A stretch of DNA of 47,404 nucleotides from Pilasporangium apinafurcum (lineage: Eukaryota; Oomycota; Peronosporomycetes; Pythiales; Pythiaceae). Location of the stretch: positions 23,939 through 71,342 of the forward strand of contig BCKE01000096.1 of the NCBI GenBank assembly GCA_001600495.1. The letters are read 5' to 3'. The notes under the pieces were generated by a model. That model was not told the DNA's origin, did no database searches, and was given only the letters and a program-made list of their open reading frames with translations. The position numbers and the translations under genes are program-made. Shown here in pieces: positions 1-47,404 of this stretch (position 1 is its first letter; every line of letters begins with the position of its first letter).

Positions 1-130
1 CAAAAAGAACATAAAGACTCGCTTAACTGGATGTGCACGCCCATTCCGTCGTGTGCGTATCAAAATTATCACTGCGCTTGCTGTTTAGCAATGTTTGATA
101 TTGTGCTTCTTTACCCAATAACAGCAAAAT

Positions 131-280
131 GGTATATATGTTTGTAATTTACTCGTAAAATACACGTGGTGGTATATTTTTTTCCTTTTTCAATAAAGTG
201 GTATATTTTTTTCTTTTTTGAATAAAGTGGTATATTTTTTTCCTTTTCCGAATTAGATGGTATATTTTTTTCATTCTCCC
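131..280. repeat. AT-rich 29-30 bp tandem repeats, probable end of a Mutator-like element
   Basis: The motif GGTATATTTTTTT starts at 171, 200, 229 and 259, a spacing of 29-30 bp; a partial copy starts at 131. The block ends in CTCCC at 280. Read on the minus strand it begins GGGAGAATG followed by A-rich repeats. The complete MULE at 29034-32470 begins GGGAAAATAT and its TIR carries AT-rich TATAAAAAAT motifs with the same 29-30 bp spacing. An AT-rich 9-mer follows directly (281-289) and could be a target duplication. The rest of this supposed element would lie left of the window, so this is inference from terminus and period only. Confidence 0.45.
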
Positions 281-289
281 TTTAAAAAA

Positions 290-1472
290 GTCTGCCTACT
301 GACGACCAGGATGGGAACCGATTGCCTCGTTTGATGCTGGGACAGACGGGAAGACGATCGGGTTGGAACTGACAATGAGAACTTGAAGAGACACATCCAC
401 GCTCTTGCGTAACATTTCTAGTCTCTCTCGCGTACGCTGCTTTTTGTCGATCTGGAAATGTTGCGCATACTCTTCCATGGTGCGTGATTTTTCAAAAGAT
501 CGTTTGAATGGCAGTTTCCATCCAGTTTGTAGCTGCATTTCGAACTTGATTTAATGGGAGCTTGTGATTTCCGGAAGTTCGTCGGAGTGCATACGAACAA
601 GTAATCAAGTCACGAGTATGCCACGTGAGAGATGGCCATCTCTATAGAATGCCAACGATGCGCATTCAAGACATGAAAGCAAATCTCCTAGGCACGCCCA
701 TAATCTTAGTAACAAAAGTTCTGCAATTGATCCTTTGTTCAAGTTTTAGTGATGTAGGCAATAGAGGCAATGGAACCAAAGGCGCCGAAGAGTCTACCAA
801 AGTGAGGAGTTAGCCGCTATTGCAACAGCATGTACTTATATTCACTCGCCAGACCTTACTGGACTTCTAATCAGTCGATATACAATTCAAGTAGCTGCTT
901 CTTTCTTCTAAGCTTCAGCCTGAAATCGCGCGATCAGAATATGGAACTTGTATTTTTATTCTTTCCGGAACAGCAATGATTGTCACCAAACATGCGCGCT
1001 TGTCACTCAAGTGACTTGCCTCGGTTAAGATGGCTGTAATATGTGTTGAACAAGTGTTCTGGTTGAGCCAAGAATTGATGCATCCAAATCATTTTGTTTC
1101 GTGGAGCTTTGGGTCACTGACTATACACATCAAGTCACGTATCATACGAGGCAAAAACACACTGATGATGCTTTTATTCCTATCATCTACCAATTTGCGA
1201 CTCCATACAGATTGTTTCACTATTATTGTCTATTCGTATGCCATGATGGCTCAAAGCTCCAAAGAGGCACTTAGACGGCAACAAACTCAAACAAAAGCCA
1301 TCGTTCCATGATGTAACGACTCTCTTGAAATCGCAGTAGCATACCCAAAAATACCATCTACCGCGACCGTCAAGGCTCCTGACCGAAGCGCACGCTTCGC
1401 TGCAAGAGAACGCCGCTTCGATTCTTCAAATACTTGTGATCGATACACTGGAAGTGTTTTCACTGTAGTCCC
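290..1472. other. Intergenic stretch, no supported gene
   Basis: Only short, unrelated open frames occur here on both strands (60-95 codons). None shows a recognisable motif, a domain, or splice sites that would join it to a neighbour. It separates the repeat block at the left edge from the channel gene starting at 1473 and presumably holds that gene's promoter. Confidence 0.5.
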
Positions 1473-4446
1473 ATGGCAAGTAAAGACGCGAGCGGGAATC
1501 GGGTACATCCACATCCAGAAGAAGACAATGAACATCGTGCTGCAGGCGGCGTTCACGATGGTAAACTTTCCCACACGGGCACCGAACCAAAAAATAGCGG
1601 TCCAGCATTACCGTCGCACAATGGCAAAGTACAGAATGGAAAAGGCGGTATATTTGATTCAATTTCTTCATCCGATCGACTCCTTCACGGCAAATCGGGG
1701 CCGAAACACACCTGGAAACTTCTCGCCCAGGCAGCTATGCTCGTGAAGGCGATTAGTACGACGGAAGCAGGTGTTATCGATATTTATCATGATCGCAAGA
1801 GCGGTCAACATCGGTTCATGATCCACCCGAACTCAAAGTTTCGCCGTCTGTGGGAAATTTTAACTGCGCTGTGTGTTCTCTACGTTTGCACAGTGGTGCG
1901 TCAGTCAAAATTGTGATTGTGAGTCAATTCTTGGAGAACAGACTAATATATCGCTGTTGTGTGCTGTAGATACCTCTGGTGATTGGCTTCAGTTATGTGG
2001 ACTGGAGTGGCGTATCGGGAATGAACACGTTCCTTGATTGGTATTTTATTATTGGTAGGTAACAGCTTTATCGATGCATGACTCCATGCACACGAAGAAC
2101 AGACATCTTAGCTCTTCACTGGTGTGTGATTTTGCTAACAGACATGGTTATGACGTTGCGAACGGGAATTTTCTCAAATGGTGATGTGATCATGGATTCC
2201 AGTGCGGTAGCGCGACGATATTTTCGAACATGGTTCATCGTCGACCTCATCTCGAACTTCCCACTATCGTGGTTCGTGCAAACGTCTGGAAAATCCATCA
2301 AGATCGTCAAGCTGCAGAAATTGCCGAAATTATTACGCTTTGGTCGCCTTTTGAAATATCTTCGTGAGTACGCGAAGTACTACAACTTGGTACTGAGTTT
2401 CATCGCCTTGGGTATGGGAGTGCACTGGTTCGCGTGTATATGGGCCGCACAATTCAGTCACTGCATAAACGAATTTGGAGATGTGCACTGCAACGACTCG
2501 GAGGTAATAAAGTTTGTGGGTCTCAGCTCGCCGATTGTTCCACATGCGCACAAAAGCACTTAACTGCTCATTATACTTTTCACTGTAGATGGGACGAATG
2601 TACTTACAAAGTGCCCATACTATCGTGCTCATGTTTCTTGGGATTGCTGAAAGCTCGACATACTCGGATATCTCACACCTTCTTGACCCCCATACCCAAG
2701 CCACTCCTGAATTATATTGCACAAGTTTATTTGTGTTTTTACTGGGGATGATCTTTTCCTCTTTTTTCTTTGGCAACATCCTTACCCTACTTATGAGTTG
2801 GGACCAACAAAAAGCGCAATTTCGGAATCGCATGGACATTATTTCGGCCGAAATGCGCTATTACGAATTGCCAGAGGATCTGCAGGTACACAATGATCGT
2901 AGTTTCTTCGTGTTTTCAAGCGCGCTCATATGTTTCTGTTGTCCTTTTCAGCACCGCGTTCGAAGAAATTACGACTACCTATGGATCAACGTAAGTTAGC
3001 TCAACCACTTTCTAAGCAAGAGAAACTATGACATTTTCATTTCTTACCATCAATTCACTGCTTCTGATTTTCTGCAGCAACGCGCGTACTCTGACATGAT
3101 GTTACTAAATCAGCCTGGTATCTCCAAGACATTGCGCACGACCATCGCTCTGCATTTGTATAAAGATCTCGTGAAGACTGTACCCTTTTTTGCTGGATCG
3201 GATGCGCGTTTCCTCGGCAAAGTTTGCCTTGCTCTTGAAACGGCCGTATATTTGCCAGGAGATACAATCATTTACCAAGATGATATCGGCAAGGAGATGT
3301 TTATTGTGCGCAAAGGGTTGGTCGAGATCTTGATCCCTGAAGAGGGCAATCCCGACAAGCGAATTTACCTGCGCGACGGTAATTTCTTCGGTGAGACTGC
3401 ACTTGTGATCGATGTTCGACGAACCAATACCGTTAAAGCTGTCAATATTTGCGACTTGAATGTGCTCAGCAAACACGCTTTCAATGAGATTGTGGCGGAA
3501 TACCCAGAATTCGGCGAACGCATGAAGCGAACGGTGATTAAGCGGCAGCTGGATAACATGAATATTCAGTCCCCGACGGAGAAACTGAAGGTACAAAATC
3601 AATTGAACCTCGTCGTCGAGAAATCGCTTAAAGCTCGGCGCATGTCGATATCCTTGCGCACCATTTATCGTGCGAAAAAGCTAGGAGATAAACTTAAAGA
3701 AATTGCCGATCGAGCCGCCAAATCGAATCAAGCGTCAACTCGACGGGTTTCCAAGGGAATCAATCGAGTTGTTCCTGCTCGATCGTTGCGAGGAGAAGCA
3801 CAAATGTCCGAACTTGGGCTAGGTGCACCCTTGGATCCAATCAAGAGTGGTATAACCCATGCACAACCACCTAGCTATAGACTACGTCAGACTCCTCACC
3901 ATCGTGTGACAACGACTTTGGGTAGTCCTGAGATTATTCGTCCATCCCCACCACTTGTCAACCAAAGCTCAACAAGTAGTATGAACGGGAGCACCAGAAC
4001 GATAGCTCGAATTGACGCGGTTTCAAGAAAGCTCAGTAAAGCCGAACTAACGCTGGACTTGATTCCGTCCGCGCTGCTGGAGATTTCATCCATGGTAAAT
4101 CAAATCAAACGAACAACTGATCGATTGAGTCGCCATATCCAACAAACCGAGAATACGTCCTCGGATGAAGATGACATTGATGCCGATGACGACTATCAAC
4201 TGAACAGTGGTTATGAATCCGACAAATTCGACGTTGAGCTTCCTAGTATTCCTCCCCTTTCTGAAGAACACGAAGAAGAAGTGGCACGACGGGAAAGCAA
4301 TAGCGTTATTGTAAGTATCCATAATTTCTTCTCATCCCCAAGGTCGAATCCTGAGATTTACCTATATCGATGTATTTTTTTTCCAGTATCCTAAAGAAGA
4401 TGGTTCCAGTTTTCCAAGCGCTGATACAATCCCGGTGCATGATTGA
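1473..4446 (+). CDS. Cyclic-nucleotide-binding-domain ion channel (CNG/HCN/EAG superfamily)
   Basis: Seven exons (1473-1895, 1970-2054, 2142-2503, 2589-2885, 2952-2990, 3078-4310, 4387-4446) join in frame to about 832 residues. Exon 5 is a 39 bp micro-exon. All six introns (66-87 bp) are GT-AG. A hydrophobic S1 begins near residue 126. A basic S4-like stretch (LPKLLRFGRLLKYLREY) lies near 230-246, followed by S5, a pore region at about 291-317 and S6. The C-linker follows (RVRRNYDYLWINQRAY). The cyclic-nucleotide-binding domain at about 435-545 includes PGDTIIYQDD, the phosphate-binding-cassette-like DGNFFGETAL, and RRTNTVKA. The tail is acidic and Ser-rich. The pore loop lacks GYGD; the equivalent residues read FLGIAES. 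Family assignment is firm. Ion selectivity and ligand cannot be told, and gating by cAMP or cGMP is only inferred from the domain. Confidence 0.88.
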
Positions 4447-4817
4447 AACATTTGTTATATGTTATAAATCAGAAACACTGACCTTGTCCTTTACTATCGG
4501 CTTCGCATAATACATATGCTACACAGGATACGAATCAAACTGCACCTAGTACAGCAAGATGATTCCAACGTACTACTCTTGCCTCAGATACTCACCGAAG
4601 TGATACAACATCAACGCATGGCCCATGTGGAAGTATCCAATTTGATCGTCTCAGTTAGCTTTGACATCTATAGATCATCTTTTGGGATTCCGAAGATAGA
4701 TGTATATAAGCCGTTCAGGACATCAATCAAGCGCCATTGTAACCATGAAAACAGCGGATCTTCAATGTTTCGATGATATCATGCCTGATATATTAGCCCT
4801 TTGCATGCACCCATTGA
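4447..4817. other. Intergenic region between convergent genes
   Basis: This 371 bp lies between the stop of the channel gene and the stop of the SNF2 gene on the opposite strand. A short plus-strand open frame (4516-4776) has no recognisable motif. It most likely holds the two 3' UTRs. Confidence 0.5.
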
Positions 4818-7800
4818 TCACGGTTTGGCTTTCATATCACTTCTTTTGTACGATGAGATGACTGAAGCCAGTAGCATTTCTACTGTCACATTGTCGGATG
4901 CTTTTCTTTTCTTGATCGAATCATCGTATTGCGCATTCAGTTTCCCAAGCACAGCATTATTTAATTGTGTCTTCATTTCACCCAACTTGTAGATTTCATG
5001 ATCCACGGTATTCTCAGACACGAGCTTGTAGATGCTAACTGGCTTTGTTTGCCCTATTCGATGGCATCGATCACACGCTTGTTCGTCATTTGTCGGATTA
5101 AAGTCTAAATCATGTAAGATCACCGTATCAGCAGCAGTCAAATTGATACCGAGGCCACCTGCTCGGGTCGATAAAAGGAAGACAAATAAATTTTTATCCT
5201 GGTTAAAAGTATCAATCAGCCCTTGACGCGCCGTCACGTCAGTCGAGCCATCAAGACGCAAATATCGATACTCCATATGATTCATGAGAACTTCCATCAA
5301 GTCCAGTAATTTTGTCCACTGGGAAAAAATTAGCACACGATGACCGTCTCGGTGAAGCTCAGGTAGTAGTTTCCTCAAGTAATCAAACTTTACGGATGCA
5401 AGAAGTGTTTCTGTTGGCAGCTGTAGCTTCTGTAGCTCCGCATTTGCTTCATATTGAACACACAGGTCATGAAGCTCAAAATCCGAATAGGATTCCAACT
5501 CCTTGCGTACCATAGCAAGGGTGCACTGATTGCCGAAAGCTTCTGCACGATGTAGGCAACGAGTCATTGTCGACAAAACTTCGTCAGATACATAGTGATT
5601 GCGCAACAACACCGGATGATTTGCTGCTTTTCGTAATTGTGTGAAGATTGCGTGGTCGCTTGATATCTCGCTCGACGCCTTGGATGCTGTCAATGTTTCA
5701 TCACCAAGCAGCAGTTGTACTTGACGATCAAGTTTGCTTCTTTTCTTCCGCTTACGTTCCTTTTCCTCCTGTTTACGTGCAGCTTCATTTTCTTTCTGTT
5801 TGATGACAGATTCGATCAGATCGGTATATACCTTTTGCTGCACCTCGCCCAACTTGACCATCTCTACTTTCACGGTCTTGGGAACTAATTGACTGAGTAC
5901 GTACTTTTTCTCTCGTCGCAAGATGAAAGGAGCTAATATTTTACGAACCTTTGCACATTTTTTCTGTTCATTCCCATCAAAAAAAGAAAGCAGTTCATCG
6001 GAGCCGTGATCAAACATTCTTGGCATCAAAAAGCTCAACAAGGCCAGCAGTTCGTTTAAATTGTTCTGAATTGGAGTGCCGCTCAAAACGAGGCGATTTT
6101 TAGCACGCATTGCAGATATCCGCTTGAAACGAGATGTCTTTGAATTCTTGATACTGTGGCCCTCATCCAGGATCATGTATCCAAAACTAAAATTTCGAAG
6201 AAAATTGCGATCTTCCTGGCAACTGTCACGCTCAAAATATGTGTACGTCGTAAGAAGAATGTCAAAATCATCAGTTGACAATGTATCTTGCAAGATAAAT
6301 CGGTCCTCCTTAGCGCCATGATATATCACGACACGAAGAGTTGGGGCAATCCATGCAAACTCACGTTTCCAATTGCTCAACACACTCGCCGGTACGACGA
6401 TTAAGTGTGGACCGCCAACTACTCCTGCCCGCTTATTTTTCGCCATGGACTCAAGAAGCAGCAAAAATGATATGGTCTGAACAGTCTTACCCAGCCCCAT
6501 TTCATCCGCCAACACTCCCGACACATTATTCTGACACAGCAGTAATAGCCAATTCACTCCCACGACTTGATACGGCTTCAAAATCAGTTTCTCACTGATA
6601 TTGGGTATATCATCCTGTGTGACCACTCGACTGTCAACAGTGTTAATGGCTGCCAATGAAATATGGTCTTCAGCATCATCACCGTCGTTATCTCCAGCTG
6701 GCAGTGCCGTTGATGAAGTACTAGAGGTTGGCTTCCCTGACCATTTCTTAATGGATCGACGCAATTTTCCAGCAATCTGTTCGCACTCGTGTAACAAGTT
6801 TCCGACTTCATCATGAGAACGAGTGTAATAATCGTCCTCTGGGTCATCTTCATAGGCATCTCGTTCCTGAAACTGATCACGTTTTCTGGAACTAGAAAAT
6901 GAATGCTTCTTGGAACTACTAGCACCATCTCTTTTGTGTTGTTTCTGTTCTCGAATTCCTGCGACACTAAGCCATCCATCGGAGTTATTCGTCGCTTTCT
7001 GTTTCTTAGATCCACGTCCAAATGCTGCCATCCAGTCCGCTGCTGCAGTAGATCCATTGGAGCCTTGTAATTCGTGCATGAAAACATCATCTTCGACTGC
7101 AGAAGTTCCTTCATCGGAATCGTTGTCCTCTCCATCAGATTCAAAAATGACACGATTATTCCGTTTTCCTCGTGGTTTCACAGGCGTTCCTGCTTCCTCT
7201 TCTTCATCATCAGCACCGCCTCCATTGTCACCATCACTACTAAAGTCGTTATCAACAATCAAAAGTGCCGCTGCACGCTCTTTGGCACGGTTAGGCGCTG
7301 GTTTAGTGTCTATGTCGCCAACATCTTGTGGACTTTTCATCTTGCGATCGCCCTCACTCGACGCACTTTCCAGTGTGCTCCTTTGGTGTGGTGCGGCTGG
7401 CTTCTTTGGAAGGAAATACGATGAAACCATATTCCCATTTGTGCTAGTCGTTTGGCTGGAGTTCGATGGCTGTTGTATCGGTGATACTATATTTCCAGTA
7501 CTGGCATTGCTGTTACTGTTGGTATTGTGATGATTGCCGTATGTAGTACCTGTTCGATGATTCGACGATGAGCTCATGACAATGCTCGGTACTCGAGTGG
7601 GTAACACATTCAACGTGACTTTTGCAGGTGCGTCCATGTCTATGACTTCGTATTTTGTTAGTGTTCCGTTCGCGTAAAACATGTCCCTATGCAACCATCA
7701 CACTCACACCATGAGCTTCTCCATTTGTATACAATACTGACCATCCTCCTGCTTTTTTTTGCTTCCAAACCTACCGTAGTTCCAAGAGCAAGACGTCACC

Positions 7801-7977
7801 CTGACGCAACACACTCTGCTTCATCTTCCTCGTGGCAACGATCGATGTTTTTCCACAGCAGCGTAGCGCGACTTTCGAGCCGCTCAGGTATACGGTGCCT
7901 TTTCCGCCACATACAGGCATTTCCGTGTCCAGCGCGAATCGCTTGCCGCTTACGCTTTCCTTCACACCGAGCACCAT
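4818..7977 (-). CDS. SMARCAD1: SNF2-family chromatin remodeller, SMARCAD1/Fun30 type
   Basis: Two exons (7977-7775 and 7686-4818) are joined across an 88 bp GT-AG intron and give about 1023 residues. The first exon is easily missed because the long frame has its own internal ATG. I chose the ATG at 7977 because an initiator-like GCTCATTTTGACG lies about 60 bp upstream (8035-8047). The frame is also open up to 8136. The N-terminal third is acidic and Ser-rich. The ATPase domain has DEMGLGKT near residue 463-470, then LIVVPASVLSNW, the DEGH box, and SGTPIQNN. The helicase C lobe has RLDGST, LLSTRAGGLGINLT and DRCHRIGQT. The segment SDFELHDLCVQY between the lobes resembles the corresponding SMARCAD1 segment (TDFELHVLCKQY), which argues for this subfamily. 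Known members slide or evict nucleosomes during heterochromatin maintenance and DNA end resection. I do not see a clear CUE domain. Confidence 0.88.
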
Positions 7978-8034
7978 TCGACCGCAGATTTGTCTAAATT
8001 GCCTTCTACAGCCACCAATACTTCCACTTTGCCG

Positions 8035-8047
8035 CGTCAAAATGAGC
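8035..8047 (-). promoter_or_regulatory. Oomycete-type initiator upstream of the SNF2 gene
   Basis: On the minus strand this reads GCTCATTTTGACG. It matches the GCTCATTYY core of oomycete initiators and sits about 60 bp before the ATG at 7977. It would give a short 5' UTR and supports that start over the upstream in-frame ATG at 8136. Transcription start is inferred, not shown. Confidence 0.45.
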
Positions 8048-8136
8048 CACGCCCGCCAAAACCAACAAATGACCTGCACTCTCAGCTCACTGTGGGCCGG
8101 GTCGTTGATGCCAGTAAAGCATCCAAATGAACCCAC

Positions 8137-8710
8137 CCATCCGTTCCAAATGTATTTGACAAAACTGGGTATTGAATAAGATACTTTATTTATGACTGAG
8201 ATGGGTCTTCATTACATATCAGACCTGGTTGGGTCTGAAAATGGGTTGAACCTGGATGAAATACTGCAAAGTACGATTTTCTGCTAGGTACGATTACATG
8301 TTATTTACGAATAATCCGAAAATAATATTGTATTAAACATGAAAAAGAGTGAAGATAAAAAACAATTTTGGATGATGTGGGAACTTCGTCCTCAATTTGG
8401 TTTCTACTACTCCACCAAACGTCAAAAAGACAAAACATCGTAGAATGAACTGCTCACAGACTCTGAAAATCCCATCCGAAACAAGTCTCTCAATGTCTAT
8501 GTATCGTAGTACAAACGGTAGATGATGAGTGAGAATAGTATGTGAACGACATGGGTAAAGGTGACCCAACACAACACCAGCAATACAACGCAACAAAATA
8601 CTCCATCCACTAAATAAAATCACATACACAACAAACCATACGTGCACTTACGTCGAGCGGTTTGAAATCAAACACCATACATGTAAATATATAAAACTCA
8701 TTGTGCACAA
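8137..8710. other. Intergenic stretch, nothing recognised
   Basis: This AT-rich stretch lies between the SNF2 promoter and the P450 fragment. A minus-strand open frame (8333-8647) is hydrophobic and low in information, and I could not relate it to any family. Confidence 0.4.
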
Positions 8711-9130
8711 CTAATGGGTTACAGCGACGACATTGGCCAATAACTTCCCTTTTATCGGTAAGGTGAGCGACAAATCATACGTCACATTCTGTCCAGGTAC
8801 TAACGTCACATCAAACTTGCTCAAGATTCCAGCGACGATCAACTTCATCTCCAACATTGCCAGGTTCATTCCCAAACACATCCGTGGTCCACAATTGAAT
8901 GCCACAAACTTGTATGCCGATACGGGAATGATCTTCCCTGTCACTGGATCGATCCATCGTTCGGGTTTAAACTCTTCAGCATCTTGACCCCAGTTTTCTT
9001 TGAGTCGACCCATGGCGTAAAACGGCAATCCTACTGTACTGTTGGCTCGTACAAATGTGCCATCAGACAACACAACGTCGTGATCCACTTCTTTGGTATT
9101 GAAGGGCACTGACGGGTACAATCGCAGTGT
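8711..9130 (-). pseudogene. Cytochrome P450, 3' fragment (CYP86-like), 5' part missing
   Basis: About 140 C-terminal residues are present. They include the end of the K helix (TLRLYPSVP), the PERW region (FKPERW), and a full haem-binding loop [10 protein letters not shown] with its cysteine ligand, followed by the terminal beta strands and a stop at 8711. Homology stops abruptly at about 9130. The glutamate of the K-helix ExxR (expected just before TLR) is replaced by valine, and the sequence beyond is a Fanzor-like fragment read on the opposite strand. The N-terminal two thirds, with the I helix, are absent. Best read as a gene truncated by insertion or rearrangement. An upstream exon lost in the assembly gap is a less likely alternative. 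Confidence 0.75.
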
Positions 9131-9133
9131 CAC

Positions 9134-9340
9134 TACAAGTTCAAGGTGGTATTGAAGCACAAGATGGAAAAGACTGGAGGAAGGATGGTCGAGTGTGAGG
9201 AACACTATACAACAAAAACTTGTTCCCTGTGTGGGAGAATCAGTTAAGCAATGACCCATCAGAAAGCCTTTGACTGTCCGCACTACAAGTTCGTCCTTGA
9301 TAGAGCTGCCGACACTACCAGGAACATATTTCTCAAGAAT
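9134..9340 (+). pseudogene. Decayed Fanzor/TnpB-like C-terminal fragment (Fanzor2-like)
   Basis: The frame from 9134 reads a TnpB-type zinc ribbon: [15 protein letters not shown] (first CxxC), a stop at 9245-9247, then [14 protein letters not shown], followed by [11 protein letters not shown]. In Fanzor2 and TnpB proteins this region is normally E-YTSKTCxxCG ... CPxC ... DRDxNxARNI, the zinc finger followed by the third RuvC motif. Here the second CxxC has lost a cysteine (CPHY), the DRD aspartate is alanine, and a stop interrupts the frame, so it cannot be active. It begins within a few bases of where P450 homology ends on the other strand. It belongs to a different lineage from the Fanzor fragments at 11333-11575 and 32645-32887. 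Confidence 0.7.
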
Positions 9341-9931
9341 GAACACTTATTCATCGGGTCCAGATGTCGGAGCTGGTTACTCCGTGGTTGTCTAGTCTTA
9401 GCTTCTGTTAGTCAAGTCAGACCCAAACAACATAACAGTAGGTCTTTTCTGAGGTATTTCCGTATCTCAAATGATCTCTAAGGTGAGGCGAATCTTGGAG
9501 ATATATGTTGGACAACTCTTTTACTGGTATCGCAGGCTGTAGATGTGCACGATCCAGATGAATCATAATCAGCTCAAAGTGGATGCTACAGTTGACGTTC
9601 CTGCTTTGTCAATGAAAGGACCCATGAGCGAATTGTCTCGATTTGATCAATTACCACAAATGAAATAGATGATAGTTGACTGTCAGTCATCACATGGGTG
9701 AAATAGACTCATGTGAAGCGCTGGTTTAATACGACTACCTAACGCCGCTATGGATAGCAAATCGTCTTGCTACGCTACTTGTATTGTCCTTGAATACCAG
9801 GTCAGGATATGCCATTACTACCGTCTCAAGATTCAGCACGATATTGTGGGTGCCGACACAGCGAGTGCCACGTCACACTGTTGGCAACCAGGGTTCAAAT
9901 CTGAGAGGATTTCTTACTTGGTAGCACTTAG
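9341..9931. other. Sequence between Fanzor2-like relic and TTAA element, unassigned
   Basis: The open frame of the relic continues to 9481 without recognisable motifs. A second short plus-strand frame (9750-9986) is likewise unassigned. The stretch may be the 3' end of the element that carried the Fanzor2-like gene. I found no inverted-repeat terminus. Confidence 0.35.
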
Positions 9932-10026
9932 CCTTTATTCCCCATGTGTTCTGTACCACGCGTGGTACAGAACACATGGGGAATAAAGGCTACACTCATC
10001 CGTTTCCGGAATCATAGCAGTGAAAT
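9932..10026. mobile_element. Truncated end of the TTAA/Fanzor element, cut by the assembly gap
   Basis: It contains the same 58 bp perfect palindrome (9932-9989) and following 37 bp as the complete copies at 11227 and 32539. It stops at the N run. Given the exact duplication, this is probably the same locus as 11227-11321 sequenced in another contig, so it should not be counted as an independent insertion. Confidence 0.8.
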
Positions 10027-10126
10027 NNNNNNNNNNNNNNNNNNNNNNNNNNNNNNNNNNNNNNNNNNNNNNNNNNNNNNNNNNNNNNNNNNNNNNNNNN
10101 NNNNNNNNNNNNNNNNNNNNNNNNNN
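10027..10126. other. Assembly gap, 100 N
   Basis: Exactly 100 undetermined bases, the conventional length for a gap of unknown size. It lies between two copies of the same 1195 bp, so the gap length carries no biological information. Confidence 0.99.
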
Positions 10127-10425
10127 GCGACGATCAACTTCATCTCCAACATTGCCAGGTTCATTCCCAAACACATCCGTGGTCCACAATTGAATGCCAC
10201 AAACTTGTATGCCGATACGGGAATGATCTTCCCTGTCACTGGATCGATCCATCGTTCGGGTTTAAACTCTTCAGCATCTTGACCCCAGTTTTCTTTGAGT
10301 CGACCCATGGCGTAAAACGGCAATCCTACTGTACTGTTGGCTCGTACAAATGTGCCATCAGACAACACAACGTCGTGATCCACTTCTTTGGTATTGAAGG
10401 GCACTGACGGGTACAATCGCAGTGT
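10127..10425 (-). pseudogene. Second copy of the P450 3' fragment, truncated by the gap
   Basis: Repeats the sequence at 8832-9130, including the haem loop [10 protein letters not shown], but its C-terminal end runs into the N gap. Probably the same gene fragment as at 8711-9130, shown twice because of unmerged contig ends. Confidence 0.75.
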
Positions 10426-10428
10426 CAC

Positions 10429-10635
10429 TACAAGTTCAAGGTGGTATTGAAGCACAAGATGGAAAAGACTGGAGGAAGGATGGTCGAGTGTGAGGAACAC
10501 TATACAACAAAAACTTGTTCCCTGTGTGGGAGAATCAGTTAAGCAATGACCCATCAGAAAGCCTTTGACTGTCCGCACTACAAGTTCGTCCTTGATAGAG
10601 CTGCCGACACTACCAGGAACATATTTCTCAAGAAT
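10429..10635 (+). pseudogene. Second copy of the Fanzor2-like relic
   Basis: Same sequence as 9134-9340, with the same in-frame stop and the same lost residues. Probably an assembly duplicate rather than a second gene. Confidence 0.65.
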
Positions 10636-11226
10636 GAACACTTATTCATCGGGTCCAGATGTCGGAGCTGGTTACTCCGTGGTTGTCTAGTCTTAGCTTC
10701 TGTTAGTCAAGTCAGACCCAAACAACATAACAGTAGGTCTTTTCTGAGGTATTTCCGTATCTCAAATGATCTCTAAGGTGAGGCGAATCTTGGAGATATA
10801 TGTTGGACAACTCTTTTACTGGTATCGCAGGCTGTAGATGTGCACGATCCAGATGAATCATAATCAGCTCAAAGTGGATGCTACAGTTGACGTTCCTGCT
10901 TTGTCAATGAAAGGACCCATGAGCGAATTGTCTCGATTTGATCAATTACCACAAATGAAATAGATGATAGTTGACTGTCAGTCATCACATGGGTGAAATA
11001 GACTCATGTGAAGCGCTGGTTTAATACGACTACCTAACGCCGCTATGGATAGCAAATCGTCTTGCTACGCTACTTGTATTGTCCTTGAATACCAGGTCAG
11101 GATATGCCATTACTACCGTCTCAAGATTCAGCACGATATTGTGGGTGCCGACACAGCGAGTGCCACGTCACACTGTTGGCAACCAGGGTTCAAATCTGAG
11201 AGGATTTCTTACTTGGTAGCACTTAG

Positions 11227-11284
11227 CCTTTATTCCCCATGTGTTCTGTACCACGCGTGGTACAGAACACATGGGGAATAAAGG
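11227..11284. repeat. 58 bp perfect palindrome at the element end (copy A)
   Basis: Two 29-base arms meet at a central ACGCGT with no mismatch and no loop spacer. The first bases are CCTTTATTCCCC. It lies 48 bp downstream of the Fanzor stop codon on the minus strand. As RNA it would form a long terminal hairpin. Confidence 0.95.
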
Positions 11285-11332
11285 CTACACTCATCCGTTT
11301 CCGGAATCATAGCAGTGAAATCGTTTATCACC

Positions 11333-11575
11333 TCAGTTTTTGATTTCGAGTACCAATTCATTCTCTTTCCTCGTGAACACCTTGAGTCTCCTCTTTTTCT
11401 TCACTTGGTCCATGAATAGTCTCAAAATGTTGATTGTGGCGTTGATGTCACGGTCCCACAATGTGCGATGGCATTCACTATTTTTGCAGTGTCGCGCACC
11501 ATAAAGATCCTTACCGCCAATTTCTTCGTTGAAGCGGCACTCAATAGATGGACGTGAGGTGATAAATACTTCAAT
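11333..11575 (-). pseudogene. Fanzor1-type (eukaryotic TnpB) C-terminal remnant, copy A
   Basis: An 80-residue open frame begins just after a stop and ends at 11333. It carries the end of a TnpB-type nuclease: VFITSRPSIEC, then ARHCKNSECHRTLWDRD and INATINILRLF. This corresponds to the zinc ribbon followed by the RuvC-III motif (DRDxNAxxNI). The basic tail KKKRRLKVFTRK follows. The first cysteine of the ribbon's first pair appears to be serine (SIEC instead of CxxC), while the second pair (CKNSEC) and the catalytic aspartate motif are kept. The whole N-terminal part and RuvC-I/II are missing, and upstream frames are closed, so no active nuclease can be made. Active Fanzor proteins are RNA-guided DNA endonucleases carried by eukaryotic transposons. 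Confidence 0.8.
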
Positions 11576-11864
11576 TCAATATGCTTCGCTATAGAGAAGC
11601 CGGAAACGATTCATTCAAGAGACACCATCGAAATGAGAAACTCTCAAACTCCTGAGAAGTACCTTGTGGTGTATACTTGATTTTTCTAACTCCATATATC
11701 TTAACCTTTTTCCCCACCCAAGGTGTATAATTTCATTTTTCTGGAAACGCGATTGATCGTCAACATGGTCTTTCAAGATGACTGCGCACACAGCAACAGC
11801 CACCAAGGAGTCTCTCCATCCAATGAATCCTAAAGTCTACTCTCAAGGCAATCTTAGTCTTAAT

Positions 11865-11916
11865 CTTTATTCCCTACATCATTTCTACAACGTGTTGTAC
11901 AAGTGGGGAATAAAAG
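11865..11916. repeat. Imperfect palindrome at the right end of copy A
   Basis: Starts CTTTATTCCC and ends GGGGAATAAAAG, with a central GTTGTAC-type core. The corresponding stretch in copy B is 33177-33228, and the two differ at five positions here. Confidence 0.75.
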
Positions 11917-13119
11917 TTAATTGGTAATTAGACCCACGTTATTATCATTATTAGTATTATAGTTCATTGTCGGTCAGCCAGCATGCTATAGAAACATGTG
12001 TTCATGAAGACCATATATGATATCATGTAGCAGCGTGGCAAGTTCGATAAGAACGGCATTATATTATGCTGACATATGCTTGGACAGCCCGTCACGCACA
12101 TATGTTTTGGCATTTGCGCGACTATTAAACTTTCTGTGATCTTTACAGGATGCAAATAAACCATGTTCATGGAGCAAACCGATGAACCAAGTGGTCACAA
12201 AACCACAGCCACTACTCCACCATATGAACTTAGTATTGGCCCTATGCCTCGCCACTTCAAATCCCATATGTAGCCGCTATTGGTGGTTCTGGACTTTGAA
12301 ACTTTTGCAGTTTGTCTGGCTCATTCATTCTTATCTGCTTCTCTCCACCACTCATACTATCCCTACACAGGCATACTGCAATGAACAAACAAGACATTCT
12401 TACACCTTCTAACGTACACATGTACATGTAATGACGGAGAAACTTGTGTTTGCAGTATCCTCAATGATATAACGTAGACTACTGACACATTAGGTCCACC
12501 CTTGATCGCCTGTTTATTTATTGCCATAATTATTCACATGGATCTAAAAGGGACAAAATATTCCAAAGTAACTATTACATACCAGGGCATCATACATTGC
12601 TTCAAGGACAGCGTCAGTAGACATAACGATTCCATTGTGTTTTCGGTCACTTCTTCCTTTGGGTGGAGAATCTAATAGCGACGACACCGAAGCAAACAAC
12701 CAAACGATCTGACAGTTCTGTAATTCTCTCTTTGTACGTCCGCACTTCGCGACTGGTTCAGTAAAGAATCGCCTCGTCTGCCGAAAACTGCCTTTTTGTG
12801 CTCTGAATTCAACTATCTTGGTTTCACTATAGTCTTGACCCCCGCCACGTAGCAGACGTAAGTAATGAGAAGAGGCGGGTAAGTGAATAGGGCTTTGTTA
12901 CTGTTTTTCACCAATAGAAAATGAGGAATCTATGGAGGGTAGGGTTGAGGTAGTTGATGTAGAGGGAAGGAGGTGGATCAGTTTTGTGCAATGATACGGT
13001 GCGTAAGGGGAGCATTTCTCTTCCTTTTTATACAGCATTATCGTCAATGTGCCACTGAAAAATTTTGTAGCTCCTCACCCCACTCTCTCACTCTCTCTTC
13101 CATTGCCGCGTTGTGTCCG
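11917..13119. other. 1.2 kb intergenic region
   Basis: No gene with a recognisable family is present. Open frames at 11964-12267 (minus) and 12182-12412 (plus) are short. The minus-strand frames are broken by stops and could be a decayed transposase, but I could not establish which. The last few hundred bases before the PX gene are pyrimidine-rich, as expected for a promoter. Confidence 0.4.
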
Positions 13120-13132
13120 GCTCACTCATTTG
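13120..13132 (+). promoter_or_regulatory. Oomycete-type initiator of the PX gene
   Basis: GCTCACTCATTTG fits the combined initiator and flanking element seen at oomycete transcription starts. It lies about 50 bp before the ATG at 13180 and inside the longer open frame that begins at 12973. This argues that the extra 69 N-terminal codons are 5' flank rather than protein. Confidence 0.5.
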
Positions 13133-13179
13133 CTAACACGCCCGTTCGAGAGCAGGCTAACAAAAATATAGAACAGAGA

Positions 13180-14133
13180 ATGGCATCGGTGGTGTCCACA
13201 AGGCGGCAGATGCGAGCGTTTGTAGCAGCGCCAGAACAACCAGCGAAACCCACGACGGCGCTGGTGGTACGGACAACAGGAGCATCACGGAGCGGCGAGG
13301 GCCGACCCGTAGCCATGGGCGGTACTACGATCGAGCGCTCATTGGTCAGCCCCGGTTCACTCGCGATTTACAGCGTAAAACCAATTGGTACAGCGGAATG
13401 GATCAAGGGCAAAAAGTCAATGCTGTACGCTGTGTATGTCCAGAACGCTATCACCGGCCGCAGCTGGGTAGTGCACCGTCGGTACTCCGACTTTCTGACT
13501 CTGCGTACCCTCATTACCGAGCATTTCCAACTTTTCAATGGCCAATTTTCACGATTAGAGGAGCTCGTCGGCGAGCTTTACTTCCCACGCAAGCACAAAT
13601 TTCGATCGAAGATGGGCAGCGTCATCGAACATCGCTGTGATGCTTTTCTCGAGTACTTAGTCGGTCTCCATCGTCTGCTTATCAGCCAAGCGTATCTACA
13701 GCGTCCTGAAGTCAGCACCATTGGCTTGTCTATCTTGCGAGGCTTCTTGGGCAGTTCTATCGTGCAAGATAGCAACCACAAAAACTACATATACCACAAG
13801 CCGATCCTTCCGAACGCGTTGAACCCGTCGGAGCGTACGCCTGTGAATCAATGCGGCTCGCTTCAAACGGTTCTTGAGGATGACAGCGAATGCGAGCACG
13901 AGGAGCATGAGGTCGATGCTGAGAAGACTTGCACGGGTGATGAATCGACTGACGGGACCGATATGGAATCGGCCGATGAATCCACTGATATGGAGGAACC
14001 CGATGAGTGCGATGTCCGTGAATCCGAATTCGATATCACGCGTCTCCGGTCCAAAAAGTATTCGCGCAATCGACATTCATTGCTTTTCTTAAAGAAAGAC
14101 TACTTCATCAAAGAACACTCGCTCTCCGAGTAA
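13180..14133 (+). CDS. PX-domain protein (phosphoinositide binding)
   Basis: Single exon, 317 residues from the ATG at 13180. The frame is open back to 12973, but the initiator at 13120 favours the later start. Residues about 55-170 form a PX domain: SLAIYSVKPIGTAEW, YAVYVQNAITGRSWVV, the core HRRYSDFLTLRTLI with the phosphoinositide-contacting RRYSDF, then LYFPRKHKFRSK. A hydrophobic helix follows (AFLEYLVGLHRLL). The C-terminal third is strongly acidic (many E/D/S) and then basic (RLRSKKYSRNRH). PX domains target proteins to endosomal or vacuolar membranes via PI3P. No second enzymatic domain is visible, so it may be an adaptor or sorting-nexin-like protein. Confidence 0.82.
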   Translation: MASVVSTRRQMRAFVAAPEQPAKPTTALVVRTTGASRSGEGRPVAMGGTTIERSLVSPGSLAIYSVKPIGTAEWIKGKKSMLYAVYVQNAITGRSWVVHRRYSDFLTLRTLITEHFQLFNGQFSRLEELVGELYFPRKHKFRSKMGSVIEHRCDAFLEYLVGLHRLLISQAYLQRPEVSTIGLSILRGFLGSSIVQDSNHKNYIYHKPILPNALNPSERTPVNQCGSLQTVLEDDSECEHEEHEVDAEKTCTGDESTDGTDMESADESTDMEEPDECDVRESEFDITRLRSKKYSRNRHSLLFLKKDYFIKEHSLSE

Positions 14134-14652
14134 CTATTGCGCATAAAACGACGCAACTCACTCTCCAACTGCGACATCGCAGTACACTATCAAATCCCAA
14201 CTATCGCAATGGCTTGTCCGTAAGAAAGCAGCATTGGAACGGCTTTCTTTTTGCAAGGCATTGCGAAGTATGCAATACGGTTTGTTCCTTTCCGGAGTTT
14301 GGCGAGCGGAGCCACTCGAATAAGCAACACCTATTACCCGCGCAAATACAAAACGCGTTACTACATACAAAAGCAAACGTCATTGTCTTAATATTTATCA
14401 ATATAGAATTGCATTTTTCATTTGTTTCCTCGCCTCAAATTCTCTGGATGAGTTTGCTTGTCTCTGTAGTTCGACATCCAGGTCTTGTACCATGATAGTG
14501 TTAATTTTGTAATAATCAAATACAATGTGCTTAATTTTGAAATTTTTGGGGTTCCTCAAAAACTATTGTTGTTAATTATTGTTGTTCCCGCCAATTTTTT
14601 GGTGCATCGAGAGATAACGGTTGAGCAGATCAGAAAGCAACCTGAAGCCATC
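14134..14652. other. Intergenic region before RNASEH2A
   Basis: AT-rich, with no conserved frame. The reading frame of the first RNASEH2A exon is open upstream to 14485, but that extension is hydrophobic and unlike the family. The ATG at 14653 gives the usual protein length. Confidence 0.4.
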
Positions 14653-15904
14653 ATGAGCGCATCGAACAACCTGCAAAAGACCCAATTGCTGGCTAGCGAC
14701 GCACCCTCTTGCTGTCTGAATGGAGTACCGGTGATGTTGGGCATCGACGAGGCCGGCCGTGGACCTGTGATGGGACCAATGGTGTATGGAGCAGCATATT
14801 GGCCAGTGCAGGACAATGACACCATGGTGACGCTGGGGTTTGACGATTCGAAAGCATTAAGTGCAGAAAGTCGAGAGCTTCTGTTTAAGAAGATGCAATC
14901 CACTGAGCAACTAGGGTGCGTAAAATACAGCTATGCGTTATTGTGAACAAGTGCATGGAACAATGTATGTTTTCACTAAACGTAGCGTGTTGTCCTTCCA
15001 CTGTTTGCAGGTGGATTGTCCGACTTATATCAGCTGCGGAAATTTCAGACAAAATGCAGCGACAGACCAGCAATTTGAACGAAATGTCGCGCGACGCAGC
15101 GATTCAGATGATCCGAGAGGTCCAGGCAAAAGGCGTGAATGTCACACATGTGTATGTTGACACGGTGGGCGATCCGAAATGGTACCAATCGTTCCTGACC
15201 AAACATTTTAATGGTACTATTGAATTCCGTGTCGAAAAGAAAGCTGATAGCTTATTCAAGGTAAAGTGATGATGTAATGGGCTTTTATTGCTGTATAGTT
15301 GATATGACATCGTATATTTGCGATATTTGTCGCTGGTAGGTGGTGAGTGCAGCTAGTATTGCAGCTAAAGTGACTCGCGATTGTGTCATTACTGATTGGC
15401 TATGGGAAGCGCCATCACTTGTGCTGCCTAAAGACTTTGGTTCAGGATACCCAAGTGACCCTAAGTATGTTTACCTACTGTTTTTTCTGGTTGCAGCGTA
15501 CTCATTGATGATCTCTTTGTGTGTGACATCTTTTCGCTACTTGCAGGACAAAAGCTTGGTTGCTGGAGCACATGCACGATGTTTTTGGATTCCCCAACAT
15601 TGTGCGTTTCAGCTGGGGCACTGTAGAACCGTTTCTGACCAAGGCAGTCAAAGTCGAGTGGCCACACGAGAAAGAGTTGGAAAAGGTAGGGAGTTCTTTT
15701 GGATTTACAAGCATGTACCAAGTCCCTCATATTTATGTTTCTACCACATTTGTTGCATTCATTCGTGGCCAGGCAAACGCTCATGTGGGCACACAATCCA
15801 TCACAACCTTCCTTCAGATGTCCAGTAAACCTCAAAAATCAACTACCGTCGCGCGACCAGCGTTCTTCACCCAACGGCGGATGCATGATGTCACTGATTT
15901 TTGA
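14653..15904 (+). CDS. RNASEH2A: Ribonuclease H2 catalytic subunit A
   Basis: Five exons (14653-14915, 15011-15260, 15340-15464, 15547-15685, 15773-15904) give 302 residues, close to the 299 of the human protein. Introns are 79-95 bp and GT-AG. Catalytic signature: GIDEAGRGPVMGPMVYGAAY, then FDDSKALS, GVNVTHVYVDTVGDP, VEKKADSLFKVVSAASIAAK, then DFGSGYPSDPKTKAWL and FGFPNIVRFSW. All DEDD-type acidic positions expected for eukaryotic RNase H2A are visible. The enzyme removes ribonucleotides from DNA and degrades RNA in RNA/DNA hybrids in the nucleus, normally as a complex with subunits B and C. The last intron (15686-15772) is 87 bp and contains no in-frame stop, so its retention would add 29 residues. 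Confidence 0.93.
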
Positions 15905-16265
15905 AGCCATTCAAACTGATAATAGCGAACAATTCAATGATTATGTAACTAAGCAGAACTCCTCATCAAATCAGACTTCATGACCAGCAAATGGATGCCG
16001 TTGAGTGCACAAACGTTGGGGTCAAGACAGTTGCAGTAGGTGAAACGGCTCGTGGTTATGTTGCACATCCGCAACTTAATATCTGAGTTTTCTAGTGGAT
16101 ATTTTGCTTTCTGCAACACTACGAACGGCTTTGTCTCTTCTGTGAACGTTTATGATAAGAGCAGCACAAGCAGCATAAGACCAAGAAGAAGAAGACGAAG
16201 AATCGACTGCAGCAACTGATCGAGACGATAACAAACCGCTTTTCGTTCTCATAAAGCACACGCAG
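15905..16265. other. Short intergenic region
   Basis: About 360 bp between the RNASEH2A stop and the next ATG. It holds 3' UTR and promoter sequence; open frames here are out-of-frame shadows with no motif. Confidence 0.4.
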
Positions 16266-18795
16266 ATGGCATTGGCGACATGCTTGAACCACGGTCGACT
16301 GCGACAATACAGCGCGCAGTACGGTGGTTGGCTACCAATCAAGCTCGTGCTCTTCCACCACGCACTTGTGGTTGACCCGGATGGCGATGCACCGAGTGCC
16401 ATCATCACGCCGCGTAAGCGCCGCAACTCGCTCAAGATGTGGATGGATCTCTGTCTCGTGGCTGACGTTGTCGATGTGCGTAAGACGCCGGAGAACCCAG
16501 GGCTACAACAGCAGCAGGGAACAAAACATCGCTATGGATTCACGGTGACAACGACCAACCAGATGTTTGTGTTTGACACTGAACGTGAAAATGAACGCGA
16601 AGAATGGGTGCGTGGCGTACAACTGGCCATGCAGATGTGCAAGGTGAATGGCGGATCACCATCCGTCCCCGATGGACACGAATTCATGGATCACGATGGT
16701 ACGTTTTTTTCTTAAGAAAAAGAACAATATGCAATGGATATTCAGGGGATGGATATGCTTACTCTTAAAGCTTTGATGTACATAGTGTTCTTTCGCTTTG
16801 CGTCAAGTGATTCAGAAGATAGTGATTCCGATAACGAAGAGGACGAAGCAAAACATCCACCAGGATCAGAGGAAAAAGCAACAGTCATGCGGTCGGCACA
16901 ATTACTCTCCAAAAGTCGCCATTCACCCATTGGTTCGGTAAGCACCTATTCCGTGTGAATAAGCTACCTGTTTAAGCAGAGAAAACACTGAGTGTTCGGT
17001 TAATGGAATGTTTGCTTTGTGTCTTCGTTGCTGTAGCCTGGCAAGAGCAAGGCTGTGTCTCTTACTCTTCTTCATATCACTGCGACTGCAGCAAATGGCA
17101 CGAGGTGCGCGCATTTTATCTTTTCTTGTCTTATTCCTTGCTTATCGCGGATTCGAAAAGTAAAGACTCATGTGAGTTCGTGCTTGATGCAGCATTTCGG
17201 TATCCATCCCATTAAGCGAGGCCTCACGTAGCGAAGTGACTGTGCATCAAATCAAGCTTGATGCTATTCAGCAACTCCGCAATCAGCTCTATAATTCCAA
17301 AGATGTAAGCGAAGCGTAGAATGTCTTGCTTATATCTTTGTCACATATCCGACTCTATCTCTGAATTATTTGCTATTCGTGTAGATTCCATCGTCCAGTG
17401 GTTTTTTCTACGACTTGCTCCGTCGTGATGCTGACCACTTTGCTCTCTGTCATCAGGAGCGAGATCGATGGTTAAAGAACGAACAACAATACATTGGAGC
17501 GTACGTCAATGACATCCCGAGTCGCAATATTCATCTCGCAATCTTTCCAGTGAATGCCATGCCGTTTCCGACCATCGAGGTGGAGATTACGGACATCAAA
17601 CACAAAATCAGCGATCTGTCACAGCGAACATATACAGCTTACATTGTCAGTGTTGCTTTCAATGATATGAAGTGGCACATTGAGCGACGCTTTAAGGAAT
17701 TTTACAAGCTTCATGGACACCTTCGACAGAAATATCCTCGTGTACCGCTACCACATTTGCCTCCCAAACATGTATTTACGCCTTTAGAGGGAGAATTTAT
17801 TAACCGACGCCGTGAGCAACTGGAAAATTATTTGAAGCAAACTATGCTGCATCCACTCCTAGGGAATGACGTACTACTGCTCTCCTTTTTGGGGATTGTT
17901 TCTACCTCCCGTGATCCAGAACTCAGCAACAACAATAAAAATGTTCTCCACATTACGACACTGTATCAAAGCCTCGATTGCGGTGATATCATCTTGTTCT
18001 CCTGTCGTTTTGGCGCGAGTGTGTTACAACGAACGGTACGTCCCAGTTCGTTTGAAGTCTCGCCATTTGATCTAAATTTTGTGACTAATCTATTTGTCTT
18101 GTTTACAGTTTACCGGTGCCAAATATGATCATGTTGGTATCGTTGTTCCGGGCGAATCTCGAAATCTCTTGCGTATTATGGAAGCAACTTCGGAAGGCAT
18201 TCAAGTATACTCATTAAAGCCACGATTGATGGCATATTCGCGTGAAGTGTCGAACACAATTATCGTCCGAAAAATTACAGCAACCCGAACGACAGAACTG
18301 GTGGAGCGCTTACGTGAATTTGTTTCCCGCGTGGAAGGCAATCCATACAGCATCCTTGGTATATTACAGGCGCGAGGAGAATCGCAACGAGTCGTTCATG
18401 GCCTGGTAGAAGACAAACAACGTCCAGGTAATCGCGATCACAGTCTTGTTACACTCTCAGCCAGTAGTTCAGATGACTCCGATAGCTCGAGTAGTAGCTG
18501 TAGTAGTACGACTCCAAGCATCACGTCCTCCCGCTCGAATGTTGCGTCAGACGACGAATCACGCACGAAGAAACGGAAGTATTTTTGCTCCAGCTTGGCT
18601 GCGGCGACCCTGAAACATATTGGTTGGCTCGATACTAAGCGAACATCTAGTTCTTTTTGGCCTGGAAGCTTTGAAGACCACGGTGAAATCGAGCAATATC
18701 TTGCGCCTGGCATCACAATGGAACCGGAGACCGTCATTGATTGCCGTATTATTGAAGTTGGTTTGGCGAAGCATGAGGACAAACCACTGGTGTAG
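16266..18795 (+). CDS. PH - PX - permuted NlpC/P60 (papain-fold) fusion protein
   Basis: Six exons (16266-16698, 16786-16937, 17037-17104, 17193-17304, 17385-18035, 18109-18795) give 700 residues. The N-terminal 130 residues form a PH-like domain, ending YGFTVTTTNQMFVFDTE then EREEWVRGVQLAM. An acidic linker follows. A PX domain spans about residues 305-425 (HIERRFKEFYKLHGHL, then VPLPHLPPKHVF). The C-terminus resembles permuted NlpC/P60 papain-fold enzymes: DCGDIILFSC, then AKYDHVGIVVPG with His480, and after a Ser-rich insert KYFCSSLAAATLKHIGW with Cys632. Families of this type act as amidases, proteases or acyltransferases. A lipid- or membrane-directed hydrolase is plausible because both upstream domains bind phosphoinositides. 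The acceptor of intron 1 is the least certain splice site. Confidence 0.8.
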
Positions 18796-18837
18796 ATCGT
18801 CGAAATTGTTAATATGTGTGATGAAGTTGTGGTTTGA

Positions 18838-21800
18838 TTAAAAGTTTTCTTCAAAGAATGACTCAAGTTTCTTCGCGAATGGTAAATAAGGGTTGGCATT
18901 TCGATATACAGCAATTGCTCCCAGTGCTTCGACAAATTCTGAGAATACAAATTCACTGTCGTTTTCATAACCGTTGATGCTGGATGCTGATGTGGCAATC
19001 TCCCCGTCATGTTGTACAAATGCCACCAACTGCTTGATTCGCCCATGTGGGAAGAGCGCATCCACCAACCGCCGATCCTTTAAGAGACTTTCAAAATCAC
19101 TCAGATCCATTAACTTCCCACGTGATCCTGGGTTTTTGTTTCTCTGTGAGTACATAGTGAAGATTCGCTTGAGTTTTTTCTCTTGCGCTTTACACACATA
19201 CTGCACATCGGGATGGATCATTTGCTTCTTAAACGTCAGGCCTTGCTCTTGAAATTTCTTTGTTAGAGGAACAATTCTTTCAATAACAAGTTCCTCCACA
19301 AAAGGCAACAGGGACATAACGGACGCGCTTTGAACATTGGTAGCTATACTGCCTCTGCCGCCAGATACACTCGATGAAGCAGAGACAGCACCAAACATTT
19401 CGCGACGCTTTTGAAAGTTATGGTATGCCACCCGGGTCAATGCTTCAAAAAACTCGTTTGGTGTTGCACCGCGATCGTCTGGATCATCCTCGCTCTCTCC
19501 ACTGTTGCTTGAGACTGGATTACTATTTCCCGAAGTGCCTTCTGGGATTGTGACGATCCCGCCATTAACCTGTCGTGATTGCTGATAAATAATCTGCAAA
19601 TTGGTGCGTAGAATGTTTTTCTTGTCGGTTACTCCAGCCTTCGTCATGATCTTGAGAAATTCCTGTTCTAAAATGCCCTTTCCACCTGCTGCACTCCCGT
19701 AAATCCGGAAAATCTTGATCAGATCTAAGACGTTGTCTTTAAATACTTGCTCGATCGCTTTCAACTCGTTTTCGTTTTCGCACAGTGGTAGCAGTTTTGA
19801 TGATGGAAGATTTACAAATGCAGCCAGTGTTTCCTTTTCTAGTGCTACGGAAATATTGGAGTCTTTCCCGAGGACACGCCGTGTGAGATCATTGAATGAA
19901 TCCTTCGTCACCGTCTCCTGATGCCAATGCGCAATCTGATTAATACCTTTGCATATATCACCAAACCGGAGAAATTGCCGATTCACTCGTTTGATCTTCG
20001 CCATAAATATGTAAAACTGCTGGTATGCAAATGGGTCATATTCCTTCTCCATGAGCGCATTCTGTACCTTTTCCCATTGAGGCGTAAAAAAATTGTAGCT
20101 CAGATGATATCGGGGGGAAAGTGTTAGTCCCGGTGTCACATAGTTTGGGTGGAAGACGTACAGATATGCTGCATATGCGTACAGCGAATCGAAATCGTTC
20201 AGTACGAACGACTCTCGATTTATGACATCTGAAGGCAAGTTCAAAATCCTATGAACCATTTTGAAATAGATTTTGAGCTGTAGCTGGGCCGATGGGGAGA
20301 GGGTCGTGGCTGTCGTAGAATTCTCTGTTATAACAGAGGTAGAATTGCTCGCTGATGATTCGGCTGCTTTCATTCGTTGGTACTCTAAATTCGCTTCAGT
20401 TGACGTATGACACAGCAACTTCAGCATAACACCTGGATTAGAAATATACCCTCGCAAATCTTGTAGTCCTTTAATGTCTTTGAAATCTGCCTTCTTATCT
20501 TTGTTGCGTGATTTCATGCTGACATCTTGGATGGATACTTTGTCACCAGTGCCAGTATCAGTACCTGATGTGTACGTAGCAGATTTGGGGGAAGCGGTGT
20601 GCCTCATTTGCGCGTCTCGACAACATTGATAGTTAAACCACTGTATCAAGCTTTCAAACGAATGCATGCGATCAATTTTTGCTTTTGTCTGTGCAAGACA
20701 CGCACGCATAACTTCGTCATCATGTTCATCATCAACACCAAAATTGTCAGACAACGATGGGACATGCCCAGTGCTTAAAGCATCCAGTATTTCTTGTCCA
20801 TGCACTGAATCGAAGAATGCTCCAGCTGTAGACGGATACATTTGGCGTAACTCAAGTATTTCTAAGCACGTAGAAAGTTAGCCTCAAATTCCAAATGCTC
20901 ACTTCAATATGGATCTATGGTCATACTTTGAACGTCGTGATCTGCTTTTTGTAGCGATAGATGGAGTAGATCTAATATGGTATTAGTGGCTGTAATTGCT
21001 AGTCTTCGAGCTTCAACTATGCAGCCTTGCAAACGTTCGATTTCCTGAGTGAGATCATCAAACAAACCTATTACATTATCATTATACAAACCCAAATCGT
21101 ACCCCAAGCAATCTTGCTATACCTTCAAAGCCTCATGAGGAGTTTCATTTCTGAGATCCACAGGACATTTGTTTAACGTCAAACATATGAATAAAAACAT
21201 TCGTTAAAGTACTCACAGTTCGGCTTCGTAGCGCGCTTTCGCCTGTTCAGCCTTTTTCTTTGCACGGATTCGCATGAACTTTAGCCAGGTCCCCCAAACT
21301 CGTCGAATTTTGGTTAAATCATTTCTAGATAACACTCCTATTGGTGAGGTCAAAATAATGTTACGATTTTAAGTTCACTTACCTTTTGCTTGCAAGTGCG
21401 TAGCGTTGTGCTCGCTCTTCTATGATTCCGGTAACGTATCCTTTCCACACGTTAAACGACAATTTTTTGTATTCACGGCTCGCTTGGCGTTCTCGGATAT
21501 CAATCAACCGGGAGAGAGTGACTTCATGTTGATCTGAAACTACATTGCTTCCCTTCCATGCGAGAAATATCATGCGCACTATTTGATGCCGTAGTAGATC
21601 AATTGTTCGCCCCATCATCATGATAGCAGTTTTCGCACGCACAAGACTAGCTAGTTTAAATTTGGCTTCAACTTTCATAGCGACTCTGTCAAATGAAGCA
21701 TAATCGAGAATCCGTTTTGCCAGCTACCATATCAGGTACAGAATAAACAGAGCCAGATAAGATCAATGGTAAAGGTAACTAAATGGGCATCGACACTCAC

Positions 21801-22745
21801 ATCCCCAGCTGAGATCAATGGCTCAACACTTAGAACCATGTCGATGAGATATTTCAATCTTGGAGCGTCGCTCATGCGGGCGGAGCCACAAAAAGTACAG
21901 CGTAAAATCCAGACTAAATTCGTGGAGCTGCAAAACCCGCAGGAAACCGGTTGACTAGATGTGACCAATCGATTGTTAGACTGGCTCGGTGGGATTCGAG
22001 CCGTAGTAAAGGTTACATATGGTGTGATGCCTCGATTGTCAATATTCCCTGGGAAGCATTGGCCTCCATCCTGATATGTCATCGGACCCACTGTATCTCG
22101 CAAGTGCTTTTGTGCTTTCTGGATTGCACATGCATCCATGACCACAGGTTCATCATCATCATCATCATTGCTGTCGAGTCCATGCTCTCTATCGTCGTCC
22201 CTCAATGATTTACCACTTATATATTCGCCACTCTTCGATCTGCGAGTTCCAGGATGTAATCTGCCCTGTTTGATCAATAAAGTAGACTTTCGGTCATTGA
22301 TCGTCGTTGTTCCTATCGGATAGGAAATACTAGCGCTGCTATTGCGTGCTGCTTTGGTCATTTTCGTCAAAGTGCTGGAGTGAAACACTCCGGCCGTGGA
22401 GCGACGCTCCCAATAGGGATTTTCATCACACTTTCCTGTATTATTTTTTATTCCTTTGTGCTTCTTTTCACCAAGTGATGGTGACAGCAAGACGTCCGCG
22501 GTGGGCTGACGTTGATGGCTAATTGTCTGTTGATGGGCAGCGTCGGCGTGTGAATAATCTGTCGCCTGTGCTGAACTTGGTCGTGACTTATGAGTGATTG
22601 GATTCAGTTGTCGTGGGATGTAGGAAGTCTCCATGTCTTCTCGATTTCTTGTCGGTCGATGTTTCCTCGCGGTCACCTCTGCGTCTTTTTGTTCGGGGAA
22701 ATGATCGCCACTTCCACGGCGTTTCAAAGTTGACTGTGCGACCAT
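18838..22745 (-). CDS. Large zinc-finger / Trp-repeat / EF-hand-like protein, probably cytoskeletal or ciliary
   Basis: Six exons on the minus strand (22745-21801, 21723-21383, 21324-21217, 21150-21123, 21044-20927, 20861-18838) give 1187 residues. Introns are 58-78 bp. Exon 4 is 28 bp and is needed to keep the frame. Residues 269-286 form a CxxC-x10-CxxC zinc finger (CGFC and CTFC). Residues about 340-460 are basic helices with regularly spaced tryptophans (FLAWKG, FNVWKGYV, RRVWGTWLKFMR), resembling Sfi1-type repeats of centrin-binding proteins. The long C-terminal exon is helical and contains degenerate EF-hand-like segments (LIKIFRIYGSAAGGKG, LKRIFTMYSQRNKN), ending FVEALGAIAVYR. This last pattern is common in ciliary and basal-body proteins. 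I do not recognise a named orthologue. The two flagellum-linked genes 11 kb away make a flagellar role reasonable but unproven. Confidence 0.72.
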
Positions 22746-22945
22746 CACTCTTTAAATGGCTATTGTTGTCAAATTAGGGTGAAAATGCACTTCAGTTGCC
22801 AAATAAGAGGGTCATTGCGACGTTTCCAGCAGGAAAAAGGTCATTCGGTATTTTTAGCTAAACGTGCCAGCGTAGCTCTTCATTTTTTGTCATCGACAGT
22901 CCAACAAGCACGAAGAAGAAGAAACATCTGAGTGCAACGTACGCT

Positions 22946-22960
22946 GCTCATTCTCGTCTG
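22946..22960 (+). promoter_or_regulatory. Oomycete-type initiator of the F-BAR gene
   Basis: GCTCATTCTCGTCTG matches GCTCATTYY exactly and ends 29 bp before the ATG at 22990. It supports that ATG as the start. The divergent gene begins at 22745, so the whole shared promoter region is only 244 bp. Confidence 0.55.
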
Positions 22961-22989
22961 CGTGCCAAACCTGTGACGTGTCTATCGCT

Positions 22990-25010
22990 ATGGCATCATT
23001 TTTCCCACCAGCTTCAACGTCAAAATCAAGAATGCAAGTTGGAAAAGCGAACGGAGACGATACGAAAATTCTGTGTAATGGTGAACCAACTGCCATTTCT
23101 TCTGGCTCGAAGAATACGAATGTGAACGCAACGATTTCCATCCCACATTTATCGTTTGCCACTGATCTTCTGTTTAATTTGGATGAGGTACGTCGGAATT
23201 CCACGAGGAGCTTGACGACGCAACAAAATCTTGTGACTCTGTTAAAGAACCGCATTGCGCTGGAAAGAACGTACGCCTCCGAGTTGACCAAGATAGCCCA
23301 GCAATCGCAGCTAGAAGAGCTGGAAACAGGCACTATGAAGGAAGCCTTGGGCAAATTAAAGGCGCAGTATTTGAACACTAGTGTACAGCATCGACTGCTG
23401 GCGACCAACTTGGAAGAAGATGTCCTTAAACCGATTGAACAGCTGTATATAGTCAACAACCAGAAAGCGCAGAACTTGGCAAAGCTTATCAATAACATAA
23501 AGAAGCAGACAAAGGTGCGATATCGAAGTGATACAATGCTTCGATGTAAGCTCTCACTAGCTGGAGTAGTTGATGATCTCCGTCATTGTAGGTACAAGAA
23601 GATGCATTCAAAAAGGACTATGCGGTCTTTGACAAACATTTTCGTGATGCGACCATGATATTTGCCGCAGCAATGGATGCTGGATTTTCGAGCACTGCCA
23701 TTGAGCAGCAATACCATCGAATACTTGCTCACATCGATATGCAACATGAACCCACAGATATGTATGGAAACCATCGCCACCCTGTGGTTGAAAGATCCCG
23801 CCAGAAGAGTGCAGTTGCCATTCAGACTCTTAACAATAATAGTCAAAAATTAGTCAATTGGCTATTAGCGTCTGAACAGCAACGAAAAGAAAACGTGTGC
23901 AACAACGCAGTGAAAGCTATTGAGGTAGGCCACCTCCTCCCATTCATTTTTCACTGGGAAAATATCTGATGATGTGAGTAGTCGGCAGAGATGTCTCGTC
24001 GAAAGTGTCAGCTCTCGTGGCAAAATGTGGAGCAAAGTAGAATCGATATGTATCGCTCGTTGCAGTCGATCTTGACAGAATACCAGGTAATGTGCTGTGA
24101 CTAATCTCGATTGCTTTGGTGATTTTACCTTAATCGAATATTAATCTTGATTCTTGCAGAAAATGGCTGAGAATCGAATTTCCAACTTGGCTGCGAACCT
24201 CCGAAAGCATGTTGTGTTCGAATCATCCGCGTTAGCAAATGAACAGGTACGGTAGCATGGCCGAACTGCTGGTGTGTTCCGCTTATTAATTTTTTTTATC
24301 AATGTGGAACGACTCAGTACGATTGGCAAATGATCGCCAGCAAAATTGAAAATGTGGACTTCGAAGGCGATATGTGTGCGTTCATATTGAACAATCGTTC
24401 GCATGATCTACTCGAGTTGACAGTAAATGATCTGTGTAGCCCTTCTATGGGGGGCTCACTGGTGACTTCTCCTACCGCAAAACCATTTCGTCCGCTAAAA
24501 AAGGTGCCACTTGAAATTCGTGATCTAGCATCGAGAAAGATTCCATTGGATTACGATGGGAACCAAGAACTTTTATCGGAGGTGTTGGTCACTCGCCAGA
24601 GCCCCATCAAAGTTCATCCAGTGAAATGTGACCGTCCGTTGTCTGGCATATCAATCTCTGTATGCACTCGTGAGCAGCTTGGAGTTGATTGCAATGGTGG
24701 CCCAACATCTGTCGCAGACGAGAAAACTGAATTAAAAGCAGAAGATATTCCTGGCATCTCACTTGCTCAAGATGTTGCACGTGCAATTGCTCGAGCTTAC
24801 GAAATACGAGTCATGCAAACCCAGTCTGTTTATGAATCCGATCTCCAACCAAACGATTTGGAACCAGAATATACCAGCAATAAAACTCCAAGCAACTCAA
24901 TTAGCAGGACATCGTCTAACTCAATTTCATTCCAAACAAATGACTTGGATCAAGAGGATCGATATGCTTCACAGTATCCCACGAAAGAAGCCGCTCAAGA
25001 TAGCGTCTAA
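22990..25010 (+). CDS. F-BAR (FCH/Cdc15-type) domain protein
   Basis: Five exons (22990-23514, 23592-23924, 23991-24086, 24160-24246, 24318-25010) give 577 residues. Introns are 66-77 bp. The FCH start is seen at about residues 55-105: DEVRRNSTRSLTTQQNLVTL, then LLKNRIALERTYASELTKIA. A long coiled-coil follows through residue about 340, with LKPIEQLYIVNNQKAQNLAK and the spliced junction KQTK-VQEDAFKKDYAVFDK. F-BAR dimers bend membranes and link them to actin during endocytosis and cytokinesis. The C-terminal half (from YDWQMIASKIENVDFEGD) is mostly disordered and Ser/Asn-rich. No SH3 domain is visible, which is unlike many animal and fungal members. Start supported by the initiator at 22946. 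Confidence 0.82.
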
Positions 25011-25306
25011 GTGGTCGTTGACTCCGAAAATCCGCATTGACAAGATCAAACAGAACCAAAATTGCTAGAACAATTCACAGAGTTAGATCGGATACCCAAG
25101 TGACACACGCCATGTGATAGTAGACGATATTCCGTCCATTGCATAAATTATATTTATAGAAGTGCAGAATGCTACAATGCTATCCAAAGATAGCGTGCAA
25201 AATCATGGTATCGTATAGAATTTGTCATTCATCCATTTGCGTTGTTCATCACAAGATTCGTGCACTGTCATTGTCAACTACACTGTCATAGAATAGTCAT
25301 AAAAAG

Positions 25307-27739
25307 ATGGATGATTACATTCGTGGTGTGCTTTGTGGCTATCTGATCGTTCAGAGCGGCGACCATTCTAAACAGAAACGCATGTTCGTCGTGCTATCAG
25401 AATCCCGAATGGATTATTATCTCACAGACCCTCGCCCAGCGTTTGATCAAGACATCGCTGATGCATACATCTTTTCAGCTTCCACCCAAGTACATCACTA
25501 TGAAGACTTAAACCCCAAAGCCCCACCAAACTCTATCTGTTTGACCACCGACAAAACCACCGACGTGTACATTGCCGAATCGCACCAGGAAGCTGAACTT
25601 TGGTTCTACCATATCCAAGAACGTCTTGAGGGGCTCGCCACTATGGTTACCGGTTCGCTGATGCTGCGCAAGGAGCTAGGCGCCAATCAACAATTGAAGC
25701 GCTTCGTATTGAAATCCAAGTACAGATGGGAGAAGCGCTACATCGAATTGGGTCGAGCTACACTTCGGTTCTGCAAGGAATCCGAGCGCAAAGTCAAGAT
25801 CATGAAGCAGTTTATGCTCACACCAGAGAGTTACGCGGGCGAAGAAGGGATCGAGTTTCTCAAAAAGCTCTCCGTAATTGCCTCGTACTCTGTACCGGTG
25901 GTACTCAATCCGAAATTGGTGAAGAAACTAAAAAAGCAAGGAGAAGATGCGCTCGCTAATTCAAGCATCTCGCGTTCGTATCCATTTAGCGTCACTTCCG
26001 GTCCTTCGCATTTATTCCTGGCCGCATCTAGTGAAAGTGAGCGTAGCGATTGGATCACGGCGATTCGCATGCGAATCATTGCTCTGAAGCACCGCAGTAA
26101 GCGGTCTAAAGATCAGTTGCTGATAAACCCGTCTTATCACTTACAGGCGTTTATGAACGTCCAAGCTAAACCCGGAAGCGAATGGAAGAAGCGCTATGTC
26201 GAGTTGGACAATGACATCCTACGAATCAAACGCAGCGAGCAGACAATTGGCTCGTTGTTCGAAACGACTTTGGTTCCGACTTGTCATCTCCTACCTGCAC
26301 TACTCAAGGCCAACGCTTTTGTTGTCCGTAACCTTGGCCGTGAGGTAGCACTTGCCCCCTCCACTGCAAAAGAGTCGGAACAGTGGATGAACACCATTCG
26401 AGCTGCCACACGAGCAGTAACGATCCCTCGCTGCGAGAGAATTTTTCAAGAGAGCGCTCAATCATTACTCTGCAACAGTGTCATCTATACACTGAACCTC
26501 GCGGCAGGGGAAATGGCTGGCTTGGTGGTCGAGAAATATAAAAAGCGCATTTTCGTCTTGAGCCATGAACGTCCGATGGCGAAGCCCTTGAAGCGCATGT
26601 CCATCGCTGCTGCTCTATCCAAGAAAATGGCCAGAACTGATAATGCATCACCATCGATTCTCCCACGAGGAAGCGTGTTGGTGGCCATTGAAGAGTGTGA
26701 CATTGTGCACGACTCATTTGAGAATATTTGGCATCGGTTGCGGCAAAAAAAAGGCCCACGCCATCCCATGAAGCTTACGTTTCGTGCACCATCGATGAAA
26801 GACGGAGTTGTTCATGTGCGTTTCCATCCACGCGCGAGATGGGAACTTCAACGATGTCGCCTTCAATTTGGATTGTTTCGTGTGGAAGCTTTGGATGACA
26901 AGACCCAAGTGATGCTGACCATTCCACTTCGTGAATGCCAAGTCGAACTCTTCAGTGATGAGCACTGCGCGAACGGAATCAAACTGACTGTTAATAAAGG
27001 CAATGTCAACAATAAGGGCTCACCAATTACGATATGGATGAATGTGTCGCTCGATGCCGATGCTATGCTCTGGTACACACTTTTACACTTGGAGGCAGCC
27101 ATTGGGCAGGATGATTTGCGCTTCCCACTATCACTCACCGTACTGAATAATACGAAATCAAAGCGTTTATTAGCTCCGTTACCATCGGAGTACGCAGAGC
27201 ATCTCAAAAAAGCTTACAATGATTGTTTCGTGATGGGCATTCGCATTCCTGATATCGAAAGTTCAGCTCAAATGCGAGAGACTATGCTGATCAACCAAAA
27301 AGCGCGAGCTGAAGCTGAATATGTAAATGCTACTGAACCGACCACAGGAGGAATTAAACCCGACGATATTCACCTTTCCCATACACAGACGCAACCCGTT
27401 GGGCTGAGTGAGTCGGATATGAGTCTTTTCTTCCAGCACTTGGATGTCATTGGCTGTGGGAAGGTGTTCACATCCTCGCTTCTCTTCACGATAGGCATCA
27501 TCACCAGACACATCGACCTTGCAGATAAACTTGACCCACGCTATAACAACAATATTTCGCATCAGGAAGACTCACTGAGCAGTCTCCGCTTGGCTCTGGA
27601 TCAACTAAATGCCAATAAAGTAGGATCCTTGAATACCATCATACAAAACGAATTCGAAGTGGTCATGCGAGCGATCACCCACCCTGAGGTTGTCGAACTC
27701 GTGCAGAAACTGTCTCAGCATTCTATTCTCTACATGTAA
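25307..27739 (+). CDS. Multi-PH-domain protein
   Basis: Single exon of 810 residues. At least three PH domains run in tandem. The first (about 5-112) starts GVLCGYLIVQSGDHSKQKRM and ends EAELWFYHIQERL. The second (about 115-262) includes RWEKRYIELGRATLRF and ends SERSDWITAIRMRI. The third (about 272-368) includes EWKKRYVELDNDILRI and ends KESEQWMNTIRAAT. Two further PH-like segments follow (about 400-500 and 500-640). The last 100 residues include degenerate EF-hand-like turns (FFQHLDVIGCGKV, LDQLNANKVGSL). No catalytic domain is seen, so a membrane-associated scaffold is the likeliest role. The stop is 52 bp from the stop of the convergent PUB gene. Confidence 0.75.
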   Translation: MDDYIRGVLCGYLIVQSGDHSKQKRMFVVLSESRMDYYLTDPRPAFDQDIADAYIFSASTQVHHYEDLNPKAPPNSICLTTDKTTDVYIAESHQEAELWFYHIQERLEGLATMVTGSLMLRKELGANQQLKRFVLKSKYRWEKRYIELGRATLRFCKESERKVKIMKQFMLTPESYAGEEGIEFLKKLSVIASYSVPVVLNPKLVKKLKKQGEDALANSSISRSYPFSVTSGPSHLFLAASSESERSDWITAIRMRIIALKHRSKRSKDQLLINPSYHLQAFMNVQAKPGSEWKKRYVELDNDILRIKRSEQTIGSLFETTLVPTCHLLPALLKANAFVVRNLGREVALAPSTAKESEQWMNTIRAATRAVTIPRCERIFQESAQSLLCNSVIYTLNLAAGEMAGLVVEKYKKRIFVLSHERPMAKPLKRMSIAAALSKKMARTDNASPSILPRGSVLVAIEECDIVHDSFENIWHRLRQKKGPRHPMKLTFRAPSMKDGVVHVRFHPRARWELQRCRLQFGLFRVEALDDKTQVMLTIPLRECQVELFSDEHCANGIKLTVNKGNVNNKGSPITIWMNVSLDADAMLWYTLLHLEAAIGQDDLRFPLSLTVLNNTKSKRLLAPLPSEYAEHLKKAYNDCFVMGIRIPDIESSAQMRETMLINQKARAEAEYVNATEPTTGGIKPDDIHLSHTQTQPVGLSESDMSLFFQHLDVIGCGKVFTSSLLFTIGIITRHIDLADKLDPRYNNNISHQEDSLSSLRLALDQLNANKVGSLNTIIQNEFEVVMRAITHPEVVELVQKLSQHSILYM

Positions 27740-27791
27740 AACAACATTATTCACAACGAACAACATCAACAGCAAATGTATCATCAGTTCA

Positions 27792-28967
27792 TCATTCGAG
27801 TTTGTTCTCGATCAATTGCTTCATTTCTTTTAGTCCGTCAAACCAATTACTCCACGCATCAATATCAGACGACAAGTCAGGCTCCTGTGATGCAAATTAC
27901 AATAGAACGGATGAATAAACACGTCTTAAGCCAAACAAAACTCCACACACACCACTCGCTACGCACCTCTAAAATGAACACCATCTTGCCTTCTTCAAAC
28001 TCCAATTCCCGAAATCCAAGCGCAAGGAGACATTGGTAGCCGCCTTCGTATTGTCCAAGGTCATGATGAAAATGTACATTCTCCTTTGGAATATGACGGA
28101 ACGCTGGATTCTCTGGCGCTGCGCAGATATTAGACACAACCGTCAGCAGCTTTTGCAATGACTGGCGAAAGACTTGGGAGTCCTGGGAAGTGCTTTGTAG
28201 CAGCATGTCAATCGCACGAGTGAGCCCTTCTGGTCCGACTTGAATCGCTGCATTTAATTGCTCCAGCCGTTCCTGTTCAGCTTTCAGTCGTTCGGCTTCC
28301 TCACGTCGCTCACGCTCTCTTTCCTCTCGCTTTTGTTGTGCCAGCACTGCTAGCTGCTTTATACGCAGTTGCTCCTGTTTTTCCTGTTCTTCACGTTGTT
28401 GCTGCTCTTCTTCCTGCTGTCTGCGTTGCTCGTCTAAGCGAACAGCTTCGAGCCGCTCTGCTTCTGCTGCTCTCTTTGCCGCTTCTTCCGCTTCTCTCTC
28501 TGCCAATGATTCCTTCATCTTCTTCCAAGCGTCAATAGTCGCTGTTACTCTCTCCAACAAATCTGTAGTCTCCACTGCTGCCTTTACTGCGTCATACCGT
28601 CGTAGCATATCCTGCACTTTCGCCAGCATCTTTGGTCCAAAACGCGCGGTCTGCGTCACTGGATCCACCATAGAGCACCGTGTACGGTATTTCTCCATCG
28701 TTTCATCCACATCTCCACGCAGGGCCGTCTACATAGTATTCAGCCAAGTCAGTCAATACACCAAGAAAGGGAGTAGCCAACTATCTTGTTTTCTGTTGAT
28801 TTTCGTACAAGAAGAAGCTCCATCGCCGACTGCATCTGCTGCACCTGGTTCCCCTGTGTATCTTGGGTTATTTCACAGTTCAATTCATCTCTAACGCTCG
28901 CCTGGAGATCTGCGAGACGCCCTTCAAGTGCCTCCACCGCCGCCGTTGCCTCTCGAAATTCGCTCAT
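27792..28967 (-). CDS. Coiled-coil protein with C-terminal PUB domain
   Basis: Three exons (28967-28782, 28728-27967, 27884-27792) give 346 residues. The first intron is 53 bp with a weak donor (GTTGGC); the second is 82 bp. After a helical N-terminus comes a highly charged coiled coil rich in E/R/Q (residues about 135-215). A PUB domain follows at about 225-320, with LTVVSNICAAPENPAFRHIP and GGYQCLLALGFRELEFEEG. PUB domains bind the C-terminal tail of p97/VCP and are found in peptide:N-glycanase, UBXD1 and HOIP, so a role as a p97 cofactor in ubiquitin-dependent degradation is likely. The C-terminal exon ends LKEMKQLIENKLE. A Mutator-like element is inserted 58 bp upstream of the ATG. Confidence 0.78.
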
Positions 28968-29024
28968 TTTGCCAAATTGTGATAGCAAGTGGAAGCAGAA
29001 TATCCTTCTAATTTAATAATATAA

Positions 29025-29033
29025 ATTTAAAAA
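29025..29033. repeat. Left 9 bp target-site duplication of the MULE
   Basis: ATTTAAAAA directly abuts the left TIR and is repeated exactly at 32471-32479. Nine bases is the usual MULE duplication length. Confidence 0.93.
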
Positions 29034-29128
29034 GGGAAAATATAAAAAATGCGCCATATGCAAACGTAAATATAAAAAATACCCCACAGGTTTGGAAAAT
29101 ATAAAAAATACTCCACAAGGAAATATTA
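29034..29128. repeat. Left TIR of the MULE, 95 bp
   Basis: Begins GGGAAAATATAAAAAATGCG. TATAAAAAAT recurs at 29041, 29071 and 29100, so the TIR is itself built of 29-30 bp subrepeats. These could be multiple transposase binding sites. Confidence 0.95.
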
Positions 29129-29552
29129 TACTCCAAGACACGAATAATACATGTAATTTTCGGTTGTTCGATGTAAACTATATTGTCGTAGTAAAGCAGA
29201 ATCCTTTGCTCTATTTACTACAGCTACATGGTCTGATCAAAACTTTATACATACCATTGTGTAATGAGTGGAACTTGATTAATCGCCAGTATGCTAAGTG
29301 CTTCGAGCCGGACACACAACTGATAGGTCTTGCGAGGACAAACAGTCTAAAAGGCAATATCATTTCCATGACCATGGCGTACATAGGTTAATCGTTTACT
29401 GAAACCNCGATTTTTTCATAGAGAATGCCCATCTATGAAATACCCAATTATGTAAGTACGGCAAAACAGCATACAAGGCAGGTCCTAGTTCGTTGATAAT
29501 GCTTCATCTAGCCTGATTCATTATGTATCTAAAAGATGTATAACATGATATT

Positions 29553-31355
29553 CTANTATACTGGTCTTGCCCTGTTATACATTTCNTTGCATCGACGTTT
29601 GTTGTGTCCCGTGAGCCCACATTTACCACAATGTTGCGTTTTCGCTGGGTCTCGCTCTAGTGCCAGTGTAGCAGCCTGAGATTCCCGGCGGCGAGGCTTC
29701 TTCGGTCGNCCACGCCGCTTGGCAATAGCGGGCGCTAAACATTCACCTTGCTTGAGGTCGGACTTCAATACAGGTGGGTGAATAGTTGATCCATCGCACA
29801 CACCATAAGCAGCAGTATACGTTTGCGTGCACCAGGTCACATCATGATATTTGTGTAGGTAATTAAGCTGATTTGATTCCCGAAGGCAAATCAATCCATG
29901 ATCACAGGGGGCTCTCATGTCTTCTTCGACACCGCATGCACAAATGGCTCTTGAATTGCTGAAATGAACGGCATATTCAGTGATAATTGAACCAATTGTG
30001 GGAAAACTTTTAACGAGAAATGATACCGGCGAGTACGAAGTCACCTGCATTCGGCAAGCGGTACCCAACACTCGTGCTACACGATCACTGGCTTTCTTCG
30101 TCAATTGTCCCCATGATGAGCTTTTCGAAAGACTCTGTGCCCACTTTTCGCCAACATAGCGCTCTATCCCCATCAAACAATCAAGAATAGGTAGTTTTCT
30201 GATACTTCGCAGCCTATTGTTGATTGATTCCACGTTGTTAGAAGTCAGCATTCCGTACCGTGGACAAGGACTGAAATAGAGTGACCACTTCTCTTCACCG
30301 ATGTCCATCAGCCACTTCAGTGCACCAGGGTTCATACCCCTTAGGAGTTCCGCTTGATGTTCAAATGAACCCTTAGACATTGAACGGGCAAGTGCCCACG
30401 CTGCATTCTTGAGTTCCTTGGATCTAAATTTCTTGTTAAAATTTTCCATAAGATGCCGGAAGCAAAAGAAGTGATAATGAACTGCGTCAATCTTGGCTGC
30501 GGCCGGCACTAATCCTTTGTCACGATCAGATATTATAAACGCTGGTTTATTATCGAGGTTACTCAGCAAAAAGTTCAAAAAGTACGACCAATTATCTTCA
30601 TTTTCGATAGCCACCACCGCAATTCCCACAATTTGAATTTCTCCGTTTCCGTTACGAAAGCAGGCCGCGAGAAGTACTCCTCCGGGTGATGTCTTCAAAA
30701 AGGTGCCATCTACGTTTAAGCCACGATCTGCGTACTGAGAAAATGATTTTGATCCTTCTCGATAAACGATACACAAACGTTTAAAAACACCACTTGACGT
30801 TTCGAGAGTTCCAGCGTGGCCAAATTGTTTCATTGCTTCGATATAGGACGGGAGAAATGCGAATTGAGCGATGTCATCCTTAAATAATTCAGATCTCAAT
30901 CTCTTACACGCGGTCACACAGTTTATATAAGATGCAGAATGCCCCAACTTTGCCACCGTCCGTTGAATGATGACTGGAGAAACATCTCGCCCATGCTGAA
31001 CAAAAAGCTCTCGGATAGACTCGTTCTGTGCTAGCTGCTTCCCTGTCCACTTTCTGTTAAATGAGTGGGATTGTGTATCGACAGTTTCAATCGGACATGT
31101 ATGCTTCAGGAACTTGGAGGGTTTCTTGAATTCCGTTTTGAAGGCAAACTGAACTACAAATTCACATTGTAAGGTCACACAAACGACTTTGTATCGTCGC
31201 TTGTCGCTTACTACGACCTTATAAGCCCTGTGGACAGATTCATGATAGGCTAGGACAGCATTGACGATATCCGCTTTGCTCGTGTACACTTGGTGATCAA
31301 AGAACTCGTTGCTTGACTCATAGGATGGTATTGGAGACAGACTGTGTGAAGACAT
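29553..31355 (-). CDS. MULE transposase (DDE, SWIM and CCHC zinc fingers)
   Basis: The frame runs from ATG at 31355 to TAG at 29553, 600 codons, with three codons holding an N. A FLYWCH/FAR1-like DNA-binding N-terminus is followed by the MULE DDE core. First acidic residue: GLNVDGTFLK near residue 216. Second: AFIISDRDKGL near 272. Then the FCFRHLMENF box (CxxH), and the third in SNNVESINNRL near 378. A SWIM zinc finger (CACGVEEDMRAPCDHG) and a C-terminal CCHC knuckle (CGKCGLTGHNKRRC) complete the protein. All catalytic and zinc-binding residues are present, so the enzyme could be functional if the ambiguous bases do not hide stops. The flanks within the element (29129-29552 and 31356-32375) show no other gene. 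Confidence 0.92.
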   Translation of the reverse strand: MSSHSLSPIPSYESSNEFFDHQVYTSKADIVNAVLAYHESVHRAYKVVVSDKRRYKVVCVTLQCEFVVQFAFKTEFKKPSKFLKHTCPIETVDTQSHSFNRKWTGKQLAQNESIRELFVQHGRDVSPVIIQRTVAKLGHSASYINCVTACKRLRSELFKDDIAQFAFLPSYIEAMKQFGHAGTLETSSGVFKRLCIVYREGSKSFSQYADRGLNVDGTFLKTSPGGVLLAACFRNGNGEIQIVGIAVVAIENEDNWSYFLNFLLSNLDNKPAFIISDRDKGLVPAAAKIDAVHYHFFCFRHLMENFNKKFRSKELKNAAWALARSMSKGSFEHQAELLRGMNPGALKWLMDIGEEKWSLYFSPCPRYGMLTSNNVESINNRLRSIRKLPILDCLMGIERYVGEKWAQSLSKSSSWGQLTKKASDRVARVLGTACRMQVTSYSPVSFLVKSFPTIGSIITEYAVHFSNSRAICACGVEEDMRAPCDHGLICLRESNQLNYLHKYHDVTWCTQTYTAAYGVCDGSTIHPPVLKSDLKQGECLAPAIAKRRXRPKKPRRRESQAATLALERDPAKTQHCGKCGLTGHNKRRCXEMYNRARPVX

Positions 31356-32375
31356 TCAGGAAGTGTTTTGTAAGAAGAGCACCTTTTTGGAAATGGTGTT
31401 CATACGCGATATCCTCAATCCGATATTTTGATTTGCTTCAAGTGTTTACACGACATATGATCATAATACCTGAACCAATAAATTAGGAGAAAGATGATGA
31501 GTAGATCGATATTCCATGACGTAGTATCAGCTTACAATTGTATTGGAGCTCGTTATGTGGATATGATTTTTTATTGTTTATTAATCACGCGTTCCTCGCG
31601 CAATCAACACGAAATACCCAAATTTCAGGATAGTTTTGATATATCGCCAAATCCGGAAATTTCTGTTGCATTGAAATAAAAGGACAGCGATACAGTTTTC
31701 TATCTTATTATCTTAATTTTGATATCATGTGCATTGAGCGGCATACCAGGATTGAGAACGGTTGCCTTGAAATTAACCATTCCTAGCAGGTGTGTATGCC
31801 TTTTTTCCAAGTTAACATACAATTTGCTATATATAAAAGATATTCCAACTACGTGCTTAGTCGAGATAATACGATATCCTCTGTCCAGCCTGCACTTAAC
31901 AGATGCCGTAGAATATTCGCTGGCAGTCTCGAATCTCTAGGTCGAAGCGTTCGAGGAATAACGCGTGCGATACGGGTATATCGTATAAAAAATTGGATGT
32001 ACACTTACAAATTAAGATGGAATATGTGAAAAGACATGCACAAAGCACTAGAATTTGCTCAATTTGTGTATGTGAAGCATGTAAATTCACTCAAAATTGC
32101 ACGAAGATTGTTGTGGGTTGTTTCACATTTAGGGAGATATCTCTGCAACCACATTACCGAATTCAATACTTTTTCGTTTTTTTCATCTAGATATAGAGCT
32201 CCCATTGTACGAGCTTTCAATTGCTTACTGCAACTTCTGGATTTGACGATAGAGCTAATCGTCACCTGGTGCTTTCTGATTGTGAGAGGAATGCATGATT
32301 AAACAGAATTATCCCCATTTTCATCGGCAGGTAGTCCTCCACTACTGAGCAGTGAAAGATAACAATATAATACAG
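31356..32375. other. Non-coding internal part of the MULE
   Basis: About 1 kb between the transposase start and the right TIR. Open frames are short and overlapping with no motif. It should contain the transposase promoter. Confidence 0.5.
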
Positions 32376-32470
32376 TAATATTTCCTTGTGGAGTATTTTT
32401 TATATTTTCCAAACCTGTGGGGTATTTTTTATATTTACGTTTGCATATGGCGCATTTTTTATATTTTCCC
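32376..32470. repeat. Right TIR of the MULE, 95 bp
   Basis: Exact reverse complement of 29034-29128. Identity stops sharply at 32376, where the left side continues differently. Confidence 0.95.
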
Positions 32471-32479
32471 ATTTAAAAA
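32471..32479. repeat. Right 9 bp target-site duplication of the MULE
   Basis: ATTTAAAAA, identical to 29025-29033. Confidence 0.93.
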
Positions 32480-32538
32480 ACAATATTTTAAATATGGAAT
32501 AGTATTGTAATCAACGTGCAACTTCAACATTGACTTAA

Positions 32539-32596
32539 CCTTTATTCCCCATGTGTTCTGTACCACGCGTGGTACAGAACACATGGGGAATAAAGG
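32539..32596. repeat. 58 bp perfect palindrome at the element end (copy B)
   Basis: Identical to 11227-11284. Two 29-base arms around ACGCGT. It would form the last structured part of a transcript running through the Fanzor remnant on the minus strand. Confidence 0.95.
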
Positions 32597-32644
32597 CTAC
32601 ACTCATCCGTTTCCGGAATCATAGCAGTGAAATCGTTTATCACC

Positions 32645-32887
32645 TCAGTTTTTGATTTCGAGTACCAATTCATTCTCTTTCCTCGTGAACACCTTGAGTC
32701 TCCTCTTTTTCTTCACTTGGTCCATGAATAGTCTCAAAATGTTGATTGTGGCGTTGATGTCACGGTCCCACAATGTGCGATGGCATTCACTATTTTTGCA
32801 GTGTCGCGCACCATAAAGATCCTTACCGCCAATTTCTTCGTTGAAGCGGCACTCAATAGATGGACGTGAGGTGATAAATACTTCAAT
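32645..32887 (-). pseudogene. Fanzor1-type C-terminal remnant, copy B
   Basis: The 80-codon frame is identical in nucleotide sequence to 11333-11575 and keeps the CKNSEC half of the zinc ribbon and the WDRDINATINI RuvC-III motif. The N-terminal catalytic parts are absent, so it is a relic as a protein. Because both copies are identical over the frame, the absence of substitutions cannot by itself distinguish selection on protein from selection on RNA or recent spread. Confidence 0.8.
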
Positions 32888-33298
32888 TCAATATGCTTCG
32901 CTATAGAGAAGCCGGAAACGATTCATTCAAGAGACACCATCGAAATGAGAAACTCTCAAACTCCTGAGAAGTACCTTGTGGTGTATACTTGATTTTTCTA
33001 ACTCCATATATCTTAACCTTTTTTCCCATCCAAGATGTATCATCTAATTTTTCTGGAAACGCGATTGATCGTCAACATGGCCTTTTAAGATAATTGCGCA
33101 CACAGCAAGAGCCACGAAGGAGTCTCTCCATACAATGAATCCTAAAGTCCACTCTCAAGGCAATCTTAGTTTTAATCTTTATTCCCCACATCATTTGTAC
33201 AGCGCGTCGTACAAGTGGGGAATAAAAGTTAAAAGTCGCAGATTTAGTCAAAAATAGCTCTTCTTTGACGCGCTTAGGACTGACGAAGAAGCATAACC

Positions 33299-33916
33299 AT
33301 GTCTCGCCGCCGTTTAAGTGCTTCGAATGACACTATTAATGCCAATCACCACAGCAATTCTATTGCTGAGAAACAGCAAGCAGCAGCAGTCGACAAACCT
33401 CCTCCCACGGCGCTGCGGATCAAGATCATCTCGATGGGTGAAAGTGGTGTGGGCAAGAGCTGCGTCATCAAACGGTTCTGCGAAGAGAAATTTGTAAGCA
33501 AGTACATCTCAACGATCGGTATCGATTACGGCGTTAAACCTGTGCAAGTCCTAGGCGAGGAAGTGCGTGTAAATTTCTGGGATTTGTCTGGGTTGCCAGA
33601 GTTCTTGGAGGTGCGGAATGAATTTTACAAGGACACCCAGGGTGGTATTCTTTTTTATGACATCACCTCACGGAAGAGCTTTGAGGCGTTGGAGAACTGG
33701 CTGCGTGAAGCCGCCAAATTTGGTGCGGGCAAGTTTCCGTGCATTTTATGCGCTAATAAGGTCGATCGACCGAGAGTGGTGACGGAAGATGAAGGCAGGG
33801 CGTATGCGAAAGCGAAAGGCTTTGAGTACTTTGAAACATCAGCTTGCACGGGTATGAACGTGAACGATGCTTTCTATGCGCTGTTTAGCCAAGTGGTAAC
33901 ACAAATGGCGAGATAA
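33299..33916 (+). CDS. RJL: RJL-family small GTPase (DNAJC27-like, without J domain)
   Basis: Single exon, 205 residues. After a 37-residue low-complexity N-terminus comes a Ras-fold GTPase: P-loop GESGVGKS at 47-54, switch I with STIGIDYGVKPV, then WDLSGLPEFLEVRNEFYKDT, CANKVDRP, and FETSACTG. The family-typical features are the IGIDYGV segment and the G3 motif DLSG, lacking the usual Gln of DTAGQ. These match RJL/DNAJC27 rather than Rab proteins. The missing Gln suggests weak intrinsic GTP hydrolysis. The J domain present in animal DNAJC27 is absent; the protein ends after the GTPase. RJL genes are reported mainly from organisms with flagella, which fits the adjacent dynein light chain gene. 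A TTAA element ends 70 bp upstream of the ATG. Confidence 0.9.
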   Translation: MSRRRLSASNDTINANHHSNSIAEKQQAAAVDKPPPTALRIKIISMGESGVGKSCVIKRFCEEKFVSKYISTIGIDYGVKPVQVLGEEVRVNFWDLSGLPEFLEVRNEFYKDTQGGILFYDITSRKSFEALENWLREAAKFGAGKFPCILCANKVDRPRVVTEDEGRAYAKAKGFEYFETSACTGMNVNDAFYALFSQVVTQMAR

Positions 33917-33947
33917 TGGATAAATCTTTTACATTTAGAGAGATTGG

Positions 33948-34628
33948 TTAGTAAAGATAGATGCTGTAGGCCGTGGCCACACAGAATAAACTATCCTATT
34001 ATCATGTCGTAAGAACATGGATCATCAGTAATTGAAACCATAAAGTAAATATCAGCGCACAAACCACATAAACACTTAGAGGGAGTAGCTTACGTTGGAG
34101 TAGGTTTCTGAAGCATAGCAGTCGGTCTCTGGATCCCAAAAGCATCGACAACCCATCCTAGTCCATAATCACAATTAAAACGGCCGTGTCACAAAGTTAC
34201 AGACCATGCATCATACCGGATGCCTTCGCCGCGCTGCTCTCCGATCACGACTTGTACCACGTACTTGCACCGAGGGTAATTGCACGCTGGATCACATAAA
34301 AAGAAAAGAAACATTAGGCAGATCATCATTTGTTTCGTCACAAGCTTCCACTATATAACCTTTGAGTTGAGATTTAATGGCATCAGCGACTTCTTTCGTG
34401 AGTGCTGATGCACGGTCTGACTGATACGTGGTTTTCTCTAGTTTCTCATGAAGCACCTGACTAATCACCTGCTTCGTCTTGGTTGTCGTCGGTCTAACAC
34501 AAACACCATTAAACATGGTATTCATATCACTATCCCGAAAAAATAAACGCATACTTTGCTTCTTACTTGTTCTTGGGATTGAGCCTCAATGCTCCGACCC
34601 CCTCAGGCTTGATCGCATTCGCCGGCAT
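33948..34628 (-). CDS. DYNLT2B: Tctex-type dynein light chain, DYNLT2B/TCTEX1D2-like
   Basis: Five small exons on the minus strand (34628-34567, 34493-34360, 34286-34217, 34157-34094, 33995-33948) give 125 residues. Introns are 59-98 bp. The spliced product reads as a full Tctex1 domain: VISQVLHEKLEKTTYQ, ALTKEVADAIKSQLK, KYVVQVVIGEQRGEGI, CRCFWDPETDCYASETY, and DSLFCVATAYSIYLY at the C-terminus. In the family the IGEQRGEG and CFWD segments are diagnostic of the TCTEX1D2 group, a light chain of the intraflagellar-transport dynein-2 motor. The gene is easily missed because no exon exceeds 134 bp. Its stop is 31 bp from the RJL stop; its start is 209 bp from the divergent RING gene. The first intron acceptor is the least certain; an alternative 36 bp upstream also keeps the frame. 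Confidence 0.85.
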
Positions 34629-34837
34629 CGTCGAATAAATTGTTTTACAGTGGCTACACAACTGGGTGATGGATCTTCACGACCTTTCATGTTCAACAAA
34701 CATTCGAAATCAGATACTGAATGTCACTCTTTTTCACTTCATGTCACTCTTTTGTTGGAAGCTTTTTGTGTTATGCTCATCAAATTGAGCTCTTCAGGAG
34801 AAGGAATTCTATTCTATTTGGCAAGCATTCATCAACG

Positions 34838-35681
34838 ATGGCTGCTGCAAGACAAGACGAGCTGCGCTGCCTTCTCTGTGAACAGGTGCTGCCGAAAGCA
34901 CTTTCTGACCGTGGATTAACTGATTGCGCACACGAATTCTGTCTCGCATGCATTTGCAAAGAGCTCGTTGAGCGCAAGAACCATTGTCCAGCATGTCATG
35001 CGCATGTCAAGCGTGTGCATCAGCTCAGTGACGACAACATATCTTCGACGTCTACGACTGCAGCGCCCGCATTGGTCAAGTACTGCAACGCTACATACGT
35101 GCTTAATGTCTCCATTTGGGCCGTAGATGATCCAGCGCGGGTCTTGGCATCGCTCTTCAACCTGTACGTTCTCGATTTAGTTAGGAATACAAATGAAAAC
35201 AATCAGCATAAGATTATGTGTGCGCATGTGTTTGTGTTATTAGGGAGCACGCACGGCTCATACACAAAGGTAAGCTACTGAAGAAAGGCGATATCTGGCC
35301 GGGCACGGTCGTGCAGCTCTTCGGGACGAGAAAAGGGACTATGCGAGGTATGACTAAGCATATCATATCAGTAGCATCTTAATATAGTTGTCTAACCTAC
35401 GAAATCTTATCACAAATATGGACGCAGTTGGCACTGTTTCATCGGACTACTCAACGTTGATAACGAAGACATGGCTACAACGTGCACAGCAGATAGTTTG
35501 TTGTCCATTCAGTGTCATTTACGATTTCTTCCGCTCACTCTTTGGCTTTCCGGGTAATGACCAACGTGGCCAACGAGGTTACATTCGTGCGGCGACAAGA
35601 GAAGAGCTAAGCACCACACGCGAGACCTCGTTTGACGAGCCTGGCCGCGTTCCAAGTCCACACTATACTGATTCTATTTGA
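34838..35681 (+). CDS. RING-finger protein with ubiquitin-like domain
   Basis: Three exons (34838-35163, 35244-35347, 35428-35681) give 227 residues; both introns are 80 bp. Residues about 9-50 form a RING finger (CLLCEQVL, then TDCAHEFCLACI, then CPACHAHV). After a Ser/Thr linker, residues about 77-145 look like a ubiquitin fold. It includes TYVLNVSIWAVDDPARVLAS and, across the first splice, LEHARLIHKGKLLKKGD and VVQLFGT. This resembles ubiquitin-like domains whose beta-3 strand reads ARLIHKGK. The C-terminus has a hydrophobic, possibly amphipathic stretch (VIYDFFRSLFGFPG). A RING together with a UBL suggests an E3 ligase that also engages the proteasome or another ubiquitin reader. I do not know a named orthologue. 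Confidence 0.78.
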
Positions 35682-35830
35682 CAAGCAAGCCATCCGCAGC
35701 AGTAATTAAGATTCCACGTTGACGTGTATGAATTGAATTTCTTCCGTTTGTGTCGCAGTTCTCTCTACATTTGCTTCTATTCTCCTTTTTCTTCACCTGC
35801 TCACTCTTTTCCCATACATCATCATGGCAT

Positions 35831-38800
35831 TTACATTCGATCATATCCAACGGCACCATGTGTGAGCGCGACCAAAAGCTTCTCCTTTAGATGTTCTGTA
35901 GTAGGATAATCCGGGAGTATCAAGCGGCGATCACTGTGTGAACGAAGGTTGAGTTAGCATTTTACACATTTCAATCATCCTCAGCAATTGTTATTGGTCT
36001 TTACCATGTATTTGCCTTGGGGCAATGGTTGATGTTCATACGGGAATCCACGTCGACATACCAACATCCAGTGTCCTGCACATGAAAAAAACCAAGCATC
36101 AGAATATTTGTCAGATGTGGGTGATCTCACCTCTCTGTAGCCAACAGCTCACCGCATTCATGTATCGGTACTTGGATTCGAATCCAAACAGTGGCGGCAT
36201 GGGCGATCCGGACCAAAATGTCAAGAGCTTCGCGCGCATTTCTTGATCAAACTCGTCAACGACACGCCAGAATCGTTTGATGACGCCATGTGTGGGCGAC
36301 GCGCCACGTGAATAAAGTACAATATTCTTCAAACTGGACAAGTCGATATTTAGCTCACCACGCACCACTTGTCGCAACTCTCTTGGCAGAAACAATCTCA
36401 AATCCGCCGGGAGAATCGTCTCCAAAAGACCATCACGCATCTTCTTGTAATACTCCAGCTCATTACCGAAGAAAAATTGCTTTGCACGTAGTTCCACGTA
36501 CTGTTGCTTGTTCTTGTTGGTCACAGCCATATTGCCCATTCCTTTCTGAAGCTCCATTTCCATCACAGTAGTTACTGGTTGCTGCTCACCATCGTGGTCA
36601 TCGATCACCTCAACTTCTGTAGTGTAATCAAATTGTATTTCTAGAGGTGATGCTGCGAAATCGTGATCGAGAACAAACTGTAGACTGCGCTTGAAAACGT
36701 CATTTTCTGCGGCGTACTCTTCCCACGTAACCGGCTGTTGAAGCATAAACTTCCAAAACGCCAACGGAAAATTCGCATTCAGCGGTTGATGATTGCGAAT
36801 CGCAAGTCCAATCAATCTGCCCACACATTGGTACAGCTTCTTCAATGTCTCTACCTCGTTTTTCTTCACGATGACGTCGTCTTGCGTCAACTGCAAGTCG
36901 TTTCGTTTTGCATCCAATACTTGCTTGCTGATCTGTAGCTTGCGTTGAACGATTCGCATCAGGTCGTGTTTGCGTTCCTTGTCAGAGAATTCAAATAATG
37001 GGAAAAGATTGATGAATTCATCTTTGCCGATACCAGGGACAGCAAGCTTAGTATTGACACCACGAGCACTGCTTCGACCTTGTGAGCGCGCCAACTGAAG
37101 CCATTCTGTACCGATTTCACTCACATGTTGCGGTGGCGCCGGGTCTTCCACCTGAGGTTCCGGTTTCGAGTGATAGTTTGGATTGAAGAAGCATGTCTGC
37201 ACAATCTGGAAGAATTCACGAATGACTCCAACACCCACCCCCGGTTCATTGATAAGTGTGATGTTGAGTTCTCCTTTCATATTACGTGAACTCGTGCTTA
37301 GCACCTGCTGGAGGATAAATTCGACATAGCTCGCTGCTGACGCACGACTCAAAGAGACGGATACAGATCCACTATGCTCCTCTGCCAAAATGCCAAGATA
37401 GTCCACCTTGTGCTCGAGTCGAATCAAATCTTGGGTTGTAGCCAGTGCATACAAGTCCATTCCTAAAATCTTGGCATCTGAACGAATCAGTATGTCAAGC
37501 TTTGCCTTCAGTGGAGAGATTTTTTCAACAAACGACAACGGTAACGGAAATGCTGTTGCAATTGTCTGAAGAAGGTGGACTTGGCTTGAAATGTAGTAAT
37601 CAATTCGTTTCTTGGCTGCGTCCTGTTTCACGAACTTCTTCATGATCTAACATTATCAAGTCAAAAAGATTTAGCAAAACAAAATACATCATATGAAACT
37701 CCTAATAAATATACGTACTCCATAGAGCTTGGATAAGGTTCCATCTTCATCCTTCAGGAAAGCAGCTTCGAGTTGCTCAAATACTTGAAGGATGTGTAGA
37801 ACCAACGAGAAACGTTGTGGTGAGGCAATCGATTCGTCAAGACCTCCTAAACCCGCTTCCACCAATGGCCATAGTTTTTTAAAAGGCTGAATGGCCGCCT
37901 GAAACACAGAAGCAACCGTCATTTTCGTAGCACTTGTTTCGTCTTGAATAGTTTTTGCAAATGGGGCGAAAAACTGGAGGAAATGCTTCGATAGTGCGAT
38001 AAGTAGGTGGAACTCCACTTCTTCATCATAGCTTTCATCATCAAAATCCGTTCGATCAAAAATGCAAAAGAGAAGTTTTGTACCTGGAAATAATACAGTA
38101 ATTTTATCATCAAGAAGAAGTTAGAGACAATTTTGAATAAAGCAAAGAAAACACCAATGGAAATCTACCTGAACGATACATCGCCTCTGTAACGCGTAGA
38201 TAAAAATGGAGACGGCTGCATTGTTGAATAGGTAAAACTTGATTTGCAGAATATGGGTTGCCACTCGAGTACGGCGTCAAAAGGTGCATCAGCACCATCG
38301 TCCATATTTTCACGCGTCGGGATAGACTGCGGTGCGAAAATAGCGATTCCGTGATCATCTCGAATGCTTTAGGTGTCAATGATATGGTGGTGGTGGATCC
38401 TGCCGGTTTTCCCTTCAACGCCTTAACCCATAGATCACGGTGATCTTTGTTGCTCTTGAGAGAAAGTGGATACAGGTTCGTCACGCTATACATGAATCCA
38501 TCAAGGTATATCGGTTTTTCCTTCATGTCATCGGGAAGCTGGGCAATCTATGCACAATGCAATATATAGCAAATAAGTAATGAGGATAGCTACTCTTGTG
38601 ATCGCTTCGTGTACACATAGCACTTCAACCACAAGAGCGGCTTGCATACCTCATTAGCAATAGAAACGATTCCTGCGTGTGCCAATATTAAACTCTTCAG
38701 ATACACAGCTCGAATTCCATCATCTCCTTTTCTTGAGAAAAGGCTGCCCACACCTGGTAAAAAGACAAACCACAGGGTCATGTGTTAGAGCAAACAAATT

Positions 38801-40077
38801 GATACAAACATGAGAGAAGTAAGTGGCCAAGTCTTTACCAGTCGTATTGCTGAGTTCAAGCAACGTGCACGTAACATATAACCCTTCCGCGGTGCGATCG
38901 ACACGCTTTTGAGCATGAACCTGGACTTCTTTATCTATCATAGCCGTTCCAAAAAATGGGCATTGTGGTTCCTGGAAAAAGGTAAATACAACAAAACACT
39001 TAACAACAACAACTTACCTGCTGCACTTTCAGGCTCCTTTGTACTTGTGGTGTCCACTCCACCTGCTCCATCGCTTTGGTTCTTCTTACTGGTCTGATCG
39101 TCACCACCAGCACTACTATCCTGACGTTGTGCGCCCCTCTTCTTTTTCTTCTTGCCACCCTTTGTTGTATCTGGTTTCGGCATGCTTGTGACAAACACAC
39201 GTCGCTGGAACGCATTCATCTCCACCACCTGCAACGGGGTATGGCCACGCACACTTCTCTTCGTGAGATCAGCATTGAAGAGCTTAAGGAGGCGAAGCGC
39301 CTCCCAGTGTGCCACTGCCGCTGCCGTGTGTTGCACATACATGCCTTTGTCGGACTGAAACGACAGAATTGCATCGATTTGGTCATGTTGCTCGGCATAG
39401 CCCAGCAGTAACTCTAGAATCGCCACTCCGCGTTCTTGCTGGTCAACTGTGTATCCATTCGCCGCAGCAAACAACACACATACCAGAACAGCATTCACAA
39501 AGCCATAACTATGCACCACATTGACCATTGACGTAGATGCTGAAAGCAACAACTCGACAAGTGGTTTCTCAAGCGTCATACACGCCGCGATCAATGGCGA
39601 CAATCCATCCCGTTGCGCTGCCTTGTTGGTCGCCACGAGATTTACGTCCGCCTGTTTGTCACGCACGAGCATCGCCGCCATTTCGTAGCGCGCGTACCGG
39701 CATGCTTCTACCAGCAACACATCACCCTGTGGTGTTCGAGTATTCACATCCACTTGACCACTGACAGTTAAAACCGCACGAAACGTATCAGTTTTCCCAC
39801 ATCGAATTGCATCCAACAAAAGCTCCATTGGTGTCGGTGGGGGTGCCACTGCAGAAGTAGTAGCAGAAGTAGCAGCTGCTGACGTTTTCTCTCCAGGTTG
39901 AGAAGTTGATTTCCCCTTCCCATGTTTCCCATACGGCGACCGACGACGACCACCTGCTCCGCGTCCGCTTCTACGTGGTGTATGCGCTAGTGCAGTGGTT
40001 TGACCAGCTGCGGTAGTCGCAGCAATAGCGCCCGTAGAAGCGTTTGCTGATGCGGCAGCTTCTTCTGGATGCACCAT
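35831..40077 (-). CDS. Ankyrin-repeat HECT E3 ubiquitin ligase
   Basis: Eight exons on the minus strand (40077-39018, 38934-38839, 38753-38650, 38547-38169, 38083-37719, 37646-36153, 36075-36005, 35933-35831) give 1223 residues; introns are 71-102 bp. The N-terminus is low complexity (Ala/Thr/Gly). Residues about 85-290 contain ankyrin repeats (TPQGDVLLVEACRYARYEMA, GLSPLIAACMTLEKPLVELL, GHTPLQVVEMNA). The HECT domain begins near 795 (NEPGVGVGVIREFF), continues with YQCVGRLIGLAIRNHQPL, and ends CPKANTC-DRRLILPDYP and KEKLLVALTHGAVGYDRM. The catalytic cysteine is residue 1190, and its TGT codon is split between exons 7 and 8. The donor at 36152 (GTGAGC) is required to restore the HECT frame; a downstream GTGAG does not. 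Domain order is as in HACE1, but orthology is not established. Confidence 0.85.
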
Positions 40078-40893
40078 GTTGATGTTTTTGTGTGGATACT
40101 CGGGCAGAACGATATTTAATGTGGAAGGTTAACAGCTAATACTACAATTATAATATTAAACAATATATAATTTTAAAGGATGAGAAGAGATGGGTACCAA
40201 AAGTAAGCGATATTTTTCTGTTAGCGCTACTTTAGCGACACGACGAGCAAAACACGAATAAAATCAGAAAAAAAAAGCGAGTGTAATGACCTGCCGTTGA
40301 CATTTGTGTTTCGCTCTGATGGAAGAGCGGTAAACGTAAAGAGCTGCCTCACATACGACTAAAGCCATGGGGTGTCTCACTTGTCATGAAGAGTGGAATA
40401 TCCATGCCCAACTAATCTCCATACACACATATCCATCAAGTTTTGATACTATATAGTGAGATAACGTGCTACTTCCATCACTTAACTAGCAAAATTGCGG
40501 TGACAGGGGGCAGCAGTATATCTAGGAAACCATGCTATGGTCTGTCGTCATGTAAAGTAATGAAGTATCGATGATCGCATTTCCACCTCCGTCGCGATAT
40601 GAGATGCTTCGAGACGGCATCCGTCCATCCAGTTCAAAAAGAGTAAGAGTCAGTTGAAAAATTTTCCTTGCTTTTTTGACATTAGCCAGTGAAGTAACGT
40701 TACTCATGCGATAAAAACCCTGCTTCCTCTTCGTCTTGTCTCTGACCGCTACTTCTCACGGCTAAACTTACACGCAAGTAACGCCATGAAGTAACGATTA
40801 CTCGTTTTGTTTTGTTGCTGTGACCAGCCCAAACGGAATATTCACTTGCCCATCTGACGCAGAAAGGAAGAAGGAAGCGGATTTTTCTCCATC
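40078..40893. other. 816 bp divergent intergenic region with AAGTAACG motifs
   Basis: Lies between the divergent HECT and RGS-DENN genes and so holds both promoters. AAGTAACG occurs at 40692-40699, 40776-40783 and 40789-40796. The first is part of a 12 bp palindrome, AGTAACGTTACT. No gene is recognised; short frames carry no motif. Confidence 0.45.
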
Positions 40894-43792
40894 ATGCCTG
40901 CGTCTACGATGTCCACTGCCGCGATGGTTGATCTCTCCATGATACCACCGCCACCCCCAGAATGCAATGGAGCAGAAGACTTGACACTATTAACACTAGA
41001 AGACGTCGTGAAGGACTCGCACATGCACGCGCTTTTTCTACAGTACCTTTCGGTGAACGACAAGAAAGGCTTTGCGCGGCTGCTCTTCTTGTACGTGCTG
41101 ACAAACATTACCAAAGTGATACTGAATACCTACTCATTATTTTTTATATGGTTGTGCTTGTAGGGTGAGCGTAGAAGAATTTAAAAAGTTATTAGGTGCG
41201 CATCCGGATGGTACAACAGACGCTGACGAGGAGCTGGACGGCGAAGAGCTCGCCGCTGAGAAGCGCAACCACCGGCGCGTGTATGCCAGCAAGATCATCT
41301 CGAAGTTTATGAGCCAGGACTCGTTCTTAGATATCGCATCGGAGAATTTGCGAATCTTGAACAAGTCGGTCTGGAGTTTTGGCAGTTTTCTGCGGAATGA
41401 CTTGATGATGTGCGCAGGTTTGTCATCGAAAGTGGATTTATTTTATGACGCCGAGGTCGCTGTAAGAAAGGCATTGCTGCCGAGTTTTGAACAGTTTACA
41501 CAAACGAAAGAATATGCCGATTTGGTTGCGAACGCACGGATTACTTATACACTTGTGGGTGAAGACAAGACGCTAATGACGACAACATCTACTGATTCGA
41601 CACATGATGCTGATGCAACGGATTCAGAAGAAGAAAGCAAACCGATAGTACCGACCCCGCGGCTATCGATGGGGCCGCACTCATTTTCTCGTTCGGCATC
41701 TTCATATCTAACGCTTGACCGCGTGTTGAGCAACCGGCGACTGTGTAGTGTGTTTTGGGTGTTTCTGTTTAAGGAACGTACGCACGAACAACTCAGTTTG
41801 TGGATGGACTTCCGATATCAATTAATTCCGTTATTGAACGCGTTCATTGAAGCAGCCAAAGCTGACATGAGTCTGGATAGTGGCAGCGAAATAGAAGAAG
41901 GCAGGGACGAAAGTGACGAGCCACAAGAGGCTTTCCAGCAACAAATTCACTCACATGCGCAACCAGGAGAGTTGATTGATCAAGTCCTCACAGTCGGCAA
42001 TCGGATTGCGGCCAAGTACTTGGCAGTGAACGCTGGCACATATGTGACGTTTGTCGGCAACGCCGATCGCGCGCTCTTACTCGACTATGAACGCCACGTA
42101 TCGACCTGTATTGAGGCAGGAACTTTTTCACTGGCAGACGCGGAAGGGATGCTGAAATCAGTACAGAAGATTTCATCGGTGATTGAGTACAATTTGAAGG
42201 TCAACCATTTTGTGCGCTTCATGGGCAGCGATTCGTTCCGATCGTTAGTGTCATCTTATCAAAGTCGCTTGCTGAGCCCATCAGGATCTTTTCGGGCACC
42301 AGGCATGGATGAAGAACTGCCTGTTGAGGCAGTGGGTAATAGCGGAGCCAGCAGCTCGTCGGAATGCAGCATGACGACGCTACAGGAATTGTTTCATTGC
42401 ATGAATGTGGCCTCGCACCAGCCGCAACGGATCCGCGGTAAGAAATTTACGCTTCGTGATTTGTTTCTCGCACAATTGCGTGGTGAACCGCAATCGAAAT
42501 CGCTCGTCAGCTTTGTGATGACCTTTCGATTAGACATGAGCGATAAAACCTACCCACAGATTATCAAGGACGTATTGCATACCCTGGCCACGAAAGAGAG
42601 TAGCGATGATATGCAGCATCACCATGCAATCCCTGACCATGTCGAAGCGTTTTTCTGTCCCTCTGGTGCTGATGTAGTTCGAAGTAAAACACGGCCATCG
42701 CCCACGTTGTTTCATATGACAATTGGAAATTCCGACAAGGCTTTTTATGGTGCGTGCCTGACGCGGTACGTTGCCCAAACGGATGAGAAGCAGCTTGGTC
42801 CGCTTGATTTGGTACTGCGTGAGACCGAGGGCATGCAAGTTTTTGTACCCGTAGGGCTCTGTGTCATCAGTCGCTTCCCGATTTTGGACACACTCAAGAA
42901 ACGCCTTGATACACTGCACACCAGTGTTCAAGATGATGAAGATTATGTTGATAATCCACATTGGATGCCCTCAGCTGCACAAATGGCGGAGCTTTTGGCA
43001 CCGTTTGACTTCTCAGTGATTGCCAGTGCCCATGCCAATAGCATGAGTGGTAGCACTGGCCCATCATTGGCGAAATTGTCGAGTTATGTGGATTTCTCAA
43101 TGGAAGAGCTCTTCTGCTGTTTATCGATCGAGAATGTTGTGGCATTAGTGACGTGCATGATGCTGGAACGGCAAGTCGTGCTTGTGAGTTCACGGTATTC
43201 GGTATTGACGGCTGTAGGCGAAACGCTCAAGAGTCTCATATCTCCACTCGTATGGAGTCATGTGTTTGCACCGATTCTACCCAAGAGTATGCTCGAATGC
43301 CTGCAATGTCCAACACCCTATCTCTTTGGTGTCCATTCCAGCTATCGAAAAGAATTGAGTGAGTGGTTGACACGTGAAGGCAGTTGCGCGAGCATTGTTG
43401 TCGTTGATTTGGATTCCAACACCTTGAGTTCTGCGGTGCGGCCGCAATTACCTGAATCGGTTCGCTTGCCTTTGATCACGAGTCTGCAGCAATTACTGCG
43501 ACCCCGTATCTACTTCAGCGACTACGTCCCGATGTGTCAGCCATTGCTTTCTCCTGAACGACCTTCTCGTCGCTTCCCTGAACGTCATGTACGCGACTGT
43601 TTTCAGCAGATGGTAACGCAGATCTGGCGAAATCTAGAGGAGTTTCGTTTTGTGCTTTCCGATGATTTCGATAATGTCGTCGTGTTTGATCGCATTGCGT
43701 TTGCAAGTCGATTACCAGCGAATGAGCGTGCGTTTTATCGTAGTTTCTTGGAGACACAACTCTTTTCTCATGAGATCGCATCGGTTGCATGA
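40894..43792 (+). CDS. RGS-like plus DENN-domain protein
   Basis: Two exons (40894-41090, 41164-43792) across a 73 bp intron with a GTACGT donor; 941 residues. The N-terminal part contains two RGS-like helical segments. The first starts LTLEDVVKDSHMHALFLQYL and is continued by the splice (FARLLFL-VSVEEFKKLL). The second contains DRVLSNRRLCSVFWVFLFKE and LSLWMDFRYQLIPLL. From residue about 500 a tripartite DENN domain follows: FVMTFRLDMSDKTYPQI, HMTIGNSDKAFYGACLTRYV, FVPVGLCVISRFPILDTLKK, then MMLERQVVLVSSRYSVLT and LVWSHVFAPILPKSMLE, PTPYLFGVHSSY. DENN domains are exchange factors for Rab GTPases. The RGS-like part could link this to heterotrimeric G-protein or membrane signals. The stop is 153 bp from the convergent kinase gene. 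Confidence 0.82.
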
Positions 43793-43945
43793 GGTAAACA
43801 ACAGAATCGTAGACTTTGCCTGCATAAGAATTCAGTATTTAATTACTAATAAAGAAAACATGAAGGACATGCAATTCTATAATTTTCCATGAAAGATGCA
43901 CACATATAGTAAAGTATACACACGAAAGGATGAACATTTGTCGGG

Positions 43946-46900
43946 TTACATCACAATACATGGCGCAGCGGATTTGTCGTGACGATTGTCGCTTGGGCTG
44001 GACCGTGCAGAGGAACCCGACGCTGGAGCACGTGCGCCATGGAACACGAAGTTGCGCTTCAAATACCCTGCAAGCAGACGATGTTCCTTCTTCAACAATG
44101 TCAGCGCATCGTCCACCCGTTGTTTTAACTCTCGGTCCGCTACCTCCATATTGAACTGTTCTTGGTTGCCTTGACTTTCCAGCAAACCTTCGCACGCCAC
44201 TTGCACGCGGAATGCCGACTTAGAGACACGCATCGCCGCCACATATGCTGACGATCCTTTCATCGAGTGAGCTTCGCGTCGCATCACATCGATGCTGCCA
44301 CTTTGAAATGCGGCGTTGATCTTCGCCATGTTGGTCTCGCATCCAAGAGCAAACTTCTCCAACAGGTTCAAAAACAACTCCTCGCGCCCGCCACATTGCT
44401 CCACACCCAACGAATAGTTGACTGGATCACCCTCAGGGATGGGAATGTTTGTCGGATCGATTGCAGCCGGGATGGTAGCTGCTGGTTTCCTATCGGCGAC
44501 TGTTGTCATGGAGGGCGATGCAGTTCCGTCCAAACTGAGTGGACGCGAAAGCACTGGCGCAAGCCTTCCACTTCCTGTTCCACTGTTATTCATCCGAGCG
44601 CTAGCAGCACGAGAGAAACCATCACGATTACTAATACTAATTTCGTTCGGTTCTGTGGATCGTTTTCGGAGCAATGGACCCCGTGGAGATGGTTTTTTTG
44701 CTTCCATATCTCTTTTGAACGGAGGGTGGCTCCAAAGAGTTGGATTTGTCGAGAGCGGCGGCAGCTGTGATCCGTCTTCGTCATCCCCCTGGTTGGTCGA
44801 TGGGAAAAGCGGTTCACCTTTCTTGTACGGCAGCGTCGTGGACGTCGTAGTCTGTGGTGTAGCCAACGCTGACAATTGCTTCCAGTCAGGTAAATCCAAT
44901 CCTGCTCCGCTTGGTTCTCTCGGAAATGCCATTAAACCACTGGTTGCGCTGGTCGACCGAGAGCTACTGCCTAAGGATGTACCCATACTGAAGATAGACG
45001 TTGTTGGTGCTGCGGTTCGGAACGCATGTCCGCCCTGTCGACCAATTGCCATGGGATCATCCAGCTCTAAATTGGATATCGCACGCGCAAGATCCAATTG
45101 TTGCATGTGTCGAGACGCTGGCGCTAGTCTCGTGGCAGAGTCCTGCCTATTTCCTGAAAAATCATGCTCATCGTCCAATGCGCTATCGAATGAAGGTCTG
45201 GGCGTCGGAGTGACACCGTGAAAGGGAGAAGGAGCTTGATTCAAGGTTGCCACATTTCTTTCTTTCCTTGTGCCACCAGTTGGTGTTGCGGTCGCATGGT
45301 GCACGACAATATCTCTACTGGACGGACTCAACACAACAGGGGAACCTGTTCTCGCAGAATCGCTGGTTGTTTTCTTCGGACCCAGGTACCGCACGCGCAT
45401 CCATTGACGGATAGCTTTACGGAGGCTCACTTTCGAAATAGGTTTCACCATAAACTCGTCCATTCCACAATCCAAACATTTCTGTCGATCACCACTCATA
45501 GCATACGCTGTAAGACCGAGAATAGGTATACGTGGGAGCTTGTTATCTTTCTCAAATTGCCGAATAGTAGCTGTGGCAGTGTATCCATCCATTACAGGCA
45601 TCTCGCAATCCATAAAGATCAAATCGAACTGAGCGTGATGCTCAATATATGCGCTGACTGCTTCTCGACCATTCACCTCCCACTGTAGCATGTGATCGTC
45701 TTCCTGTAGGAAACATTTCACTACTTCCCAGTTAAACTCGTTATCTTCAACCACAAGAATTCGCGCTTGAGCAGGGACGACAATTGGTACGAGTGGTTGC
45801 TCGTGCATGGTTAAGCTTCCTACACTTTCATTCGAATTCACGTGCGCTCCACCGCCATCTGCTTGTCCAGTAGTCCCCTCAAGAAGCATATCTGATGCAT
45901 ATAACGAGCTTCGTTGGTCATCCTCATCATCAAGCAAACGTACTACAACAGTGAAGTGAAAATTGCTCCCGACACCCAGTTCGCTTTCGACATCAATATG
46001 GCCATCCATCAATTCTGCGAGCTGTTTGCAAATAGCAAGGCCCAGTCCTGATCCGGTTGGATTGTTCTGACGTGTGCGCTCTAACTTCGTAAACAGAGAG
46101 AACAGACGAGATTTTTCTTCTTCATCCATTCCAATGCCTGTATCAATCACTTCGAAAAGCAATTTCTTAAAGCCCGGTGGCAAGTCCGGGGTATGCACAA
46201 CACCACATGTGACAGTAATAGATCCAGTATTTGTAAACTTGATCGCATTCGATAATAAGTTCAGTAAAACTTGGCGTAGACGAACAACATCACCAATAAC
46301 GACATTGGGGACATTTTCATCGCACTTGATCTCGAGTTTTAAGCCTCGTTCACGAGCCTTAAAATCGAATATCTCAATGGAATAATCCAGCAAATCCTGC
46401 ATTTGGAACGGAGCCGCAGAAATTTCGAGGTGGCCAGCTTCAATTTTGGACAGATCGAGAATATCGTTGATCAGGTTTAGCAGCAACGACCCTGACACGT
46501 ACGCCATATGGACATACCGTTCGGGTGTTTTGTCCAACTTTTGTTCTTTCAGCAACTCCAGCATGCCGAGCACACCATTTAATGGTGTGCGCAGTTCATG
46601 ACTGAACGATGCCAAAAAGTTTACTTTTGCTGCCTCCATATGCTTCCTCGCGGTATAGTCTTGTCCAACACCAATTACCCCGCGAATATTACCGTGCATA
46701 TCCTTTTTACTTGAGGCATTCACGAGGAGGAGAAGAAAGGCACCACGCTTGGTCATCATGGGGAGCTCCATCTCTCCAACATCAATACCAATCAGAGCCT
46801 GGTTCAGCAGTTGACGAACCTGCTGCCGGCTCTCTGCAGTGATGAACGTGTGAACTAATGATAGACCCAAGACTGACGATTTGTGATAGCCTGTGATTTC

Positions 46901-47404
46901 TTCAATTTTTTGATTCCATTCGTTGATGCATCCATTGGTATCAATACCAAAAATGGGAGCGTTCGCCGTATCAATCAGCCTAAAATACTCATGCTCCTGC
47001 GCAATACGATCGGTAATGTCTTGGCCAATGCCAACAACTCCGACAATATTGCCGTTTGAGTCCATCCGTGGAGTGGCATTAAGCAAGATTTCAATTCTCG
47101 TGCCCGGGCGCGTAATCAGTGGGAACTCAAAGTTAGCGGTTTGAACGCCTTGTAACGCTTTTGAGAGAACTTCTGCAACAATTGGACGAAATTCGGGCGA
47201 TATAAATGTCTCCACAAGATTCTCTCCCATCACTTCGCTGATTGAGTAGTTTGTGATCTGGGCAGCTTTTTTGTTCCAAATGTTCACACACATATTGGCA
47301 TCGACTCCAAAAATGGGTGCGTTAGCGGTATCAATAAGACGACTGTATTCTTGCTCTTGAGCGATTCGATCGGTGATATCTTGACCAATACCAACCACAC
47401 CAAC
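43946..47404 (-). CDS. PAS-repeat hybrid histidine kinase (HisKA-HATPase-REC-HPt), 5' truncated by window
   Basis: The frame runs off the right edge; 1152 residues are visible with no intron. Two complete PAS/PAC units are seen, plus the end of a third. Each PAC ends IGQDITDRIAQEHEY or similar and is followed by RLIDTANAPIFG, so the N-terminus is a tandem PAS array. Next come HisKA (FLASFSHELRTPLNG, phospho-acceptor His), HATPase (LLNLLSNAIKF, DTGIGM, GSGLGLAICK), and a REC domain (ILVVEDNEFNWEVV, LIFMDCEMPVMDG, MVKPIS). After a long Ser/Thr-rich linker there is an HPt domain with EAHSMKGSSAY. All phosphorelay residues are present. The protein ends PCIVM, a CaaX-type box that would predict prenylation. 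Membrane attachment by that route is inference. Such kinases sense redox, light or osmotic cues. Confidence 0.92.
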   Translation of the reverse strand, partial: VGVVGIGQDITDRIAQEQEYSRLIDTANAPIFGVDANMCVNIWNKKAAQITNYSISEVMGENLVETFISPEFRPIVAEVLSKALQGVQTANFEFPLITRPGTRIEILLNATPRMDSNGNIVGVVGIGQDITDRIAQEHEYFRLIDTANAPIFGIDTNGCINEWNQKIEEITGYHKSSVLGLSLVHTFITAESRQQVRQLLNQALIGIDVGEMELPMMTKRGAFLLLLVNASSKKDMHGNIRGVIGVGQDYTARKHMEAAKVNFLASFSHELRTPLNGVLGMLELLKEQKLDKTPERYVHMAYVSGSLLLNLINDILDLSKIEAGHLEISAAPFQMQDLLDYSIEIFDFKARERGLKLEIKCDENVPNVVIGDVVRLRQVLLNLLSNAIKFTNTGSITVTCGVVHTPDLPPGFKKLLFEVIDTGIGMDEEEKSRLFSLFTKLERTRQNNPTGSGLGLAICKQLAELMDGHIDVESELGVGSNFHFTVVVRLLDDEDDQRSSLYASDMLLEGTTGQADGGGAHVNSNESVGSLTMHEQPLVPIVVPAQARILVVEDNEFNWEVVKCFLQEDDHMLQWEVNGREAVSAYIEHHAQFDLIFMDCEMPVMDGYTATATIRQFEKDNKLPRIPILGLTAYAMSGDRQKCLDCGMDEFMVKPISKVSLRKAIRQWMRVRYLGPKKTTSDSARTGSPVVLSPSSRDIVVHHATATPTGGTRKERNVATLNQAPSPFHGVTPTPRPSFDSALDDEHDFSGNRQDSATRLAPASRHMQQLDLARAISNLELDDPMAIGRQGGHAFRTAAPTTSIFSMGTSLGSSSRSTSATSGLMAFPREPSGAGLDLPDWKQLSALATPQTTTSTTLPYKKGEPLFPSTNQGDDEDGSQLPPLSTNPTLWSHPPFKRDMEAKKPSPRGPLLRKRSTEPNEISISNRDGFSRAASARMNNSGTGSGRLAPVLSRPLSLDGTASPSMTTVADRKPAATIPAAIDPTNIPIPEGDPVNYSLGVEQCGGREELFLNLLEKFALGCETNMAKINAAFQSGSIDVMRREAHSMKGSSAYVAAMRVSKSAFRVQVACEGLLESQGNQEQFNMEVADRELKQRVDDALTLLKKEHRLLAGYLKRNFVFHGARAPASGSSARSSPSDNRHDKSAAPCIVM

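Follow-up and report, generated by a model that had tools for sequence, protein, structure and literature searches.

Transposons of the piggyBac type mostly duplicate a TTAA target, and their miniature derivatives (MITEs) are moved in trans. Duplications of the sequence TTAN, combined with 13-bp terminal inverted repeats (TIRs), have been described for five Fanzor1 families of insect viruses, whose superfamily is given as unknown by Bao and Jurka (2013, PMC3627910). Apart from this report and PMC10711439, the titles and first lines of abstracts that we went through named neither a Fanzor on a piggyBac/TTAA element nor a Fanzor MITE, and the mentions of Fanzor in PMC12324416 and PMC12292965 are unrelated. 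Here we describe 690-bp units from Pilasporangium apinafurcum, which are very probably MITE-like internal-deletion derivatives of a ~2.5 kb Fanzor1 transposon, multiplied by a transposase acting in trans and carrying the tail of the Fanzor gene as a passenger.

The window, i.e. the whole stretch of DNA that was analyzed (47,404 nt), contains two copies of the element, both with the Fanzor sense on the minus strand:

11227..11916, minus strand: copy A of the 690-bp element
11223..11226, no strand: left flank of copy A, TTAG; 3' target copy, reading CTAA in the Fanzor sense
11917..11920, no strand: right flank of copy A, TTAA; 5' target copy in the Fanzor sense
32539..33228, minus strand: copy B of the 690-bp element
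32535..32538, no strand: left flank of copy B, TTAA
33229..33232, no strand: right flank of copy B, TTAA

The preliminary description had reported two 690-bp copies at these positions with the inverted termini CCTTTATTCCCC / GGGGAATAAAAG and the flanks TTAG..TTAA (copy A) and TTAA..TTAA (copy B); coordinates, lengths and letters all agree with our reading. Its term "two-copy", however, is correct inside the window but not genome-wide, where 20 copies of the 690-bp class were read, 13 of them with both ends. The sequence TTAACCTTTATTCCCC occurs 505 times (251 + 254) in the genome when at most one mismatch is allowed, the reversed-letter control giving 0 matches. Copies A and B, both exactly 690 bp long, have 670 of 690 positions in common. 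Every one of the 20 mismatches falls within positions 486-690 and none within 1-485; that is, the stretches 11227-11711 and 32539-33023 are identical and the remaining 205 positions hold the 20 differences. Since this one-sided clustering is improbable by chance (p = 1.5e-11 under random spread), gene conversion of one copy by the other, 21 kb apart, has probably taken place. Upstream of copy A, a gap of 100 N at 10027-10126 (within 8832-11321) separates two identical stretches of 1195 bp, 8832-10026 and 10127-11321, which are probably un-merged contig ends. A third, partial terminus at 9932-10026 was discarded, as it would then be copy A again, present in this assembly duplicate. Near copy B, a MULE transposase domain lies in a frame of 600 aa (29556-31355).

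We searched the genome (36.5 Mb, 136 contigs) with copy A as query and scored 40 of 400 candidates. The loci fetched (given below as L numbers) yielded 40 copies, of which 20 are short, 7 measure 1.6 kb, 11 measure ~2.5 kb and 2 belong to none of these classes, a mix that is biased towards the short form because the query is the short form. Longer Fanzor-coding relatives, for which the preliminary description had proposed a search, do exist: the ~2.5 kb forms, present in the same genome, code for Fanzor1, and each short copy is this element reduced to its two ends (sense 1-389 and 388-690). In copy A these ends are:

11528..11916, minus strand: 5' deletion arm, upstream part of the parent element (sense 1-389)
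11227..11529, minus strand: 3' deletion arm, comprising the end of the Fanzor gene, the 3' UTR and the terminal palindrome (sense 388-690)

At the joint of copy A, the alignment assigns 2 nt to both arms. When compared in the Fanzor sense with the 2.5 kb copy L033, the first part of the short copies matches to position 398 or 399, and the second part starts at position 2170 (14/20), 2176 (2/20) or 2192 (4/20). The 1.6 kb class carries a deletion that differs from that of the short class, and relatives of 2.5, 1.6 and 1.1 kb have the same ends as the 690-bp copies, which they match in two arms. The earlier view that "just" the Fanzor tail region is kept has to be given up, as 389 bp of the 5' end are retained too; a kept tail is the outcome to be expected of an internal deletion.

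An independent size count was obtained by two pattern searches, which gave 213 tail sites and 138 5'-side sites, 100 of each being listed. Among the sites listed, 48 pairs of tail and 5' side were formed: the short class accounts for 9 of them, the 1.6 kb class for 18 and the 2.5 kb class for 17, while 3 are of intermediate size and a single pair is longer. This longer pair is a tandem duplication, and the idea of longer members carrying a transposase was dropped for this reason. Genome-wide, the tail pattern is commoner than the 5'-side pattern (213 versus 138 sites); this excess could be read as preferential keeping of the tail, although the tail 30-mer is coding and may match related families too. 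On a tree of the 40 copies, the short class accounts for 2 label changes (shuffled mean 12.9; 0/500 as low), and the 2.5 kb copy L032 groups with it; by this measure the 690-bp class appears to be nearly one clade. The tree has low support and is star-like, the shape that would be expected after a burst. Further properties of the deleted form are those of a MITE: its ends are common to a longer coding element whose interior is missing, it has TIRs and a target duplication, and it is present in multiple copies, with one empty site.

The 80-codon Fanzor tail frame that had been noticed on the minus strand was found in both copies:

11336..11575, minus strand: 80-codon open frame of copy A, then a stop; the last ~64 codons are the Fanzor1 C-terminus
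32648..32887, minus strand: 80-codon frame of copy B, identical to that of copy A

When taken alone, this frame matches PF07282 weakly (16.5 bits, E 0.0096; cut-off 26.3) and has no credible PDB match. The profile check that had been proposed for it thus stays below the cut-off for the frame itself, but is positive for the long relatives: a piece of L022 (139 aa) matches PF07282 with E 5.5e-9 and a piece of L034 (427 aa) matches SpuFz1 (8gkh) with E 1.4e-6, identifying the product of the parent family as a Fanzor1-type protein with RuvC domain and zinc ribbon. Because of these matches, the long relatives settle, at the level of sequence similarity, the Fanzor1 origin of the 80-codon tail. A zinc ribbon and the RuvC-III signature had both been ascribed to the frame. 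Of the ribbon, the first cysteine pair is deleted and the second remains; of the catalytic residues, the RuvC-III Asp alone is kept, and the 690-bp copy is devoid of a complete Fanzor1 catalytic set.

Changes in the tail of the short copies were amino-acid-changing in 100 and silent in 50 cases, where the 5' side predicts 97.9 : 47.3; the longer classes gave 122 : 56, with 85.9 : 42.7 expected. Judging from these ratios, the tail of inserted short copies is changing at the neutral rate, with no sign of maintenance, which says little about the source copies at the time when the family was active. A protein function of the 80-codon frame was rejected, as the tail is neutral and the first in-frame Met of L022 lies 53 codons into the Fanzor frame (by eye); this Met falls beyond the kept 5' arm.

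The longest frame among the 11 long copies measures 427 aa. We considered a family Fanzor intact if a piece was located in a stop-free frame of at least 600 aa, the full stop-to-stop frame of the family being estimated at ~670 codons. Among the 118 protein pieces scored (111 of 326 candidates scored), none represented an intact Fanzor of the family of the 690-bp element, in an assembly that may be incomplete. The frames around those of the 118 pieces that lack an internal stop do not exceed 555 aa, and the copy with the 555-aa frame is interrupted by a stop in its other piece. Other Fanzor families of the genome, at places outside the 118 pieces, have stop-free frames of 626-797 aa. As an aside, the genome is rich in Fanzor genes: 150 of 852 candidate matches to PF07282 were scored, several of them in these 626-797 aa frames. 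An older second Fanzor family is represented by L028:3429-3930, L018:224-734, L017 and L010 and, in the window, by 9131-9328 and 10426-10623. Its members L018 and L028 are ~72% alike, its start TTAACC is similar to that of the 690-bp family, and its deletion derivatives keep tails of differing lengths (by eye).

The target was analyzed in the Fanzor sense. The 5' flank reads TTAN in 32 of 34 readable copies, the exceptions being TCAA and ATTT, and the 3' flank reads YTAN in all 30 readable copies. The first base of the 5' target copy is T in 33/34 cases, although next to the 3' end (e.g. 11223-11226) C was found in 14/30 and T in 16/30 copies. At the fourth base of the 5' flank, A was found 72, G 12, T 8 and C 5 times genome-wide (97 ends listed with letters out of 109). 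Where the fourth base is not A, both sides agree in 4/5 copies according to a script and in L035 by eye; L005 is the copy that disagrees. Hence, the TTAA target assumed previously recurs as a type of flank, but 25 of the 97 listed ends have another fourth base, and the target rule in the Fanzor sense is TTAN rather than strict TTAA. The 3' C/T junction base was also considered as a heritable feature, which was discarded since nearest copies share it in 14/30 cases (shuffled mean 14.6).

Empty sites, the tabulation of which had been suggested as well, were looked for by joining the flanks of the copies. The short copy L010 sits in a repeat of the older Fanzor-related family, and L018 and L017 represent the uninserted repeat with a single TTAA each, bridging the flanks of L010 without a gap at the joint. 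At the same site L028 reads CTAA, and in L022 the site falls within a deletion. Among the loci fetched, the other 38 joined flank pairs were not bridged (39 pairs tested from 40 copies, 1/39 bridged).

Both ends of the element are palindromic; the palindrome at the left end had escaped the preliminary description:

11227..11284, no strand: perfect 58-bp terminal palindrome of copy A, 3' end in the Fanzor sense
32539..32596, no strand: perfect 58-bp terminal palindrome of copy B
11862..11916, no strand: imperfect terminal palindrome at the other end of copy A, 5' end in the Fanzor sense; inner limit by eye
33174..33228, no strand: imperfect terminal palindrome at the other end of copy B; inner limit by eye

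Of 27 left ends starting with CCTTTA, 8 are perfect palindromes, with 6 distinct sequences among them; in two of these palindromes, each arm is shorter by one base at the matching position. The imperfect ones have 1 to 16 arm mismatches. Perfect left palindromes were seen at 11227-11284 and 32539-32596 and in L004, L007, L018, L021, L024 and L039. As read from these copies, the arms of the left palindrome are changing together, indels included. Independent mutation would not produce matching changes in both arms, and arm-to-arm copying would be the simplest account; quasi-palindrome correction is an example of such copying. Therefore, pairing in the terminal hairpin is unusable as evidence for an RNA function. 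In L020 the imperfect right-end palindrome has an inverted centre, and in L018 it is symmetrical, which looks flip-flop-like by eye. Rfam returned 7 matches, all below gathering scores, with the best one (MIR537, E 0.0022) on the palindrome.

An alternative explanation for the kept tail is that the 690-bp element donates guide RNAs: the nuclease gene would have been lost, the upstream region would have been retained along with the omega/re-RNA-producing 3' end, each insertion would take its guide from the 3' flank, and a Fanzor acting in trans would re-cut the empty site of the element, thereby restoring it. We regard this as unlikely. Upstream arm and 3' arm are indeed both retained, but an internal deletion retains the 3' region anyway, and the derivatives of the older Fanzor family differ in the tail length that they keep. 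According to PMC10711439, Fanzor1 re-RNAs run on for ~15 nt beyond the duplication, and their scaffold is predicted to include both TIR and duplication; here, the 58-bp hairpin directly precedes the duplication. The 5' duplication TTAN moreover resembles the TAM of GtFz1, which is TTAAN (PMC10432273). Pairing amounts to 95.5% in two small hairpins located at the stop codon and behind it, as compared with 27-49% when they are slid, yet the hairpins are barely above chance, with shuffles reaching the percentage paired in 33/500, the covariation score in 19/500 and the both-sided changes in 45/500 cases. Majority letters of short and longer classes differ at 0/48 positions of the 3' UTR and at 7/389 positions of the 5' side, numbers too small to tell, and a lower diversity of the 3' UTR (0.047 versus 0.070 on the 5' side) was confined to the 1.6 kb class (7 copies). 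Against this stands the absence of excess conservation in the short copies, in which pi on the 5' side (0.071) is no higher than in the tail (0.075) or in the 3' UTR (0.092), the terminal palindrome being their most diverse part (pi 0.157; all diversity figures refer to matched stretches of at least 150 bp). A guide-RNA scaffold conserved above background is thus not apparent in the short copies, covariation is weak and coding constraint on the tail is missing. The stop-free frames of other Fanzor families speak in favor of an available nuclease; the family's own, among the 118 pieces mentioned, are not intact. A guide-donor role of the 690-bp element is accordingly possible but unsupported by the sequences. 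A shade less probable still is the version in which the units of the active era were guide-only Fanzor parasites, with a TAM-like TTAN upstream, a new guide downstream and the nuclease of a 2.5 kb relative restoring excised copies. If this were true, the one-sided TTAN, with N beside the Fanzor 5' end, would be the footprint of the nuclease's TAM and not of the transposase.

The enzyme that moved the family would have to be sought outside of it. No transposase domain was detected in three frames of L022, and none was seen in the 2.5 kb relatives; therefore, we infer movement in trans, and the whole family seems to depend on a transposase encoded elsewhere. The 690-bp element cannot move itself, and the earlier designation "non-autonomous" is borne out and would seem to apply to the 2.5 kb relatives seen as well. 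Three piggyBac matches are present in the genome, the best one (PF13843, 145 bits) being a gene at C5:658288:

L029:2198-4760: piggyBac gene, single DNA-level copy among the candidates scored, with internal stop and a unique downstream palindrome

That the chassis is a true piggyBac element, and that this gene or a relative moved the family, is a reading we entertain tentatively, with somewhat more doubt than confidence. Apart from the profile match, it is favored by a TTAA-flanked palindrome of 61 bp located ~370 bp past the stop codon, which scores 55 against the left end of a Fanzor element (maximum of 50 shuffles, 30); with 124 such palindromes (at most 3 mismatches) in 36.5 Mb, the chance of finding one within ~400 bp of the gene is ~1%. 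However, no matching palindrome exists upstream of the gene, no second DNA-level copy was found of the gene (40 of 87 candidates scored) or of the downstream palindrome, an in-frame stop separates its 163- and 540-aa parts, and the target of the family is an oriented TTAN instead of the palindromic TTAA. The "piggyBac-like TTAA chassis" of the preliminary description is hence plausible with regard to the gene and its downstream palindrome, and the TTAN target and the missing upstream palindrome speak against it; the one-sided palindrome is a lead only. Another DDE superfamily, e.g. PIF/Harbinger, which makes 3-bp duplications, appears improbable as the source, more so than any reading above. 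The duplication can be read as 3 bp (TAN), in which case the base preceding the 3' TAN (T or C, as compared with T at the 5' side in 33/34) would belong to the element, and six DDE_Tnp_4 (Harbinger-type) matches are present in the genome. Yet 0/6 of these lie within 20 kb of the termini listed, which are part of all sites, and the empty site fits a 4-bp TTAA duplication, though this single TTAA case is compatible with 3 bp too.

Whichever enzyme was involved, we favor internal deletion followed by amplification of a MITE-like passenger-bearing unit. An internal deletion brought the 5' end (~389 bp) and the 3' end (~302 bp) together, and the shortened form multiplied, probably through a transposase that recognizes the common ends in trans and inserts at TTAN. 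The deletion, the common ends, the target duplication, the amplification of the deleted form and one empty site are seen in the sequences themselves. The Fanzor tail is the 3' deletion arm, probably carried along as a passenger. Once inserted, the copies change neutrally, and the family Fanzor genes read so far are broken.

Nuclease-coding, 1.6 kb and nuclease-less 690-bp forms with the same ends thus occur in one eukaryotic family, and therefore the use of a nuclease in trans by the MITE of an RNA-guided transposon becomes testable. The likeness to piggyBac elements and their MITEs consists in a duplication that is mostly TTAA and in the probable movement of MITEs in trans; the difference is the TTAN target with its orientation bias. 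The CRe-1/2/3 loci with internal deletions and TE-N2_CMe (PMC3627910) likewise represent amplified deleted or partial Fanzor derivatives, but they are Helitron-associated or devoid of TIRs, whereas the present unit is a TIR element composed of a 5' arm and a Fanzor 3' tail. Closest are the Fanzor1 elements of insect viruses (PMC3627910; SfAV element, PMC10711439), which share with the present family a TTAN duplication, short TIRs, an unassigned superfamily and no known transposase. In contrast to these, the family described here resides in a cellular genome, is much more numerous (two copies are given for the SfAV element), ends in long palindromes and is rich in internally deleted forms, and it extends the TTAN rule, printed for the insect-virus Fanzor1 elements, to a cellular family of high copy number.
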